From Verrucomicrobiia bacterium (lineage in GTDB: Bacteria; Verrucomicrobiota; Verrucomicrobiia; Limisphaerales; CAIMTB01): DNA of 64,000 bases. Under the pieces are notes generated by a model that was not told the DNA's origin, searched no databases, and saw nothing but the letters and a program-made list of their open reading frames with translations. Position 1 is the first letter of the stretch; the number at the start of each line of letters is the position of its first letter. Positions 1-64,000 of the stretch are shown one piece after another. The stretch lies in NCBI GenBank assembly GCA_019634625.1, contig JAHCBA010000002.1, positions 142,114 to 206,113 on the forward strand. Reading direction: 5' to 3'. A program made the translations under genes and the position numbers.

Positions 1-46
1 GGGAAGGGTGGGGTCAAGGGTGCTTGCGTCAACAGGAAGGGGCAGG

Positions 47-166
47 GCGGACAAGGCTGTCCGCGCTCCTGCATGGGGAGGGGGCAGGATGAGGGGATGC
101 GTGGGGTGGAGGATGGGAGGCGCGTGGGGCAGGCGGACAAGGCTGTCCGTGCTCCTGCATGGGGAG
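47..166. repeat. Two copies of a palindrome-containing 34-bp repeat
   Basis: Positions 47-80 and 133-166 carry almost the same 34 bases, differing at one position. Each copy has the short palindrome GGACA-aggc-TGTCC near its start and ends in CTCCTGCATGGGGAG. The copies are 86 bp apart in direct orientation, upstream of the first gene. Such a unit could be a dispersed intergenic repeat or a protein-binding site. I saw no further copies in this window, but I did not search exhaustively. Confidence 0.6.
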
Positions 167-260
167 GCACTCCGAGTGGCACCGCTTCGGCCAATGGGGG
201 AGGTTTTCCCTCTCTCACTTCCTTTGCATTCGGCATTGGGCCGGTTAATTTCCCGGCCTC

Positions 261-1418
261 GTGCGCTCGTCTGCCGACCTCCACCCAACCGGCGTGTCCC
301 GATTTTCAGGCCGCCTGGGTCTCCACGCCGTCCTGGTGCTTTTCACCGTTGTCCTAACCGCGTGTCGTCGTGACGACATTGCGGTGTATGAGGCCCCCAA
401 AGACCAACCCCTGCCGGCAGCCGCTCAGGCTTCGCCCCACGGCTCTTCCATGAGTCGCCTGGCGGAGGCCCTTCCTCCCCAACCGGGGCTCCGCTGGCAG
501 ACGTTGCCGGAAGGCTGGGTTTCCCACGGCGCGGAGGGCCTCCGGGTGGCGAACTTCACCATTTCGGGATCGGATGACCGCCGCGCGGAGCTGGCGGTGA
601 TTCCCCTGCCCGGGACTGGGGGAACGGACGTGGATCTGGTCAATCTCTGGCGGGGTCAGCTCAGCCTGGCACCCATCGGGCCCGAGGCCCTGCCGGCCCA
701 CACCGACGAGACCGAGATCGCGGGCCAACCCATCAAGCTGTTCAACATCGTGGGTTCGGAGTCGTACGACACGGAGGCCCAAGGGCATCAGATTCTCGTG
801 GCGGCCCTGCGCCGGGACGGTTTCACCTGGTTCTTCAAGCTGGCGGGGGATGCTCCCGTGGTGGAGGCCCAGCGCCAGCCCCTGAAAGCGTTCCTGGGAC
901 AGGTCGAGTTCACCGCCCCTTCGGCGGAGGCAGGGAGCCGGGGCGTTCCTGTCTCTACAGCGGGCGCCACCGGTCGGCCCCCTTCCGCCCGGTGGCAGGT
1001 GCCCGGGGCCTGGGAAGCGACCGAACCCACCGCCATGGTCCACAGCAAATGGCTCGCCCCGGGCGGCTCCGCCACCTCTCCGGTGGAAATCACCGTGAGC
1101 GTCCTGCCGGGCGACGCCGGAGGGCTGGTTCCCAATCTGAACCGGTGGCGCAGCCAGGTGGGGCTCCCGCCGGCGCCAGACGGCGAACTGGCGGCGTTGT
1201 CGGACAACCTCGAAGTCCTGGGAGGGAAGGGCACCCTTGTGGATTTCAACGGGTCGAGTCCCGAGCATGGAACCCCCTTGCGCATGGTCGCGGCGGTTGT
1301 GAAGCGCGACGGCCACAGCTGGTACTACAAGTTGATGGGGCCCCCTGAGGCGGTGGGAGCCCAACGGGATGCCTTTGTCAGCTTCGTTCAAACCGCCCAA
1401 TACTCCCGCGGCTCATGA
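261..1418 (+). CDS. Putative lipoprotein with two similar domains
   Basis: Function not recognised. The protein begins with a hydrophobic stretch ending in a lipobox (VVLTAC), so it is probably a membrane-anchored lipoprotein outside the cytoplasm. The mature part holds two related halves. Each has a segment where aromatic residues and a lysine precede a leucine- or methionine-glycine pair (FTWFFKLAGDAP near residue 190, HSWYYKLMGPPE near 355) followed by a helix rich in Gln, Arg and Phe. This suggests an internal duplication. The first codon is GTG; a second GTG at 294 would give a more typical 24-residue signal peptide. The stop codon overlaps the next start (ATGA), so it is probably co-translated with the ResB-like gene and may serve cytochrome or envelope assembly. 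Confidence 0.72.
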   Translation: MRSSADLHPTGVSRFSGRLGLHAVLVLFTVVLTACRRDDIAVYEAPKDQPLPAAAQASPHGSSMSRLAEALPPQPGLRWQTLPEGWVSHGAEGLRVANFTISGSDDRRAELAVIPLPGTGGTDVDLVNLWRGQLSLAPIGPEALPAHTDETEIAGQPIKLFNIVGSESYDTEAQGHQILVAALRRDGFTWFFKLAGDAPVVEAQRQPLKAFLGQVEFTAPSAEAGSRGVPVSTAGATGRPPSARWQVPGAWEATEPTAMVHSKWLAPGGSATSPVEITVSVLPGDAGGLVPNLNRWRSQVGLPPAPDGELAALSDNLEVLGGKGTLVDFNGSSPEHGTPLRMVAAVVKRDGHSWYYKLMGPPEAVGAQRDAFVSFVQTAQYSRGS

Positions 1419-2647
1419 TGCAAGCCTTCCTCAAGTCGTTCGCCTCGCTCCGCCTGACCCTGGTCCTGCTGGTTCTGAGTGTGATTCTGGTCTTTTTCGG
1501 GACCATGGCCCAGGAACCCCTGGGGCTGTACATCGCCCAGTCGCGGTTTTTCCAGAGCGTGTTCGTGGACGGCGCCTCGATGTGGGCTTCGATCAAGAAG
1601 ACGCTTCAGATGATGGGTGTGTACCTGCCGCCCTCGACGGCGGCGGACGTTCTTCACGCCCGATATTTCCCGGTGTTTCCCGGAGGCTACCTGCTGGGCT
1701 CCCTGCTGCTGATCAATCTGATCGCCGCTCACAGCGTGCGGTTCCGGTTCACCCGCAAGAAGGCCGGCATCATGCTCGTGCACAGCGGCTTGATCCTCCT
1801 GCTCCTGGGCCAGTTCTTCACCGAGGTCCTGGCCCGCGAAAGTGCCATGCGCCTCACCGAGGGTCAGACCAAGGCCTACTCCGAGGCGGATCGCCGCAGT
1901 GAACTGGCCATTGTCGAATCGCTGGGTTCGGACCGCGACCGGGTGGTGGCCATCCCCGATTCGAAGCTCGCGACGGGCGCGAGTTTTCAGAAGCCGGAAC
2001 TGCCCTTCCGGCTGCGCGTGGTCCGCTACTACCCCAATTCCATGCTGACCAACCGCGTGGCGGTTCCGAACGCACCCCCGGTCACCGATGGGCCGGGGAC
2101 GCGCTTTGCCCCGTTGGAACTCCCCCGGGTGACCGCCATGGACATGCGCGACGTACCCAGCGCCGTGGTGGAGTTGATCGGTGCGCAGGGTCCCATTGGC
2201 TCATACCTGCTCACCGAGTACTTCGAACGGCCGCAAACCGTCACCGTGGATGGACGCACATTCGACCTGAGCCTCCGTCTGCGTCGGATCTACAAGGACT
2301 TCAGTCTCAGCCTCATCAAGTTCCGGCACGACAAGTACAAGGGGACGGAGATCCCCAAGAACTTCTCCAGCCAGGTGCGCCTGGTGAACCCCAGCACCGG
2401 CGAGGATCGGGAAGTGTTGATCTATATGAACAACCCGCTGCGGTACCAGGGACTGACTTTTTACCAGGCCAGCTTTGACCGCCTGGACGACCGGGTGACC
2501 ATCCTGCAGGTGGTTCGCAACCCCGCCTGGCTGACCCCGTATCTGGCGTGTGTGCTGGTCGGGTTGGGCCTGATCCTGCAATTCGGCATCCACCTGGTGG
2601 CGTTCCTGCGCAAGCCCCCCGCGCCCGCCACGCCTGCCGCATCGTAG
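1415..2647 (+). CDS. resB: ResB-like cytochrome c biogenesis protein
   Basis: ResB (Ccs1) works with ResC/CcsA in system II cytochrome c maturation, moving heme across the membrane and attaching it to apocytochromes. The 410-residue protein has the expected topology. There is an N-terminal membrane segment (about residues 13-33, opening FASLRLTLVLLVLSVIL), a second near 85-100, a third near 116-135 with the conserved-looking pattern KAGIMLVHSGLILLLLGQF, a large soluble region, and a last hydrophobic segment near 375-395. It overlaps the preceding lipoprotein gene by four bases. The usual partner gene ccsA is not here: the next gene is the convergent dnaN. Family assignment rests on topology and the N-terminal motifs. 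Confidence 0.8.
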   Translation: MMQAFLKSFASLRLTLVLLVLSVILVFFGTMAQEPLGLYIAQSRFFQSVFVDGASMWASIKKTLQMMGVYLPPSTAADVLHARYFPVFPGGYLLGSLLLINLIAAHSVRFRFTRKKAGIMLVHSGLILLLLGQFFTEVLARESAMRLTEGQTKAYSEADRRSELAIVESLGSDRDRVVAIPDSKLATGASFQKPELPFRLRVVRYYPNSMLTNRVAVPNAPPVTDGPGTRFAPLELPRVTAMDMRDVPSAVVELIGAQGPIGSYLLTEYFERPQTVTVDGRTFDLSLRLRRIYKDFSLSLIKFRHDKYKGTEIPKNFSSQVRLVNPSTGEDREVLIYMNNPLRYQGLTFYQASFDRLDDRVTILQVVRNPAWLTPYLACVLVGLGLILQFGIHLVAFLRKPPAPATPAAS

Positions 2648-2668
2648 GGTCCATGCTGAAGCCCTGGG

Positions 2669-2694
2669 AGCCCGCCTGAGGCTTCCTGCGGGCT
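2669..2694. terminator. GC-rich hairpin between convergent genes
   Basis: AGCCCGC (2669-2675) and GCGGGCT (2688-2694) form a perfect 7-bp stem around a 12-base loop. It lies 22 bp after the resB-like stop and before the end of dnaN on the other strand, where a shared terminator would be expected. No clear T-run follows on either side, so intrinsic termination is uncertain. Confidence 0.35.
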
Positions 2695-2794
2695 GACGTC
2701 ACCGCCGCCCTCATCAACGGGAGTCGTCCCCAACTCAACAGACCGGGACCCGAAAGGGCTCCGTCGAGGGCTCCGTCGCGCCCTCCCGTATTCC

Positions 2795-3904
2795 CTACGC
2801 CATGCGCATCGGCATGATGACGTAGAGGAAGGGACTGTTGGTCTTCACCACGCCGGGGCTGAGATCGTCGCTGATCTCGATGTACACTTCATCGGAATCG
2901 AGCGCCTTGAGGGGATCCATCAGATAGACCGGATTGAAGGCGATAGCGATATCGGCGCCCGCATAGTTGATGGCGAGGCTTTCGCGGCCTTCCCCGACCT
3001 CCGGGGTGTTGGCGGTGATCGCGAGGTTGTTCCTGGTGAAGCTGAGTTTGACCGAGTTCGTTTTGTCGCTGGTCATGATCTCGGCCCGGCGCAGGGCCTG
3101 GAGAAGTTCCTCGCGGATCACCGGCACCCTTTCCTTGAACTCCGTGGGGATGACCTGCCGGTAGTTGGGGTAGGTGCCCTCAACCAGTTTGGAGACGATC
3201 CGGACGGCCGGATGCTTGTCCCCCTTCAGCTCGTAAGCCACCTGGTTGTCCGTGTAGCGGATCGAAACATCGCCGGAAGGTTGGAGGAGCCGGCTCAGTT
3301 CGTTGATCGCCTTGGTGGGCACGATGAAGTCGCCATGGCTTTCCGGCTCCACTTCCACCTCCTCCTCGACCAGAGCTAACCGCCGCCCATCCGTGGAAAC
3401 CAGGGTGACGCGATGCTCCTTGAAGCTGTGGAAGATGCCGTTCAACACGTATCGGCTCTCATCCGTCGAGATCGCGAAGGAGGTCTTCTTCAGCATCCCC
3501 CGAAGCTTCTCCTGGGGCAGGGATACATGTTTCTTGTCGGCAAACTCGGGAATCGGGGGGAAATCCTGGGCGGCGAGCCCGTTGATCCGGTAATAGGAAT
3601 TGCCTGCGGAGAGGGTGCTCAGGTTGTGCTCGTCCGTTTCGAGGTCGATCTCGAGCTGCCCCAGTTCCCGGCAGATGCCAAAGAACTTCTTCACCGGGAT
3701 CGTCGTGCCCCCCGGCCGCTGCACGCGCGCTTCCACCGAGCACGAGATGGTGACATCCAGGTCTGTCGCGGTCAGCTCCAGCCGGTTGTCGTCCGCCTTG
3801 AGCAGCACATTCGAGAGGATCGGCAGGGTGGTCCGTGTCCCGACCACGTTCTGCACCGCCTGGAGCCCTTGCAGGATATGCTCCTTGCCGATCGACAGTT
3901 TCAT
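2795..3904 (-). CDS. dnaN: DNA polymerase III beta subunit (sliding clamp)
   Basis: The beta clamp encircles DNA and tethers replicative polymerase. The 369-residue protein starts MKLSIGKEHILQGLQAVQNV and contains the typical TTLPILSNVLL segment of domain 1. It ends FLYVIMPMRM, the canonical beta-clamp C-terminus (MPMR). Length is normal for the family. An in-frame ATG eight codons upstream (3928) is possible, but the conserved N-terminus begins at MKLS. It stands alone here, not beside dnaA or recF. An inverted repeat and a perfect DnaA box lie just upstream and may control it. Confidence 0.97.
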   Translation of the reverse strand: MKLSIGKEHILQGLQAVQNVVGTRTTLPILSNVLLKADDNRLELTATDLDVTISCSVEARVQRPGGTTIPVKKFFGICRELGQLEIDLETDEHNLSTLSAGNSYYRINGLAAQDFPPIPEFADKKHVSLPQEKLRGMLKKTSFAISTDESRYVLNGIFHSFKEHRVTLVSTDGRRLALVEEEVEVEPESHGDFIVPTKAINELSRLLQPSGDVSIRYTDNQVAYELKGDKHPAVRIVSKLVEGTYPNYRQVIPTEFKERVPVIREELLQALRRAEIMTSDKTNSVKLSFTRNNLAITANTPEVGEGRESLAINYAGADIAIAFNPVYLMDPLKALDSDEVYIEISDDLSPGVVKTNSPFLYVIMPMRMA

Positions 3905-3930
3905 CGTCGGCTTAATAGTAGGAACCATGC

Positions 3931-3950
3931 AATATGGAAAGCACCATATT
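3931..3950. promoter_or_regulatory. Inverted repeat upstream of dnaN
   Basis: AATATGG and CCATATT form a perfect 7-bp inverted repeat separated by six bases. It is AT-rich in an otherwise GC-rich region and sits 26 bp upstream of the dnaN start. This is the expected place for an operator or for promoter overlap. No regulator is identified. Confidence 0.45.
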
Positions 3951-3956
3951 AAGGGC

Positions 3957-4108
3957 TGTGGATAAGGCCAACAACTGTCTGTTGGGGTTGCCAGCAGGGT
4001 GGGAAAACGGCGGCGCCGACTCGGAATAACCCTGGGAACGACTCGGACAAACCGGTGCCGATGGGCAGAAGTGGGTCCGGGAAACAGGGTCTCAGGGAGT
4101 TATTCACG
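3957..4108. promoter_or_regulatory. DnaA boxes in the dnaN upstream region
   Basis: Positions 3957-3965 read TGTGGATAA, the exact reverse complement of the DnaA box TTATCCACA. A second site at 4100-4108 reads TTATTCACG, which matches the consensus TTATNCACA except at the last base. Both lie in the 269-bp gap between dnaN and the cysteine desulfurase gene. They may mediate DnaA control of dnaN or form part of a replication origin. Two sites and no obvious AT-rich unwinding element are not enough to call oriC. Confidence 0.5.
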
Positions 4109-4173
4109 GGAAAGGCCGGGGTGGAAGCGAGGCTTGGCTGGTGGCCCGAAGGGTCGTGAGGGCGTTCCGGGGG

Positions 4174-5337
4174 CTATTGGGCGGTGGCTTGGGCAAGGAT
4201 GGAGGGCAGGACGGCAGCGACACTATCGATATCGGTGGCGGTGGTATCCCGGCCAAGCGAGAACCTGACCAAGGCGGCGGCGCGGGGACGGGGAACGCCC
4301 ATGGCCAGGAGCACATGCGAGGGCTCCAGCGAGCCCACGGAGCACGCGGAACCGCTGGAGGCACAGATCCCGACCAAGTCCATGGCCGCCAGGAGCGCAA
4401 GGCTGTCCGTACCCTCCACGGTGAACGCCAGCGTGTTCGCCAATGCAGCCCCGGGAGGGGTGTGGAGGGTGACCCCGGGAAGAGGCCGAAGGGCGGCAGC
4501 AAGACGGCTGGAAAGCGGGCCGAGCCGGGATGGGTTGAAGACGGGATCGGGGACGAATCGCTCGATGGCCTCAGCCATGCCGAGAATGGCGGGCAGGTTT
4601 TCGGTCCCGGCGCGGCGCTCATATTCGTGGGCACCTCCCAGAAGTTGAGGTTCCAGAGACCGTGGGGAACGGCAGTAGAGCAGCCCGGCGCCTCTTGGTC
4701 CGTGGAGCTTGTGGGCACAGAGGGTCACCAGATCGGCTTCCAACGCTTCCAGGCCGTGCCAGGGAAGCTTTCCGAAGGACTGGACGGCGTCGGTGTGGAA
4801 CGGAATTCCATGCTGGCGGCAGAGACGGCCGATTTCAGAGACGGGCTGCAGGACGCCGGTCTCGTTGTTGGCCGTCATCACCGATACCAGGGCGGTGTCG
4901 GGACGCAGCGCGGCGGCCACCGATGCCGGATCGACCCTGCCGGCCGCATCGACGGGAAGCAGCGTCAGGGAACACGCCTCCTGGCGCGCCAGGTGGTGGA
5001 AGGTGTGGAGGACGGCAGGATGTTCCGTGGGGGAACAGATCAGGTGGGGAGGGCGGGTACGCGCCAGCGGGCGCACCGTGCCAAAGATCGCCAGGTTGTT
5101 CGCCTCCGTGCCGCCACTGGTGAAGACCAGTTCGGAAGGCTTGCAGCCAAGGACCACGGCGATGCGGTCGCGTGCGTCGTCGAGCAGGGCCCGGGCGTGG
5201 CGCCCGACGTGGTGGATGCTGGAAGGATTGCCCCAGGCGAGGTCCAAGCCCGTCAGGACCGCCTCCCGGACAGCCGGGTCGAGAGGCGTGGTGGCGTTGT
5301 AATCGAGATAGATGGAGGGGCGGGACGGCGAGGCCAC
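4174..5337 (-). CDS. Cysteine desulfurase (NifS/IscS family)
   Basis: A PLP enzyme that takes sulfur from L-cysteine as a persulfide for Fe-S clusters and thio-modified tRNA. The 387-residue protein opens IYLDYNATTPLDP, typical of the family. It has the SGGTEANNLAI phosphate-binding region, the histidine of the SPTEHPAVL segment, the PLP-lysine motif (AHKLHGPRGAGLLY, near 220) and the catalytic-cysteine loop SSGSACSVGSLEPSHVL near 330-346. It follows the uronate-isomerase-like gene with an 18-bp gap, so the two may share a transcript. No iscU or other Fe-S genes are adjacent, so I do not choose between IscS, NifS and SufS. Confidence 0.93.
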   Translation of the reverse strand: MASPSRPSIYLDYNATTPLDPAVREAVLTGLDLAWGNPSSIHHVGRHARALLDDARDRIAVVLGCKPSELVFTSGGTEANNLAIFGTVRPLARTRPPHLICSPTEHPAVLHTFHHLARQEACSLTLLPVDAAGRVDPASVAAALRPDTALVSVMTANNETGVLQPVSEIGRLCRQHGIPFHTDAVQSFGKLPWHGLEALEADLVTLCAHKLHGPRGAGLLYCRSPRSLEPQLLGGAHEYERRAGTENLPAILGMAEAIERFVPDPVFNPSRLGPLSSRLAAALRPLPGVTLHTPPGAALANTLAFTVEGTDSLALLAAMDLVGICASSGSACSVGSLEPSHVLLAMGVPRPRAAALVRFSLGRDTTATDIDSVAAVLPSILAQATAQ

Positions 5338-5355
5338 AGGCGGCGGGAGCGGGGC

Positions 5356-6633
5356 TTACGGGGTCGCCGCAGTGGGTTGGCCGCAAAACCGTTGAAAGGC
5401 GCCACCGAGGAGTTCCCCGACATCGCGACGGATCTCCGTCTCGGAGGCCCACCATCCGGAGGCCGCCAGGTCGGAGTACTTGCGGGCCAGGGCGTCGGCG
5501 AGGATCTGCCGGCTGTGTTCCCACTTGTAGATCACCTGGTCCAGAACCCGGGCGTCGGAATGCTGCGGGGTGAAGCTCAGGCCCAGCAGTTCGAGGCGCA
5601 TCGACGTCATTTCCCCGATGGTCTCCGGGATGTTGGTGAACCACCAGCAGCCGAAGACGTGGAGATTGCGGAACTTCCGTGCCAGCACCACGAGTTCGTG
5701 CTGGTTTTCGCGGGAGAGAACGGTGGTGAGGAACCGGACGTCCGGATGGGCGGAGCAGAGGTTCTCGAGGGCGGTGAGGTCGCTCCGGCCGACACCGTCG
5801 CCGGCGAGTTGGAGCGCGGGATTGACGGCGCGCTTGACGCCCAGCATCAGGGCGAACGGCAGGCCGGACTCGCGGCAGAACGGCAGAACCACCTGGTCGA
5901 TCAGCGTCGCTGTGGCGTCGTTGTGGGGATAGCGGAAGTCCGGGGGAAGGGAGACCATGACGTACCGGGCGGCCATCCGGCGGGTCCAGTCCGCCAGGAA
6001 ACGACGGGCGCCATCGAACGCCTTGGCGTCCAGAGTGGCCTGCTCCAGGTAACCCCAGTGGCGAAGCTGCTCGGCGGCGGAAGGCCAGGCGACGAGCAGG
6101 GGATCGATGCGCAACGCGGCCACGAAGCGGGGATCGCGGGGAAAGGACGCCTCCCAAACCGGACGTTCGAGCGGATCGAACGGGGAGTTGGTCATGTAGA
6201 TCTGCCGGACCCGGGCGAGGTCGAGGCAGCGGGTGACGTAGTCGCCGACTTTCCAGTCGGCAAACCAGCGTCGGAGAGCGGGCAGATCGTTCTTGCGGGG
6301 CTCGATGCCGAGGCGGTGCAGGATGGTGAGGACGCCGCGGGCCGCTTCGGACAAGGGCGACCGGTCGGCGAAGAGGACCTTCCAGACCAGGTCGGCCTGT
6401 TCGGTTTTGGAGAGGCGCCAGAAGGCATCGTAGGGGAGTTCCAGGTAGCGAAATGCCTCGGCCACCAGGTAGTGATAAACGAGCAGATCATCGATGCCCC
6501 AAAGCAGCAGGGCCTCAAAGGCCGGATCATAGAGGTGGGTGTGGATATCGATCACCGGGGCTTCCAGCACAACGCGGCGGACCGTCGATTCGAGGAGAAG
6601 GCGGGCAGGGGCATCGGAAGCGGCGGAGGCCAT
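5356..6633 (-). CDS. Amidohydrolase-superfamily protein, uronate-isomerase-like
   Basis: The N-terminal motif VIDIHTHLYDPAF supplies the HxH metal ligands of amidohydrolase-superfamily enzymes. The following IDDLLVYHYLVAEAFRY resembles the uronate isomerase branch (UxaC-like), whose members interconvert hexuronates and ketohexuronates. The C-terminal half contains FGCWWFTNIPETI, also reminiscent of that branch. The chosen start gives 425 residues; an upstream in-frame start would run into the vapC gene and lacks family-like residues. Similar proteins in Planctomycetes and Verrucomicrobia are often labelled glucuronate isomerase without biochemical proof. No uronate catabolic genes adjoin it, so the substrate is uncertain. 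Confidence 0.75.
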   Translation of the reverse strand: MASAASDAPARLLLESTVRRVVLEAPVIDIHTHLYDPAFEALLLWGIDDLLVYHYLVAEAFRYLELPYDAFWRLSKTEQADLVWKVLFADRSPLSEAARGVLTILHRLGIEPRKNDLPALRRWFADWKVGDYVTRCLDLARVRQIYMTNSPFDPLERPVWEASFPRDPRFVAALRIDPLLVAWPSAAEQLRHWGYLEQATLDAKAFDGARRFLADWTRRMAARYVMVSLPPDFRYPHNDATATLIDQVVLPFCRESGLPFALMLGVKRAVNPALQLAGDGVGRSDLTALENLCSAHPDVRFLTTVLSRENQHELVVLARKFRNLHVFGCWWFTNIPETIGEMTSMRLELLGLSFTPQHSDARVLDQVIYKWEHSRQILADALARKYSDLAASGWWASETEIRRDVGELLGGAFQRFCGQPTAATP

Positions 6634-6700
6634 GCCTCGATGTACCCGTTGCCCCGGGGGATCGCGAAGCCAAAAAGCCGCTCGGGAACAAGGAGCGCAG

Positions 6701-7129
6701 TCAAAGGATGTTGTGCCCGGCAATTCCAAAATGCGGGGCCGCCGTCAGGAGACGCAAATCGTTCGAATAGACCCGCGCACAGCCCGCTTCGGCGGCGCAG
6801 GCGAGATGGATTGCATCCGCCGCGCGGACGGCGAGGGTCGAGGGCAACCTGGCATACGTTGCCGAAAGCCGTTGGATCACCGCCGGCGACAGGGCAAGCC
6901 AACGGAAAGCGCCCGCCGACGAGTCACGATCCAATTCCGAGAGCAACGTTTTCATGTCTGCCTCCAAAAGCGCTCCCTCCCTGAGCTTGCGATGGAACGC
7001 CGCCACGATTTCGGCCCTGCCATGGAGGCAGCAGGCAATCTGGCCCGTACCGGCTAGCGCCCGCACCTCCTCCCAGCCCGGGTCCCGCGTGTAGAGCCGT
7101 ACGAGGTAGCTCGTGTCGAAATAGAGCAT
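6701..7129 (-). CDS. PIN-domain ribonuclease toxin (VapC-like)
   Basis: VapC toxins are PIN-domain endoribonucleases, usually held inactive by the partner encoded upstream. The 142-residue protein has the four expected acidic residues: Asp5 in MLYFDTSYLV, Glu40, Asp105 in VRAADAIHLA and Asp124 in VYSNDLRLL. Length is typical. The start overlaps the antitoxin stop by one base (TGATG), a translational-coupling arrangement. The pair is probably functional, since both frames are intact and the catalytic residues are present. Confidence 0.9.
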   Translation of the reverse strand: MLYFDTSYLVRLYTRDPGWEEVRALAGTGQIACCLHGRAEIVAAFHRKLREGALLEADMKTLLSELDRDSSAGAFRWLALSPAVIQRLSATYARLPSTLAVRAADAIHLACAAEAGCARVYSNDLRLLTAAPHFGIAGHNIL

Positions 7130-7389
7130 CAGGCGGGGTCCTCCCGATCCTCCGAGATGATCCGGGTTACATCGGGTCCCAAGCCGGCCTTGCCGCTCTG
7201 GTCGAAGCGGCGAAACGCCTCGGAAGCCTTGCGATCGGCGAAATAGGGAAGGCCAGCTTCCTCAGGTTCCGGGACAATTCTGGCAATGGGGCGGCCGTTG
7301 TCCGTGACCACGATCTGTCCGCAACGGGAAGCCTCTCGCACCCATTCGCCGGTCCTGGCGTGCAGCTCGCGGAGGGTCACGGTCTTCAT
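7129..7389 (-). CDS. Phd/YefM-family antitoxin
   Basis: An 86-residue protein of the Phd/YefM type. The N-terminus MKTVTLRELHARTGEWVREA matches the DNA-binding part that recognises its own promoter, and IVVTDNGRPIARIVPE is the usual beta-hairpin segment. The C-terminal tail should wrap around the toxin. It is the first gene of the toxin-antitoxin pair and should autoregulate it. The 190 bp upstream contain TGTCACACCGTGACACAC at 7390-7407, an imperfect palindrome right at the start codon that is a plausible operator. Confidence 0.88.
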   Translation of the reverse strand: MKTVTLRELHARTGEWVREASRCGQIVVTDNGRPIARIVPEPEEAGLPYFADRKASEAFRRFDQSGKAGLGPDVTRIISEDREDPA

Positions 7390-7407
7390 GTGTCACACCG
7401 TGACACA
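7390..7407. promoter_or_regulatory. Palindrome at the antitoxin start (candidate operator)
   Basis: TGTCAC and GTGACA flank a two-base centre (TGTCAC-AC-CGTGACA, imperfect by one inserted base) immediately upstream of the antitoxin start codon. Phd/YefM antitoxins bind palindromes in this position to repress their own operon. Binding here is inferred from position only. Confidence 0.4.
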
Positions 7408-7554
7408 CACGGCGTGGGCGCGTCAATGAAGGCATCGAGCGCCTCCCGCCCAATACTGGAGGGCGAAGGGATTTGCGGACCCGATGTGGGCTCTGTGCCC
7501 CCTGCCATTCGGGGTTCCGGCGTCCGCCGTGCCCCGCCTCCCACCTCAAATCCA

Positions 7555-7572
7555 CCGGTTCCAGGAAACCGG
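7555..7572 (-). terminator. Possible hairpin terminator after tsf
   Basis: CCGGTT and AACCGG form a 6-bp stem with a six-base loop, starting 8 bp beyond the tsf stop codon. The downstream strand reads TGGATTTG, a weak T-rich stretch. Position supports termination of the rpsB-tsf transcript; the weak T-tract lowers confidence. Confidence 0.35.
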
Positions 7573-7579
7573 GTAGGGA

Positions 7580-8422
7580 TCAGGCGGTGGCCTCTCCGAC
7601 CTGCCAGCGGTGGAAGCGGCGGATGCTCAATGTGTCATCGAGCTGTTTGGCGACGCCCTCGAGGTGCTGCTGAACGGTTTGGTCCGGGTTCTTCACGAAC
7701 GCCTGTTCGAGGAGGCAGACGGACTGGTAATACTTGTCGATGACGCCCTGGAGGATCTTCTCCATGGCCTGGGCGGGCTTGCCCTTGAGGCGGTCGGATT
7801 GCGCGGCAATGTCCCGCTCCTTCGCCACGACGTCGGCTGGAACGCCGGAGCGGTCCACCGCGGTCGGATGGGCGGCGGCGATCTGGAGGGTGATGTCCTT
7901 GACGAGCTGCTTGAAGGGTTCCTGGGAGACGGTGGCATCCTTGCCGCAACCGACTTCGAGGAGGACGCCGACCTTGGCGCCTGTATGGATGTAGGCGGCA
8001 ATGAGGCCGGGACCGGTCAGGTCGAGGCGGGTATGGCGGGCGATGAGGATGTTTTCCCCGATCTTGGCGACGGCGGCAACGCGCTGGGCCTCGAGATCCG
8101 GGGCGGTTTCCGCGACCAAGGAACGGGCAACCTCCTCGCAGAAGGCGCGGAAGGTATCGTTCTTGGCGACGAAGTCTGTTTCGCAGTTGATCTCGGCGAG
8201 CACGCCGGACCGGCCATCGGGCGTGAGATACTGGGCGATGACACCTTCCCGGGCGTCGCGACCCGCCTTCTTGGCGGCCTGGGCGATGCCGCGTTTGCGG
8301 AGGATTTCGACGGCGGCATCGAGATCCCCGACGGCTTCGGTGAGGGCCTTCTTGCAGTCCATGAGGCCGGCATTGGTCATTTCGCGGAGTTTGCCAACGG
8401 CGGCGGCAGTGATTTCAGCCAT
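7580..8422 (-). CDS. tsf: Translation elongation factor Ts
   Basis: EF-Ts recycles EF-Tu by exchanging GDP for GTP. The 280-residue protein starts MAEITAAAVGKLREMTNAGL, followed by MDCKKALTEA, the family's N-terminal UBA-like module. The core-domain signature INCETDFVAKND follows near residues 77-88. The start at 8422 matches the family; an in-frame extension of 19 codons upstream lacks similarity. It follows rpsB with a 91-bp gap, the usual bacterial order. The C-terminus (about 190-280) includes the late segment ILQGVIDKYYQSVCLLEQ typical of EF-Ts. Confidence 0.97.
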   Translation of the reverse strand: MAEITAAAVGKLREMTNAGLMDCKKALTEAVGDLDAAVEILRKRGIAQAAKKAGRDAREGVIAQYLTPDGRSGVLAEINCETDFVAKNDTFRAFCEEVARSLVAETAPDLEAQRVAAVAKIGENILIARHTRLDLTGPGLIAAYIHTGAKVGVLLEVGCGKDATVSQEPFKQLVKDITLQIAAAHPTAVDRSGVPADVVAKERDIAAQSDRLKGKPAQAMEKILQGVIDKYYQSVCLLEQAFVKNPDQTVQQHLEGVAKQLDDTLSIRRFHRWQVGEATA

Positions 8423-8513
8423 ATCGATGGGGGATGAATTGTCCTGAGGCGGCTCCGGAGGATTGCCCGGGAGAGCCACGCATCGGAGCGGTTATGGAGC
8501 GGTTATGGAGGGT

Positions 8514-9389
8514 TCAGGCCACGGCCGGCGAAGCGGGTTGCTCGGCAACGGGGGCGGCGACGGGCGAGGGCAACGAGGAAGCGGATTCCGCAGGGGGCGG
8601 AGTGGCCTCCGGGGCGGCGGGAGTGTCGGGTTGGGGAGGGGTCGCGGCCGGTGCGGCGGCCTCGGTGGAGTCGAGGGTCTTGCGACGGGCGTACTTGGCC
8701 TCGAACTCGGCGCGTCCGCGGGCGATGGCCTGGGTGAGCGTGTTCAGAATGAGGCGGACCGACCGAATGGCGTCGTCATTGGCGGCGACCGGGTAATCCG
8801 CCTGATCAGGATCGCAGTTGGTATCGACGACGCCGACGATCGGGATCTTGAGGCGGCGGGCCTCGGCGACGGCATTGTGTTCGCGCTTGAGGTCCACGAT
8901 CAGGAGGGCGGAGGGCATCTTCTGGGCCATGAGGCGGATGCCGTCCAGGTTCTTGCACATGCGGCCGGCTTCCCGGCGCAACATGGACTGCTCCTGTTTC
9001 ACGTAGTTCAGGATCGACCCGTCAGCCTCCATCTTCTCGATGTGGCGAAGCCGTTCGAGGGACTTCTTGAGGGTGGAGAAATTGGTGAGCGTACCTCCGA
9101 GCCAGCGCTCGATGACGTACATGGCGCCGCTGGCGGTGGCGGCTTCCTTGACGGCGACCTGGGCCTGTTTCTTGGTGCCGACGAACAGGATTTCGCCCCC
9201 CTGGCGGGCCGTATCCTCCAGGAACCGGCAGGCCGCCTCGATCTGGGTGACGGTCTGGCTGAGATCGATGATGTGAATGCCGTTGCGGGCCTCGAAGATG
9301 TAGGGCTTCATCTTCGGGTTCCAACGCCGGGTCTGATGTCCGAAATGAACACCGGCCTCCAACAATTCCTTGATGCCTGGGTACTGCAC
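8514..9389 (-). CDS. rpsB: 30S ribosomal protein S2
   Basis: S2 binds the small subunit between head and body and is needed for S1 assembly. The N-terminus IKELLEAGVHFGHQTRRWNP is canonical, followed by IFEARNGIHIIDLSQT and, later, a PSALLIVDLKREHNAVAEA region. The start codon is GTG with AGGAAC about seven bases upstream. At 291 residues it is longer than many S2 proteins. The extra part is an Ala/Pro-rich tail after about residue 235 and is probably disordered. It heads the rpsB-tsf operon. Confidence 0.97.
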   Translation of the reverse strand: MQYPGIKELLEAGVHFGHQTRRWNPKMKPYIFEARNGIHIIDLSQTVTQIEAACRFLEDTARQGGEILFVGTKKQAQVAVKEAATASGAMYVIERWLGGTLTNFSTLKKSLERLRHIEKMEADGSILNYVKQEQSMLRREAGRMCKNLDGIRLMAQKMPSALLIVDLKREHNAVAEARRLKIPIVGVVDTNCDPDQADYPVAANDDAIRSVRLILNTLTQAIARGRAEFEAKYARRKTLDSTEAAAPAATPPQPDTPAAPEATPPPAESASSLPSPVAAPVAEQPASPAVA

Positions 9390-9658
9390 GTTTGTTCCTG
9401 ATAGTCAGCCGCCGCATCCTTTCTGATGCGACCGCCATCCCGCGAGCCGCGGGATTCGATTCATTGCGATTATGGCCTCCGGGTCGCCTCGGATCCGGAA
9501 CTTTAAGGCCGTTCCCCCCGACGCCCGCTCCGGGCGAAAGGGAGGCGGAGGCTATCAGGGCCGCACATGAGGGCAATAGCGAAGTGGAGATGTGGAAGTT
9601 GGTTCTTGAACCGGCCCGCTCGCGCGTCTTTAGGATGGGCAACCTCAAGGGACCGCCA

Positions 9659-10198
9659 ATGCACGGGGCTGAACACCAGATCGATGCCGGAGGGGCCGAG
9701 GACCTTCTGCCGTTGGTGTACGAGGACTTGAGGCGGCTGGCGGCGGTGAAGCTGGATGGGGAGGTTCCGGGTCAGACCCTGCAACCGACGGCGCTGGTGC
9801 ATGAGGTCTGGCTGCGGCTTTCCAGCGAGAACCATCCCTGGGCCAACCGGCGGCAGTTCTTCGCGGCGGCGGCCGAAGCGATGCGGCGGATCCTGATCGA
9901 GCGGGCCCGGAAGCGGCGTCGGGTGAAGCATGGGGGCAAGCTGCGGCGCACAACGGTGGACGATCTGGACCTGGCGGCGACCACGAACGATGACGAAACG
10001 ATCCTGCGGGTGAGCGACGCGGTGGAGCGGCTGGCGGTTCAGGATCCAGTGGGAGCGGAGTTGATCCGGCTGCGGTTTTTTGCGGGGCTGTCGAATGTGG
10101 AGGCGGCGGAGCTGATGGGGATGTCGGAGCGCTCCGGCAAGCGCGCCTGGGCGTACGCCCGCGCCTGGCTCTACGAGGAGTTGCGCCGCGAAGCCTGA
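9659..10198 (+). CDS. ECF-subfamily RNA polymerase sigma factor
   Basis: A 179-residue sigma factor of the ECF type, of the group common in Planctomycetes and Verrucomicrobia and often next to Ser/Thr kinases. Region 2 includes LLPLVYEDLRRLAAVKL, TALVHEVWLRL and ANRRQFFAAAAEAMRRILIE. Region 4 is VERLAVQDPVGAELIRLRFF then GLSNVEAAELMGMSERSGKR, a helix-turn-helix. I chose the ATG at 9659 because AAGGGA lies at good spacing upstream and it fits family length. The upstream in-frame extension looks like non-coding sequence. It lies 94 bp before the kinase gene and may belong to the same unit; the kinase may act as its regulator. Confidence 0.9.
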   Translation: MHGAEHQIDAGGAEDLLPLVYEDLRRLAAVKLDGEVPGQTLQPTALVHEVWLRLSSENHPWANRRQFFAAAAEAMRRILIERARKRRRVKHGGKLRRTTVDDLDLAATTNDDETILRVSDAVERLAVQDPVGAELIRLRFFAGLSNVEAAELMGMSERSGKRAWAYARAWLYEELRREA

Positions 10199-10292
10199 GG
10201 AGCCGGGGGGGCGGGAAGGGGCCAATCCCGGGAATCGTGGCCCGTAAGGACTCGAAACGGCGCGCCTAGGTACCGGGGCCAGGCAGACACCC

Positions 10293-12626
10293 ATGTCCAA
10301 CTCGAATCGCGAAAAGGAACTGTTCGAACATGCGGTGGAACTGGACTCCCCGGCGGAGAGGGCCGGGTTCCTGAAGGAGGCTTGCGGGGCGGACCTGGAT
10401 CTGCGGCAGCGGGTGGAGGCGTTGCTGGCTGTCAGCGATGCGGCAGCGGGATTCCTCCCGGGGCAACCCGGAGGAGCCAGGGACCCAAGCTCCGCGGAGG
10501 GTGTCGTGGGCAAGACGATTGCCGGACGCTACAAGGTGCTGGAGCCGATCGGCGAGGGAGGGTTCGGAGTGGTGTATATGGCCGAGCAGACGGCGCCGAT
10601 CCGACGTCGGGTCGCGCTCAAGATCATCAAGCCCGGCATGGATTCCCGGCAGGTGATCGGACGCTTCGAGGCGGAGCGCCAGGCCCTGGCGATGATGAAC
10701 GATCCGAACATCGCCCAGGTGCTCGATGCGGGAGCCACGGAGAAGGGACACCCGTTCTTCGTGATGGAGCTGGTTCGCGGCATTCCGATCACGCAGTTCT
10801 GCGCGGAGCGGGAGCTGGACCTCGAGGCGCGACTGACCTTGTTCGTGAAGGTGTGTTCCGCGGTGCAGCATGCCCACCAGAAGGGGATCATTCACCGCGA
10901 CCTCAAGCCGGCCAATATCCTGGTGACCCTGCACGGGGAGGAGCCGGTGCCGAAGGTCATCGACTTCGGCATCGCCAAGGCGATGCACGAACCGCTGACG
11001 GACAAGACGCTCTTCACCCACTTCCAGCAGTTTCTCGGCACGCCGGCCTACATGAGTCCGGAACAGGCCTCCCTGAGCGGATTGGATGTGGATACGCGGA
11101 GCGACATCTACAGCCTCGGTGTGCTCCTCTATGAACTGGTGACCGGAGGCCCGCCCTTCGATGCCAAGTCCCTTCTGGGCTCGGGTTGGGAGGCCATGCG
11201 CAAGACCCTCTGCGAACGGGAACCGGAGCGGCCCTCCACCCGCCTCCGCCGGGCGACGCATGGCGCGGCCAACGTCCGCGGTATCCGATGCCACGCGCGG
11301 CTGGCCAGGGAACTGGACCTGATCGTCCTCAAGGCGCTCGAGAAGGATCGCGAGCGGCGTTACCCCACGGCCAACGGGCTCGCGGCCGACGTCCGGCGGT
11401 TCCTCCAGCAGGAACCGGTCACCGCCATGCCGCCGAGCCTCACCTATCAACTCGCCAAGCTCGGCCGCCGCCATCGCAAGGCGGTCGTCACCGGCATGGC
11501 CTTCGGAGTGGTGCTGCTGATGGCAGCCTTGACCGGCACCGGGCTGGCCATCCGTGCCCGACAGGCCGAAACCGTCGCCATTCGGGAGGCGGAGGCGGCG
11601 CGGAATGTGTCCGAGTTTCTCTGGAAGGAACTCCTCCGGCCGCTCACGCCCTGGAGTCACACCAACCCCGGGGTCTCCCTCAAAGCCGCGTTCGACGCCG
11701 CCTCAGACAGTATTCCGGCCCGGCTCCAGGGGCAGCCGCTGGCCGAGGCGGCCATCCGGCTTTCGTTCGCCCGCGCCCACCTGGGGCTGGCGGAGTGGGA
11801 CCGGGCCGAGACGAACCTGATGCGGGCCCTGGCACTTCAGCGGGCGCACGCCGGGACATGGGATGAGCGGACCGCGGACGTCCTTTTCCAGGCGGGCACC
11901 CTGCGTGAGTTCCAGAGTCGCTGGGTGGATGCCGAGGCGGCCTTCGAGGAGGCCGCAGCCATTCGTGCGCAAATATTCGGTCCTGACCATCCCGAGCCTG
12001 TCGTCGCGCGGGCCAAGGCCGCCTTGAACCGCGCGCGTCAACTGCCCGCCGATCGGGCCGAGCCGGTGCTTTCCCGCGCTTCGGAGGACCTGATGCGGTT
12101 CGTGGGCGCGGCCCATCATGTCCACCGGTCCATCCTCAACAGGCTGGGCGAGCTTCACCTGAAAGGGGGGCGGCCGGAGCAAGCCTGGGACCTCTTCGAG
12201 CAGACGCGTCGGCTGGCCCAGGAAGAGGAAGGCGACCTGAGCAGCGGCGTCCTCTGGAGTCTCGAACTGAAGGCCCGAACCCGGGCCCACCAGGGTCGCT
12301 ACGCCGAGGCGGACCACGCGTTCCAGGAGGTGGAGGCCTTGCGCAAACAGACCCTTAGGGCCGGGCACGACCTCACCCTCAAGGGTCAACTGCTCCGGAC
12401 CGAACTCGTCCTGGTTCCCCAGCGGCGGTTCGAGGAGGCCGCCACGGTTCTGCTGGACCTGGCAGACGTCGCCGTCGGGGGCCAATCCACCGTGCGCGCG
12501 GAATGGATGGGAACGCTGGAGGCGGTGCTGTCGGGATGGCAGGAGCACGGGGGCGGACCGGAGTTCGAGACATTCCGGGATCGGGCCCTCTCTTATCTGG
12601 CCGCGCCAACGGCCGGGGGTCGGTAA
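10293..12626 (+). CDS. Membrane Ser/Thr protein kinase with repeat-rich C-terminus
   Basis: A eukaryotic-like protein kinase (Hanks type). The glycine loop GEGGFGVVY is at 87-95, ATP lysine 110 in VALKIIK, catalytic HRDLKPANIL at 201-210 and DFG at 224-226. The APE-equivalent region reads TPAYMSPEQASLSG. A membrane segment at about 397-420 separates the cytoplasmic kinase from a roughly 350-residue C-terminal part with TPR-like helical repeats (for example LAEWDRAETNLMRALALQRA). Residues 1-70 form a helical module (LFEHAVELDSPAERAGFLKE) that recurs in the second kinase. All catalytic residues are present, so it should be active. Target unknown; the adjacent ECF sigma factor is the obvious candidate. 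Confidence 0.92.
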   Translation: MSNSNREKELFEHAVELDSPAERAGFLKEACGADLDLRQRVEALLAVSDAAAGFLPGQPGGARDPSSAEGVVGKTIAGRYKVLEPIGEGGFGVVYMAEQTAPIRRRVALKIIKPGMDSRQVIGRFEAERQALAMMNDPNIAQVLDAGATEKGHPFFVMELVRGIPITQFCAERELDLEARLTLFVKVCSAVQHAHQKGIIHRDLKPANILVTLHGEEPVPKVIDFGIAKAMHEPLTDKTLFTHFQQFLGTPAYMSPEQASLSGLDVDTRSDIYSLGVLLYELVTGGPPFDAKSLLGSGWEAMRKTLCEREPERPSTRLRRATHGAANVRGIRCHARLARELDLIVLKALEKDRERRYPTANGLAADVRRFLQQEPVTAMPPSLTYQLAKLGRRHRKAVVTGMAFGVVLLMAALTGTGLAIRARQAETVAIREAEAARNVSEFLWKELLRPLTPWSHTNPGVSLKAAFDAASDSIPARLQGQPLAEAAIRLSFARAHLGLAEWDRAETNLMRALALQRAHAGTWDERTADVLFQAGTLREFQSRWVDAEAAFEEAAAIRAQIFGPDHPEPVVARAKAALNRARQLPADRAEPVLSRASEDLMRFVGAAHHVHRSILNRLGELHLKGGRPEQAWDLFEQTRRLAQEEEGDLSSGVLWSLELKARTRAHQGRYAEADHAFQEVEALRKQTLRAGHDLTLKGQLLRTELVLVPQRRFEEAATVLLDLADVAVGGQSTVRAEWMGTLEAVLSGWQEHGGGPEFETFRDRALSYLAAPTAGGR

Positions 12627-12755
12627 TCTCCCGCGGCACCGGCTCCTCCCTGGCCCGCCTCTCTCTGAAGGATCGGCTTCTCTGGCCCAATCGGGCCCGA
12701 AAGGGCGCGTTACAGGGGGAAAGCTCCGAGTCGGCTCCCAACGCGCTTCCCGGTC

Positions 12756-15700
12756 ATGAACACCCATCGAATCCTCACGCGCCTCCTGCGGCGCGCCATC
12801 TCCCTCGCCCTCGCCCTGGTCAGCGGGGCACTGGCAACCTCCGCCCTCGGACAGGGCACCGCCCTTCAGAGCATCGTCTGGTCAGGGGTTCCTTCCCGGA
12901 CCATTGCCACGGGCATACCGCACCCGCTCGCGGTCTCCGCCAGCAGCGGGCTGCCGGTGACCCTTTCGGTCGAGTCCGGTCCCGCCACGCTGGGAGAGGG
13001 GACCCTCACGGTCACCGGGCCCGGAAGCGTTCGAGTCACGGCGGAGCAGGCCGGGGACACGACCTATGCAGGGGTGCGCGAGACGCGGACCTTCAACGGC
13101 CCCGAGGCGGTCCTTACCGAACTGGGCGCCGTGAGTTTTACGGGCTCTCCCCGAGGCGTGAAGGAGATTGGGAACCTGGCCTACGTGGCACTGGGCACGA
13201 GGTGGAATGGCCAGGCGAATGTCGGAGGCGGAGTGGAGGTGCTGGATGTCAGCGATCCTTCGGCTCCGGTTCGGCTGGGCCGCCTGAGTGCCGCCGGCTG
13301 GACCCCGGGAGCGATCGACGTCTCGGGCCATCATGCCTTCGTGACCTATGCGCCGACGACTCAGACCGGGGCCAGCGGGGTGCGGGTGATCGATGTGAGC
13401 GACCCGGGCAACCCGGTGAATCGAGGGTCGGTGACGACCGCCGCCTTCGGCGCCGACATCACCGTGGTCGGGGCCTACGCCTACCTGGCCACCCGGACGG
13501 CGTCCGGCCTATCGGGGGGAGGACTGGAGATCCTCGACGTGACCGATCCGACCCAGCCGGTGCGGGTCGGGTTCTTCAATATAAGTTCGGGAGCCTCTGG
13601 CGTGAGAGTCCACGGAACGACGGCGTACCTGACGCGTTCGAACGGCGGACTGACGGTGGTCGATGTCAGGGATCCGGCGAGGCCGGAGCGGGTGGGCCAG
13701 TTCCCTGCCGAAGTGGGTTTCTCGAACGTGGACATCGCCGGCACCCTGGCCTTCGTGGCGGACCATGGGTATCAGGTACAGGGAAGCGCGTCCCAGTACG
13801 CCGGAGGACTGCGGATCCTGGATTTGAGCCACCCTGCCCGTCCGGCGCTCCTCGGAGCCGTCAATCTGGGAGATGGCACTGGCGGCCACGTCGGCGTGGC
13901 GGGCTCACTCGCTTTCAGTGTCCACTGGATGCACGGCCTGCGGGTGGTCGATGTCTCCCAGCCGTCGCGCCCGGTCCTGGTGGGCAGCCTCGCCCGCACC
14001 GGCGTGGAACGTGTGTTCGGGGCGACGGACCGGGCCTACCTGTTGGGCAACGATGGGAGCCTCGAGATCATCGGTGTTCGGGTGGCGGAGTCGCAGAGGC
14101 TCACCTGGGTCGGAGCCGGCGAGGCCATCCTGGAACTCGACACGCCCCATCCGATCCAGGCGACAGCGAGCAGCGGGTTGCCGGTCGAACTGCGCGTCGA
14201 TTACGGCCCCGGATCCATTCTCGATGGGGTCCTCACGATCACCGGTCCCGGGACGGTGGGGGTGACGGCCGGGCAGGCGGGAGACAACACCTTCGCGCCG
14301 GTGCGGGAGACGCGGACCTTCAACGCGCGGCAATCGATCATGACCCATCGGGGCGGACACGACTCCCGGAACCTGACCCATGCCGTCCACGTCGTCGGCA
14401 ACCGGGCGTACCTGGCCGATGCCACCGGAGGGATTCAGGTGCTCGATGTCACCGATCCGGACCGACCGGTGCGGCTGGGTTTCCACGTGACCGGGGGCAG
14501 GGCGACGGATGTGCAGGTGGTGGGCAATCGCGCCTATGTGGCGAACGGGACGCCCGGCCTCCAGATCCTCGATGTGGGCAACCCGGCGCAGATCGTTCGA
14601 TTGGGCGCGTTCAGCACGGGCGGCACGGCGCTCAAGGTGGATGTGGTGGGCAATCTCGCCTACCTCGCCACCGAGGCAGGCCGGTTGCAGATCCTCGATG
14701 TGAGCGATCCGGCGGCGCCGACGCGTGTCGGGAGGGCGACTCACGTGGGACCCGCCCTGGATGTCCAGGTGGCGGGCGATCGTGCCTATGTGGCGGCCGG
14801 GACGTTCGGGTTGCACATCGTCGACGTGAGCGATCCCACAACCCCGGTGCGCGTGGGCGGGCTAACCGGTCTTGGGGAAGTGACCGGACTTCACGTGGTG
14901 GGTACGCTGGCCTACCTGGCGACGGGCCTCACGGGGTTGCAGATCGTTGACGTGAGCGATCCGGCGACGCCGGTGCGGCGGGGCGGGTTGGACTTGTTCA
15001 GGGACGGAGTACCCGGCCCGCAGCCATGGCAGCCATGGATTCCGGGCCGGACCTTCGCCCATGCCGTCGAGGTGGTGGATGGGATCGCCTACGTCGCAAC
15101 CGAGCGGGCCGGGCTGCAAGTGGTGGATGTCGGGGATCCTGTTCACCCGGTGCGCCTCGGGTTCCACGACACGGGCGACATGGCAGTGGGGGTCCATGGG
15201 GCGGGGGACCGTGTGTATGTGGCCAATTCCGCCGCCGGGGTCCGCGTCGTGGAAGTCCGGACAGGCTATCCCCAGGTGTTGACCTGGGAAGGTGCGACGG
15301 GCCCGATCCTCGATCCTGGCGTGCCCCATCCCTTGCGGGTCACAGCGACCAGCCGGCTGCCCGTAACGCTGCGGGTGGAGGCCGGCGCGGCCACGCTCGG
15401 GGAGGGGTCTCTGACCCTCACGAGTTCCGGGACGGTGGGGATCACCGCGGTTCAAGAGGGTGACTCGAGGTATCTGCCTGCGAGGGAGACGCGCCTGTTC
15501 AATGTGGCCGAAGTCAGCGTGGCGAACCTCGGCCGGTCGGAACCCGACGGGCAGGTGGTGCATCTGCAAGTGGTCGGGCCGTTGGCCTACGCGGTGAACC
15601 AGGGAACATGGGTCAACGAGCGGATGCAGGGCGGCGGACTGCAGGTGTTCGATGTGTCCAATCCCCTTCAGCCGGTGCTTCTCGGGAATCTGGGCACCAC

Positions 15701-18176
15701 CGGCGAACCGACCGCGGTCCATGTGGTGGGGAACATCGCCTGCCTGGCAGCCGGGAGCGTTGGAATTCACCTGATCGATGTCGGGGACCCGACGCGGATG
15801 GTGCGCCTATCTGGGCTTACCACGGTTGGTGCGGCCTCCAGGGTTCAAGTGGTCGAGAACATCGCGTATGTGGCCTACCAGGGGTCCGGATTGCAGGTCC
15901 TTGACGTCAGCGATCCGGCCCGGCCCCTGCGCCGAGGGAGCCTCAGCCTGGGAACCCACCTGGGCTTGCTGACCGACATGCATGTCTCGGGCGGGCACGC
16001 CTACATCACGGAGGTGGGGTGGGCCCCTTTCGGCCAATCACCATCGACGCCGTCGCTGTACGTGCTGGACGTCAGCAATCCTGCCCGTCCGGTCCGGGTG
16101 GGCTCGCTGATCCTGCCGGGCCAGGCCTACGCTGTCCGGGTGGCCGGCGACTTCGCCTATGTATCCACGGGACGTTCGGCTGCCATCGGACCCGATGATG
16201 GGAACAGCGCCGGATTGTGGGTGGTCGATGTCAGCGATCCAACCCGGCCCATGGTGGCGGGCCACTTCCAACCCCCGAATCTCGACAACGGCGCGTATGC
16301 CCTGGATGTCTCAGGGCGCCGCGTCTTCATGGCCGACCCCAACGGACGGGTGATGGTCGTGGACGTCAGTGTGCCGGCGCAGTCGAAGCTGGTTGGCGAC
16401 TTTTGGACGGGAGGCTGGTTGCAGGGTCAGGGTCTGCAAGTTGCGGGCGATCGGGTCTATGTCGGCGCTGGCGAGATGGGGGTGTTGGTCCTCGAACAGC
16501 AGACCGGGTTTCCCCAGACCCTTCACTGGACCGGCATCGGGAGCGCGATCCCCGCATTGGATGTCCCCTATCCCCTGGATGCAGTCGCGAGCAGCGGTCT
16601 TCCGGTGAGCCTGCGGGTGATCTCCGGACCCGCGACGCTGTCGGAGGGTTGGCTGACGGCTCATGGTCCCGGAGCCATTCAGGTGGTTGCCGAGCAGGCT
16701 GGCGATGCGCGCCACCTTCCCGTGCGCGAGGTCCGCGGGTTCGGACTCCAACGAGCCACCGCCGAACATCGGAACATCATCGAGGTGGGCGGCGGCGCCC
16801 GGGCCCTCCAGATCGTCGGCAACCATGCCTACGTCGCCGCCGAGGGAACCTGGACTTACGACGATCCGTTTGCCGGGCCGGGCCGACTCGAGGGCGGCGG
16901 CCTGAGGGTCGTCGATGTCGGCAACGTCGGGCGTCCGCTCCTGGTGGGCGATCTGAAATTGCCCGGGCGTCGGATCGAGGACCTGGAGGTCGTCGGGAAC
17001 CGGGCGTACGTGGTGGACTATGGCATCGACACCCAGGATGGGATTGTGGATGGCGGCCTGCACATTGTGGATGTGACCCAGCCGGCGAATCCGGTGGTGC
17101 TGGGGCGCCTGGCAATCAGCTCGGCCTCCCGGGTGAGTGTCTCGGGCAACTTTGTTTATGTCGCCGGCTGGCCGGCAACGACCGTCGTGGATGCGAGCGA
17201 CCCTGCCAATCCGGTGGGGGTCGGTTCGCTGGACCGCAGCAGCGCCGCCCTCCGGGTGGTCGGCGATCGGGCGTACCTTCTCGACAGCTACCGCCGCTTC
17301 GAGGTGTTTGATGTCAGCGATCCCACCCGGCCTGTGCGTCTGGGAGGCCATGATCTGGTGGGCTGGGGCAGTCACGTGGAAATCGTGGGGACCACGGCCT
17401 ACGTCACCAGCCAATCGGGTTTCGGTGAGAATGCCACGTCGCAGATCGAAGTTTTCGATGTGAGCGATCCCACCCGTCCGGTTCGGATGAGGGAATTGAA
17501 CCTCATGGGTGCGCGCGGAATGCGGGTCGTCGGGTCCATCGGCTATGTGTTCGGAAGCACCGGCATCGGCGCGGGAGTGCAACTCCTGGATCTGAGTCAG
17601 CCCCATCAACCGGTGTTGCTGGGTGGGTTCCGTACCGGGGGAGCATGGGATGTGGACGTCTCCGGGGAGTTCGTGTACGTGCTCGGATCCGATCTGCTGG
17701 AGATCTTCGAGGCGCACCTTCTCGCGCCACAGCCTCTCCACCTGGGCCTGCCCGGGCGCCTTCCCTTTCCGGGGACGCCGCTGGCCTTCCACGCATCCAG
17801 CCCAAGCGGACTTCCGGTATCCCTCACCGTGGCCGGCGGACCGGCGCGCATCGACAACCAATCCCTGGTCGTTACAGGACTGGGTCCGGTCACCCTGCGC
17901 GGGGAACAGGCCGGGGATGGGGCGCACCTGCCGGCCAGCGTCGAGTGGACCGTGTTTGTGCATCCCCCGACCCCGGCGATGCGCCTGAGCGGATCCCGGA
18001 TCGAGCTGGCATGGCCGGCCGGCCTGGACGGACTGCGCCTGCAGCACCGGGAAACGGTGGCGCCCGAGACCCCCTGGCGGGATCTGACGGGTCCGACCGT
18101 CCAGGTGGGTGGAGAGGTGCGGGCAACGATCGAGTCCCCCGCTCCCACCGGTTACTTCCAACTCGTGCATCCCTGA
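12756..18176 (+). CDS. Giant secreted LVIVD-repeat protein with Ig-like linkers
   Basis: An 1,806-residue protein with an N-terminal signal peptide (AISLALALVSGALATSALGQ). It is made of dozens of LVIVD-type repeats, each about 40 residues with cores such as LQILDVSDPAAPTRVG, which predict beta-propeller blades. Five longer modules of about 60 residues (starting LPVTLSVESGPATLGEGTLT, with homologous copies near residues 60, 475, 870, 1290 and 1690) punctuate the repeats and look Ig-like. This implies several propellers separated by spacers. No enzyme motif is visible, so an extracellular or surface binding role is inferred. It lies between two paralogous kinases on the same strand, 129 bp after the first. 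The C-terminus (GYFQLVHP) carries no obvious sorting signal. Confidence 0.9.
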   Translation: MNTHRILTRLLRRAISLALALVSGALATSALGQGTALQSIVWSGVPSRTIATGIPHPLAVSASSGLPVTLSVESGPATLGEGTLTVTGPGSVRVTAEQAGDTTYAGVRETRTFNGPEAVLTELGAVSFTGSPRGVKEIGNLAYVALGTRWNGQANVGGGVEVLDVSDPSAPVRLGRLSAAGWTPGAIDVSGHHAFVTYAPTTQTGASGVRVIDVSDPGNPVNRGSVTTAAFGADITVVGAYAYLATRTASGLSGGGLEILDVTDPTQPVRVGFFNISSGASGVRVHGTTAYLTRSNGGLTVVDVRDPARPERVGQFPAEVGFSNVDIAGTLAFVADHGYQVQGSASQYAGGLRILDLSHPARPALLGAVNLGDGTGGHVGVAGSLAFSVHWMHGLRVVDVSQPSRPVLVGSLARTGVERVFGATDRAYLLGNDGSLEIIGVRVAESQRLTWVGAGEAILELDTPHPIQATASSGLPVELRVDYGPGSILDGVLTITGPGTVGVTAGQAGDNTFAPVRETRTFNARQSIMTHRGGHDSRNLTHAVHVVGNRAYLADATGGIQVLDVTDPDRPVRLGFHVTGGRATDVQVVGNRAYVANGTPGLQILDVGNPAQIVRLGAFSTGGTALKVDVVGNLAYLATEAGRLQILDVSDPAAPTRVGRATHVGPALDVQVAGDRAYVAAGTFGLHIVDVSDPTTPVRVGGLTGLGEVTGLHVVGTLAYLATGLTGLQIVDVSDPATPVRRGGLDLFRDGVPGPQPWQPWIPGRTFAHAVEVVDGIAYVATERAGLQVVDVGDPVHPVRLGFHDTGDMAVGVHGAGDRVYVANSAAGVRVVEVRTGYPQVLTWEGATGPILDPGVPHPLRVTATSRLPVTLRVEAGAATLGEGSLTLTSSGTVGITAVQEGDSRYLPARETRLFNVAEVSVANLGRSEPDGQVVHLQVVGPLAYAVNQGTWVNERMQGGGLQVFDVSNPLQPVLLGNLGTTGEPTAVHVVGNIACLAAGSVGIHLIDVGDPTRMVRLSGLTTVGAASRVQVVENIAYVAYQGSGLQVLDVSDPARPLRRGSLSLGTHLGLLTDMHVSGGHAYITEVGWAPFGQSPSTPSLYVLDVSNPARPVRVGSLILPGQAYAVRVAGDFAYVSTGRSAAIGPDDGNSAGLWVVDVSDPTRPMVAGHFQPPNLDNGAYALDVSGRRVFMADPNGRVMVVDVSVPAQSKLVGDFWTGGWLQGQGLQVAGDRVYVGAGEMGVLVLEQQTGFPQTLHWTGIGSAIPALDVPYPLDAVASSGLPVSLRVISGPATLSEGWLTAHGPGAIQVVAEQAGDARHLPVREVRGFGLQRATAEHRNIIEVGGGARALQIVGNHAYVAAEGTWTYDDPFAGPGRLEGGGLRVVDVGNVGRPLLVGDLKLPGRRIEDLEVVGNRAYVVDYGIDTQDGIVDGGLHIVDVTQPANPVVLGRLAISSASRVSVSGNFVYVAGWPATTVVDASDPANPVGVGSLDRSSAALRVVGDRAYLLDSYRRFEVFDVSDPTRPVRLGGHDLVGWGSHVEIVGTTAYVTSQSGFGENATSQIEVFDVSDPTRPVRMRELNLMGARGMRVVGSIGYVFGSTGIGAGVQLLDLSQPHQPVLLGGFRTGGAWDVDVSGEFVYVLGSDLLEIFEAHLLAPQPLHLGLPGRLPFPGTPLAFHASSPSGLPVSLTVAGGPARIDNQSLVVTGLGPVTLRGEQAGDGAHLPASVEWTVFVHPPTPAMRLSGSRIELAWPAGLDGLRLQHRETVAPETPWRDLTGPTVQVGGEVRATIESPAPTGYFQLVHP

Positions 18177-18288
18177 CCTCCCTTTGCTCCGGTCAGTGCC
18201 GGGGCGCGGGTCCCGGCGGCGAAACCCGTGTGGCCGCCGGGACCCGCATCTTCCAGCCGATCTCCCACTTCCACTTGCTGTCACCGTC

Positions 18289-21200
18289 ATGGATCCGCAC
18301 CTGCGCGAACGAACGCTCTTCGGTCAGGCGCTGGATCTCGAAGGCGCGGAGCGCGCCGCGTTTCTCGACCGCGAGTGCGCCGGCGACGCGGCACTGCGGG
18401 AACGGCTCGAACGGTTGCTCGCCGTGCACGCGGCCACCGCCGCCTTCCTGCCTCAGCTCCCGCGCACGCTGGCCGGTTCCCCGACAGGCATGTCCGGTGA
18501 ACAACCGGGTGAGGTCATCGGCCGCTACAAACTCCTCGAACGTGTCGGTGAGGGCGGTTGCGGGGTGGTCTATGTCGCCGAGCAGACCGAGCCGGTGCGC
18601 CGCCGGGTTGCACTCAAGGTGATCAAGCTGGGCATGGACACCAAGTCCGTGGTGGCCCGCTTCGAAGCCGAACGCCAGGCCCTGGCGCTGATGGACCACC
18701 CCAACATCGCCAGGGTGCTCGATGCCGGCGCCACCGCCCAGGGCCGGCCGTTCTTCGTGATGGAACTGGTCCGTGGCATTCCCATCACGGAGTACTGCGA
18801 CGGGAACCGGCTCAGCACGCGGGACCGCCTCGCCCTGTTCATCAAGGTCTGCCACGCCATCCAGCACGCGCACCAGAAGGGCATCATCCACCGCGACATC
18901 AAACCCTCGAACATCCTGGTCACCGTCAACGACGGGGTGGCCGTGCCCAAGGTGATCGACTTCGGCATCGCCAAGGCCACCGAAGGAAGACTCACCGAGG
19001 CGACGATCTACACGCACCTGCACCAGTTCATCGGAACTCCGGCGTACATGTCGCCGGAACAGGCGGAGATGACGAGCCTGGACATCGACACGCGCAGCGA
19101 CATCTACAGTCTGGGGGTGCTGCTGTACGAACTGCTCTCGGGCACGACCCCGTTCGAGGCCAGGACCCTGCTGTCGGCCGGCGTGGACGCGATGCGGAAG
19201 ATCATCCGGGAACAGGAACCGTCACGGCCGAGCACGAAGCTGGCGACCTTGCAGGGCGAGGACCTGAGCACCGCGGCGAAGCGGCGATCGACGGAGGCGC
19301 CGAAGCTCGTGCGCCAGCTTAAGGGGGACCTGGACTGGATCACCATGAAGTGCCTGGAGAAGGACCGGACGCGGCGTTACGAGACCGCGAACGGCCTTGC
19401 GGCAGACCTCCAGCGGCACCTGGGCAACGAGCCGGTCGTGGCCCGGCCGCCGAGCACGGCCTACCGCATGCAGAAGGCGTTTCAGCGCAACAAGGGCGCC
19501 TTCGCCGTTGCCGGCCTCGTTGTCGCCGTGCTCATGACCGCCACTGTCTTCAGCGGGTGGCAGGCGCGGAAGGCGGGGCGGGCTGCCGATGTCGCCCGGT
19601 CGGCCCAGGAGGAAGCCCTGGCCCGGGCGCAGGCGGAGCGCGCCGCGAGGGAGGAAGCCGAGGCGCTGGTGCAGTTCCTGAGCGATGTGTTCCGCAGTCC
19701 GGACCCTGGCCGGGACGGCCGGACGATCACGGTGGCCGAGACGCTGGCGGGGGCCGCGCGGCGGCTCGAGACGGAGCTGGCGGGACAACCGGAGCGCCTC
19801 GCCCTTCTGCAGACCGCTTTGGCGGAGACGTACATGGGGCTGAGTTTCTTCCCGGAAGCCGAGGCGCTGATGCGCAAGGTTGTCGAACATCATCGAGCCA
19901 CCGAAGACCACGATCCCACGAACAGCCTCAAGGCCATGGTGTTCTGGGCCGGTACGCTGCACTCCTCGGGAGCTGAGAGCGAGGCGATGCGATTGCGGGA
20001 GGAGCTGCTGGAACGGCATACCCGGCTCCTGGGTTCGGAGCATCCGTTGACCCTGAAGAGCATGGTCGCCCTGGCGGATTCCTATCGCCACTTCGCTGAC
20101 CGCCGTGACGAAGCCATCCGGCTCCTGTCCGTGGTGCTCGAGGCATATCGCCGGCAACTGGGTCCGGATCACTTGCAGACCCGCGAAGTGCGCGTGGCCC
20201 TGGGCTGGCACGAGTTCTGGAGATCGGGAACGCGGAGCGCCGAGGTGGAGTCCCTGCTGCGGGAAATGCTCGACGAGTTCCGCAGGGAGAAGGGGGATGA
20301 GAATGTGGACACCATCCGGCTGCTGGGGGATCTGACGGTTTACACACAGTCTGGCGACGCGCTTCAACTGGCCCGGGAAACCGTGGAGCTGTCGCGCAAG
20401 GTGTATGGACCGGAGCACCAGGCGACGATCGACTGGATGATCAACCAGGCGCGCCTTCAGGCCGCAGCCGGCAACATCGAAGCAGGCATCCGCACCTGGG
20501 AGGACGCCGTCGTCCTTCGTCGGAAAACCCTCGGCGAGGATCACCCGACAGTCCTGCGAGACCAACTGATCCTCGCTGACTTCTACAGCTACGGCTCCCG
20601 GTTTGAAGAGTCCCTCCGCGTGTATGAGGAGAGCCTTCCCGGGCTCCGGAAAGTCCAGGGGGAAATCGCCAGCTTGAGCGTCATGATCCGCATGGCCGAA
20701 GTCTACGCACGCGTGGGCCGGTGGGACGACGCGATCCGCATGCGGGGCGAAGCCCGCGATGTCCTTCACCGACACCAGCCGGACAATCCCCACCTCGCGA
20801 CCCTGCGGAAGGCTGTGATCGAGACCTGTCTTCGTGCCGGCCGACTTCTGGAGGCCGGGGAGGCGCTCGAAGCCGGTATCGGGAACCCTGGCTTCGACAC
20901 GATCGCCGCCCAGGATCTGGCCACGCTCCAGCTTTGGTTCGGTGAAACGGAAGCCTATGAGCGATGGCGCGGACGGCTCCTCGACTGGGCCATGGGCGAC
21001 ACCAACTTCATCAACGGCGAAAGGATGGCCAAGCTCTCCAGCCTGCGACCCCACGCCAGCCCGGCGGCCTCCGAGAAGGCGCTCACCCTCGCCCGGCGCG
21101 CCGTGGCCCAGGGGGCCGGACACGAACTCCGCCCCTGGTTCCTGCTGAGCCTGGGCATGGTCGAACATCGCGCCGGACGGCTTGCCGACGCGGAGGATAC

Positions 21201-22131
21201 CTTCCTCGCCGCAGAGCAGGGCGCCTCGTCCTACTCGGCGAATCCCCGGGCCCGCATCCGCGCCACCGCACGGTTGTACCGCGCCCTGGGTCTCCATCGA
21301 CAGGGCCGGATCGAAGAGGCGCTGGAACGTTTTCTCGAAGGGGAAGCCGCCATGAAGACCCCGCCAGCCGGCACGAGCAATCCCTTCCGGGACGGCGAGA
21401 ACCAGAATGACGTCATCGCCTGGCTGGCGTACCGGGAAGCAGCGGCGCTCCTGCAACCGCCCTATGACGAAACGCTTCGCGCGCGCCGCGCGGAAATCCG
21501 CCAACGCCTTCTGGAGGAGGATTTCGGGACCCATCCTCCGGACGCCCAGGCGGGCCTGACCCTCGCCGCGCTCCATCTCTGGACCGGGGATGCCGCCGCC
21601 TACAGCGTCACGCGGGATCGCCTGCTCCAGTGGGCGGCGGGAAATGACGCCCTGCGTTACTGGGAACGGGAGGCCGTGGCGAAGGCCGCCAGCCTGCAGC
21701 CCGGTGCCCCGGCGTCCGTGCGCGCCGCCGCCGTCGCGCTGGCACGCCAGGCCGTGGAACTGGGCGCTGCCGACGCGCATCAGCCGTGGCATCAACTCGC
21801 GCTGGGCATGGCCGAACTGCGGAACACTAACGACTCCGCGGCTGATGCCGCCCTGGTCGCGGCGGCGCGCATCACCGAACGGCCCGACCTGCCCCACGAA
21901 CCCCTGGCCACCACGGCCAACCTGTACCAGGTCATCCGCTACGCTCTTCAGGGACGCACCGCCGAGGCCAACCGCCTTCTGGACACAATGACCGCCCGCC
22001 TGACCCCGCGCCCGCCGGCCGACCGAACCCTCCCCTTGGGAAGGGCCGATCGCGACCAGATCGTCCTCTGGCTGGCCCACGAGGAAGCCCGGTCGCTGCT
22101 GGATTCATCGGACGGAGAAGCGGCGCCATAA
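18289..22131 (+). CDS. Large membrane Ser/Thr protein kinase with TPR tail
   Basis: A 1,280-residue paralogue of the kinase at 10.3 kb. The first 230 residues align without gaps: Lys110, HRDIKPSNIL at 201-210 and DFG at 224-226 fall at identical positions. A membrane segment near 402-420 (FAVAGLVVAVLMTATVFSGW) follows, then a coiled-coil-like stretch rich in Ala, Glu and Arg (VARSAQEEALARAQAERAAR). The rest is a long TPR-like tail, with repeats such as LGSEHPLTLKSMVALADSYR and GEDHPTVLRDQLILADFYSY. The ATG at 18289 follows the family N-terminus (HLRERTLFGQALDLEGAERA). Target unknown. It probably arose by duplication of the upstream kinase followed by growth of the tail. Confidence 0.92.
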   Translation: MDPHLRERTLFGQALDLEGAERAAFLDRECAGDAALRERLERLLAVHAATAAFLPQLPRTLAGSPTGMSGEQPGEVIGRYKLLERVGEGGCGVVYVAEQTEPVRRRVALKVIKLGMDTKSVVARFEAERQALALMDHPNIARVLDAGATAQGRPFFVMELVRGIPITEYCDGNRLSTRDRLALFIKVCHAIQHAHQKGIIHRDIKPSNILVTVNDGVAVPKVIDFGIAKATEGRLTEATIYTHLHQFIGTPAYMSPEQAEMTSLDIDTRSDIYSLGVLLYELLSGTTPFEARTLLSAGVDAMRKIIREQEPSRPSTKLATLQGEDLSTAAKRRSTEAPKLVRQLKGDLDWITMKCLEKDRTRRYETANGLAADLQRHLGNEPVVARPPSTAYRMQKAFQRNKGAFAVAGLVVAVLMTATVFSGWQARKAGRAADVARSAQEEALARAQAERAAREEAEALVQFLSDVFRSPDPGRDGRTITVAETLAGAARRLETELAGQPERLALLQTALAETYMGLSFFPEAEALMRKVVEHHRATEDHDPTNSLKAMVFWAGTLHSSGAESEAMRLREELLERHTRLLGSEHPLTLKSMVALADSYRHFADRRDEAIRLLSVVLEAYRRQLGPDHLQTREVRVALGWHEFWRSGTRSAEVESLLREMLDEFRREKGDENVDTIRLLGDLTVYTQSGDALQLARETVELSRKVYGPEHQATIDWMINQARLQAAAGNIEAGIRTWEDAVVLRRKTLGEDHPTVLRDQLILADFYSYGSRFEESLRVYEESLPGLRKVQGEIASLSVMIRMAEVYARVGRWDDAIRMRGEARDVLHRHQPDNPHLATLRKAVIETCLRAGRLLEAGEALEAGIGNPGFDTIAAQDLATLQLWFGETEAYERWRGRLLDWAMGDTNFINGERMAKLSSLRPHASPAASEKALTLARRAVAQGAGHELRPWFLLSLGMVEHRAGRLADAEDTFLAAEQGASSYSANPRARIRATARLYRALGLHRQGRIEEALERFLEGEAAMKTPPAGTSNPFRDGENQNDVIAWLAYREAAALLQPPYDETLRARRAEIRQRLLEEDFGTHPPDAQAGLTLAALHLWTGDAAAYSVTRDRLLQWAAGNDALRYWEREAVAKAASLQPGAPASVRAAAVALARQAVELGAADAHQPWHQLALGMAELRNTNDSAADAALVAAARITERPDLPHEPLATTANLYQVIRYALQGRTAEANRLLDTMTARLTPRPPADRTLPLGRADRDQIVLWLAHEEARSLLDSSDGEAAP

Positions 22132-22186
22132 GGCGTCCCGGCACTCCGCGGGAGCGCCGCCCGGGGAGCGATTGTCTTCCGCCGCT

Positions 22187-22270
22187 TCAACGGCCTTGAA
22201 TCTCCGATTGGAACACGTCTCGCCTGCCCATCCCGACAATTGTGAACGGATGGTTGTTGATCACGATGCG
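22187..22270 (-). pseudogene. Fragment of a MacB/FtsX-type permease (periplasmic domain)
   Basis: Read on the minus strand, about 27 codons give RIVINNHPFTIVGMGRRDVF and a stop soon after. The pattern 'V-N-hydrophobic-PFTIVG' matches the periplasmic core domain of MacB-like ABC permeases. Nothing else of the domain is present. The fragment is joined directly to the truncated end of the methyltransferase reading frame, which overlaps it in another frame. It is too short to be functional. The assignment rests on a short motif, so it is tentative. Confidence 0.4.
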
Positions 22271-22683
22271 CCTGCCGATGAGTTGAGCGCGCGCGCCACC
22301 TTCTCGATGACAAGCGCTTGAGCGGCCGGCTGGAGCAAGAACAGGAGCCCCCAGGCAAGCACGCCATCGAAGGTCCGGTCGAAGAACCCGGACGCTTCGA
22401 CCGTGTTTTGTTCGATCGGCACGCCCGGGAAGCGCTCGCGGAATGCCGCGACCATCGTCGGTGATGCATCGACGGCGTAGGTCGCAAGGCCGGCCTCCCG
22501 CAGGATGCGCGTGCTCGGTTCACCAGGGCCTGAGCCGAGGTCGAGGACCGTCGCTCCCGGGCGAAAGGCTTGGGCCCACGCCCGGACGGTGGCGGCGCCG
22601 ACCGAATCGCCGACTCGGGCTCGGGTTCCACGTCCGGCGATGTAGATGCCCGCGATCCCTTCATATCCATTGGAACCATCCAT
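22261..22683 (-). pseudogene. Truncated SAM-dependent methyltransferase
   Basis: The N-terminal two-thirds of a class I methyltransferase. The SAM-binding motif VLDLGSGPGEPSTRILREAG comes first, then TYAVDASPTMVAAFRERFPG, and the stretch FDGVLAWGLLFLLQPAAQAL, after which the family continues RALNPGG with a beta-hairpin. Here the frame runs RALNSSAGAS and stops, so about 60 C-terminal residues are missing. The break falls where a permease fragment begins. The start at 22683 matches the family; an earlier ATG at 22767 is possible. It is probably non-functional, although a shortened protein could still be made. Confidence 0.7.
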
Positions 22684-22793
22684 GTTCATTGGCATCGATC
22701 CGAGTGTCGAAGAGAGCGGATGCAACGGCTCGCAGTCCACGGTTGGGGCTGATGAAGGTGTCTTCATGGTTCAGCGGTCTTCACGGTTCCCCA

Positions 22794-23092
22794 TCATTCA
22801 CTCCTCAGCGCCACCATCCGATCGACCTTTGCCGCACGACGGGCGGGCAGCCAGCACGCGAGCAGGGCCACGCGAATCAAGTGGCAGGCCACCGCACCGA
22901 GTGTCAGCGGGTCGGTGGGCGCAACTCCGTAGAGCAGGTTTCGAATCACGCGAGTCAGCCCGAGTGGGGCGAGCAGGCCGGTCCCGATTCCCAGCAGCAA
23001 ACCCCGATGCCGAGCGCGAGCGCGAGCACGGCCACGGCGGTGAAGCCGGGCTTCTTCACCAACTGGCGGAAGGCGTACTTTAAATCGTTCAT
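22794..23092 (-). pseudogene. Internally deleted MacB/FtsX-type permease (two ends joined)
   Basis: From the ATG at 23092 the minus strand encodes [20 protein letters not shown] and then VLALALGIG, the N-terminus of duplicated orphan ABC permeases (FtsX superfamily). It then switches frame at about 23000 into [36 protein letters not shown] and [17 protein letters not shown], the very C-terminus of the same family. Roughly 700 central residues are gone. The deletion joined two similar GIG-coding stretches and put the ends out of frame. This is a remnant of an export or lipoprotein-handling permease, not a working gene. Confidence 0.75.
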
Positions 23093-23182
23093 GGTTCGCG
23101 GTTTGTTGTTTGTCGTCAGTGGTCCTGATCAGACGTGCATGGGGATCTTGTAGGCGCTGGGGCGGCGCGGTATTGTCCCACC

Positions 23183-23431
23183 GTGAGTACGGTTCAGGAA
23201 ATCGAAGCGGCCATCCGCTCGCTCTCGCCCGAAGAGCGGCGCCAGTTGGCGGAGGATTTGCCAGGGCTGGTGCCCGAGTTGAACGGAGATGCGAAGTGGG
23301 AACGAATCATTCACGATCCCCGTCCGCGTCCGGCCCTGTCGGCCCTCGGTGACGAGATGGAAGCCGAGTTGCGACGAAACCCGGAGGCTTTCCCAGAGAT
23401 CACAGAGGCGGACTTCGAGCGAATCTCGTGA
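23183..23431 (+). CDS. Small antitoxin of a RelE/ParE-type pair
   Basis: An 82-residue protein starting at GTG ([20 protein letters not shown]). Its N-terminal pattern is common in small antitoxins of the addiction-module type, and its C-terminus ([12 protein letters not shown]) is acidic. Its stop overlaps the GTG start of the next gene (GTGA), so the two are translationally coupled, as in toxin-antitoxin operons. An ATG at 23135 would add 16 residues without family character. Role inferred mainly from position and size. Confidence 0.75.
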
Positions 23432-23694
23432 GTTCGCGCGGCACCGCCCAGTTCTGGGTTCTCTATCGCCATCTGCCGCTAGCGATTCGGCTTGCCGCCC
23501 GGAGGGCCTATCAACGGTTCCGCGAGAATCCTGCCCACCCAAGTCTCCGTCTCGAGCGCCTTCGCAATGATCCACGCTTTTGGTCGGTTCGCGTAACCCT
23601 CGACTATCGGGCGGTGGCTTTCCGCGGTGAGGACGCATGGATCTGGACGTGGATCGGCGACCACCAGGAGTTCGACAGGCGTTTTCCAAGGTAG
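23428..23694 (+). CDS. RelE/ParE-like toxin
   Basis: An 88-residue basic protein whose layout is that of the RelE/ParE superfamily. A helical N-terminal half (LPLAIRLAARRAYQRFRENP) is followed by LRNDPRFWSVRVTLDYRAVA and WIWTWIGDHQEFDRRF. The Arg-rich strand and the terminal GDHxxFDR motif are typical. Family members cleave mRNA on ribosomes or poison gyrase; which applies is not visible. It is the only apparently intact two-gene unit inside a stretch of broken genes. Its last codons abut the 5' end of a permease remnant on the opposite strand. Confidence 0.85.
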   Translation: MSSRGTAQFWVLYRHLPLAIRLAARRAYQRFRENPAHPSLRLERLRNDPRFWSVRVTLDYRAVAFRGEDAWIWTWIGDHQEFDRRFPR

Positions 23695-23696
23695 GT

Positions 23697-23761
23697 GCGG
23701 CCACGGCGGTGAAGCCGGGGTTCTTGAGCAACTGGCGGAGGGCGATGCGAAGGTCGTTCAT
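23697..23761 (-). pseudogene. N-terminal stub of a second MacB/FtsX-type permease
   Basis: From the ATG at 23761 the minus strand reads MNDLRIALRQLLKNPGFTAV, then breaks off at the end of the toxin gene. The family normally continues with a hydrophobic segment (LALALGIG). Only about 21 codons survive. It is nearly the same sequence as the 5' end of the permease remnant at 23092, so the toxin-antitoxin pair is flanked by two copies of one permease start. Confidence 0.7.
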
Positions 23762-23821
23762 GGCTGTGGGACGAAAATATCCGGTGTTCAGTGTTCGGTG
23801 TTCAGGCCTACCGTTGGGGCC

Positions 23822-24034
23822 GTGGACGAGGCACCGGTGATCCCCGCCGAATGGCTGGCTGACGTTGAGGCCGCCGCGCGCCGGCCCTTGCGGCAGCGCC
23901 TCCGTTACGCGTTCGTCCGCACGACGAAGCCGGTGCTGGATGAAGCACGGTATCGCTGGTTCGAGAGCCTGGAGGACCACCGCCGCTGGTGCGCCGAGAA
24001 CCTACCCAACTGGCTCGGTTATGGGCGCGTTTGA
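23822..24034 (+). CDS. Small conserved-looking hypothetical protein
   Basis: A 70-residue protein starting at GTG (VDEAPVIPAEWLADVEAAAR) and ending ENLPNWLGYGRV. It looks like the short ORFs often found immediately before nucleotidyltransferase genes in Verrucomicrobia, and here it precedes and overlaps such a remnant (ATGGGCGCGTTTGA). It is Arg-rich, and a partner or antitoxin role is a guess. The frame is intact and full-length for that type, so the protein could still be made although its downstream partner is broken. Confidence 0.5.
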   Translation: MDEAPVIPAEWLADVEAAARRPLRQRLRYAFVRTTKPVLDEARYRWFESLEDHRRWCAENLPNWLGYGRV

Positions 24035-24185
24035 CCTGGACCTCATCTTCGCGCCCGACGGCATCGAACGGTTTGCCGATGCCTGGCAACGGCGGGTAAT
24101 GGTCGAGGGGTTCCCCGTCTGCCATCCCGACGACATCATCGCCAGCAAGGAGGCCGCGAACCGCGCCAAGGACCACGATCCAGAA
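24021..24185 (+). pseudogene. Remnant of a nucleotidyltransferase-like gene
   Basis: The frame from ATG 24021 encodes FDLDLIFAPDGIERFADAW and VCHPDDIIASKEAANRAKD. These match the middle and end of nucleotidyltransferase-fold proteins of the AbiEii/MNT type, where 'DDIIASK-AANR-KD' precedes a final helix. The N-terminal catalytic motif is missing and the start codon is fused directly to the internal part. After about codon 52 the sequence becomes the reverse strand of a different gene. It is therefore deleted at both ends. Confidence 0.6.
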
Positions 24186-24429
24186 GTCCGTCTCGGGTTG
24201 GATCGGCAGACCGGACCAGAAGTCGTACTGGGAACGCACCTGCCCCGGGGGTGGGATTGTGCAGAAGGACCCGAGGTTGTCCCGGCAGGTAGAAGGCAAG
24301 GGTGCTGGCCAGGTGCCGATGACCCACAACAAGCACTCCGGTGGGTGCGGGATCCTCCTCGGTCGGCGGCACGCTGGCGACGTCGGACGCCAGTTGGCTC
24401 CAACCCCGCAGGGGGGCGGTGGGGTCCAG
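24165..24429 (-). pseudogene. C-terminal remnant of an ArnT/PMT-type glycosyltransferase
   Basis: On the minus strand, LDPTAPLRGWSQLASDVASV is followed by STLAFYLPGQPRVLLHNPTP. After a frameshift near 24242 comes VRSQYDFWSGLPIQPETDFW. The order DPT-LRGW, LAFYLPGQP, SQYDFW-GL is that of the C-terminal soluble part of integral-membrane glycosyltransferases of the GT39/ArnT-like type. The membrane part is absent and the frame is broken, so this is a dead fragment. Assignment is from remembered motif order, without alignment. Confidence 0.55.
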
Positions 24430-24460
24430 GCGGCCCAGCGACATCCAGCCCGCTTTCACC

Positions 24461-24577
24461 GTGACCTCCCTCACGCAAGCCGCGGAACGTGTGGATTGGG
24501 ACAACCTGACCGAGAGGTTGCCCCGTTCAGGCTCCGGCGATGAGCTGGACCGTTTGACCGAGGTCTTCAACGCGATA
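24461..24577 (+). pseudogene. HAMP-domain fragment of a sensor histidine kinase
   Basis: Thirty-nine codons read VTSLTQAAERVDWDNLTERL and SGDELDRLTEVFNAI. This is the second half of a HAMP linker as found in heavy-metal-type sensor kinases (L-T-x-A-A-E-R..., then DEL-RL-x-x-FN). Neither the upstream membrane segment nor the downstream histidine-kinase core is present. The rest of the frame is unrelated. It is the last of the fragments before the intact LamG gene. Confidence 0.65.
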
Positions 24578-24662
24578 GTGCGCCGGCGTTGTGGCCGGCC
24601 GCTGAACCATGGGCGGTCCCTCGCGGGCTACGCCGATGCAAGTATCGGTGTCGAGCGACCCA

Positions 24663-27425
24663 CTACTGCCGGGCGCGATAGAACGTCGTCTCTCCAAACG
24701 CGACGCTGTGGGGCGAGGCCGGCGAGCCCGGGACGTCCACGAAGGGTCCGGTGACGGAGCCGGCGCTCTGAAGCACCGCGCCCGCGGGCCAGGTGAGAAC
24801 GACCCCGTTGGCGTCCCGGGCGATGGTGATGCGGATCTCCGGGGTGCCCGCCTGGGTGGCGGCCTGGTAGTGGGCCAGAATGCGGGCCGGGCTCAACGCA
24901 CGGTTGTAGATGGCCACCTCGTCGATGCCGCCCGCGAAATGATCGGCCCAGCCGTTGCCCGAACTGCCGATCGCCCAGTCGCCCCGCGGCACCCGCAACG
25001 CCCCGGTGCCGGAGGCCGCGCTGGCCACTTCGACACCATTCCGATAGAGCCTCCAATGCGTGCCGTCGTAGCTTCCCGCCAGATGCACCCACTGGTCGCC
25101 GCCCAGATCGGATGAGGGAACGGGGAACGCGGCGACGTGACTTGCGATGACCGGAAGCTCCGCCGGAGCCAGGGAGGGATCGACGGTCGAGGTCCGGGAA
25201 CCCACCGTGTAGGTGCCGTCCTCGATGGCGAGAAAGACCTCCGTGGTGTTGACCAGGGCGTCCTCGAAAGGATCCTCCGTGTAGTCCAGAAACCGGCTGA
25301 GGAAGGCGCTCGGGGTCTGCGGACCATGGGAGAGAATGCGGGCCCGCTCGCCCTGCGTGGCCTCGGGCCGGACCCAGGCCTGCAAGGTGATTTGACCCTC
25401 GAAGTCGAGGCCGGACGGATGGTTGAAACTGGCCCACTGGTCGGTCCCGTTGAGGGCAAGCCCCGTGTTGGACCCGGCGAATCCAGGGAAGGCCGGCGGA
25501 CGCGGGCCCGGCGCGGTGTTGGCGGTCAGGACCGCACTGCCATCGGCGACCTTTCCGAGCGTGCCGCTGTTGGCCAGCGGATACTGCGCGGTGTCGTTGA
25601 AGCGCAGGTAGGTGGCCGGACCCTGACGCTGCGTCACCGGCCCCCCGGTCTCCTCGAGCTTCCCGGCAAACGGCGTGGACAGGACGAGGCTAGGGTAGTT
25701 GCGGCCCAGGTCAGCGTTGACACCCGCCTGGTAGTGGGCGCGGATCTGCTCGAGGGACGGGACGTAGTCGTTGTAGATGACCAGTTCGGCGATGTCGCCT
25801 TCGAACGGGTTGTCGCCAAGGCCGGAGGCCGCGTTGTAGGCGCCGATGCCGAGGTCGGACGGTTCGTCGAAATCCTCGGGAGGATTGCGGTTGGCGGCGT
25901 AAAGGCGGATCTGCTGGTCGGCCAGTTCCCCGTTCACATAGGCGGAAAGCGTGCCTTCCCACTGGTCATTGCCGCCGGGACTGTCCACGTAGGCGATCGG
26001 TTCCCACGTGAAGACGAGATGTTGCCATTCCCCGACGACGTAATCCACGCCGGTCACGACATCCTGACCGCTACCGCCCTGGCCGGTGAACATGCGGAAA
26101 TTCCAGCCATGCCCCTCCGAGGGGGGATAGGAGAGGTTGGGATTGCGCTGGAAGATGACCCAACCGGTGCGGCCGGTGCCGCGCACGTAGCGGTTGTTGA
26201 GCGGACACTGGCCTCCCTGCCGGTCGCTCATCGGCCGGATCCACAACTCGACCGCGAAGGGAAGCCCGGCCTCGGGATTGTTCAGCTCATGGAACGGAAC
26301 GGTGGTGACCGTTCGGCGGGAATTCCGGAAATTGTAGGCCACTGACCCGGCCGTGGTGTCCCCGGCCAGGGGCGATGCGGCCGGACGACGAACTCCTTCG
26401 GGCTGGTGGGTGGCGATGCCGGCGCTTCGCGCCTCTCCGAGATTGACCGACACATCCGGACCGTCGGTGATCTCGTCGAGGCGCAGGTACACCGCCGGGT
26501 TGCGGGATCGGATCAGGGCGTCGTAGGAGACGGTCCGGTTGACGTTGGTGGCGTTCTGGTAGTGCTCGAGAATCTGCTCCGGCGTGAGTCTGGCCGAATA
26601 AAAGGCGAACTCATCGATCCCGCCGAAGTACGGATTGAGGCTGGTGCCGTCCGTGTTGTTGTAGCTGCCGAGCGAAAGTGCGGCATCGCCGAAGACCGCC
26701 TGGGACGGATCATTTCCCGACGTGTTCGAGGCGTACCCGGGCGTCTCGCCATCGGCGCCACCCGTCCACTCCGCCATATTGGCTTCCTGGCCATCCACGT
26801 AGATCCTCAGCGTGGCGTTCAGGGCATCGGCGGGATCATAGACCACCACCACGTGCGTCCACTTTCCAAGCTCGTATGGGACGCCGCTGGTGATGTCCAT
26901 GCCGGCGCTGGAACCGCTCCCCCGGAACATCCGGAAGTTCCATCCGACCGGCTCGCTCTCCGCGTGGTCGGCGTTGGGTTTGCGCTGGAAATAGACCCAT
27001 CCCGTCCGGTCCGCACCCGGGTAGGCGTAGCGATTGCTCAGCGGCGCCTGTCCCGGGACCGCCTGATCACTGGAAGGTTTGAACCAGGCCTCCACCGTGA
27101 AGGGCTCGGTCCGGGCGGGATTCATCGCCGCGTTCCACGGGACCTGGGTGCGCGACGTGCCATCGAAGAAGACGGCCCGATTGCCGTCGCCGACGATCGC
27201 GCCCGGGATCGAATGCACCCGGCCGAGATCCTGCGTCGCATCGCCCGACGCCCCGACACTCCCCGCATTCCGGTTGACCCCGTCGCGCGAGGTGTCGTCG
27301 TCGAGTTGGTAGTAGGCCAGCGGTTGGTCGCTCTGGACCGTACTGGGATAATCAGCCTGGACGGACGTCAGACCGGCAAGGACGGCCAGGACCGGAATCC
27401 AAGGGCGGGAGGGGTGGTTCGTCAT
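24663..27425 (-). CDS. Secreted protein with three LamG/concanavalin-like domains
   Basis: A 920-residue exported protein. The signal peptide is MTNHPSRPWIPVLAVLAGLT with a cleavage site near SVQA-DYP. Three LamG-type jelly-roll domains follow (around 35-290, 300-570 and 600-850). Each opens with a 'P-x-AYYxLDD' or 'PAVYLRLDE' start and contains an 'F-x-V-E-A/L-W-(F/I)-(K/R)-P' strand, 'W-T/Q-H-(V/L)-V', and a closing 'GGIDE(F/V)A(F/I)Y(S/N)...L(T/S)P(E/A)(Q/R)I...HYQ' motif. The last 60 residues (VVLTWPAGAVLQSAGSVTGP) form a small C-terminal domain common in Verrucomicrobia extracellular proteins. No catalytic motif is seen; carbohydrate or matrix binding is inferred. Confidence 0.9.
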   Translation of the reverse strand: MTNHPSRPWIPVLAVLAGLTSVQADYPSTVQSDQPLAYYQLDDDTSRDGVNRNAGSVGASGDATQDLGRVHSIPGAIVGDGNRAVFFDGTSRTQVPWNAAMNPARTEPFTVEAWFKPSSDQAVPGQAPLSNRYAYPGADRTGWVYFQRKPNADHAESEPVGWNFRMFRGSGSSAGMDITSGVPYELGKWTHVVVVYDPADALNATLRIYVDGQEANMAEWTGGADGETPGYASNTSGNDPSQAVFGDAALSLGSYNNTDGTSLNPYFGGIDEFAFYSARLTPEQILEHYQNATNVNRTVSYDALIRSRNPAVYLRLDEITDGPDVSVNLGEARSAGIATHQPEGVRRPAASPLAGDTTAGSVAYNFRNSRRTVTTVPFHELNNPEAGLPFAVELWIRPMSDRQGGQCPLNNRYVRGTGRTGWVIFQRNPNLSYPPSEGHGWNFRMFTGQGGSGQDVVTGVDYVVGEWQHLVFTWEPIAYVDSPGGNDQWEGTLSAYVNGELADQQIRLYAANRNPPEDFDEPSDLGIGAYNAASGLGDNPFEGDIAELVIYNDYVPSLEQIRAHYQAGVNADLGRNYPSLVLSTPFAGKLEETGGPVTQRQGPATYLRFNDTAQYPLANSGTLGKVADGSAVLTANTAPGPRPPAFPGFAGSNTGLALNGTDQWASFNHPSGLDFEGQITLQAWVRPEATQGERARILSHGPQTPSAFLSRFLDYTEDPFEDALVNTTEVFLAIEDGTYTVGSRTSTVDPSLAPAELPVIASHVAAFPVPSSDLGGDQWVHLAGSYDGTHWRLYRNGVEVASAASGTGALRVPRGDWAIGSSGNGWADHFAGGIDEVAIYNRALSPARILAHYQAATQAGTPEIRITIARDANGVVLTWPAGAVLQSAGSVTGPFVDVPGSPASPHSVAFGETTFYRARQ

Positions 27426-27641
27426 GGTGGTGGAAGTGGCGCCATTCCCAGACCCTCAATCGCATGACCGGGGCGGGAGTGGCCTGTTGACCGGCGAGGA
27501 GCGAGTGGTGCCGCATTGCGGGGGCAACGGCAAGCCGAATCAGCCGAATCAGCCGCCGTCGTCGGGGTCGCACTCGGAATCGAACCGGAAGGCGGTTCCA
27601 CATTCCCGCAATCCGGTTGCGCCTTTGCCCCGGAGACCCCT

Positions 27642-29093
27642 TCAGCGGGTCCAACCCCGCAGGAATCCCACGCCTGTCGAGGGAAGCGGCACCGCGACGA
27701 TGCCGGTCTCGTTGGTGGCCGTCGTCCAGGGTGTCCATGAAAGCAGATCCGGGGACAGCAGGAACTCCACGGACTCGCCTGGGCTTCCGATCCAGACCGC
27801 GACGACCTGACCGGCCTCGCCGCGTCTCGACTCCATGCGGGGCAAGGGATCGCCCTGAAGGCGGACAAGTCCCGCCAGCGCCTGTCCATTGTACCTGCTG
27901 AAAGGCCCGGCGAGGTAGATGCCTCCATTCCGGGCCAGCAACGCCGAGGTCACCAGGTAGGAGATCGGGTCACCCGAGGAGACGGGGCCGACTCCCGGGT
28001 CGAACGTGGTGTCGAGACTGCCGTCCGGATTGAGGCGTGCCACGTTGTTCCTGCGGATGCCATTGACACGATCGAACTTGCCCGCGATCAGCAACCGACC
28101 ATCGGGCTGGCCCACCATGCACTGGATGGACGGCGGATTGGGGACGCCCCCGTCTGGCAGGATGAAGGTTACTCTGCCAAGCACTCTGGGGCGGTACTCG
28201 GGATCTCTTGTGCCGTCGCGGTGCAGTCGGATCACTGCGATCTCCACATCACCCGAAGGGCCCATCCCATCACTCGACGAAACGATCACCCCACCCTCGG
28301 GGGTGCTCACCATCGCGCGGCTTCCCACCAGGAAATCCGGCTCCTGAAAGGAAGGGTCCAGGCTGCCGTCCTCTCGGAGTCGAAGGATCAGCTTGGGGCG
28401 CACCGGGAAGACGGGCTCATAAAACGTTCCCAGGAGGTAGAGTTCGCCGCCGATTCCCTTCGCGATCGCAGTGACCTGGCCCTCGACCGGAGTCGTCGCG
28501 TACTCCTCATCCAGGCGGCCATCCTCGTGCAGTCGGACGATGGCGGACTTCACTCCTTCGGAAGTGGATACCGAGGTCCCTGCAACAAGGATCCTTCCGT
28601 CGTCCAGTTCAAGCAGGTGCGCCGCGGCGGGCCCTGGGCCAGCGTCAAACGACGCGTCCAAGGATCCGTCGGCGAGCAGGCGCGCGCGATTGGTGCGGGC
28701 GTTCACGCCATCGGTGATGCGAAAGGATCCCGCGATCAGAATTCTTCCATCCCGCAGTCCGGTCACGGCCCTGACCGACATCGGGTCCCCAGGAGGATTG
28801 AACGCAGGGTCGAAGCGACCGTCCGCGAGCAACCGCGCAAGGCTCGGGTTGGGAAGGTCCGGACCGCCCTTCAAGGATCCCGCAATCAGCAGCTTCCCGT
28901 CGCCCTGGAGCGCCAGGCTCGCAACCGACGAGACATTGAGGCCGTCGGCGAGTCCCGCACGGAAGGCGGGATCCGGCGATGCGGGTGGGGGGGCGGCGAT
29001 CAGCGCGCCGCCGCCGGCCACCGCCGCAAGGATAAGGGCTGCCCGTCCTAAAACCAGGATCGGGACGAAAGGGCCGCAATGGATGGATTTCAT
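27642..29093 (-). CDS. Secreted delta-60 repeat protein
   Basis: A 483-residue exported protein with a signal segment ([20 protein letters not shown]). It then has at least six delta-60 repeats, each about 55 residues with the pattern 'L[11 protein letters not shown] ... I-R-L-x-x-DGSLD-x-x-F' (for example [15 protein letters not shown] and [15 protein letters not shown]). These form a beta-propeller-like fold. The end ([20 protein letters not shown]) is a short domain of the 'stress-type' tail often seen in this phylum. No enzyme residues are evident. It lies 216 bp after the LamG gene on the same strand. Confidence 0.88.
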
Positions 29094-29256
29094 GTGGTTT
29101 TCTCCCGGCGCGCCGCCGGTTGGAAGGCCGGTCGGCGGAGCATCGCATCACCGATAACCGGGCCGGGTGAGGAAGGCAATGAAATAATGACTACACAAGG
29201 AGTCTAAACGGAAGACGGGTGTGTCCGCAGATTGGAGCGGATCGGGATGTCCCGAA

Positions 29257-29859
29257 TCATCGTGGACGGTAGGCGCGCCAGCTCTCCAGGGCTTCCCGTT
29301 CTTCCGCGGACAGGACATCGACCTCGAATCGTTCGGGCTCGCGAAGGTAGGGAATGCGGCCGCCGCGGTGCCAGTGGCGGGCGAGCCACAAGGCCGCCAG
29401 GGCGCCCAGTGCGATGCCGCCGCGCAGGACCGCCTGGCTGAGGAACTGGCGGCGGACCATGGGGACGACGGCGGGTACGGCATTGTCCTTCCGCTCCGCG
29501 CCGCCTGCTTCATCGTGGATCCGGGCGATGACCGACGGCCAGTTGACTCCGGGCCACGGGCGGAACGACAGGCGGTAGAAGTAGGATTCGCAGCCCTTGC
29601 GGGCGCAGTACCCCTGCCGCAGACGTTCCACCCTGGGGTCCTGCCCCTCGTCGGGAGGCGGGGCCGTCAAGGCCATCAGGGCTTCGCCGGAGACCTTCAT
29701 GCCGCACTGGACGCACTCGCCCTCCGCCACGGGGCTGCGCCCAGCCGGGCATTCGGCGTCGCCCCCGGGGGAACGAGGCAATGCAAGCAGCGCTGTGGCC
29801 AGCGCCTGGAAGGCACGGAGGGGCACCACCTGCACCATGGGATCGACTCCGGGTGTCAT
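29257..29859 (-). CDS. Zinc-ribbon-like hypothetical membrane protein
   Basis: A 200-residue protein of unknown function. The first half has cysteines in a ribbon-like arrangement: GECVQCGMKV near residue 50 and YCARKGCESYFYRL near 85-98. A single hydrophobic segment near 145-160 (LRGGIALGALAALWLARHWH) follows, then a short charged tail (EVDVLSAEEREALESWRAYR). This suggests a metal-binding domain facing one side of the membrane. The start at 29859 is one of several in-frame options. It is 37 bp downstream of the pilin-like gene and probably cotranscribed with it. Confidence 0.55.
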   Translation of the reverse strand: MTPGVDPMVQVVPLRAFQALATALLALPRSPGGDAECPAGRSPVAEGECVQCGMKVSGEALMALTAPPPDEGQDPRVERLRQGYCARKGCESYFYRLSFRPWPGVNWPSVIARIHDEAGGAERKDNAVPAVVPMVRRQFLSQAVLRGGIALGALAALWLARHWHRGGRIPYLREPERFEVDVLSAEEREALESWRAYRPR

Positions 29860-29896
29860 CCGATTCCTGCCGGCAGCGGCGCGGTCCCGCGTGCCT

Positions 29897-30712
29897 CTAA
29901 TCCGCAGCCGCAATGTACCACGTCCAATGCCGCGTTTGCTCGAACGGAAAATAGGGATCGGCGGTGAGCGATCTCGAGAAGTTAAAAACACCCGCGTGGC
30001 CGTCCACGAAGAGGACCGGGGAATAGAACCGGGCCGGGGCCATCCGGGGATCCATAAAGTCCGTCTGCCCGCGGTTGCGGTGCCATTGATACCATCGGGG
30101 AAGGAAATGCCGTGTGGGATGATGGCATACCTGCGGCACCGCGGGCGGTTCGTACATGAGGATCATGGACGCAGGATCGGGCACTTCGCTCGCGTCCAGG
30201 CCCATCAGCGGTCGGGCGACGCGGTGGCGGGTGAAGGGGGTCCGCAGTCCAGCGGGAACGCCGCCATTGAGTTCGTAACTGAATCCCCGGGTCTCCCAGC
30301 ACGACGGCAGCAGGGTCGCTTCGGGATGAGCAACGCAATCCTGGCTGATCTTGCCCCGATCCACCGGGCAGCGATAGACCTCGGAGGTCCCAAGGTAGGG
30401 ATGCAGATTGCGGTCCCTGGCCCAGCCGTGATTGGTTTGCAGGCAGTGATCGGAGGGGTCCCGTCCGCCAGAGAAGTGGAACATCTTCCCGCCGTGGTCA
30501 TCCCATAACATGCGGGCGGCGAACCCGATCTGTCGCAGGTTCCCGAGGCACTGTGTTTCCCGGGCCCGCTCCGGTCCCCTGGCCAGGGCGGGCAGCAGCA
30601 TGCTCGCCAGGATTCCCAGGATGGCGATCACCACCAGCAATTCAATCAGGGTGAAACCAGCCCATCTGCCATGGCGCGTCACAGTCTCGTGCTCGTGGTC
30701 GAACCTGTTCAT
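29897..30712 (-). CDS. Prepilin-like protein (type IV pilin N-terminal motif)
   Basis: A type II secretion/pilin-like protein. A short basic leader ([18 protein letters not shown]) is cleaved before [20 protein letters not shown], the invariant prepilin peptidase site and hydrophobic helix, with Glu at position +5. The rest (272 residues in all) has cysteine-rich loops and ends [11 protein letters not shown]. Proteins with this form, sometimes with 'prepilin-type' annotation, are numerous in Planctomycetes and Verrucomicrobia and are of uncertain function. The start at 30712 was chosen because it is nearest the leader. No pilin assembly genes are in the window. Confidence 0.85.
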
Positions 30713-30956
30713 AAGGAATCCATTCCTGTTCATTGGGAGCCTTCCCGGTTGGAAGGCGGCGGATCGAGGGTCGCATAGATGAATACTGTAATCCTTGGAG
30801 CCTCGTCAAGAGGCATCGTGCGCGGATGCCAACGCTCGGTGCATCCCGGAGTCGTGGGTGAGGAGGCAGCAGATCGGAGGGACGAGCTCCGCGAGTCCTC
30901 AGTTGAACCGCCTTGGGGTTTCGTCGCCCGTGCGTCGCACAGGCGCGGACCCGGCT

Positions 30957-32189
30957 TCAACGCAGCGACTGCGCGGAGACCATGCCGGCGTCTCCAATTT
31001 CGGCACGGAGTCCTGATGCCGATGTCATCATCCTCATGGCGTTGACCTGGATCCCGACACTGTGTTGTTGGCCGTCCTTGAAGTGGATCTCGATGGTGGT
31101 CGGACCGACGGGATCGTGGACCAGGACGAACGGGATCTGGCCGGCGAAAGTCCGTGATCCCTGGGAGTCCTGGATCGTGCCGTGGAACTCAGCGCCCGCT
31201 TCCCCGGTCAGTTCCGCGGAGAAGGCCCTGACGGACAGCGCCTGCAGTTCTGCAAGGGTCAATCCCAGGGCCGCCACGTCAGCGTCGGTGATCTCGAATT
31301 CGAACAGTTCGTCGGGAAGCGGCTGGTCGAAGTCGTAGAACTCGTAGGCCTGGAAGATCCACGGTTCCGCGTTGGGGGTGTAGTCGTCACTGAACCATTC
31401 GATCCTCCGCGCCAGGAATGCCGATTCGTCCAGCCAGACCCGCATCAGGTAGTTGGGGCGTTTGCCGCCCATTTCGGTTCCGGGCTGGCGGTATTCGCCA
31501 ACCCAGCAGTGGGACACATCGAGTTCCGGACCGGCGTGCGTGGCATCCACGTCGGAGGCCGCCCTGAACACAAGTCCGCTGATCGCGAAGACCGGCGAAG
31601 CCAGCCTGTCGATGTCGAGGGGCTGGGCGTTCAACCGGAAGTGACGGTTTCCAGTGGTGCGATCGACACTCAGCTCCCAGTTGTCCCGATTCCAGAGGGT
31701 CTCGGTTTCGCGGAGGGTGACCATCTCCCCGTTGCCGGACGGAGTGGTCCCGGTGCGGAACCAGATTTCGGTGGCCACGAGCGGATTGTCGGGATGCTGG
31801 GAGGTACTGAAGTTCGGCCAGACATTGACCGGCTTCGAGCGGTCCCGAAGGACGGGCTGGGACGGGCCTGAGCGGTTGTATGTCAGAATCCGGACGGACT
31901 GGACCCGCTTCAGGTTCTCGCCGGCGGCGGCGATGGAACGTCCACTTCCGCCGGGAAATACAACCAGGCCTAGAATCAGCACCACGGTGGCGGTGCCAAT
32001 TCCGGTGACGGGCAGCCAGAGGCGACGCCACCAGATGGGGAGGGTGGCGCTGCCCGTCCGTGCGTCGATGGCTTCCCCGGAGGACGGAGACACGTTAATG
32101 TCCCGCTCCAGCCGGGTCAGCAAATCGGCGGGTGGCTCGGGCGGAGGTGTGTTGCGCAGCCGGGTTTCGATGTCGTGGTCAGTGTTCAT
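30957..32189 (-). CDS. Probable anti-sigma factor (membrane protein)
   Basis: A 410-residue protein with a short N-terminal cytoplasmic domain (DIETRLRNTPPPEPPADLLT), a membrane segment near residues 57-77 (LWLPVTGIGTATVVLILGLV) and a large extracytoplasmic domain of mixed beta content (WIFQAYEFYDFDQPLPDELF, near 300). It lies 12 bp after an ECF sigma gene, the usual place for the sigma factor's antagonist. The N-terminal region would bind the sigma factor and the outer domain would sense envelope state. No classical zinc-binding ZAS motif is seen, so the role is inferred from context and topology. Confidence 0.65.
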   Translation of the reverse strand: MNTDHDIETRLRNTPPPEPPADLLTRLERDINVSPSSGEAIDARTGSATLPIWWRRLWLPVTGIGTATVVLILGLVVFPGGSGRSIAAAGENLKRVQSVRILTYNRSGPSQPVLRDRSKPVNVWPNFSTSQHPDNPLVATEIWFRTGTTPSGNGEMVTLRETETLWNRDNWELSVDRTTGNRHFRLNAQPLDIDRLASPVFAISGLVFRAASDVDATHAGPELDVSHCWVGEYRQPGTEMGGKRPNYLMRVWLDESAFLARRIEWFSDDYTPNAEPWIFQAYEFYDFDQPLPDELFEFEITDADVAALGLTLAELQALSVRAFSAELTGEAGAEFHGTIQDSQGSRTFAGQIPFVLVHDPVGPTTIEIHFKDGQQHSVGIQVNAMRMMTSASGLRAEIGDAGMVSAQSLR

Positions 32190-32201
32190 GGAGTCCTCGC
32201 T

Positions 32202-32774
32202 TCAAGGGTGTGTGTTTACAGGGTCGCCGGAGCGTTCCTTCAGGCGCAGGCGGAGGCGATCGAGGGCGGAGCGAAGCCGCAGCTTCAGCGTGCTCAATGG
32301 CATGTCGATCACCGCGCTCGATTCCACCAGGGTGAGTTGTTGTCCGAAATGCAGGTGAATGACCTGCCGCTCCTCTTCCGGGAGTCGGTCCACCTGCGCC
32401 CACAGCGCGCGCAGGCTTTCCTCCGTGGCGGCGGCCTGGAGCGGCGATGGGAGGTCGCCCGGCAGTTCCCGCCACCAGTGCTCGGACCGGGGGGTGGCCG
32501 GTCGATGGCGGCGCAGCCAGTCCACCCAGGTATGGTAGGCGATCCGGTGCATCCAGGTGCTGATGGACGAGGCTTCCCGATAACGCTCCAGGGATTTCCA
32601 GACCTTTCGAAACACTTCCTGGGTGAGGTCCGCGGCGTCCGCGTCGTTGCCCGCCAACCGGCGCAGATAGGCGTAGATCCGTGAGTAGTGCCCGTGGAGG
32701 AGTTGGGACGCGGCGTCGCGATCCCCCTGGAGGGCTTGGCGACACCACATGCGGTGTTGTTCATCGGAATCCAT
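32202..32774 (-). CDS. ECF-subfamily RNA polymerase sigma factor
   Basis: A 190-residue sigma factor. Region 2 includes [40 protein letters not shown] and [20 protein letters not shown]. Region 4 is [20 protein letters not shown] followed by [20 protein letters not shown]. This composition is typical of classical ECF factors and differs from the sigma factor at 9.7 kb, which belongs to another group. It is followed on the same strand by the probable anti-sigma gene. The N-terminal start [10 protein letters not shown] is supported by the region 2 position. Confidence 0.92.
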
Positions 32775-32892
32775 TCGGCGGACCTTTCAGCGTGTTGGTC
32801 GGAATCGGCGGGCGAATCGGCCAGACTTTCTTGCCTGCCCGGGGTCGAGCTGCGGGATTGATTTCCGGGCAGGGGTCTTCTGGAGTTCCGGG

Positions 32893-34512
32893 ATGAAGAC
32901 CACGGGTTCGAGGACGGGACGTCGCGTGACTGTGATTGCCAGCGGCGATCTTCGTTCCTCCGCCAACCGGCTGTGCTGGCCGGAACAGGCGAAGATGGAG
33001 AAGGCGCTGGGGAGGGCACTGGCGGCCGAGGGTTGGAAGGCGGTGCGCGGACACCCGGTGGATCGGGCGCGCGGGCACGGCTTCATCGATTCGCAGAAGA
33101 TGGGGCTGGAGGTGTTTCGTTCGCTGGATCCGGAGTCCCCGTTGATCGTGGCGGAGAGCGTGTGGCAGTACAGTCATCATGTGCTGGCCGGGCTCACCAC
33201 GCATCGCGGTCCCATCCTGACCGTGGCCAACTGGTCCGGCACGTGGCCGGGTCTGGTGGGGATGCTGAATCTCAACGGTACGCTCACCAAGGCGGGTGTC
33301 CCGTACAGCACCTTGTGGAGCGAGGATTTCACCGACCGGTTCTTCCGGGACGGCCTGCGGCAGTGGCTGGAGACGGGGCGGGTCCGGCACGACACCTCGC
33401 ACGTCCGGGATCTGGATCGTGTGAAACTGCCGGCGGAGGACGAGTTCCTTGGGCGGTCGTGGGCGCGGGTCTTTCGGCAGCGGAAGGCGATCATGGGCGT
33501 GTTCGATGAAGGCTGCATGGGGATGTACAACGCCATCATTCCCGATGAACTCCTGCACCCGACGGGGATCTTCAAGGAGCGCCTGAGCCAGTCCACGCTG
33601 TACGCCGCGATGCGGGAGGTGACCGAAGCGGAGGCGCGGGAGGTGCTGGACTGGTACCGGCGCAAGGGACTGACGTTTCGCTGGGGGCGGGACGAGGCGA
33701 CGGAACTGACGGAGGCCCAGACGCTCGACCAGTGCCGGATGTACATCGCGGCCCTGCGCCTCGCCGACGCCTTCGGCTGCGACACCATCGGGATTCAGTA
33801 CCAGCAGGGGCTGAAGGATCTCGCCCCGGCCAGCGACCTTGTCGAAGGCACGCTCAACAACGTCGATCGACCGCCGGTGCGGTCGGCGGACGGGCGGGTT
33901 CTGTATCCGGGCGAGGCGCTGCCGCACTTCAACGAAGTGGACGAGTGCGCGGGCCTGGACGGGCTGGTGACGTACCGGTTGTGGCGGGAACTCGGGTTCG
34001 CACCGGAGAACACGCTGCACGACCTGCGGTGGGGCCAGGCGTTCCGGGGGGCGGGCGTGGATGCCTATGTCTGGGTGTTCCTGATCTCGGGCGCGGCGCC
34101 GCCGGCGCATTTCACGGGCGGCTGGAAGGGGGCGAGCAGCGAACGGCAGCCGCCGATGTATTTCCGGTTGGGGGGCGGGACGCTCAAGGGGGTGAGCAAG
34201 CCCGGCTGGGTGGTGTGGAGCCGGGTCTTCGTGAAGGACAACCGCCTGCAGGCGGATCTCGGGGTGGCCGAGGTGGTGCGGTTGCCGGAAAAGGAAACGG
34301 CCAGGCGCTGGCGCGAGACCACCCCGCAATGGCCGATCATGCATGCCGTCCTGCAGGGCATCACCCGCGACCAGATGATGGCGCGGCATCCCGCGAACCA
34401 CATCCAGGTGGTGTATGCGCCCAATGAACGGCAGGTCCATCGCGCCTGCCGCATCAAGGCCGCCGCCCTCTCCGAGCTGGGCCTGCAGGTCCATCTCTGC
34501 GGTGAGGTCTGA
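32893..34512 (+). CDS. L-fucose/L-arabinose isomerase-like protein
   Basis: A 539-residue protein resembling the L-fucose isomerase family, which interconverts an aldose and a ketose with a divalent metal. Family features are [37 protein letters not shown] and the later [12 protein letters not shown] with the acidic metal ligands. The long C-terminal domain carries the second metal site region ([12 protein letters not shown]). Several proteins of this type in Verrucomicrobia have no known sugar. The start at 32893 excludes an in-frame extension that lacks family character. It lies convergent to the two-component pair and next to an ECF sigma operon, with no sugar transporter adjacent. Confidence 0.75.
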
Positions 34513-34558
34513 GCCGTAGCCATGCAAGACGGTCGGGCGCGCTGGCTTGATCTGGTTC

Positions 34559-35941
34559 CTACCCGGGTTCGGAGGAGGGGGGCGACGGACAGGGAAGGCG
34601 GAGGCAGGCGAGGCAGCCTGGGCGGTCGGGGCGGTTTTCGAGCGTCAACCGTCCCTCGTGGGCCTCGACGATCTGCCGGCACAGGGTCAGCCCGATTCCG
34701 GAGCCGCCCGGCTTGGTGGTGAAGAAGGGGACGAAGAGGTTCGCGGGGTTGGCGAGTCCGGGTCCGGTGTCGGTGATGCGGACCTCGACTTCCCGCCCGA
34801 CCCGAACCCACTGGATCTCGATGGCGTTGTCACGATCGGGTGGGCCCTGGTCGGCGGCTTCGATCACGGCGTCGGCGGCATTGCGGACCAGGTTGATGAG
34901 AAGTTGTTCCAGTTGGTCACGATCGGCGTGGAGGGTGACGGGGGGGCCGGGGCGGACGAGGACTGGAACGCGGGTTTCGAGTCCGGCGACCCGTTCGATC
35001 CAGGGTCCGACCTCCATCGGAGCGCAGCGCGGGGCGGGAAGGCGGGCGAGCTGGGAGTAGGCCTGCATGAACCGGGAGAGGGCCTCGGCGCGCGCCGAGA
35101 TGAGGGCGAGGCCGTCGCGGACGTCCTCCCGCCAGTCGGGAGGGGGCGGGTCCTGGCGGCACAGGTCGGCGAGGGTGCCGGCAACGGACTTGATGGGGGC
35201 GAGGGAATTGTTGAGTTCGTGGCCGAGGACGCGGAGGAGGCGTTGCCAGGCCTGGCGTTCCTCGTCGCGGAGGGCGCGACTGAGGTCGGCGACGACGAGG
35301 AGCTGGTGGGGACGGCCGCCCTGCCGGAACTGGGAACGGCGGAAGCCGAAGCGCCCGATGCCGCCGGGGAAGGTCATCGGGGCGACGCGGCTGGCTTCGC
35401 CTTCGAGCGAGGCGGCGAGGCCGAGTTCGTCCGCGGTGCGGCCGAGGAGCTGTTCGACGGGACGGGCGAGGAGGCGTTCGGCGGCGCGGTTGGCGAGGCG
35501 GAGGCGGCGGGTGTCATCGAAGGTAAAGATGGCGGCGTCCAGTTCCTCGATGGCGGTGCGGAGCAGGGCGGAGGCTTCGAGGGCGCCGAGGCGCTGTTCG
35601 CGAAGGGTGTCGGCGAGGGCGTTGATCTCGCCCGCGAGCGCCTCGATGGCATGACGTCCGGGACCGGCGTGGGCGCGGATGGAGAAGTCGCCATCGCGCA
35701 GGGCGGCCACGACGCTGGCAAGGGTGCGCATCGAGTAGGAGGTCCGTTCCCGCCAGAGCATCACCAATCCCAACGTGGCCCCGACAAGCGCCGCGCCGCC
35801 GAGAAGGCGCCACGACACCGGGGTGGAGGTCAGGCCCAGCAGGACGAGGGCCGCGATCAGGCCGGGCAAGGGCAGCAGCCAGACGCCAACCGCGAGCGGA
35901 CGGCGGGATCCGGGAGCGGCGGACTGGCGGCGGGGAGGCAC
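34559..35941 (-). CDS. Membrane sensor histidine kinase (NtrY-like)
   Basis: A 460-residue kinase starting at GTG. Two N-terminal hydrophobic segments (about 18-40 and 42-60) are followed by a HAMP-like linker and a PAS-type region (IEELDAAIFTFDDTRRLRLA). The H-box is RLLRVLGHELNNSLAPIKSV; His and Asn match the NtrB/NtrY group. N-box LLINLVRNAADAVIEAA, G1 DTGPGLANP, F-box FVPFFTTKPGGSGIG and G2 follow. It is downstream of the response regulator with an 11-bp gap, so they are co-expressed. This arrangement is shared with regulators of exopolysaccharide and protein-sorting systems (PrsK/PrsR), but the target is unknown. Confidence 0.9.
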   Translation of the reverse strand: MPPRRQSAAPGSRRPLAVGVWLLPLPGLIAALVLLGLTSTPVSWRLLGGAALVGATLGLVMLWRERTSYSMRTLASVVAALRDGDFSIRAHAGPGRHAIEALAGEINALADTLREQRLGALEASALLRTAIEELDAAIFTFDDTRRLRLANRAAERLLARPVEQLLGRTADELGLAASLEGEASRVAPMTFPGGIGRFGFRRSQFRQGGRPHQLLVVADLSRALRDEERQAWQRLLRVLGHELNNSLAPIKSVAGTLADLCRQDPPPPDWREDVRDGLALISARAEALSRFMQAYSQLARLPAPRCAPMEVGPWIERVAGLETRVPVLVRPGPPVTLHADRDQLEQLLINLVRNAADAVIEAADQGPPDRDNAIEIQWVRVGREVEVRITDTGPGLANPANLFVPFFTTKPGGSGIGLTLCRQIVEAHEGRLTLENRPDRPGCLACLRLPCPSPPSSEPG

Positions 35942-35952
35942 GCTTGGGGGGG

Positions 35953-37311
35953 CTAGAGCTGGTATTTTTCGAGACGCCGGTAGAAGGCGCTCCGGCTCAG
36001 ACCGAGGGCCTCGGCGGCCTTCTGGGCGCTGCCATCGAAGCGGGCCATGGCCTTGCGGATCATGAGGCGCTCGACGTCTTCGAGGCTCAGATCCTCGAGG
36101 CGCGGTTCAGCGTCCCGGGCGGGGCGGAGTCCGAGGTCGGCGGCCTGGATTCGATCGCCGCGGCACATGAGGACCCCACGTTCCACGGCGTGTTCGAGTT
36201 CACGGACATTGCCGGGCCAGGGGTAGTTTCGGAGGGCCTGGAGGGCGGCATCGTCGAAGCCGGCGATTTCCTTGCGGTAGCGGCGGGCGTGTTCGCGGAG
36301 GCCGTGGTCGGCGAGGAGCGGGATGTCCTCGGTGCGTTCGCGAAGGGGGGGAAGGTGGATCTCGATGGTGTTGAGCCGGAAGAGGAGGTCCTGACGGAAC
36401 CGGCCCGTTTCGACTTCGCGGCGCGGGTCGGCGTTGGTGGCGGAGATGAGGCGGACATCGGCCTTCTGGGTGCGGGAGGAGCCGACGCGTTCGAACTCGC
36501 CGGTCTCGAGGACGCGCAGGAGTTTGGCCTGCTGACCGAGGGGGAGGTTGGCGATTTCGTCGAGGAAGAGGGTTCCGCCCTCTGCCAGTTCGATGCGGCC
36601 GACGCGGTCGGTGCGGGCGTCGGTGAAGGCGCCCTTCACGTGACCGAACAGTTCGCTCTCGAACAGGGCCTCGGTGATGCCGCCCATGTTCACGGTCACC
36701 AGCGACTTGGCGGCGCGGCTGGAGGCGGCGTGGAGGGCGCGGGCGACGACGCCCTTGCCGGTGCCGTTTTCGCCGGTGATGAGGACGTTGGCGGACGAGG
36801 GACCGACCCGTTCGATGAGGTCGAGGACGGGGCGCATGGCGGGCGACTCGGCGATGAGGACGGGTCGGACGCCGCGAAGGATTTCGTTTTCGGCCTGGAG
36901 TCGTTCGCTCTGGCGGCGGGAACGACGGAGGGCGACGAGGTTGCGGACGATGGTGACGAGGCGGGCGTTTTCCCAGGGCTTCTGGACGAAGTCCTGGGCG
37001 CCGCGGCGCATGGCTTCGACCGCCAGATCGATGGAACTCCAGGCCGTCATCACGGCCACGGCCGGGGCGGGATCGAGGGCCTGGAGGCGGGCCAGCAGAT
37101 CGAGTCCCTCCTGGCCGGACGTGGTGTCGCGGCTGTAGTTGAGATCCATGAGGAGCGCATCGAAATCGCGTTCCTCGAGGGCTCGAAGGACGGCGGCCGG
37201 GGAGGAGACGGTCTCGATTTCGTAGCCTTCGCCCTTGAAGAGGAGACGGAGCGCGGCGAGGACATCGGCCTGGTCATCGGCGATCAGGATGCGGCCGGTC
37301 GGCGCGGACAT
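35953..37311 (-). CDS. NtrC-family sigma-54-dependent response regulator
   Basis: A 452-residue activator: receiver domain with acidic pocket (IADDQAD) and phospho-acceptor Asp56 in LLMDLNYS, conserved Lys in FVQKPWE, then an AAA+ domain. Walker A reads GENGTGKGVVARALHAAS, the GAFTDA loop (sigma-54 contact) is intact, Walker B is LAEGGTLFLDEIANLPLG and the arginine finger region is FRQDLLFRLN. The C-terminus is a Fis-type helix-turn-helix (MARFDGSAQKAAEALGLSRS). Start at MSAPTGRIL avoids an unrelated upstream extension. It is the first gene of the pair with the NtrY-like kinase. Its sigma-54 promoters are not identified in the window. Confidence 0.93.
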   Translation of the reverse strand: MSAPTGRILIADDQADVLAALRLLFKGEGYEIETVSSPAAVLRALEERDFDALLMDLNYSRDTTSGQEGLDLLARLQALDPAPAVAVMTAWSSIDLAVEAMRRGAQDFVQKPWENARLVTIVRNLVALRRSRRQSERLQAENEILRGVRPVLIAESPAMRPVLDLIERVGPSSANVLITGENGTGKGVVARALHAASSRAAKSLVTVNMGGITEALFESELFGHVKGAFTDARTDRVGRIELAEGGTLFLDEIANLPLGQQAKLLRVLETGEFERVGSSRTQKADVRLISATNADPRREVETGRFRQDLLFRLNTIEIHLPPLRERTEDIPLLADHGLREHARRYRKEIAGFDDAALQALRNYPWPGNVRELEHAVERGVLMCRGDRIQAADLGLRPARDAEPRLEDLSLEDVERLMIRKAMARFDGSAQKAAEALGLSRSAFYRRLEKYQL

Positions 37312-37397
37312 GCCGGGAGTCTCGGCCCCGGGACCCGGCGAGGGCAAGCGGGCAACCGCTGGACACGTGCGCGGGGGGTTGGCCACGGTATCCGCAC

Positions 37398-39377
37398 ATG
37401 AAGCACGGTTTGCGGTGGTACTGGCACCGGCTGCGGGCCATGGGAGGGGCGGAGTTGCGGGAACGCCTCGCGCAGCGGTGGCGTCAGGCGGCGGATGGCA
37501 GGAGGGTGCCGGATTTCAGCGCCGTGCCGGTAGGTGAGCCCGCTTCCTTGAGCTGGCCCACGTTGCCCGTGCACGAGACGGCGCCGGAAGTGGTCCGGGA
37601 GGCGTTGGCGCAGGAGGCTGAGGCGATTCGGGCCGGGCGATGGCGGCTGTTCGGTCATCTGTCCATCACGGTGCATGATCCGCCGCGCTGGTTCATGGAT
37701 TACGCGGCGGGGCGCGAGGTGCCGACCGCCCGTCCCGGGTTCCGGCTGAACCACCGGGAACTGCCGCGCGGAACGGACATCAAACCGATCTGGGAGATCA
37801 GCCGCTGGAGCGAACTGGTGCGTCTCGCCCAGGCCGGCTGGGTGCTGGGCGAGGCGGAGCCGGCGGCGACGTGTGTGCGATGGCTGGCGGACTGGGTGCG
37901 GCGCAATCCACCCTACCTGGGCTGGAACTGGACCAGCGCGCTGGAGGCGGGCGTGCGGCTGTTGAACTTCGCGTCGATCGACGCGCTGCTGGAGGCGGCC
38001 GGGACGGAGCGATCGGAGATCGAGACGCTGCGACAACGCATCCTGCCCGCGCATGTGTGGTACGTGTGGCGGCACCGGTCCTTCGGCTCCTCGGCCAACA
38101 ACCATCTGCTCGGGGAACTGGCGGGGTTGCTGGTGGCGGAAACCCGGTGGCCGGCCCTGGAACGTTGGGGCGGCCCGGTCGAGTCGCTGCACCGGCAATG
38201 GGAAGCCGAGGTGCTGCGGCAGTTCGCCCCCGACGGCGGCAATCGGGAACAGGCGCTGCATTACCAGTTGTTCTCCTGGGAACTCTGCTGGGCCGCCTGG
38301 CGCGCTCTCACCGCCGCCGGACGCCCGGTCTCCTCCCAGGTTGAGGAGCGACTGCGCCGGGCCGCGGATTTCTTTGTCACCGTGCAGGCGCCATCGGACC
38401 CCTGGGACTACGGCGATACCGACAGCGCCACCGTCACGCCCTGGGCCCTGGATCCGACCTGCTCCGAAAGGGAGTGGTGGGCGTGGTTCTCGGCGTCCGC
38501 CTCAAGCCCGGGCCTCCAATGGTGGCTGGGCGATCCGCCCGCGCCCGTCGAACCGCCGGCCTGTGTGCGGACCGCAGATGACTGGCTGGTTTATCCGGAG
38601 TCCGGCCAGGCGATCTGCTGGAGCGGGGACTGGCTGGGGCGGTGGGACCTGTCACCGCTGGGACTCGAACCCATGGCAGCCCACGGACATCTGGACGCGC
38701 TGCATCTGTCCCTATGGCTTCGGGGTGTGGCCCTGGTCATCGATCCCGGCACGGGCGCCTACTACGGCGATACCCGGTTGCGGTCCTGGCTGGCCTCCTG
38801 GGGGGCTCACAATGGACCGCATGTCCCGGGCCCAGCCTTCAACTTCCCGCGGCGCCTGGGTCCGTTCCTGTGGGAACAGGCGCATGCCGTTCCCACTTGG
38901 CGCGTCTCTCCGGAGGGCGGCATCGACGCCGGATTGCAGCTTCCCCACGGGACGGTCCGGCGACGCGTCACCCGCCTTTCAGGGGGTGGGCGGGACGGAT
39001 GGCAGGTGGACGATGTGATTGAACCTGGCCAGGGCGGATGTGCTGACCTGATTCGGGTGTGCTGGCAGTTCGCGCCAGGAACCCGGCTGGAGCCGGAACC
39101 GAACAATCCCCACCGATACCTGGGGGAACGTCGGGGAGTGCCGTTCACAGTGGGCATCGATGCCGCCTGGCGGCAGGTGCGGTTCATTCCTGAAACCACC
39201 GGCACCGTGGCCTTTCCCGTCGAAGGCGACCTGCTCGGGCTCTGTTCGCCAGAGTTCCGCCGGGTGCAATCCGGTCCGGTGCTCATCCTGACCGCCAAGG
39301 GCACCAATCCGGCGCGCTACCGGACAACCTTCCTGGCCGGTCACGCGCCTCACATGGAGACACCGGGACCCCGGTGA
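37398..39377 (+). CDS. Heparinase II/III-family protein
   Basis: A 659-residue protein of the heparinase II/III type, polysaccharide lyases acting on uronate-containing chains. The N-terminal alpha/alpha toroid contains SRWSELVRLAQAGWVLGEAE and VLRQFAPDGGNREQALHYQL, with the putative catalytic Asn/Gln/His region, and NNHLLGELAGLLVAETRWPA. The C-terminal beta-sandwich begins around SGQAICWSGDWLGRWDLSPL, with AAHGHLDALHLSLWLRGVAL matching the second conserved motif and DPGTGAYYGD next to it. No signal peptide is evident, so it may be cytoplasmic or involved in cell-surface polysaccharide synthesis, where such proteins are often found. It runs convergent to the RG-rich gene with a 1-bp gap. Confidence 0.88.
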   Translation: MKHGLRWYWHRLRAMGGAELRERLAQRWRQAADGRRVPDFSAVPVGEPASLSWPTLPVHETAPEVVREALAQEAEAIRAGRWRLFGHLSITVHDPPRWFMDYAAGREVPTARPGFRLNHRELPRGTDIKPIWEISRWSELVRLAQAGWVLGEAEPAATCVRWLADWVRRNPPYLGWNWTSALEAGVRLLNFASIDALLEAAGTERSEIETLRQRILPAHVWYVWRHRSFGSSANNHLLGELAGLLVAETRWPALERWGGPVESLHRQWEAEVLRQFAPDGGNREQALHYQLFSWELCWAAWRALTAAGRPVSSQVEERLRRAADFFVTVQAPSDPWDYGDTDSATVTPWALDPTCSEREWWAWFSASASSPGLQWWLGDPPAPVEPPACVRTADDWLVYPESGQAICWSGDWLGRWDLSPLGLEPMAAHGHLDALHLSLWLRGVALVIDPGTGAYYGDTRLRSWLASWGAHNGPHVPGPAFNFPRRLGPFLWEQAHAVPTWRVSPEGGIDAGLQLPHGTVRRRVTRLSGGGRDGWQVDDVIEPGQGGCADLIRVCWQFAPGTRLEPEPNNPHRYLGERRGVPFTVGIDAAWRQVRFIPETTGTVAFPVEGDLLGLCSPEFRRVQSGPVLILTAKGTNPARYRTTFLAGHAPHMETPGPR

Positions 39378-39378
39378 C

Positions 39379-41253
39379 TCAGGAAGGATTGAAGCGGTTT
39401 TCCTCGCCCTCGGAGGCCGTCGGGTCGCCGGGTTTCGGTTCCGCCGGGGTGGCCTGCGGCACGGGTGCCTCCGCCGCGGGCGCATCCGCCGCGGGCATCT
39501 CCGCCACCGGAACGGCTGACGGGTCGGACGGGTCGGACGGCTCTGCAGGGACAGCTTGGGGGCTGGGAGCCGGCGACTCGGTCACCGCGGCGGCGGGCGG
39601 TTCGGAAGCCGGCAGCGGCTCCGTACCAGCAGGGGCGTTGGCATCCGTGGCACCTGGATTGACGGGGGCTTCTGGGGACACGGCAACCGCGTCGGCGGCT
39701 GCAGTCGCCTCGGCCGCTGTGGATTCCACCGGCACGCCTTCCCCAAGGGTCGGCGCTTCGGGTGTTGGTTCAGGGCTTTGGGTGGCACCGGCACCTTCGG
39801 CGGGCGGGGCCTTGGGGGTCCTGGGAAGCGGCTGCGGACGCGGCGCCGGACGCTTGGCGGATTCGAGATGGCCGTTGGCGAACTCGATGACGTGCCCTTC
39901 GTGGATGAGCCAGTGCAGATCCGTGACGATCGCCTGGAGTTCGGGAGAAGGCGGTTCCTCGGCGGCGGCCGGTTCAGCACCCGGTTCCGGCGTGGGCGGC
40001 AGCGGAACTCCCAGGCTCTCGAGCAACCGTCGGCGGGTGCAGTCCGGCGTCGCGTCGATCGCCTGCATGATTTTTCGGATCCCATCACCCACCGGGGTGC
40101 TTTCGAGATCCAGGAACCGGGGCCGGGCAACGGCAACATGCAGAACGGTCTTGTTGACCTTGAAGAAGTGCAGTCCGCGATGGGCGAAGTCGTCGCTCAG
40201 GCGGGTGACCAGTCTGAGGGGGAACCGCTGCTGCAGGTCGAATTCGCGCCGGGCCAGACGGCGCAGCGGCGGCGGCAACGCCTCCCGGGCAGCCGGAGTG
40301 CGGACGGTATGGCGGTTGACGGGCCGGAGGATGTTCGAGAGGTGCACCTCCCGGAAGTGCTTCTCGACCGCCTCGCGGTTGGGGAGCTTGAGGGGTTCGG
40401 GCAGGTTGAGGCAGTTGTACTCGTACTTGAAGCTTTGCTCTTCGATCCACTGCTTCACCACCGCCTCGTCGCGGACCATCTTGACCCGGGACTTGTACAC
40501 ATCGAACGGCAGCCGCGAAAACCGTTCGGCGTGCAACCGTTGCAGCTTGATCTGGTACTCGTGCAGGTTTGGCGGCCCCAGGACGACCCCGCTCATCCCA
40601 CACTGGGCGACCAGGGTGTAGGTGCCCTTCGGCGGATCGACCGCGATCTTCTCCGTCTGGTAAAAGGTGTCGAAGTGATGCGCCATGATGTGCCGCACCG
40701 CCTCGGATTCCGTCATCCAGACCGAGTCATCCAGGTTGCAGACATACAACTGTCGCGGCGAGCCGTCGGCCAGGTTGCCGGTGGCTCGGAACTCGATGAG
40801 GTAACGATCGGGCCGCTTCAGGATGAGGTGGCCGATGTCGAAGAGCGGATAGGCGCGCCCTGTCTGCCGGATTTGCCGGGTCAACGAGTCCACACCGTTC
40901 GGCTCCGGAATCAGGTCTGCGGAGATTCCCTCCGGTAGTTCCTCGACCGGCTCACGGCGGGGTCCTTCGAACCGGGACCCGCCGCTCCGTCCCCGTCCGC
41001 CCCGGGCGTCGTCACGAGGCCCGCGTCCGGGACCACCCTGGGGTCGGGGCCCGCCCGGGCCCGGTCGTCGCTCCCCGCGAAACTCGCGACGAGGCCCCAT
41101 CGAGTCACCGCGTCCGCGGCTCTGGGGTCCCCGGCGGTCCCGGTCACCTCCCCCCTCGAAATTGGCGTAACGGTTGGTCGCCTGCGGCTGTCGTGCCCAG
41201 GCCGGTAGCAACTGGAGGTCAAGATCCAGTTCGATTTCGGGCTTGTCGCTCAT
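39379..41253 (-). CDS. RG-rich protein of unknown function
   Basis: Function not recognised. The 624-residue protein starts MSDKPEIELDLDLQLLPAWA. A highly basic Arg/Gly-rich stretch follows (about 35-110), suggesting RNA or nucleic-acid binding. The central domain (about 115-480) has no motif I can name: LFDIGHLILKRPDRYLIEFR, YVCNLDDSVWMTESEAVRHI, FKYEYNCLNLPEPLKLPNRE. The last 140 residues are Ala/Pro/Glu-rich and low complexity. An upstream in-frame extension to 41487 lacks coding character, so I used the ATG at 41253. Unknown target, but the RG tract next to a folded domain is a recognisable layout of RNA-binding proteins. It lies convergent to the heparinase gene. Confidence 0.75.
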   Translation of the reverse strand: MSDKPEIELDLDLQLLPAWARQPQATNRYANFEGGGDRDRRGPQSRGRGDSMGPRREFRGERRPGPGGPRPQGGPGRGPRDDARGGRGRSGGSRFEGPRREPVEELPEGISADLIPEPNGVDSLTRQIRQTGRAYPLFDIGHLILKRPDRYLIEFRATGNLADGSPRQLYVCNLDDSVWMTESEAVRHIMAHHFDTFYQTEKIAVDPPKGTYTLVAQCGMSGVVLGPPNLHEYQIKLQRLHAERFSRLPFDVYKSRVKMVRDEAVVKQWIEEQSFKYEYNCLNLPEPLKLPNREAVEKHFREVHLSNILRPVNRHTVRTPAAREALPPPLRRLARREFDLQQRFPLRLVTRLSDDFAHRGLHFFKVNKTVLHVAVARPRFLDLESTPVGDGIRKIMQAIDATPDCTRRRLLESLGVPLPPTPEPGAEPAAAEEPPSPELQAIVTDLHWLIHEGHVIEFANGHLESAKRPAPRPQPLPRTPKAPPAEGAGATQSPEPTPEAPTLGEGVPVESTAAEATAAADAVAVSPEAPVNPGATDANAPAGTEPLPASEPPAAAVTESPAPSPQAVPAEPSDPSDPSAVPVAEMPAADAPAAEAPVPQATPAEPKPGDPTASEGEENRFNPS

Positions 41254-41448
41254 GACACAAACGGACGGACCGGCATGAAGCGCGGCTTGAATCCTGCGCG
41301 CTGCCGGGAGAATCAGCTTGGCGGTCCCGGGCGCCCATTGGCAAGCGCTCCGTGAACTGCCGGCTGGGCTTCGTCGGGGCTCGGGGCCCCGGTATAGCTC
41401 CGCGAGCTCCTTCAGAGTGCTGCAATCTATTAGACAGGCATTTTGAGT

Positions 41449-41478
41449 TTGACGCTCGCGCCGCTCATTGCTTATCCT
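41449..41478 (+). promoter_or_regulatory. Candidate promoter of the RAYT gene
   Basis: TTGACG at 41449-41454 and TATCCT at 41473-41478 are separated by 18 bp, an acceptable -35/-10 pair, 81 bp upstream of the transposase start. The rest of the 306-bp gap between the RG-rich gene and this gene (41254-41559) shows nothing else I can support. Confidence 0.3.
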
Positions 41479-41559
41479 TTCCGCCATTCAGCCATCGTTC
41501 GGCTCCTCCGCACTCGCCTCGTGCACTTGCACCGCCGTCCCTAACGCACCCATCCCACC

Positions 41560-42540
41560 ATGAGAACCCCACGCATCACGGCCGACCCCGCCCTCCCCGC
41601 CACCTACCATTGCATGTCCCGCGTCGCCGGCGGGCTCCATCTCCTCGACGACTCCGGCAAGAACAAGCTCCTTAACATCCTCCACCACCTCGCCCGCTTC
41701 TGCGACATCGACATCATCACCTTCTGCATGATGTCCAACCACTTCCACCTCCTCATCCGCGTCCCGCCCAAGCCCCTCCCGGACTCCATCCCGGACGACG
41801 TCATCCTCGCCAAACTCGAGGACTTCTACGGGCCCAAGGCCACCCTCCCCACCCTCGCCCGCGCCGCCCTCAACAAGGGCCAACCCATCCCCGACGACAT
41901 CCGCCAGGCCGTCCTCTCCCGCATCGCCGACCTCTCCATCTTCCTCCAGGAGTTCAAACAACGCTTCTCCCGCTGGTACAACCGCCGTCACGGCCACGCC
42001 GGCTACCTTTGGGGCGAGCGCTTCCGCGGTGTCTGGTGGAGAAGACTGTCCCAGCACCACTCACTTATCACCGCCTACATCGACCTCAACCCCGTCCGCG
42101 CCGGCTTGGTCAACGATCCCAAGGACTACCGCTTCTGCGGCTACGCCGCCGCCCTCACCGGCGACAAGGTCATCCGCCGCGGAATCATCGGCTTTCTGGG
42201 CGCAGCCGACTGGAGCGTGGCGTCAGCAGAATATCGCCTGGCGCTTTACGTGATTGGTGGGACGTCGGGGCGGAGCGACAAGCGGGTGCTGGACCCGGAG
42301 GCGATCCGGGCGGAGCTGGCGCGGGGCGGGGAGTTGCCGCTGGGGCAGATCCTGCGGCTACGGATCCGGCACATGACCGACGGGGTGTTCCTGGGATCGA
42401 AGGAGTTCGTGGACCAGATGTGGGAGCGGCACCGGGACAAGTTCGGCAAGCGGCGCAAGAGCGGCGCCCGCACCATCCGGGGCGCTCCCATCCCTGGGCT
42501 GACCGTGTTACGCGATCTCCGTGTCGATGCGGTGGGGTAA
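41560..42540 (+). CDS. REP-associated tyrosine transposase (RAYT)
   Basis: A 326-residue single-strand transposase of the Y1 (IS200/IS605-like) superfamily. The N-terminus ADPALPATYHCMSRVAGGLH and the HUH-like motif MSNHFHLLIRVPPKP (near residues 62-76) are typical, and RWYNRRHGHAGYLWGERFRG (near 135-154) carries the likely catalytic tyrosine. The C-terminus (HMTDGVFLGSKEFVDQMWER) fits the larger RAYTs of Verrucomicrobia and Planctomycetes. The frame is intact. RAYTs mobilise or maintain short palindromic repeats; I could not identify a matching repeat family around it. It stands directly beside a decayed IS630. Confidence 0.88.
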   Translation: MRTPRITADPALPATYHCMSRVAGGLHLLDDSGKNKLLNILHHLARFCDIDIITFCMMSNHFHLLIRVPPKPLPDSIPDDVILAKLEDFYGPKATLPTLARAALNKGQPIPDDIRQAVLSRIADLSIFLQEFKQRFSRWYNRRHGHAGYLWGERFRGVWWRRLSQHHSLITAYIDLNPVRAGLVNDPKDYRFCGYAAALTGDKVIRRGIIGFLGAADWSVASAEYRLALYVIGGTSGRSDKRVLDPEAIRAELARGGELPLGQILRLRIRHMTDGVFLGSKEFVDQMWERHRDKFGKRRKSGARTIRGAPIPGLTVLRDLRVDAVG

Positions 42541-42574
42541 GTCGCTTCGGCTGAGCCGATGTCGCCGAGTGCCT

Positions 42575-43438
42575 CCACCTGTGTGGTGCCCCACCGTTCG
42601 GTGTCGACGATCCCGAAGACCCGCCGCGCTTTCCGGTAGGGAGATTGCTGCATGACCTGATCGACCAGGCGATCGAACGCAGCGATGCCGCTGTGCGCTT
42701 CGCAACGACCGAACACCTTGGCAGGGAGCACGTCCCACGCCGCCGGATAGAAGCAGGCTCCCTTGCGCTCGTATTCGTGCTCCACCTTCATCGCTCAGCC
42801 GGGGCGAGCGGGCGTACCGGGATGGATGCGGGCCCGGACCTGAACGCTGGTCTTTTCGTCGGCCGAAAAGACGCACTCGTCCTCACGCAACGGTTGGCCC
42901 TCCCACAGACATTCGTAGAGGGTGGGGCAGGCGGCCGGCCTTGCGAACGAAGTGTGGATCGCGCAGAAAGATCCAGCAGCGATGGAATCACAGACGGAGG
43001 ACGTTGTGGTGGAGCCAACGCCAGAGCGTGCTGCCGCTGATCTGGGCCACCAAGCAGGACTCGACGACGTTGCGAGTCAGTTCGGGGAGGCTCCAAAGCG
43101 AGAGCGGGCGGCCGAATTGGCGAGGCATTTCACAGGCCCGGGGTTTGACCTGGACGACCAGTTCCGAGGGGGAAAGCCCGTGGCCGACCCGGGCGTGGCA
43201 GTTCTTCGAGGCCGCGGAGTCGCTCAAGAAAGAAGCGCTTGCGGCATTGGCTGACCACCTCGCGATGGGTGTCGAGGCGGGTGGCGATCTCGTCGTTGGG
43301 GACGCCTTGGGCGGCGAGGAGGATCATCCGGGCGCGGAGGACTTGAAAGTATGGCAACGTATACTTGGTGGCTCTTCGATGGAGCTCGCGCTGTTCGGCA
43401 GGTGACAACCGGATGGCAAATGGGCTTCTTCTCGGCAT
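42575..43438 (-). pseudogene. Decayed IS630-family transposase
   Basis: Minus-strand fragments in several frames build a typical IS630 transposase order. First comes an N-terminal helix-turn-helix (ILLAAQGVPNDEIATRLDTH and VVSQCRKRFFLERLRGLEEL). Then, after a shift near 43170, VVESCLVAQISGSTLWRWLH. After a stop comes a DDE start around FSADEKT in another frame, then VEHEYERKGACFYPAAWDVL and VFGIVD. The chain stops where the second Asp-Asn (normally IVDNGSSH) should follow, and the final catalytic Glu is missing. At least three frame changes and the loss of the C-terminus make it non-functional. Terminal repeats were not identified. Confidence 0.8.
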
Positions 43439-43528
43439 GGCTTGGCGTTTTCATCGCCGGTCCATCCACGGCGCAACCGCCGCAACGGAGCGCGTTTAGA
43501 TACGTATCCAGATTTGAGGAATGAACCA

Positions 43529-44515
43529 CTAAGGATTGGTGTGCTTCACCTTCCCGGCCGCTTCGATCAGGGCGTCGGCCAGGTCCCGGGCAGTCCATCG
43601 ATTGCCGTCGAACTGCCGGTGAATGCGGCCTTGAGGATCAAGGACCACGGTCCGGAGATTGTGCGAGATGCTGCCCTGCTCTCGGATCAGCCGCAGATCG
43701 AGAGCCGGTGCCAACCGGGCGATGGCGTTGGTGCCGAGCACGGCAAACCGCCACCGATCCTCATCGGCGCCCCGATATCCTCGGGCGTAAGCCCGCAGAA
43801 CGGGCGGCCGGTCGAATTCGGGATCAAACGAGAGCGAAAGGAAGAACCAGTTCGTCGGGGCCTTGCTATCGGCCCGAAGCAGGCGCCGCGCCTCCGCGAA
43901 ACTGCGGTTCATCAACGGACAGAAGTCCGGCAAAGGGCAACGCGTAAAAATGAAGCTGAATGCAACCGCCCGGCCCGCAAGCCGCGAAAACCGTTGAACC
44001 CGGCCGTTCTCGTCCAGAAACTCGACATCCGGCGCCAGATCGCCCGGGTTCAACTCGCGCACGGGCAGCAGCGTGAAGGCGGCCTCCTCCGGATCGATCC
44101 CCTCATCCTCTGGTGCATGAACCCGGCCGACCACCCGGAGGTTGTCAATCCAGTGCGTTGCGTCGTCGGCCAGCAGCCGGAACGTCACCACGTCGCCCGC
44201 CTGAACCCCCGCCAGTTCGTTCGTATCGCGCACGTTCAGATCCATGGTCATGCGCGGCATGTACCCCGGAATCTCGTCGTGCCGGATGACCGCAGTGCGG
44301 CGATCCGCCGCTATCTCCCGCACCTCCCCACGCGTCTCGTGAACATGCCGCGCTGCAGTCGCCTCTCCCGCTGGTCGATCACAGCCCACCATCGCCCAGC
44401 CGAGTCCCACGATACAAGCGAGTCGAACCCAATCTGGGAAGGGAACCACGACAGAGAACCCAGCTTGCCGCCGGACCGTCCACCGGCCCGATCCCGCAAC
44501 AGGGGCCGGCCTCAT
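43529..44515 (-). CDS. CusF-like/SCO fusion (copper delivery to cytochrome oxidase)
   Basis: A 328-residue protein with an N-terminal membrane anchor or lipoprotein signal (IVGLGWAMVGCDRPAGE). A CusF-like copper-binding domain (about 55-120) is recognised by IPGYMPRMTMDLNVRD, where the two Met residues are usual Cu ligands. A SCO1/SenC thioredoxin-fold domain (about 150-320) follows. The SCO copper motif is FTRCPLPDFCP with two Cys spaced by five residues, and the His is in SISHNLRTVVL. SCO proteins insert copper into the CuA site of cytochrome c oxidase and have redox functions. It overlaps the HMA lipoprotein gene by four bases (ATGA) and is transcribed after it. Confidence 0.88.
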   Translation of the reverse strand: MRPAPVAGSGRWTVRRQAGFSVVVPFPDWVRLACIVGLGWAMVGCDRPAGEATAARHVHETRGEVREIAADRRTAVIRHDEIPGYMPRMTMDLNVRDTNELAGVQAGDVVTFRLLADDATHWIDNLRVVGRVHAPEDEGIDPEEAAFTLLPVRELNPGDLAPDVEFLDENGRVQRFSRLAGRAVAFSFIFTRCPLPDFCPLMNRSFAEARRLLRADSKAPTNWFFLSLSFDPEFDRPPVLRAYARGYRGADEDRWRFAVLGTNAIARLAPALDLRLIREQGSISHNLRTVVLDPQGRIHRQFDGNRWTARDLADALIEAAGKVKHTNP

Positions 44516-44853
44516 GGCTGATGCGCCCCCATCTGATAGCCGGCGTCGGCGATGACCTTGGCAACCGCTTCCAGCGTCACCCGGTTGGTGTCCACCGCCA
44601 CCTGGGCGAGCGATCGCCCGAAATGCACCTGCGCTCCCGTCACCCCTTCGGTGCGCAGCAGCTCCTTGCGCAGGCCGCTGGCGCAGCCGTCACAATGAAG
44701 TCCGCCGACACTGACCTGCCAGACGGCGTTGGCACCCTCCACTGCTCCCAGGTCAGTGAACGCCGCCCCTTGCGGGCCGGGCCCGCATCCGCTCACCACC
44801 GCGCCTGCCGCCGCTAATCCCAATGCCAATCCCACGAGATGCAATCGTTTCAC
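44512..44853 (-). CDS. Heavy-metal-associated (HMA) domain lipoprotein
   Basis: A 113-residue protein starting at GTG, with a lipoprotein signal (LALGLAAAGAVVSGC). The HMA domain, of the copper-chaperone type, contains the Cu site VGGLHCDGCASGLRKELL with CxxC and ends IADAGYQMGAH. It probably hands copper to the CusF-SCO fusion protein encoded next, since the two genes overlap and both are extracytoplasmic. The GTG start is chosen because it gives a normal signal peptide; a much longer upstream frame lacks coding character. The Cys/Cys pair is intact. Confidence 0.8.
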   Translation of the reverse strand: MKRLHLVGLALGLAAAGAVVSGCGPGPQGAAFTDLGAVEGANAVWQVSVGGLHCDGCASGLRKELLRTEGVTGAQVHFGRSLAQVAVDTNRVTLEAVAKVIADAGYQMGAHQP

Positions 44854-45031
44854 GCGTATCGAATCCGCCACCGAAGCGGCCGGGCTCCATTGCCCGGATC
44901 CGCACGCCGGACGGGAACCCAGAGTATCCCGGCGGCGACGCCAAACACAACGGGTCTTCCGCCGCACGCCGAAGGCGCCGGTCATCCCGAAACGTTTGAC
45001 AGAATGGCAGGCAAGCTGAGGGTGGCAGGCG

Positions 45032-45856
45032 ATGAGTGGTATGCCTCGACGCACCCTCCTTCGCAGGATCGGGCTCCTTTCGAGCGGCGCAGCACTGGCC
45101 CCGCTGACCGCCGCTAGGACGGGGTCCTCCCCGCCCGCGGAGATGGCCCCGTGCCCACCGGAAGCTTGGGAGTATGTCCCAATTAGCCCGGAACGTGCGG
45201 CGGAGGGCACCTATCGCCATTATCCCGGCCACGGCTGCATGTATGCGGTATTTCGAGGGATTGTGGAGACTTGGCGCGAAACCCACGGCACCTCCCTCCA
45301 ATCGTTCCCCTACCAAATGATGGACTACGGCCATGGAGGGGTGGCGGGTTACGGAACGCTCTGCGGTGCCCTCAACGGGGCGGCGGCCGCGGTGGGTCTG
45401 TTCGAGGCCAGCCAGCGCGTCCGCGATGTCCTGCTCGTCGATCTGTTCAAGTGGTACGAACACTCGTCTCTGCCCCAGCACAGGCCCCCGGACCAACCGG
45501 CGGTTCCCGTCTCCGTTGCCGGATCCGTCCTTTGCCATGCCTCGGTTGCCCGTTGGTGCACGGTCGCGCAGTCCAACCCCTACTCGTCCGATCGAGGAGA
45601 ACGCTGCCGCCGGCTCAGCGCCGACGTCACCCGCCACACTGTCGACTTGCTCAATGGCAATCGCAGCAGACCCCGGCGCGACCTCATGGTGCGGGACGGG
45701 TCCTCGGACTGCATGCAATGCCATGCGCCCAAGGCACCACCGGCGACCACGGTGCGCACCCTGATGTCCTGCCAGTCCTGTCATAGCGTCCCCGCAGGCC
45801 ATCCGGATCCAAGCGCCACCGTTCCGGCGCGGATCTCGTTACGCCTGATCCCGTGA
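45032..45856 (+). CDS. Split-Soret cytochrome c-like redox protein
   Basis: A 274-residue exported redox protein. The N-terminus has a twin-arginine-like signal (RRTLLRRIGLLSSGAALAPL). The C_GCAxxG_C_C-type motif is GYGTLCGALNGAAAAVGL at 107-124, followed by VLCHASVARWC (167-176). Two heme-binding sites, CMQCH (227-231) and CQSCH (247-251), close the protein. The layout fits the split-Soret diheme cytochrome family first described from sulfate reducers, for which electron transfer roles are known but not this one. It diverges from the HMA-SCO genes, so copper and heme handling may be linked by the shared 178-bp upstream region. Confidence 0.75.
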   Translation: MSGMPRRTLLRRIGLLSSGAALAPLTAARTGSSPPAEMAPCPPEAWEYVPISPERAAEGTYRHYPGHGCMYAVFRGIVETWRETHGTSLQSFPYQMMDYGHGGVAGYGTLCGALNGAAAAVGLFEASQRVRDVLLVDLFKWYEHSSLPQHRPPDQPAVPVSVAGSVLCHASVARWCTVAQSNPYSSDRGERCRRLSADVTRHTVDLLNGNRSRPRRDLMVRDGSSDCMQCHAPKAPPATTVRTLMSCQSCHSVPAGHPDPSATVPARISLRLIP

Positions 45857-45941
45857 AAGGAGATCCCAGGATCCGGGCAGGGCCGTTTCCTTCCACGAAA
45901 AGAACGTCTCCCGTTGGGCAATCGGATGGGAGGGATGCGAA

Positions 45942-45980
45942 TGAGGGCCGCAGTTGAGGGCCGCAGTTGAGGGCCGCAGT
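45942..45980. repeat. Three perfect tandem copies of a 13-bp unit
   Basis: The 13-base unit TGAGGGCCGCAGT is repeated three times without change (45942-45980). It lies 30 bp before the 3' end of tRNA-Pro and 85 bp after the split-Soret gene. It is a simple tandem duplication with no spacers. Confidence 0.85.
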
Positions 45981-46009
45981 TCCCGGAAATCGCGGCGGGA
46001 AGGGAAGAC

Positions 46010-46086
46010 TGGTCGGGACGACAGGATTTGAACCTGCGACGTCCTGGTCCCAAACCAGGTGCTCTACCGGGCTGAGCTACGTCCCG
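46010..46086 (-). tRNA. tRNA-Pro (anticodon TGG)
   Basis: The minus strand folds into a standard 77-nucleotide tRNA. The acceptor stem is CGGGACG paired with CGTCCCG, the D-arm begins TAGCTCAG, the anticodon stem-loop is CCTGG-TTTGGGA-CCAGG with anticodon TGG, and the T-arm is GCAGG-TTCAAAT-CCTGT. It ends in A then encoded CCA. The anticodon TGG reads proline codons such as CCA and, by wobble, others. Confidence 0.97.
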
Positions 46087-46762
46087 ACTCGATCCGGATC
46101 GAAGTCAATCAGCCGGACTCGCCCCGCGCAATGCTGATCTTGGACATTGGACAGTCCGGCACCCCAACCGCCCATGCCCGCCCTTCATGGATGGATTGCA
46201 GACCGGTCGCCGCATAGGGGTCAGGAACCCCACGGCATTGGGTTGCCGGACCTGCCGACGTTCGTCGTAGTGCAACGCGTCCGGGCATCGGCCTTTGGCA
46301 GTAAATAGGCAGGCGCTTTGCTATTTACCATCCGCGATTCCGGGGGCAGGGAGGGGGGCGACGGGCGACGAACGGCAAAATGTCAGACACATTAACTTTT
46401 ACTCAAGTCGGCATCCGGCGTCAGGGGGATGGGCGGGGGCACTCCATGCGACGGCGCTCAGTGTGGCCGGAGGAAATGGGGCGGGAGCGGATGCTTCCCA
46501 ACGCCCACCTTCAAGAAAATCGCCCCCCTTGAATTTTCTTTGTAAGAAATCCCGCCCACGCCGCGTTATCCGGGCGTGCTGACAATCTCCCACCCGGCGT
46601 ATGGCCTTTCCTGTTCGGGGTTGGACGACTGGAAAGAGTCGGGTTTCGCGCGGCCCCAAAACCACGCGGCGCCGTGCCGGTCCAAGACGCATGGATCGGT
46701 GCGCACCCGACGGCCGACCCTCACTTCCGCCGCCGAGGGTGCCGGGTGGGCCACTTTACTCC
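46087..46762. other. Intergenic region between tRNA-Pro and radC
   Basis: No gene is supported in this 676-bp stretch. It holds an inverted repeat (GTAAATAG at 46301-46308 and CTATTTAC at 46321-46328, 12-base loop) and a short palindrome (AATGT-CAGAC-ACATT, 46379-46393). The second is followed by an AT-rich run that could hold a promoter for radC. The reading frame that runs into radC here lacks coding character. Confidence 0.5.
46301..46328. repeat. AT-rich inverted repeat
   Basis: GTAAATAG and CTATTTAC form a perfect 8-bp inverted repeat around 12 bases. Its AT-rich arms stand out in a GC-rich genome. It could be a terminator-like hairpin, an operator, or a relic of a mobile element. No partner sequence is seen. 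Confidence 0.6.
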
Positions 46763-47473
46763 ATGAGCATCCTCATGCGCGACACACCGGAACACGAACG
46801 CCCCCGCGAACGCCTGGCCACTCTCGGTCCGGACACGCTCCGGGACAGCGAACTCATCGCCATCCTCCTCCGCACGGGGATGGCCGGCGTGCCGGTCACC
46901 ACCGTCGCGGAACGACTCCTTCACAGCTTCGACCATTCGCTCACCCGGCTCGCCGGTTCGCCGCTGGCCCATCTGCGCCGGATTGCCGGAATCGGTCCGG
47001 AGAAGGCCGTCACGCTCAAGGCCGCCTTCGAACTGGCCCGGCGCCTCTCGCTGGAGGCGCGCCGGGACACGCCCCTGCTCGATACCCCAGAACGCGTCGC
47101 GGAACTTCTTCGCGAGGAGTTCCGTCTCCTGGAGGTTGAGACCTTCTATCTCATCCTGCTGAACACGCGGCGTCGCCTGATTCTCGCCGAGCGCCTCACC
47201 CAGGGTACCCTCGACACACTTCTCATCCATCCGCGCGAAGTCTTTCGCCGCGCCATCACCGCCAACGCCTCCGCCATCATCCTCGCGCACAATCATCCCT
47301 CCGGCGATCCCACGCCGTCCGAGGCGGACGTCCGGGCGACCCGCGACCTCATCCGCGCCGGTCAACTTCTACGCATGGAGGTCCTCGACCACATCATCCT
47401 CGGACTTCGCACCACCGAACGGCCGCGCGATTATGTGTCGCTCCGCGAACTTGGCTACTTCGCCGGGCCCTGA
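46763..47473 (+). CDS. radC: RadC-family JAMM-domain protein
   Basis: RadC proteins have a helix-hairpin-helix domain and a JAB/JAMM metalloprotease-like domain; the cellular role is still unclear despite the DNA repair label. The 236-residue protein starts MSILMRDTPEHERPRERLAT. It has an HhH motif (LRRIAGIGPEKAVTLKAAFE, about 70-89) and the JAMM motif AIILAHNHPSGDPTPSEADV with HxHPSG...D metal ligands. Length and end (VSLRELGYF) are typical. I used the ATG at 46763; an upstream extension lacks coding character. It stands alone after a long non-coding region. Confidence 0.95.
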   Translation: MSILMRDTPEHERPRERLATLGPDTLRDSELIAILLRTGMAGVPVTTVAERLLHSFDHSLTRLAGSPLAHLRRIAGIGPEKAVTLKAAFELARRLSLEARRDTPLLDTPERVAELLREEFRLLEVETFYLILLNTRRRLILAERLTQGTLDTLLIHPREVFRRAITANASAIILAHNHPSGDPTPSEADVRATRDLIRAGQLLRMEVLDHIILGLRTTERPRDYVSLRELGYFAGP

Positions 47474-47592
47474 GCGGGATCAGGACGGTTGGCCCCAGAA
47501 TCGTTGCCCGCGACATGGCTCGTGCCAAGGTGTCATCGCCTGCGAATCCGACGCTCCGTGGTCACTTACTCCACTCTCGGAAAGGATCCTTC

Positions 47593-48450
47593 ATGAATGC
47601 CAAGGCGTGCTTCGGTCTGGTTGCCTCCTGCTTCACCTTCGGCCAGGTCCATGCCAACCCCCTCCCGGCACCCGCCGTCTGGGGCATTGACCCATCGAGT
47701 CCGGGCGAGGAACTCGTGTACTACAGCGTCTTTGGCTATGGCGAAACCGGGGTCCTCGCCCGGTTCCCGATCCCCGGGATCGACCCGGCCGACACCATCT
47801 TCGGGCTGGCGGGAAACAACGATTGGACCCTCTTCCTGGTGCAGGGAGAACGGGCGCCGCAACGGGTGCAGTCCATCCACACCCGCTCGGGAGTTGTGAT
47901 GAGCGACATGGAATTCGATCTGGGTGATGTGCAGATCTCGGGTCTTGGGCTGTGGGACGGTGCGTTCTTTGCCGCGGACGCCGCCACTGGGCTCCTTTAC
48001 CGCCACCGGGACCTGATCGCCTCCGAGGAGCCGGAAATCGTGCCCGGGATCGTCGATCCACGGTCGGTGGCCGGCGACGCCGGAAGCCCGATCTTCACCT
48101 ACGCCGACCGGTTGGTGGACGGCGTGCCCCAGGGTGAGTACGCCATTTATCAGATCGATCCGCTGACTTTGGAACCTACCTACTTCTCGGTCAGTCCGAG
48201 CGACAGCATCGTGGGCATGGCCAGCGACTACGAATACCTCTACCTCAGCGACCTCGACCGCAATCTGTTCGTGTACTCGCTCAGAACGGGCGGGCTTGTC
48301 TTCCAAAACGAGCTGCCGGCGGTCTTCTTCGCGCTGGGCACCACCCGAATCGTAACGCCCGACTCAGGCTCGGTCCTGATCGCGCTCACCCTGGGCCTCC
48401 TCTCGGTGCTCGGGCTGCGGGGCGTGACACGTCTGCATCGCATCCCATGA
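47593..48450 (+). CDS. Exported protein with VPDSG-type C-terminal sorting signal
   Basis: A 285-residue secreted protein. The signal peptide (CFGLVASCFTFGQVHA) precedes the mature protein. The C-terminal tail reads TPDSGSVLIALTLGLLSVLG then LRGVTRLHRIP. This has the three parts of a VPDSG-CTERM signal: a short PDSGS motif, a hydrophobic helix and an Arg-rich end. The family is known from Verrucomicrobia and is thought to be handled by an exosortase-like enzyme. The main domain (about 25-250) contains propeller-like repeats (GLAGNNDWTLFLVQG, VGMASDYEYLYLSDLD) but no named motif. Exosortase itself is not in the window. Confidence 0.8.
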   Translation: MNAKACFGLVASCFTFGQVHANPLPAPAVWGIDPSSPGEELVYYSVFGYGETGVLARFPIPGIDPADTIFGLAGNNDWTLFLVQGERAPQRVQSIHTRSGVVMSDMEFDLGDVQISGLGLWDGAFFAADAATGLLYRHRDLIASEEPEIVPGIVDPRSVAGDAGSPIFTYADRLVDGVPQGEYAIYQIDPLTLEPTYFSVSPSDSIVGMASDYEYLYLSDLDRNLFVYSLRTGGLVFQNELPAVFFALGTTRIVTPDSGSVLIALTLGLLSVLGLRGVTRLHRIP

Positions 48451-48472
48451 CCGTGCCGGGTATTGAAGTCCC

Positions 48473-49345
48473 TCAGAAGCGCCAGATGGCATCCACGGTG
48501 AAGCGGTCTCCGAACAGCCCGCGCGGCTTGCTGATCGGGAACTCATAGGCGAAGCCGACGTCGAACCGTGGGAACAGTCTCGACCGGAAACCGACGCCGG
48601 CTACCGCTTGGGTGAAACCTTTGGCGTCGGACGACCCGAAATTGAACAGATCGAACCCCTCGACATTCAGGGGCAGCACGTTCCCCTCGCTCAGCACGGT
48701 GAAGGTGTTCAACGCGGCGAACGGCGTGAAGTACCGGGACACCGTGTAGTCCACCTGCGCGCTGGTGTGAAGCTGCGCTGTCTCCTCATCGAAGTCGTGC
48801 GGCACGATCCCTCCAACGTTGGCCAGAAGGCGCAGGTTTCCGAAGCCCTTCCCGGCTGAGACGAAGAAGTTCCAGGCGCCGTCGCCGTTGCCCTGAAACA
48901 CCCGGGTTCGTCCGGTCGGGAACTCGAAAGTCAGGCCCGGTGTCAGGATGAATTCGGCCTCCCGGTTGTCGATCACCGCGTACTTCAGTCCGGCGCCCAG
49001 GTCCGCCCAGCCGTCCGCGTCGGGCAGCACCGCCGTCGGTTTGAGGTTGATGTAGCCATCCTTGGTGGCGATCAGCGCCAGGCGGTCCGTGATCGCCCAT
49101 CGGAGCTGGATCGCGTAGAGCTGCGCCGAGCCGCCCCGGGTGATGAAATCGTCGTGGATGTTGTGATAGGCGAAGATCGGCCGCACCTCGCTGTGAATGT
49201 GCGGATCCTCAAAGAAGATCGGGTTGGTCACCGGCGCGATCGCGTCGGTCTTCCAGTCGGCGGCAACGCCCGACAACACGGGCAGGGCTGCGGCCAGCGC
49301 GGTTGCCGTGACGTACCCGGCATGGGAGGAGTGGGTCGCTCGCAT
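48473..49345 (-). CDS. Outer-membrane beta-barrel-like protein
   Basis: A 290-residue protein with a signal peptide (ATALAAALPVLSGVAADW). It shows alternating beta strands (LALIATKDGYINLKPTAVLP, AGLKYAVIDNREAEFILTPG) and a terminal strand ending in Phe (RFTVDAIWRF), all hallmarks of outer-membrane barrels. The overall layout recalls phenol-degradation-type or similar transport barrels, but I cannot name a family. It is convergent with the VPDSG-CTERM gene, 22 bp apart. The start at 49345 avoids an upstream extension that lacks a signal. Confidence 0.75.
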   Translation of the reverse strand: MRATHSSHAGYVTATALAAALPVLSGVAADWKTDAIAPVTNPIFFEDPHIHSEVRPIFAYHNIHDDFITRGGSAQLYAIQLRWAITDRLALIATKDGYINLKPTAVLPDADGWADLGAGLKYAVIDNREAEFILTPGLTFEFPTGRTRVFQGNGDGAWNFFVSAGKGFGNLRLLANVGGIVPHDFDEETAQLHTSAQVDYTVSRYFTPFAALNTFTVLSEGNVLPLNVEGFDLFNFGSSDAKGFTQAVAGVGFRSRLFPRFDVGFAYEFPISKPRGLFGDRFTVDAIWRF

Positions 49346-50268
49346 AAGGGGCCTTCTTCTTCCAGATCCCCCCAACCGTTCACCAACCGTCCGTTGCCCT
49401 TCACTTCTCGCCCTTTGGTCCCGCCGGCGTTGCTAAGGAACCCAGATGCATCAGCGCCGTTCCCCCAGCTTTCCACAATTCGGTGCCTTCGGCGTGGAGA
49501 GACCTGATTGCGATCTGGATTGGCAGGAAACCGAGCGAACTGGGGATGGAGGTCGCGGTTCCCTGGAAGGTCGCCCGCCAATCCCGCGCCGCGGCGTAGA
49601 AGGCGTCGCCCCGAAGCGCCGCGTCGAAGCATCATGGCCGGATACCCCCGAATCGCCCTTGGACAAGGACTGGCACCACAAGAAGCCGTCGGTTGATCGA
49701 GGAGCGTGCCGCGGCTTTCCAATGGATGCCATCGGTCGAGAAGACCAGATCGGCGATACCGGGCAGGAGCCAGTCGTCAGCAATGAATTGCACGCCTATT
49801 TGGTTCTTGTTGGACCGCCTCGCGGTCCCACCCACGAATCCGACGATTTGGCCAATGCCGTACTTCTGCCCGGTAGGCGCCGACACAGCATGCGGCCGCG
49901 GGGGTAGAATCCGTCGCCGCTCGTCAACAATACAAAACATAATGGGTCAGGCATTCTGAACAGCATGTCAGCAAGAACTTGGCAGTGTTTTTGGCCAAGA
50001 CGACGTCAACAGTACTGTGCCTGACTTATTGCAGAGCTCATTGGCTGAGGGCTTCCCTCCCACGCCAATTTTCGTCTTGTAGTCCCGACGGTCTTTCCAA
50101 GCCTGCCCGTGCTCCGCAGGGCCTGCCCCATTGCGACAGTTCGAACCCTCCGGCTCGTCGGAAGGCCGCAATAGTCCTCAGGCCGACAGGATCGGGAAGG
50201 ATTCGGGTGGCGGTGCTCTCCGAGCGGCCGGGCTTTTCCCGCGGGGCGGACACTGATAGAAGCTTCGC
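49346..50268. other. Long gap before holB without a supported gene
   Basis: No convincing gene in 923 bp. A minus-strand open frame at 49632-49940 contains DLVFSTDGIHWKAAARSS, which looks like a torn piece of a Verrucomicrobia surface protein (the 'STDG-HW' pattern). Another at 49968-50171 has GKPSANELCNKSGTV but no recognisable family. Both are short and unsupported by a start or neighbours. They are more likely decayed sequence than real genes. The last 20 bp before holB include GATAGAAG, a weak ribosome-binding-like stretch. Confidence 0.4.
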
Positions 50269-51297
50269 GTGTCGTGGGATGATTATCCCGATGCCCGCCA
50301 TTCCGTGGCCCTGCTCCGGCGCAGTTTGGAGCGGGGCCGGGTGGGCCACGCCTACCTGTTCTCCGGGGAGGATCCTGAACTCCTGGAAGCTGTCGCCCGG
50401 GAACTGGCCACCACCGTCAACTGCACCGACGCCGCCGCCCATGCCCCAGCAGGATTCCCGGTCTCCGCCTGCGGCCGCTGTTCGAGTTGCCGTCGCATCC
50501 AGGCCGGAGTGCACCCCGATGTGCATTGGCTCCGGGCGGAATCGAAGATGCGCATCATCCGCGTGGAGCAGGTCCGCGACCTGATGCACGCGGTGCAACT
50601 CAAGGCCACCGAAGCCCGCCGCAAGGTTGCCATCCTGGTGGGCGCCGACTGCCTGAACCCCCAGGCCGCCAACGCTTTCCTCAAGACCCTCGAGGAACCT
50701 CCCGCCGGCTCCCTGCTGATCCTCCTCAGCACCGAACCCGGACGCCTCCTCGAGACGCTTCTCTCCCGCTGCCTGCGCCTCGCCTTTCCCGGTCCTTCCG
50801 CCCTCCACCGGCTGGAGTCGGAATGGATCCGCGACTTCGCCCGGCAACTGGCCCATCCCCCACGCAGTCTGCTCGCCCGATACCGTCTGCTGGGCATTCT
50901 CCTCCAAAGGCTGGCCGCCCTTCGCACGGTCGCCGAGGAAGCCGTCGCGGCCCGGTCACCCGCGCGCCAGCACGAGGAGGTCGAGCGCGATCTGGCCGAA
51001 CAGTGGGAGAACGAAGCCAAGGCGGCCGCCGAAGGCGAGTACCGCCGGCGCCGGGGCGAGGCTCTCCAAGCCCTTCAGTCGTGGTGGCGCGACGTCTGGA
51101 TGATTACCGTCGGCCAGCCTTCCAGCCTGCTCGACTGGCCCGATCTCGAAGCCGAATCCCGCACCGTCGCGGCCCGCCTTGACCCCGACCGCGCCGAATC
51201 CAATCTCCGCCTCCTCGAAGAAGCCCAGTCCCACCTTCACACCAATGTGCAGGAATCCCTGGCCCTCGAAGTCGCCCTGCTCCGACTCTCCTGCTGA
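50269..51297 (+). CDS. holB: DNA polymerase III delta' subunit
   Basis: The delta' subunit works in the clamp loader that opens the beta clamp, here encoded 46 kb away as dnaN. The 342-residue protein starts at GTG (SWDDYPDARHSVALLRRSLE). It has the zinc-binding cysteines CGRCSSCRRI (near 70), the sensor region QAANAFLKTLEEPPAGSLLI (near 130-149) and the arginine-containing SRCLRLAFPG segment. The Walker A region is degenerate (HAYLFSGEDPELLEA in place of GKT), as in delta' of other bacteria, so ATP binding is not expected. Downstream gene is on the opposite strand. Confidence 0.9.
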   Translation: MSWDDYPDARHSVALLRRSLERGRVGHAYLFSGEDPELLEAVARELATTVNCTDAAAHAPAGFPVSACGRCSSCRRIQAGVHPDVHWLRAESKMRIIRVEQVRDLMHAVQLKATEARRKVAILVGADCLNPQAANAFLKTLEEPPAGSLLILLSTEPGRLLETLLSRCLRLAFPGPSALHRLESEWIRDFARQLAHPPRSLLARYRLLGILLQRLAALRTVAEEAVAARSPARQHEEVERDLAEQWENEAKAAAEGEYRRRRGEALQALQSWWRDVWMITVGQPSSLLDWPDLEAESRTVAARLDPDRAESNLRLLEEAQSHLHTNVQESLALEVALLRLSC

Positions 51298-51383
51298 TCC
51301 GGGAGGCAAACGGCATCGGATTCGCTTCTGCAGCCCTCGTCACCGCACTTTGTAAGAGCACGGATTTGACCCAAGGGAGAGCC

Positions 51384-53591
51384 TCACCGAGTGGAGGCGG
51401 GACGGGCGCGGTAGTTGAAGCGATCATTGGGGGCGGCGTCGCCCTGGACGAGGAGGTTGGTGACGTGGGTGAGGGGGGCATGTGCGTCGTACCACTTGAA
51501 GTCCAGGGCGGCGGGCGGCCCTGTCAGGCCAAGGCGCTTCCTCGGAATGCGGAGTTCGAGGCGCCTGCCGGCGGCGCGCCATTCGACGGTTCCTTCGGGG
51601 TGCCAGGCGCCGCCGCGATCGAGGGAACGATCCAGCGAGCCGGGTCCGCGGCGGTTCACAGCGAAGTCGTACCCGAGCCAGCCGGTGTCGGGATTGGCGT
51701 CGATGTCGAGGAGGAGCACCAGCCACGACGTGGTCTGGCCCGGGGGCGGCGGGTCTTCGAGAGGTTCCCGGGTTTCGATGAGGAAGGCTGCAGCGTCGGG
51801 TTCGAGACTGGCCTTGGCGGCGATGAGGTCGTGGCGTCCGCTGGTGTCCTGGTACCGGACGCCTTCGCCCCAGCCGGGATGGTCACGCCGCATGGGATCG
51901 CCGACGGTGTCGCGGAACTCCGGCTGCACGGCGTCCCAATCGGCGAAGTCGCCATCGATGCGAATGGTGCCCGGGCGGTGAACGGGTTCGGGGCGGGTGC
52001 CCTTGTAACGGCGGATCCAGGAGACCATCTGCCAGTGGTAATCGTCGCCGTGCCCGCCGCGCATGGGTTCGATGTCGCGGCTGTGTTCCTGGTCGAATTG
52101 ATCGACGAACATGACGGGGTGCTTCACGCCGTTGAACTCGGCGAAGCGTCCGGCGATCCACTCGTTCCAGCCGGTGATGAAGATGGCGCGGGGATCGATG
52201 GCATGGGCGCGGCGCCATTGCTCCTCGAGGTTCAGGCCAAGGCGGACGGCCCCGGGCCGGGTGTCCCGCGCGCCCCGATGCCAGCTTCGGCCATGCGCCC
52301 CGGGTTCGCTCATGGAGCCGAGGCGGCCGGCCACGGCGTTCTGGGCGACCCCGACCGAGACTTGCTCAGGCATCCCGGCGGCATTGGTGAAGGCGTGCTG
52401 GGGATGGACTTCGAGCCAGCTCCACATGTCCGGCCGGGTGGGGCCGCGGAAGTAGTCGGGCTGCGGCTTGCGGAAGGTGAAGAACGCGCGGATGCGGTCC
52501 ACCTCGGGATCAGCGCGAACCAGGCGCAGGGTGCGGTCGCCGGGAACCGGGGTCCCGTGCCGGAAGGCCTGGCCGGTGGGGTCCGTGTCCTGGGAATGAC
52601 TCCACCAGCCGATGCGACCGCCGGGTTCGGAGGCTTCGAGGTAATAGCGGCCTGGCGGGAGGGTTTCCGGGAGACGCAGCAGGGGCCATGAATTGTCGCC
52701 TACGAAATGGAATCGATCCGAGGCAATGCGGGATCCGCCGGGGCCGCCGTGCAGGAGGGTGAGCGTGACCGCGGCGTCGCGGGTGTGCCACGTGGGGAGA
52801 CGGGCGCCGACGGCGGTGAGCGGGTGGTCGGTGGTGAAGGACTGGCCGAGTGTGGAACCGGGTTCGAGTTCGACCGGAGTGTCCTGTTGGGCGCGGTCCT
52901 CGCGGGTGTCCAGGAGGTCCGGGTCCGCCAGAATGAGGGGCCTCCCTTCCCAGCGGAACCAGAGGTCGGGGTGCAGCCCGGGTTCGTACAGGTCGCGCCA
53001 GAGTTCCCGGGTGACCTTCGCCGGATCCCAGAAGGGGGCCAGGAAGGCGACCTGCGGCGTGGGGTTGCCGAGGCGTCGTAGCGACGACCATTCGCGCAGG
53101 AGGGCGCGGTACCACCGGCCATAGGTGATCTGGTTGGTGACATCGAATACCACCGTGTCCACACCGGCGTCGGCGAGCATCTGGGCGTGTTTGCGGAGGA
53201 CCGCTGCGTCGTCGCTGAGGTAGTGGCCGAGGAGGGACTCGCCCCAGTGATGGGGAGCGTGGAGGGGCCCCCAAAGAGGGTGGCCGGGCTGATGGATGGC
53301 GTCAGGATCGGCGGCGAGGATGCGGGTGATGTCGTAGGGTCCCCCCCGGATGTGGGCCCCGTGCCAGAGGAAATAGAACAACGCCACGGTGCGGTCGGAG
53401 CGGGGCGGGCCGGTCTCGTCGTGGCCGGGCAGGCGACGACCGAGATCGTCCGTGGCCACCCAGGAGTCGGCGAACAAGTCGCGGACCGGGACAGTCGTCG
53501 GCGACTCTGGGGCAGGCTGACCCAAGGCGGTTCCGGGAAGCGTGCACGCCGCGAGGATGGCGGCGCGGAGAATGGCATGGATGGACTTCAT
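51384..53591 (-). CDS. GH99/GH71-like secreted glycoside hydrolase candidate
   Basis: A 735-residue exported protein (signal peptide AILRAAILAACTLPGTALGQ). The first 450 residues look like a TIM-barrel hydrolase. VALFYFLWHGAHIRGGPYDI leads in, GESLLGHYLSDDAAVLRKHA and MLADAGVDTVVFDVTNQITY follow, and FITGWNEWIAGRFAEF ends the barrel with a Trp-Asn-Glu-Trp site. This matches the endo-mannanase-type/GH99-like group in outline. The rest (about 500-735) resembles a CBM9-like carbohydrate-binding domain (IRIDGDFADWDAVQPEFRDT). The substrate is unknown. It follows the tryptophanase-like gene with 7 bp between stop and start, so it shares a transcript although the two activities look unrelated. Confidence 0.65.
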   Translation of the reverse strand: MKSIHAILRAAILAACTLPGTALGQPAPESPTTVPVRDLFADSWVATDDLGRRLPGHDETGPPRSDRTVALFYFLWHGAHIRGGPYDITRILAADPDAIHQPGHPLWGPLHAPHHWGESLLGHYLSDDAAVLRKHAQMLADAGVDTVVFDVTNQITYGRWYRALLREWSSLRRLGNPTPQVAFLAPFWDPAKVTRELWRDLYEPGLHPDLWFRWEGRPLILADPDLLDTREDRAQQDTPVELEPGSTLGQSFTTDHPLTAVGARLPTWHTRDAAVTLTLLHGGPGGSRIASDRFHFVGDNSWPLLRLPETLPPGRYYLEASEPGGRIGWWSHSQDTDPTGQAFRHGTPVPGDRTLRLVRADPEVDRIRAFFTFRKPQPDYFRGPTRPDMWSWLEVHPQHAFTNAAGMPEQVSVGVAQNAVAGRLGSMSEPGAHGRSWHRGARDTRPGAVRLGLNLEEQWRRAHAIDPRAIFITGWNEWIAGRFAEFNGVKHPVMFVDQFDQEHSRDIEPMRGGHGDDYHWQMVSWIRRYKGTRPEPVHRPGTIRIDGDFADWDAVQPEFRDTVGDPMRRDHPGWGEGVRYQDTSGRHDLIAAKASLEPDAAAFLIETREPLEDPPPPGQTTSWLVLLLDIDANPDTGWLGYDFAVNRRGPGSLDRSLDRGGAWHPEGTVEWRAAGRRLELRIPRKRLGLTGPPAALDFKWYDAHAPLTHVTNLLVQGDAAPNDRFNYRARPASTR

Positions 53592-53598
53592 CGTTGGG

Positions 53599-55047
53599 TC
53601 AGAGGCTGTCCCCGAGGTCGTGGCGGAAGCGGCGGACGAGTTGTTCCTGCCACGGCGACGTGGCGGTGAGCTTGCCGAAGAAGAAACGCAGCAGCTTGGG
53701 TTCCTCGGTGAAACGAAGGCCTCCAACGAGGTCGCGGCAGCGGTGGAGCCAGACGATGCGGTCCACGGCGTACTTGAGCTGGGAGAGCGTGAAGACCCGG
53801 CGGGGGACGGCGAGGCGGAGGAGTTCCATGTTGGCCAGCGTCTCGCGGCCCTGCTCGTCACGCTGCTCGGAGACGGTGCCACGTTCCATGCCACGGACAC
53901 CGCTCACGAGATACAGGGCGGAAGCCAGGGCACCGGCCGGGTATTCGGTCTGAGGGACATGGGGGAGGAAGCGGAGGGCGTCGAGGTGACAGCCGAGGCC
54001 GCCTGCCGGAGTGATCACGGGCACCCCGTGGCGGTCGAGTTCGCGGACCATGTACTCGATGAACTGGGGGCCCTGGTTGATCATGTTCTCGTCCATGGTC
54101 TCCTCGAGGCCGACTGCGATGGCCTCAATCTCGCGGATCGACATGCCACCGTAGGTGAGGAAGCCCTCGTAGAGCGTCACCAGCTCCCGCATCTTGAGGT
54201 AGGCTTCCCGGTCGCTGGTGCAAATGCCGCCACCGCGGGCGCAGCCGAGTTTGCGTGCGGAGAAGTAGATGATGTCGCACAGGTCGGCGAGGTCCCGAGT
54301 GATCTCCCGGATCGAACGATCGCGGCAGGCGTCCTCGCGCATCTTGATGAAGTGCAGGTTATCCGCGAGAAGGCTGGCGTCGAAGACGAGCATCAGGCCG
54401 TGGCGGTCGCAAACGTGGCGGACCTGGCGGAGGTTTTCGAGCGAGTGCGGCTGACCTCCAATGAGATTGGTGCCGGTCTCGATCCGGACGAATGCAATCC
54501 GTTCGGCGCCGTGCTGGCGGATCAGAGCTTCGAGGCGTGCGATGTCGAGATTTCCCTTGAACGGAAAGCCGCTGGCCACATCCAGCGCCTCGGAGACCGG
54601 GATCTCCTCGATCGAGCCGCCGTTGAGGAGGATGTGCGCCTTGGTGGTGGTGAAATGGTAGTTCATCGGCACGATCGTGCCGGGACGGACGAAGACGCGG
54701 GCGAGGATGTTCTCGGCGGCGCGGCCCTGGTGGACGGGCAGGAAATGGCTCTTGCCAAAGATCTCGCGGACTTTGTCCTCCAGTTTGGTGAAGGTGGTCG
54801 AGCCGGCGTAGCTGTCGTCGGACTCCATCATGGCGGCCAACTGCCGGTCGCTCATCGCGTTCACCCCGCTGTCGGTGAGCATGTCCAGGTAGATGTCCCG
54901 GTTCTTCAGCAGGAAGGTGTTGTTGCCGGCCTCGGAGATCGCTTCGAGGCGCCGTTCGATCGGCACCAGGTCCAGTTTTTGCACGATGCGGACCTTGTGC
55001 ATTTCGAGCGGCAGGGGTTCGCCGGAGAAGAGTCTGACGTGGGGCAT
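53599..55047 (-). CDS. Tryptophanase/tyrosine phenol-lyase family enzyme
   Basis: A PLP-dependent beta-eliminating lyase of the TnaA/TPL family, which splits tryptophan to indole (or tyrosine to phenol), pyruvate and ammonia. The 482-residue protein starts MPHVRLFSGEPLPLEMHKVR, like family members. Typical features are LTDSGVNAMSDRQLAAMMES, VHQGRAAENILARVFV, VFDASLLADNLHF with Asp223, the PLP lysine 266 in IIYFSARKLGCARGGGI, and LTYGGMSIREIEAIAVGLEE. Which substrate it prefers cannot be told from these motifs. It lies 242 bp downstream of the LodB-like gene on the same strand, so it may be part of the same catabolic unit or have its own promoter. Confidence 0.85.
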   Translation of the reverse strand: MPHVRLFSGEPLPLEMHKVRIVQKLDLVPIERRLEAISEAGNNTFLLKNRDIYLDMLTDSGVNAMSDRQLAAMMESDDSYAGSTTFTKLEDKVREIFGKSHFLPVHQGRAAENILARVFVRPGTIVPMNYHFTTTKAHILLNGGSIEEIPVSEALDVASGFPFKGNLDIARLEALIRQHGAERIAFVRIETGTNLIGGQPHSLENLRQVRHVCDRHGLMLVFDASLLADNLHFIKMREDACRDRSIREITRDLADLCDIIYFSARKLGCARGGGICTSDREAYLKMRELVTLYEGFLTYGGMSIREIEAIAVGLEETMDENMINQGPQFIEYMVRELDRHGVPVITPAGGLGCHLDALRFLPHVPQTEYPAGALASALYLVSGVRGMERGTVSEQRDEQGRETLANMELLRLAVPRRVFTLSQLKYAVDRIVWLHRCRDLVGGLRFTEEPKLLRFFFGKLTATSPWQEQLVRRFRHDLGDSL

Positions 55048-55289
55048 GGTGCTGGAGGTTTGTCTCGGTGGGTTCCGGCGGGACCAACCGAGTCCACGCC
55101 GGTTCCCGTGGATTGCTCCCGTCAGGTCTCCGCCCTTCAAGTGCGTTGTGGCGGGCTGCCGGAGATCGATTGTTCGGAACGCCCGGCCACGACGAGAGCC
55201 CGTTGCCATCCTTCCCAGGCAGGAACCTGGCCGGGCAGGACGCGGTGATCCCGATGCGCGAGTGCAGTGCGCCAGGGGTGACTCGATCT

Positions 55290-56372
55290 TCAGGCGCCTG
55301 CCGCGTGCCGCCGGGCCCAGAAGGGGCTTTCCGGCCATCGGCGCTCCATCGCGTAGATGGCCGAACGACGGCGCAGATAGTCAGCGTAGATGCGGCGCAT
55401 CGACGCGGCGTAGTGTGCAGCGGGTTCGACGTCGCCTTCGAGGGCGCCGACGGCGACGCGGGCGGCTTCCATGCCAGATCGGAGCGAAAAGCCGATGCCC
55501 ATGGACGAGATGGGGTCGAACGCGGCAGCAGCGTCGCCAGCGACCGTCCACCCCTGGCCGGCTGGCGCCTCCAGAGATTGCGAATTGGCCGCCCTCACCA
55601 CGCTTGGGCCGTCCGGGTGCCACGACGCGATCCGCGCGCTGGTGGCCGGCGCGCCTGCCAACCGCTCTGCCCACTCGCGGCTGGCGCGCAGGTCGTGATC
55701 GGTCATGAGCATCGCTACGCCTCGACCTCCGGGCAGCGAGGCGGAGTACCACCAACCGTCCGCCACGGCTTCGACGAGGGCGCCATCGGTGCTCACTTCG
55801 GTGCGGTCGTGCTGGTACCACTGGGCCACGGCGACGAGGGCATCGTTGCGCCGGGGCAACTGTCCCTGCTGGCGGGCCAGCCACGACGCTCGGCCCGTCG
55901 CGTCGACGATCGCAGCGCTCACGATGGGGTCGCCTTTCCCGAGCGCGAGGGTCCACCGGCCGTCGGCGCATTCAGCGCGGACCGCCCGCGCTTCCACCAC
56001 GCTCGCTCCGAGGGCCCGTGCGTGATCGAGGAGCCACGCATCGAAGTTCGCGCGGTCGAGGTGAAACCCGTGCCCGCTGCCGGTGAAGAGGTAGCTGCGC
56101 TCGGTCACGTGGGGAGCACCCCACGCCGATGCCGTCCCGCCCGACGGCAGGTGGCCACCACGCTGAAACGCCTCATCGAGGCAGAGGTAGCGCAGCAGCG
56201 GCAGTACGCCGGGCGACAGCGTCTCGCCGACGGCGACCGCGCGCCCGGCGGGACGCTGGCTGATGATTGTGACGTCCAGATGGGGCACATAGCGTCGCAG
56301 CGTCAGCGCCACAGCGCACCCTGCCGGACCTCCCCCGACGATGGTGATCGAAGATCGAGGGTCGCAGCTCAA
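55290..56372 (-). CDS. LodB-like FAD-dependent flavoprotein
   Basis: LodB-type flavoproteins are needed for the maturation of the CTQ cofactor in LodA-like oxidases. The 360-residue protein starts at TTG, 4 bp after the LodA-like stop; no ATG precedes the FAD motif. The FAD-binding site is ITIVGGGPAGCAVALTLRRY (GxGxxG at 13-18), and GWTVAGDAAAAFDPISSMGI (near 275-295) is the second FAD-binding motif of the tryptophan-halogenase-like group. The halogenase lysine motif is not seen, so a halogenase role is unlikely. Being the immediate partner of the quinoprotein gene is the strongest argument for the function. Confidence 0.8.
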   Translation of the reverse strand: MSCDPRSSITIVGGGPAGCAVALTLRRYVPHLDVTIISQRPAGRAVAVGETLSPGVLPLLRYLCLDEAFQRGGHLPSGGTASAWGAPHVTERSYLFTGSGHGFHLDRANFDAWLLDHARALGASVVEARAVRAECADGRWTLALGKGDPIVSAAIVDATGRASWLARQQGQLPRRNDALVAVAQWYQHDRTEVSTDGALVEAVADGWWYSASLPGGRGVAMLMTDHDLRASREWAERLAGAPATSARIASWHPDGPSVVRAANSQSLEAPAGQGWTVAGDAAAAFDPISSMGIGFSLRSGMEAARVAVGALEGDVEPAAHYAASMRRIYADYLRRRSAIYAMERRWPESPFWARRHAAGA

Positions 56373-56376
56373 GCGT

Positions 56377-58395
56377 TCAGTTCCCGATCAGCCACTGCAC
56401 AGGGAACACGTTCTGGCTGTTGCTGTTGACGAGGGCCGTCGTGGTCACCGTCGTCGGCTGGGTGGTCAGGATGCTGCCGTCGGAGATCAGTCCATAGTAG
56501 CCCGACTGGAACGCTTCATACGACCGCTCGCTCTCGACGAAGAACTGGAGCATGGCGCGATGGGGTCCGGTGGTCCGATTCAGCACGAACCCTAGGTATT
56601 TCCAGCCGACGATCGCATCGCCGAAGCTGTTGAGCCCCCGGTGGTAGAGCAGGTTCTGACCGAGGGTCTGGCCGGAGTTGCTGTTGCCGATGAGCGCGTT
56701 GCCATCGAGAACCTGATCGCCGGCCGTCATCGCGCCGCTGTAGACGTTGAACGGGCTCTGCGCCGGCCACCAGTAGGCGAAGAACGTGGGCGCCAACGGG
56801 ATCAAGTTCAGGTTGCTGACCGTCTTGTTGGTCCTGGGCGTTGTGAAGTTCACGTCCTGCACGGTGCAGTCAAAGAAATCGGCCTGCCACGGCGTGGCCA
56901 TCCGCTTGGTGAGATCGCCGGGCTCGCAGCCATCGCCATCGATCGTCTCGTCGCGATTCGGGCTCAGGGGCAGGTGGGTCACTGGAAACGGCTTGATGCG
57001 GAACGGATCGCCCGGCATCAGGACGGCGGGGTTACGCATGGTCCAGGTGACCTCGATCCCGGGCGCCATCGGCTCGCCGACGGCATTGCCCGCTGTCGCG
57101 ACATCGAGCGGAGAGACCCACGGGGCCCAGTCGTCCGGGCGATCGAGCACGAACCTGCCCTCGGACCATTGGCGCAGGAGGTGGTACTGCGTAGGCGTGA
57201 GTGCCATGAACTTCTCGATGTAGTAGTTTCGGATCGAGTTGTCGCCCGAGTTCATCGGCATCATCGGGAAGCCATTGTCCGCGAAGAGCCGCTGGTGATC
57301 GGGGGTCAACTCGGGCGGCGTGGTTTTACCCTGCCCTGGATTGCGGAACATCGAGAAGACGGCGCGACGATTCTCGCGGGTTGCGTCCGACGCGTCGGCC
57401 AGATCGAAGCCCGGCGACGCGATGCTGACCATCGCATCGACGTTGGCGACCCATCGATAGCCCTTCATGGCCTCGAAGATCGGCCTGATGTCGCGGTTGA
57501 AGGACGCGGTGTAGCTGTCCTGGAACGAGCCATCCGCGAACAGCGCCGGGCAGAGGCCCATGAGGCGCACCCCAACGTCGATGAACGTGTCCGCGAGGGA
57601 CGCGATGTTTCTCAGTTCGGGGGCAAACTTCGGCGAGCCGCTCACGACCCACGCATGCAGCTTCAAAGTACTGCCGTCCTCGGTCTCGACCTCGGCGGTC
57701 ACCGGGCCATCGCCCACGTCGTCGAACCAGCCGTCGCCGCCGGCGAACGACGTGATTGTTCCGCCCTTCGGGCCGCCGGCGTTGCCGTAGCCGCCCAGCA
57801 CGAGCAGTTCACCGCGCTCCGTCAGGCGCACCCGACCCAGCGTTGTGACGGGATAGGGTGATATCGACTGACTGGGGAAGTTCGTCTTGTAGCCCGACGG
57901 CGCCGACAGCGCGTCCAGCTCGATCCAGTCACCCGGCTTCGTCAGCGTGCGCGGTCCCGGATCCGTGATCAGCGACTGGCGGTCAGTCACCGAGGCGTTG
58001 CGGAGCGTCGGGCCCATGAAGAACTGGCTCTGATACTGGTAGGTGTTGTTCGGGCCGAGCATGGTGTCGCCCTGCAGCTCGGAGAAGTTCCACCAGGCCG
58101 ACTTCTTGTTGGCGACATGGACGGTCCAGGTCACGGACTTCAGGCCGTGTCCGGGGCGCACCTCGACCGGGGCCTTTCCAGGCTCCTCGCGGTAGATGCG
58201 AAAGCGTGCGGCCTGACGACGGATCTGGCCGGCGTCTTTGAACTGCCTGACTGGAATCTCCCTGTGGTTCTCGTCGTACTCGGTCGGCAGCGTCCCCACG
58301 GCGGTGGGCTCCAGATAGTACGAGTCCGGAGCGTTACCCACCCGCGCGAACCCGATGGCGGGGTGAATCCGGTAGGTTGTCATGGACTTGCTCAT
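56377..58395 (-). CDS. LodA/GoxA-like CTQ-dependent oxidase
   Basis: Quinoprotein oxidases of the LodA family oxidise amino groups of amino acids (lysine epsilon in LodA, glycine in GoxA), releasing hydrogen peroxide, and use cysteine tryptophylquinone made from their own residues. The 672-residue protein starts MSKSMTTYRIHPAIGFARVG, the family signature. The motif PWQADFFDCTVQDV carries Asp506 and Cys510, matching the LodA pair Asp512-x3-Cys516, and YWWPAQSPF supplies Trp542/543 as the second cofactor partner. The distance Cys-Trp (32-33 residues) is shorter than the 65 of LodA. No classical signal peptide; LodA is also exported without one. It sits between the ThDP decarboxylase and the LodB-like gene. 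Confidence 0.87.
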   Translation of the reverse strand: MSKSMTTYRIHPAIGFARVGNAPDSYYLEPTAVGTLPTEYDENHREIPVRQFKDAGQIRRQAARFRIYREEPGKAPVEVRPGHGLKSVTWTVHVANKKSAWWNFSELQGDTMLGPNNTYQYQSQFFMGPTLRNASVTDRQSLITDPGPRTLTKPGDWIELDALSAPSGYKTNFPSQSISPYPVTTLGRVRLTERGELLVLGGYGNAGGPKGGTITSFAGGDGWFDDVGDGPVTAEVETEDGSTLKLHAWVVSGSPKFAPELRNIASLADTFIDVGVRLMGLCPALFADGSFQDSYTASFNRDIRPIFEAMKGYRWVANVDAMVSIASPGFDLADASDATRENRRAVFSMFRNPGQGKTTPPELTPDHQRLFADNGFPMMPMNSGDNSIRNYYIEKFMALTPTQYHLLRQWSEGRFVLDRPDDWAPWVSPLDVATAGNAVGEPMAPGIEVTWTMRNPAVLMPGDPFRIKPFPVTHLPLSPNRDETIDGDGCEPGDLTKRMATPWQADFFDCTVQDVNFTTPRTNKTVSNLNLIPLAPTFFAYWWPAQSPFNVYSGAMTAGDQVLDGNALIGNSNSGQTLGQNLLYHRGLNSFGDAIVGWKYLGFVLNRTTGPHRAMLQFFVESERSYEAFQSGYYGLISDGSILTTQPTTVTTTALVNSNSQNVFPVQWLIGN

Positions 58396-58404
58396 ATGGG
58401 TAAT

Positions 58405-60192
58405 CTAGTAAACACCAACCGGCGGCCAGCCTGGATTTTCTATCTCATCCTCGCCAACATCGGTTTCGATTCCGGCCCGGATTGCGCCAGGGATATCCAA
58501 TTCGGGGACCGTTATCTCGACCACGAAATTGCTGCCGGGAGTCGCCCGAATCTCGTGAAGGATCGCCTTCAGCTGGTCCGCATTGCCGGCTTTCCGCCCG
58601 ATGCCGCCGAACACTTCGGGGATCCTGTCGTATCTCCAACGGGGCAGGACGTTGTATGGATAGACCGTATCGAGCATTTTGTCTTTGTACTGCACCGCTG
58701 GCGACCGGAACGGATTCGGGTTCACGATGTTCTGTTCAATGCCGTAGAGCCCGTTGACCAGCACAAACACGACCGTGTTCTGGCCGTTCGCGTGGTGATC
58801 TGACACCGCCTGGCAGGTCTCGTGGAATGCCCCGTCGCCGACGATCACAACCGCCCGCTTATCGGGCTTGGCGCACTTGACGCCCGTCCCTGCCGCCACG
58901 GAGTAGCCGATTGCCAGCCATGAAGCCTGGGCCACAAAGCCGTCCTGCGCCACGATCTTCAGGCCTTGGGCACCCACCAGGGGAAAGCCCGCATCCACCA
59001 CCACGACATCGTCCTTACCGATCCATGCGTTGAGCGCCGAGAAGAACGAGTCATAGGTCAGGCCCGAATCCACAGCCGGCGCCTTTCCAGCCGCCAGCGG
59101 CCGGCGGGGAATCCGCAGACCCTGGAGCTGCGGGCCGTCGCCCGCCTTTGCCGACGCGAGGAGGGCGAGGCGCAGCGAGTTGATGAACGCCTCCAGGCTC
59201 ACGACTGGGAAGAAGTCCGCACCAACCCACACACCGTTGTGCGCGGCCAGGATGCTGTTTGGGCCCCGGATGTTCTCGTTGCCCGTGTCTTTTCCGGTCG
59301 TCCATGCCCCCAGACCGATCACGCACCCATCGGTTCCCAGCAGCTTCTGAATTTCCGCGTTTGAAAGAGTCACACAGCCTCCGAAATACCGGTGATCCTC
59401 CGACACCACCGACTTGCTCAGCGGCGTGGTCACGAACTGAACCGGATCCTTCCCGGGCGGCACGTTTTCATTGACCGAATCAAGAAGTTTCAGGAACTGC
59501 TTTGTCAGCGAGTATCTCTGCAACTCGATCCCGGCCCAGAAAATGGATTTCCTCGTGCTGCGGATCAGAGTCATGGCCGCCGCCACCGCCTGCTTCGTCT
59601 GGCTGATCGCAATCGTGGCCTTCGCGCCCGAGCGCAAGCGTCCAACCGGGGCCTGGCACGGGGCGCGCCAGCAATCCTCCGTGATCTCCAGATAGACAGG
59701 TCTCTTATGAGTCAGCATCGCGGTGAGCGCCGAGTCAATCTGAAAGGTGCCGCGATGCGCGTCGGAGATCCGCTCGGCGGCGACCGTCACCGGACGGAAA
59801 ACATTGATATCGGTCATCCTGTCACCGGTGGTGTGGGCGTAAAGCAGCCCGGCGTTCTGCTCGACCAGGTTTTCCTTGTGGGTCGGGGCCCCATTGATCA
59901 GGAGCAACGGTACCTGTTCGGCATACGACCCTGCAATCGTGTTGAGCAGGGTGAACGCCCCAACGCTGTAGGTCACGTGCAACGCCCCGACGCCCTTGAG
60001 CCGCGCATAGGCATCACAGGCATATCCGGCGCACAGTTCATTGGCATTGTGGGTGATGAGGATGGGCGATTTCCTGTCTGCCAGAATCGTGTTCAGCAGC
60101 GGGGCGGTATAGTTCCCGGCGACTCCGAACAGGCGGTCGAGGCCCATCTGTTCCAGCCTGGTCTTGAGATATTGGGCGAGCGTCCAGCGCAT
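58405..60192 (-). CDS. ThDP-dependent 2-oxo acid decarboxylase (PDC/indolepyruvate type)
   Basis: A 595-residue thiamine-diphosphate enzyme that decarboxylates 2-oxo acids to aldehydes. The cofactor-activating Glu52 is in HNANELCAGYACDAYARLKG, the ThDP motif GDG is at 452-454 and its Asn at 480 (VNGLYGIEQ with Glu486). Family layout resembles pyruvate and indolepyruvate decarboxylases. Those carry a His-His pair near residue 114 (HHTLGD); here the region reads LLYAHTTGDRMTDINVF, so the first His is Ala119 and only His120 is kept. This could alter the substrate or the reaction. It is nine base pairs before the LodA-like gene. The substrate is unknown; aromatic 2-oxo acids are candidates. Confidence 0.85.
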   Translation of the reverse strand: MRWTLAQYLKTRLEQMGLDRLFGVAGNYTAPLLNTILADRKSPILITHNANELCAGYACDAYARLKGVGALHVTYSVGAFTLLNTIAGSYAEQVPLLLINGAPTHKENLVEQNAGLLYAHTTGDRMTDINVFRPVTVAAERISDAHRGTFQIDSALTAMLTHKRPVYLEITEDCWRAPCQAPVGRLRSGAKATIAISQTKQAVAAAMTLIRSTRKSIFWAGIELQRYSLTKQFLKLLDSVNENVPPGKDPVQFVTTPLSKSVVSEDHRYFGGCVTLSNAEIQKLLGTDGCVIGLGAWTTGKDTGNENIRGPNSILAAHNGVWVGADFFPVVSLEAFINSLRLALLASAKAGDGPQLQGLRIPRRPLAAGKAPAVDSGLTYDSFFSALNAWIGKDDVVVVDAGFPLVGAQGLKIVAQDGFVAQASWLAIGYSVAAGTGVKCAKPDKRAVVIVGDGAFHETCQAVSDHHANGQNTVVFVLVNGLYGIEQNIVNPNPFRSPAVQYKDKMLDTVYPYNVLPRWRYDRIPEVFGGIGRKAGNADQLKAILHEIRATPGSNFVVEITVPELDIPGAIRAGIETDVGEDEIENPGWPPVGVY

Positions 60193-60214
60193 GGTGGTTT
60201 CCTGCGGCTGACGG

Positions 60215-62158
60215 TCACCTCTGGTCGAAGTAGCTCAACGAAACGGCGTAACCCGTCCGGGGCCTCCGTTCACCGATCGCGGGATGGGTCGTGAAATTCG
60301 GATCGATGTATTTCCGGATCATTGCCGTCGCCCGCTGTTGATAGGAAGCCTTCATCTGCGCCGAAGGACTGATCTTGTGCTCCTCTTCATAAACCTCCGC
60401 AATCGGCTTCATCCCAAAGCCCCTGGCGAGGATGCGGTCTGCGGACCGCAGGGCGCCCTCCACCCATCCCTGGTAGTCCGAGAACGCTTCGCCGCACACA
60501 TACAGGTCTTCGAGCGGCTGGGTCAGATAGGCGATCACCTCGTCGTCTTTCGCATGCAGACCCCACTGGTGTACGCCGTAATCGAAGTTTTCGCTGGGTG
60601 GAACCTGGCTCATTCGGGATCCATCCCATATTCGTGCACTCGTGAGGACCGGTCTTGGGACGTAGTGGGTGTTGAACAGCTGCCGGAAGAAGCCCGTGGC
60701 CGCCTCCACGACGTTTTCGGAGGCCGCAAACAGCGTCTGGGGCACTTTCATCCTGTATTTCTGCTGCATCGGCGAATCGAATTTTTCCCCATTCTCCTGA
60801 AGCGCCTTCCAGTAGTTGATGTTCATGTAATCGCAGTAGATGGTCAGCGCGGCCGGGGCGTTGTACTTTTTCTCAGCGATGTTTCTCAGTTTCCGGGCCA
60901 TGTCCTGGGTGGGCTGCTCGTGTCGCGCCTGCAGCACGCAGGAGTACTCGAGCGCCGCGTAGGCCTCTTCATCGATTGCGTAGAATGGGTACACGGAGCC
61001 GAGGGGCAGGTCCGAGAAGTTAGGGCCATAGCCCACCGCCTCCCGCCCGCTCAGACCGTCCCCCCACCAGGCCCGATCATAGTACAGGTTGATCTTCAGC
61101 AGCGCCTGGTTGGTGGTTGTCTGGAGTGTGTCCCACAGCTTTGCGGCCCTGCCGTCCGGCTGCGCATTCAGCACCGGTGACGTCCAGAACAGCTGCTCGA
61201 GGGGAAGCCTCGGCAACGCCAGAATCAGCTTCCTGGCCTTGATCGTGCCCGTGTGGCTTCCTCCCTTGCCGTCTCCACGCGCGTATTGCACCACGTACCC
61301 GTCCTGATCGCGGCTCACAATGCTGTCCACCTTTGTATTCAGGTGGATGTGTTCCTTCCCGATTGCCTGGACGAGCGCGTTCGGAAGGGTGCTGAACCCG
61401 TCTTCCAGGGTATGAAAGTCTGGATTTGCGGGGAAGTCCTCGAGTAACTGGTAGGCCTCGCCTGCGTTCATTCGGGAGAGGAAGGTGCCGTTGAATCCAG
61501 CCAGCCCATACATCATCTGGATGCACTCCCCGGAGTAGCCCATGTCCGTGCAGAGGTTCCACAGCGACCAGTCGATCAGCGGGACGCCCTTCCAGCTGCA
61601 TTCCAGGCGGAACCTCTGCCAGAACTCGGGCGACTTCAGTTCGGGCCGTTCGGTGAACTGGGGGTTGGCAGCCAGGATTCTGTTGAAGATCGTGTCAACG
61701 ATGGATCCAGGATTGATGCCTTGTTCGGAGGGCGCCAGGTGATAGAGGCGGCTCCAGATTTCGTAGTTGTTCGCCTGCGACTCCTCCAGAGTGAAGCTTC
61801 TCCCGCGGAAACACAGCCGGTTCGTGCCCGAGCCGCTCATGGGAAACGGCACGACCTGCTTGTCGAGTCCGAAGATCAGCAGCAGGCTCATGAGGTTGTC
61901 CATCAGGTCGAAGGTGAAGCGCATGCCGCCTTCCTCCTCCTTCACGGTTTCGTGTTCCCCGAAGTGGATCAGGTCCGAATCGAGTCTTCCGCCCGTGCGG
62001 TTGGAGCGGTCGAAGATCAAAATTTCCGCCCCCGGCTCATTCTGGAGAATGCGCCACGCGGAATAGAGGCCCGACATGCCGGCGCCCACCACGAGGGTGC
62101 CCACCGTCTTGGGGATGGGTTGAGTGTGGGAGAGTTCAGCGCTGGTGAAGTGTGACAT
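60215..62158 (-). CDS. Flavin-containing amine/amino-acid oxidase
   Basis: An FAD-dependent oxidase of the monoamine oxidase/L-amino acid oxidase superfamily, making imino then oxo products and hydrogen peroxide. The 647-residue protein starts MSHFTSAELSHTQPIPKTVG. The dinucleotide site TLVVGAGMSGLYSAWRIL (GxGxxG at 25-30) ends with Asp50 and the FAD-associated RTGGRLDSD. At the C-terminus, EDLYVCGEAFSDYQGWVEGA is the second FAD site. Layout resembles L-tryptophan oxidases such as VioA/RebO/StaO and amine oxidases, but I cannot pick one. The first start at 62158 is after non-coding sequence; an upstream frame is not coding. It is 22 bp before the decarboxylase, which could take its oxo-acid product. 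Confidence 0.85.
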   Translation of the reverse strand: MSHFTSAELSHTQPIPKTVGTLVVGAGMSGLYSAWRILQNEPGAEILIFDRSNRTGGRLDSDLIHFGEHETVKEEEGGMRFTFDLMDNLMSLLLIFGLDKQVVPFPMSGSGTNRLCFRGRSFTLEESQANNYEIWSRLYHLAPSEQGINPGSIVDTIFNRILAANPQFTERPELKSPEFWQRFRLECSWKGVPLIDWSLWNLCTDMGYSGECIQMMYGLAGFNGTFLSRMNAGEAYQLLEDFPANPDFHTLEDGFSTLPNALVQAIGKEHIHLNTKVDSIVSRDQDGYVVQYARGDGKGGSHTGTIKARKLILALPRLPLEQLFWTSPVLNAQPDGRAAKLWDTLQTTTNQALLKINLYYDRAWWGDGLSGREAVGYGPNFSDLPLGSVYPFYAIDEEAYAALEYSCVLQARHEQPTQDMARKLRNIAEKKYNAPAALTIYCDYMNINYWKALQENGEKFDSPMQQKYRMKVPQTLFAASENVVEAATGFFRQLFNTHYVPRPVLTSARIWDGSRMSQVPPSENFDYGVHQWGLHAKDDEVIAYLTQPLEDLYVCGEAFSDYQGWVEGALRSADRILARGFGMKPIAEVYEEEHKISPSAQMKASYQQRATAMIRKYIDPNFTTHPAIGERRPRTGYAVSLSYFDQR

Positions 62159-62265
62159 GGACGGGTTCCTTGAGATTGCGGTGGTGGAGTCGGCCGGAGG
62201 ACTCCCTGCCCCGGGCAGCAGGCTGCCTCGGACGTCAGGTGACCAGGCGACCCCTCGGACTGGGT

Positions 62266-63525
62266 TCAGGCACGCGTGTGCTTCATCGGGCAGACGAGAG
62301 GCTCCGGTCCCCCCACTGCTTCGTGAGCGGCTTCGGTCGGGAGCTGGATCGGCGGCAGGCGCTTTGCGGGTGGAATGTCCTTCTCGCGTCGCAGGGTGTT
62401 GACCTGGATGTGGGGCCACTGCGTCGTGCCGCCATTCGAGCCAAACATGAACTCGAAGTCCACGATCTGCTCGTACTGCAACTGGTCGATGACGTCGCCG
62501 GTCTCCTCCTCGAAGATCTCCTCCAACCACATACGGAGGCGCATCCGGGTGACACGGCAGTAGCGTTCAATCATCACGTTGTTGACGGTGGCGCCTTGAA
62601 CCCCTGTGTCATGGCGTGAATCGAGCTGGATCATGTCGTATCTTTTGAAGCGCAGGCCGGCATTGGCATCGATCAACTTCAGGTTGGGCTGAACCGTGTA
62701 GGGGAACCTGGCTCCGAACTGGTCATAGTTGAAGATCTGTTGGAAGTAGGCCCGCCCGCTATTCACCCCGCCGTCTGCCTGGTCTTCGCGGGGCAGTTTG
62801 GTCCAGTCCGGCTTGTCGCGTGATCCTGGGATCAGGTCCTTGGCGGGGTTGATCCCCATGGTGGGCGACACGGCCAGGTATTGGGGCTCCCAGAGATCGG
62901 CAACGGCGGGCGCCTGGTTCTTGATGTCGGATTCGGTCACATTGCCGGTCAAGTGGATGGTCGTGCCATGGGGAATCACGCCGGAACGTGAGATGGTATG
63001 AGGCGGCACAAACTGTGGGCCGAGTGCCCCGGGACCCAGCACAGGCTCGGCGGCGTCCGTCTTCACGGATTCCGGATCCGACGGGTGGCTGAACAGATTC
63101 CGTGGGTTTTGGAAGGGGCTCGTGGGATCCCAGGGCATCTGGTTGTCGCCCAGCCAGAGGTACATTCCATTTTCGAAGTGCTGGAGGACGTTCTCGTTGT
63201 CGATGATCGCCGTTTCGTACTTCACGGCACCGTTGAACTGTTCGTTGGATCCTGCACGGTTGCGGACCGGGGCGTTGACTTGGGTGAACTTGAGGTGCTC
63301 GCGGTACTCCTGGGACTTGAAGTGAAAGACGCCAAAGATGGTTTCCGAGGAGGTGCCGGGCGATGGCATGGGTGTGGTGTGCAGCCCGGTCGGGCCGCCC
63401 TTCCAGTTCACCCAGGTGCCGTGGAGTTTCGACAGAATGCCGAACTGCGGCCTGCTGGGTAGTCCTTCCTTCCACCCGGGGTAGGGCTTAACCGAGGATG
63501 GCTGGGGTTCGGTCGATTGGGACAT
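62266..63525 (-). CDS. Heme-binding-like protein (nitrobindin/peroxidase-type domain)
   Basis: A 419-residue protein, function tentative. It begins MSQSTEPQPSSVKPYPGWKE and has FGILSKLHGTWVNWKGGPTG (28-47), whose 'LHGTW' matches the start of heme-binding lipocalin/nitrobindin-type domains. The following pattern SETIFGVFHFKSQEYREHLK, HFENGMYLWLGDNQ and SGVIPHGTTIHLTGN matches the strands and loops of such domains, sometimes labelled peroxidase-like. The C-terminal 170 residues (WEPQYLAVSPTMGINPAKDL and QLQYEQIVDFEFMFGSNGGT) are not recognised. In this cluster a peroxide- or heme-linked partner would fit, because two oxidases downstream release hydrogen peroxide. No signal peptide is evident. 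The 107-bp gap to the amine oxidase still allows one transcript. Confidence 0.5.
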   Translation of the reverse strand: MSQSTEPQPSSVKPYPGWKEGLPSRPQFGILSKLHGTWVNWKGGPTGLHTTPMPSPGTSSETIFGVFHFKSQEYREHLKFTQVNAPVRNRAGSNEQFNGAVKYETAIIDNENVLQHFENGMYLWLGDNQMPWDPTSPFQNPRNLFSHPSDPESVKTDAAEPVLGPGALGPQFVPPHTISRSGVIPHGTTIHLTGNVTESDIKNQAPAVADLWEPQYLAVSPTMGINPAKDLIPGSRDKPDWTKLPREDQADGGVNSGRAYFQQIFNYDQFGARFPYTVQPNLKLIDANAGLRFKRYDMIQLDSRHDTGVQGATVNNVMIERYCRVTRMRLRMWLEEIFEEETGDVIDQLQYEQIVDFEFMFGSNGGTTQWPHIQVNTLRREKDIPPAKRLPPIQLPTEAAHEAVGGPEPLVCPMKHTRA

Positions 63526-63846
63526 GGTTCTTTTCTCTTTTGGGGTTTGGAGCTGGCGCTGGCCCACGAAGGAACGGCGTTTCTTCGGACCTCTTTCTGG
63601 AGATGGACGAGGGTGCTCCGACGGCGGCAGGAGGACAATCGCAATGACAGCGGGATGCTCAAGGCAACGGGGTTGGGCGCGAACCAGGCTGCACGGACCA
63701 GGCTGCACAGGATGAGGCGCAGCCCGAGACCGTGCAGGCCCCTTCGTGTCCGGGCCGCCCACCTCTCATTAACCGGGAAGTTTCGATCTGTTACAGGAAC
63801 CGTGACGGCGGAACTTCGAGAGCGGGCGGCGGCGGTTCTCTGGGCG
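63526..63846. other. Gap between WD40 gene and heme-binding-like gene
   Basis: No gene or structure I can support in this 321-bp stretch. The direct duplication 'accaggctgcac'/'accaggctgcac' at about 63685-63710 is too short to interpret. The start of the downstream operon probably has its promoter here, but I found no clear -35/-10 pair. Confidence 0.4.
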
Positions 63847-64000
63847 TCAGGGTGCCGATGGCGCCCCAAACCAGACGGTGACGGTGCCCTCGCCGTCGGA
63901 GGCGGCGACGTGGGTGCCGTCGCGGCTGACGGCGACGTCCCAGACCGGGCTCTGGGTCGTGACCTGGAGGCTGAGGAGTAATTGGCCGGTTCCGGCGTTC
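63847..64000 (-). CDS. WD40-repeat protein, 3' end only (runs off the window)
   Basis: The last 50 or so codons of a minus-strand gene. The protein ends LSLQVTTQSPVWDVAVSRDG, THVAASDGEGTVTVWFGAPS and AP before the stop. The pattern 'VWDVAVSRDGTHVAASDGEGTVTVW' is the final WD40 repeat (with its terminal VW). WD40 proteins of this type are often large beta-propeller proteins in Verrucomicrobia. The start lies beyond the window, so domain number and function cannot be stated. It is upstream of the oxidase cluster on the same strand. Confidence 0.8.
   Translation of the reverse strand, partial: NAGTGQLLLSLQVTTQSPVWDVAVSRDGTHVAASDGEGTVTVWFGAPSAP

Follow-up and report, generated by a model that had tools for sequence, protein, structure and literature searches.

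Background

The structure of split-Soret cytochrome c from D. desulfuricans ATCC 27774 has been solved (PDB 1h21, an entry titled 'A novel iron centre in the split-Soret cytochrome c'), yet the literature examined names no settled job for the protein. Split-Soret mutants of D. alaskensis were unaffected in fitness under the energetic conditions tested (PMC4215793) and the D. desulfuricans gene is repressed by NO (PMC5701242), SO0939 of S. oneidensis is named as a split-Soret Tat substrate (PMC3623810), and twin-arginine leaders are predicted for archaeal members (PMC4429474). ArsG has been described as a transporter for the efflux of organic arsenicals, with ArsE/ArsF among the resistance proteins (PMC9144182).

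Here, we analyzed a stretch of 64,000 nucleotides (the window) from a Verrucomicrobiia genome (6.74 Mb, 88 contigs), where a split-Soret-type cytochrome gene lies head to head with a pair of copper-handling genes. The closest described counterparts of its CusF-SCO fusion protein are CusF, a periplasmic copper chaperone, and the SCO1/SenC chaperones, in which three residues between the cysteines are usual. Claims about loci rest on HMM or BLAST matches where these are given, while plain ORF lists are treated as leads.

Locus layout and the shared intergenic region

On the minus strand, an ORF for a CusF-SCO fusion (positions 43529–44515, 328 aa, with an N-terminal signal/lipobox-like stretch; recognized by Pfam and, by sequence, by SCO structures) overlaps by 4 bp (44512–44515) the ORF of an HMA-domain lipoprotein (44512–44853, 113 aa; Pfam PF00403), whose GTG start at 44853 and lipobox-like VSGC were read from the translation. 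The split-Soret-type cytochrome homologue (45032–45856, plus strand, 274 aa) carries a twin-arginine leader and was identified by NF047622 (below its cut-off), PDB 1h21 and a structural model. It diverges from the copper pair across the 178 bp between their coordinates (44854–45031, assigned to no strand), and this arrangement is as the preliminary description had given it.

Co-regulated genes are often arranged head to head at a distance such as these 178 bp, and the intergenic region had been proposed to control both directions. Such shared control is possible but unsupported: a scan for sites of the sigma-70 type only found none in 44500–46100 (0.2 expected), and no close inverted repeat was found, those in the vicinity being short and having their arms at least 43 nt apart. 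The region occurs only once in the genome.

The copper pair is followed downstream by a winged-helix fragment, its type being frequent in insertion sequences (PF13551; 43130–43438, minus strand), and by an IS200-like/REP-associated tyrosine transposase (41560–42540, plus strand), which suggests that the region is open to rearrangement. About 150 bp past the cytochrome gene there is a tRNA-Pro(tgg) (46010–46086, minus strand); tRNA genes are frequent among insertion points, and by DNA matches the tRNA-Pro of the genus mates is on different contigs from RadC.

The copper pair

All three domain calls made at the outset proved sound, each exceeding its Pfam cut-off: HMA (PF00403, E 4e-10, 40.5 bits vs. 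a cut-off of 24.8), CusF_Ec (PF11604, E 5e-13, 49 vs. 27 bits) and SCO1-SenC (PF02630, E 3e-9, 37.5 vs. 22.8 bits). The copper ligands are kept as well, namely an intact CxxC within the metal motif GLHCDGC of the HMA protein, H79, M86, M89 and M91 in the CusF domain (residues 59–120 of the fusion), and Cys193-X5-Cys199 plus His285 in the SCO domain, which begins at about residue 160. The CusF domain has a methionine at what we take to be the position of the E. coli CusF tryptophan. A methionine in place of this residue raises the Cu(I) affinity, according to a review (PMC7558416).

Relatives of the fusion (E ≤ 1e-15, including matches confined to the SCO part) occur in 60 of the 188 genomes of the class that were searched. 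Across 36 CusF-SCO loci His285 is kept in all, the CX5C motif is visible in 33 (in the rows of L075, L094 and L104, which were not scored, the pattern picked a wrong stretch), and, with one row incomplete, the CusF histidine is kept in 34/35 and the methionine triad in 35/35. Since ligands and CX5C are kept across relatives from the class, the five-residue spacing and the CusF fusion are normal for it. A second SCO gene is placed directly upstream in 8 of the 36 loci, and one of the 36, in a genus mate whose genome lacks the cytochrome (G288), has a run of HMA, SCO and CusF-SCO genes with HMA at its head. The copper pair is an ordinary copper-handling operon. Its combination with a split-Soret-like protein, which had been called unusual, is on present evidence confined to a single genome.

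The host genome encodes a separate SCO protein on another contig (C15), with a shorter cysteine spacing (FTRCPGPCAQ), whose gene adjoins COX2 and is near COX1. This gene is a more natural oxidase loader than CusF-SCO, and the initial proposal that the window genes load copper into a cytochrome oxidase is weakened by it: the SCO with a genomic link to a copper oxidase is a different gene from that of the window. The copper pair may have a role in stress, the other function that had been suggested.

Two further CusF-SCO loci have neighbors that we recognized by eye. In one (L075:7527–9970), an SCO/CusF-SCO tandem comes right after two ORFs resembling subunits of cytochrome bd, a copper-free oxidase; in the other (L071:3246–4577), the CusF-SCO gene is near an ORF resembling a RegB/PrrB-type membrane sensor kinase.

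Identity of the split-Soret-type cytochrome

The cytochrome ORF is matched above the cut-off by the Pfam family C_GCAxxG_C_C (E 8e-9), and over residues 5–252 by the NCBIfam model for split-Soret cytochrome c (NF047622, E 4e-53). As its score of 180.6 bits falls below the equivalog cut-off of 400, we call the protein a split-Soret-type homologue and not an equivalog. Its best solved relative is PDB 1h21 (E 1.3e-36, residues 46–256). An AlphaFold model built with 22 aligned sequences (pLDDT 71.6, pTM 0.67, the heme tail staying below 50) retrieved 1h21_A in Foldseek as the sole PDB match under 1e-3 (E 1.4e-11, TM 0.63 by query, 33% identity).

Two CXXCH heme motifs (residues 227–231 and 247–251) are accompanied by conserved cysteines at 69, 111, 168 and 192. 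In the 22-sequence alignment both CXXCH motifs, the four cysteines, H169 and the R6-R7 pair of the Tat-type leader are invariant. In a set of 33 rows, several of them cut or devoid of heme motifs, C69 and C111 are found in 33/33, C168 in 32/33 and C192 in 31/33, the remainder being gaps. The first reading of the protein as split-Soret-like is borne out, its assignment being correct in homology and, as modelled, in fold, with the cofactors predicted from their binding motifs.

Some homologues lack any CXXCH (L121:7281–7946 and L148:7902–8588), and heme-less forms of the split-Soret body may therefore exist. In a Terriglobia locus (L133:3377–8789), the split-Soret cytochrome gene immediately follows ORFs that contain ten and five CXXCH motifs, a neighborhood that by eye resembles an extracellular electron-transfer cluster.

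Distribution and linkage to copper genes

Counting the window genome, the cytochrome is present in one of five genomes of the genus, and its main body in 6 of 286 genomes of the class; nine class genomes give a match, which in three of them (G075, G136 and G221, not counted as homologues) is confined to the heme tail (about residues 220–266). NF047622 matches 6 of 387 genomes of the phylum (window genome included), all below the cut-off, which 0/387 reach; one of these matches (G365) covers model positions 45–223 only, in an ORF without CXXCH. While a single-sequence scan of the genome collection with the window cytochrome confirmed no relative, an alignment-based scan, biased toward proteins with its two peptide patterns, gave 31 cytochrome loci in Bacteroidota, Kiritimatiellota, Verrucomicrobiota, Planctomycetota, Chloroflexota, Acidobacteriota, Aquificota and others. 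Together with L020, L118, L119 and L121 these make 35 distinct loci besides the window, from 42 locus records. A search for plasmid copies of the window cytochrome or of its Mariniphaga relative found none.

In order to judge the linkage, the available flanks of the 35 loci (mostly 8–10 kb a side, several contigs being shorter) were searched by pattern scans and by tblastn with the HMA and CusF-SCO proteins of the window and the HMA protein of a genus mate. HMA, SCO or CusF genes were found at 0/35 loci, as judged by eye the pattern-scan matches were heme motifs, motifs of the zinc type or chance frames, and, conversely, the cytochrome was found at 0/36 CusF-SCO loci. Conserved gene order, the check initially proposed for a copper system with the cytochrome as a member, is therefore absent on both sides, and homologues of the cytochrome were not linked to copper genes at any of the 35 loci, several of them on short contigs. 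We reject a conserved copper linkage, and the data lend no support to a copper system that has a cytochrome of its own; on present evidence, the head-to-head arrangement looks private to the window genome. Whole-genome searches of 30 cytochrome-bearing genomes detected SCO (E 1e-6) in 12 and HMA in 24, while the absence of copper neighbors is the result of the tblastn and pattern scans of the flanks. The presence of SCO in 12/30 genomes indicates that the cytochrome does not depend on it.

Phylogenetic position and gene origin

The window cytochrome joins relatives from Bacteroidota, Kiritimatiellota and the planctomycetes in a set of 19 rows (support 95/91), apart from five Verrucomicrobiota relatives, and it shares at most 42% identity with any row, the closest being from Kiritimatiellota or Prolixibacteraceae. 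Because of its long branch (1.76; 2.12 in the first tree) and odd residue make-up, its place in the tree is unsure. The trees omit L135, L145 and L149 as short, the second one also L152. The third-position GC of the gene (0.75) equals that of its neighbors. Taken together, the grouping and the presence in one of five genomes of the genus suggest that the window lineage gained the cytochrome horizontally.

Linkage of the cytochrome family to arsF and arsG

In eight of the 31 loci (L125, L129, L130, L132, L136, L138, L141 and L142, from Bacteroidota and one planctomycete), the cytochrome has genes of both the ArsF and the ArsG family, each over its NCBIfam cut-off, at a distance of no more than 4 kb. 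At L129, of the Prolixibacteraceae strain Mariniphaga sediminis SY21, it is part of an arsR-arsF-arsG-permease operon. Several of the eight also have ArsR, thioredoxin_3, an ArsP_1 or SO_0444-like permease, ArsC, ArsM or Acr3; the seeds of the arsenic and regulator searches were drawn from the same loci after inspection. ArsG exceeds its cut-off in 14 of 30 genomes (18 copies), and in each of eight one copy is located, by its contig position, ≤ 3.5 kb from the cytochrome, with a rough chance expectation of ~ 0.03 (reckoned for the 18 copies at 7 kb apiece in ~ 5-Mb genomes), to which no p-value was attached as the loci are related. On the 31-row tree the ars label undergoes four changes, all four being forced by starred branches, while shuffled labels need 7.3 on average and reached four in 2 of 500 shuffles. 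This count comes from the second tree, which scored the label against all other rows and is our basis, the first having scored it against three rows only. The label falls on a Prolixibacteraceae group, with one loss or absence within it (L137), on the distant L142 and on the planctomycete L130, the latter two being long rows whose place in the tree is unsure. Speaking against the link, none of these ars genes or regulators is seen at 21 of the 31 loci, including a Maribellus/Draconibacterium pair and all Verrucomicrobiota relatives.

Regulator genes were also seen beside the cytochrome, namely a divergent ArsR-type gene at L128 and, in Chloroflexi (L127:2708–4063), a divergent gene for a CsoR-family regulator (PF02583). 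The latter was not counted as copper evidence, the histidine of what we take to be the copper CsoR ligand set being absent by eye.

No literature joining split-Soret cytochromes to ars operons was found in a search that had most subscription journals outside its reach. The linkage is new relative to the preliminary description, and makes it a testable idea that split-Soret cytochromes act in metal(loid) stress.

Interpretation of the locus

We consider it probable that the copper pair and the cytochrome are two functionally separate envelope modules that came to stand head to head through accidents of genome history, since the cytochrome is present in one of five genomes of the genus and linked to copper genes at 0/35 and 0/36 loci. 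Under this reading, the HMA lipoprotein and CusF-SCO would bind periplasmic Cu(I), through Cys-X5-Cys plus His and through His plus three Met, and then pass it on. The cytochrome would be exported by the Tat route, hold two c-type hemes and an iron center of four cysteines, and carry electrons in the periplasm; it is patchily distributed, was probably gained by the lineage, and, judging from its relatives, would more likely serve redox chemistry under metal(loid) or thiol stress than oxidase assembly. The two modules would also be without joint regulation. Against such a separation stand the head-to-head layout, the fact that both products are envelope redox/metal proteins, and the arsF/arsG neighbors of the family, which make some metal link plausible a priori; besides, the window protein has a long branch and an unsure place in the tree, and a copper link could be new in this species despite its absence elsewhere.

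A single copper-stress system would have both transcripts induced by copper, with Cu(I) held by HMA and CusF-SCO and the cytochrome serving as electron acceptor or donor in periplasmic Cu(I)/Cu(II) or protein-thiol redox reactions. Such a system would account for the gene layout, the intact copper ligands and the repeated company of cytochrome relatives with metal(loid) resistance genes or ArsR-/CsoR-family regulators. Nevertheless, we find it unlikely, as no such pair recurs in the 35 cytochrome or 36 CusF-SCO loci, the intergenic region yielded no promoter or operator-like feature, and the CsoR-family protein at L127 is without the copper-type histidine. Speculative, and doubtful in our view, is the broader idea that split-Soret cytochromes act in the periplasm as redox partners of metal(loid) resistance, exchanging electrons with exported arsenicals or with an ArsF/ArsG thiol relay in arsF/arsG operons, and that the window protein, hitched here to copper carriers, controls the redox state of copper in the periplasm or of the carrier thiols. 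Assembly of a cytochrome oxidase, with copper loaded by the pair and the cytochrome feeding or reducing it, draws on the Cys-Cys-His ligands of the SCO domain and on SCO proteins being oxidase assembly factors (PMC7558416). It is quite improbable, given that no oxidase gene is among the ORFs and families examined beside the locus, that the SCO adjoining COX2 is encoded elsewhere, and that most cytochrome-bearing genomes gave no SCO match. We give hardly any credence to a decaying, functionless cytochrome gene with a meaningless neighborhood: the long branch, odd residue make-up and score under the NCBIfam cut-off would fit, whereas 274 codons without a stop, the retention of all invariant Cys/His residues and of the RR pair, and a third-position GC like that of the neighbors argue for an intact gene.

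For the window locus the analysis mainly corrects the earlier picture: what stands beside the rare cytochrome is an ordinary copper operon. A better lead than the copper combination is the repeated presence of the family in arsF/arsG operons, which names a concrete condition to look in, namely arsenical or metal stress.

Comparison with known systems

The window cytochrome shares both CXXCH motifs and five body cysteines with the D. desulfuricans split-Soret cytochrome c (1h21) in alignment, while its gene neighbors are different. Compared with SCO1/SenC chaperones, the window SCO has its two cysteines and histidine in the expected places, but it is fused to CusF and has five residues between the cysteines, as do its relatives in the class. 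The CusF domain keeps the histidine and methionine ligands of the periplasmic chaperone; in contrast to the latter it is fused to SCO, and no CusCBA genes were noticed alongside. Finally, relatives of the window cytochrome sit in the arsF-arsG operons of Prolixibacteraceae and a planctomycete, whereas no ArsF or ArsG gene was found next to the window gene, which has copper genes there.
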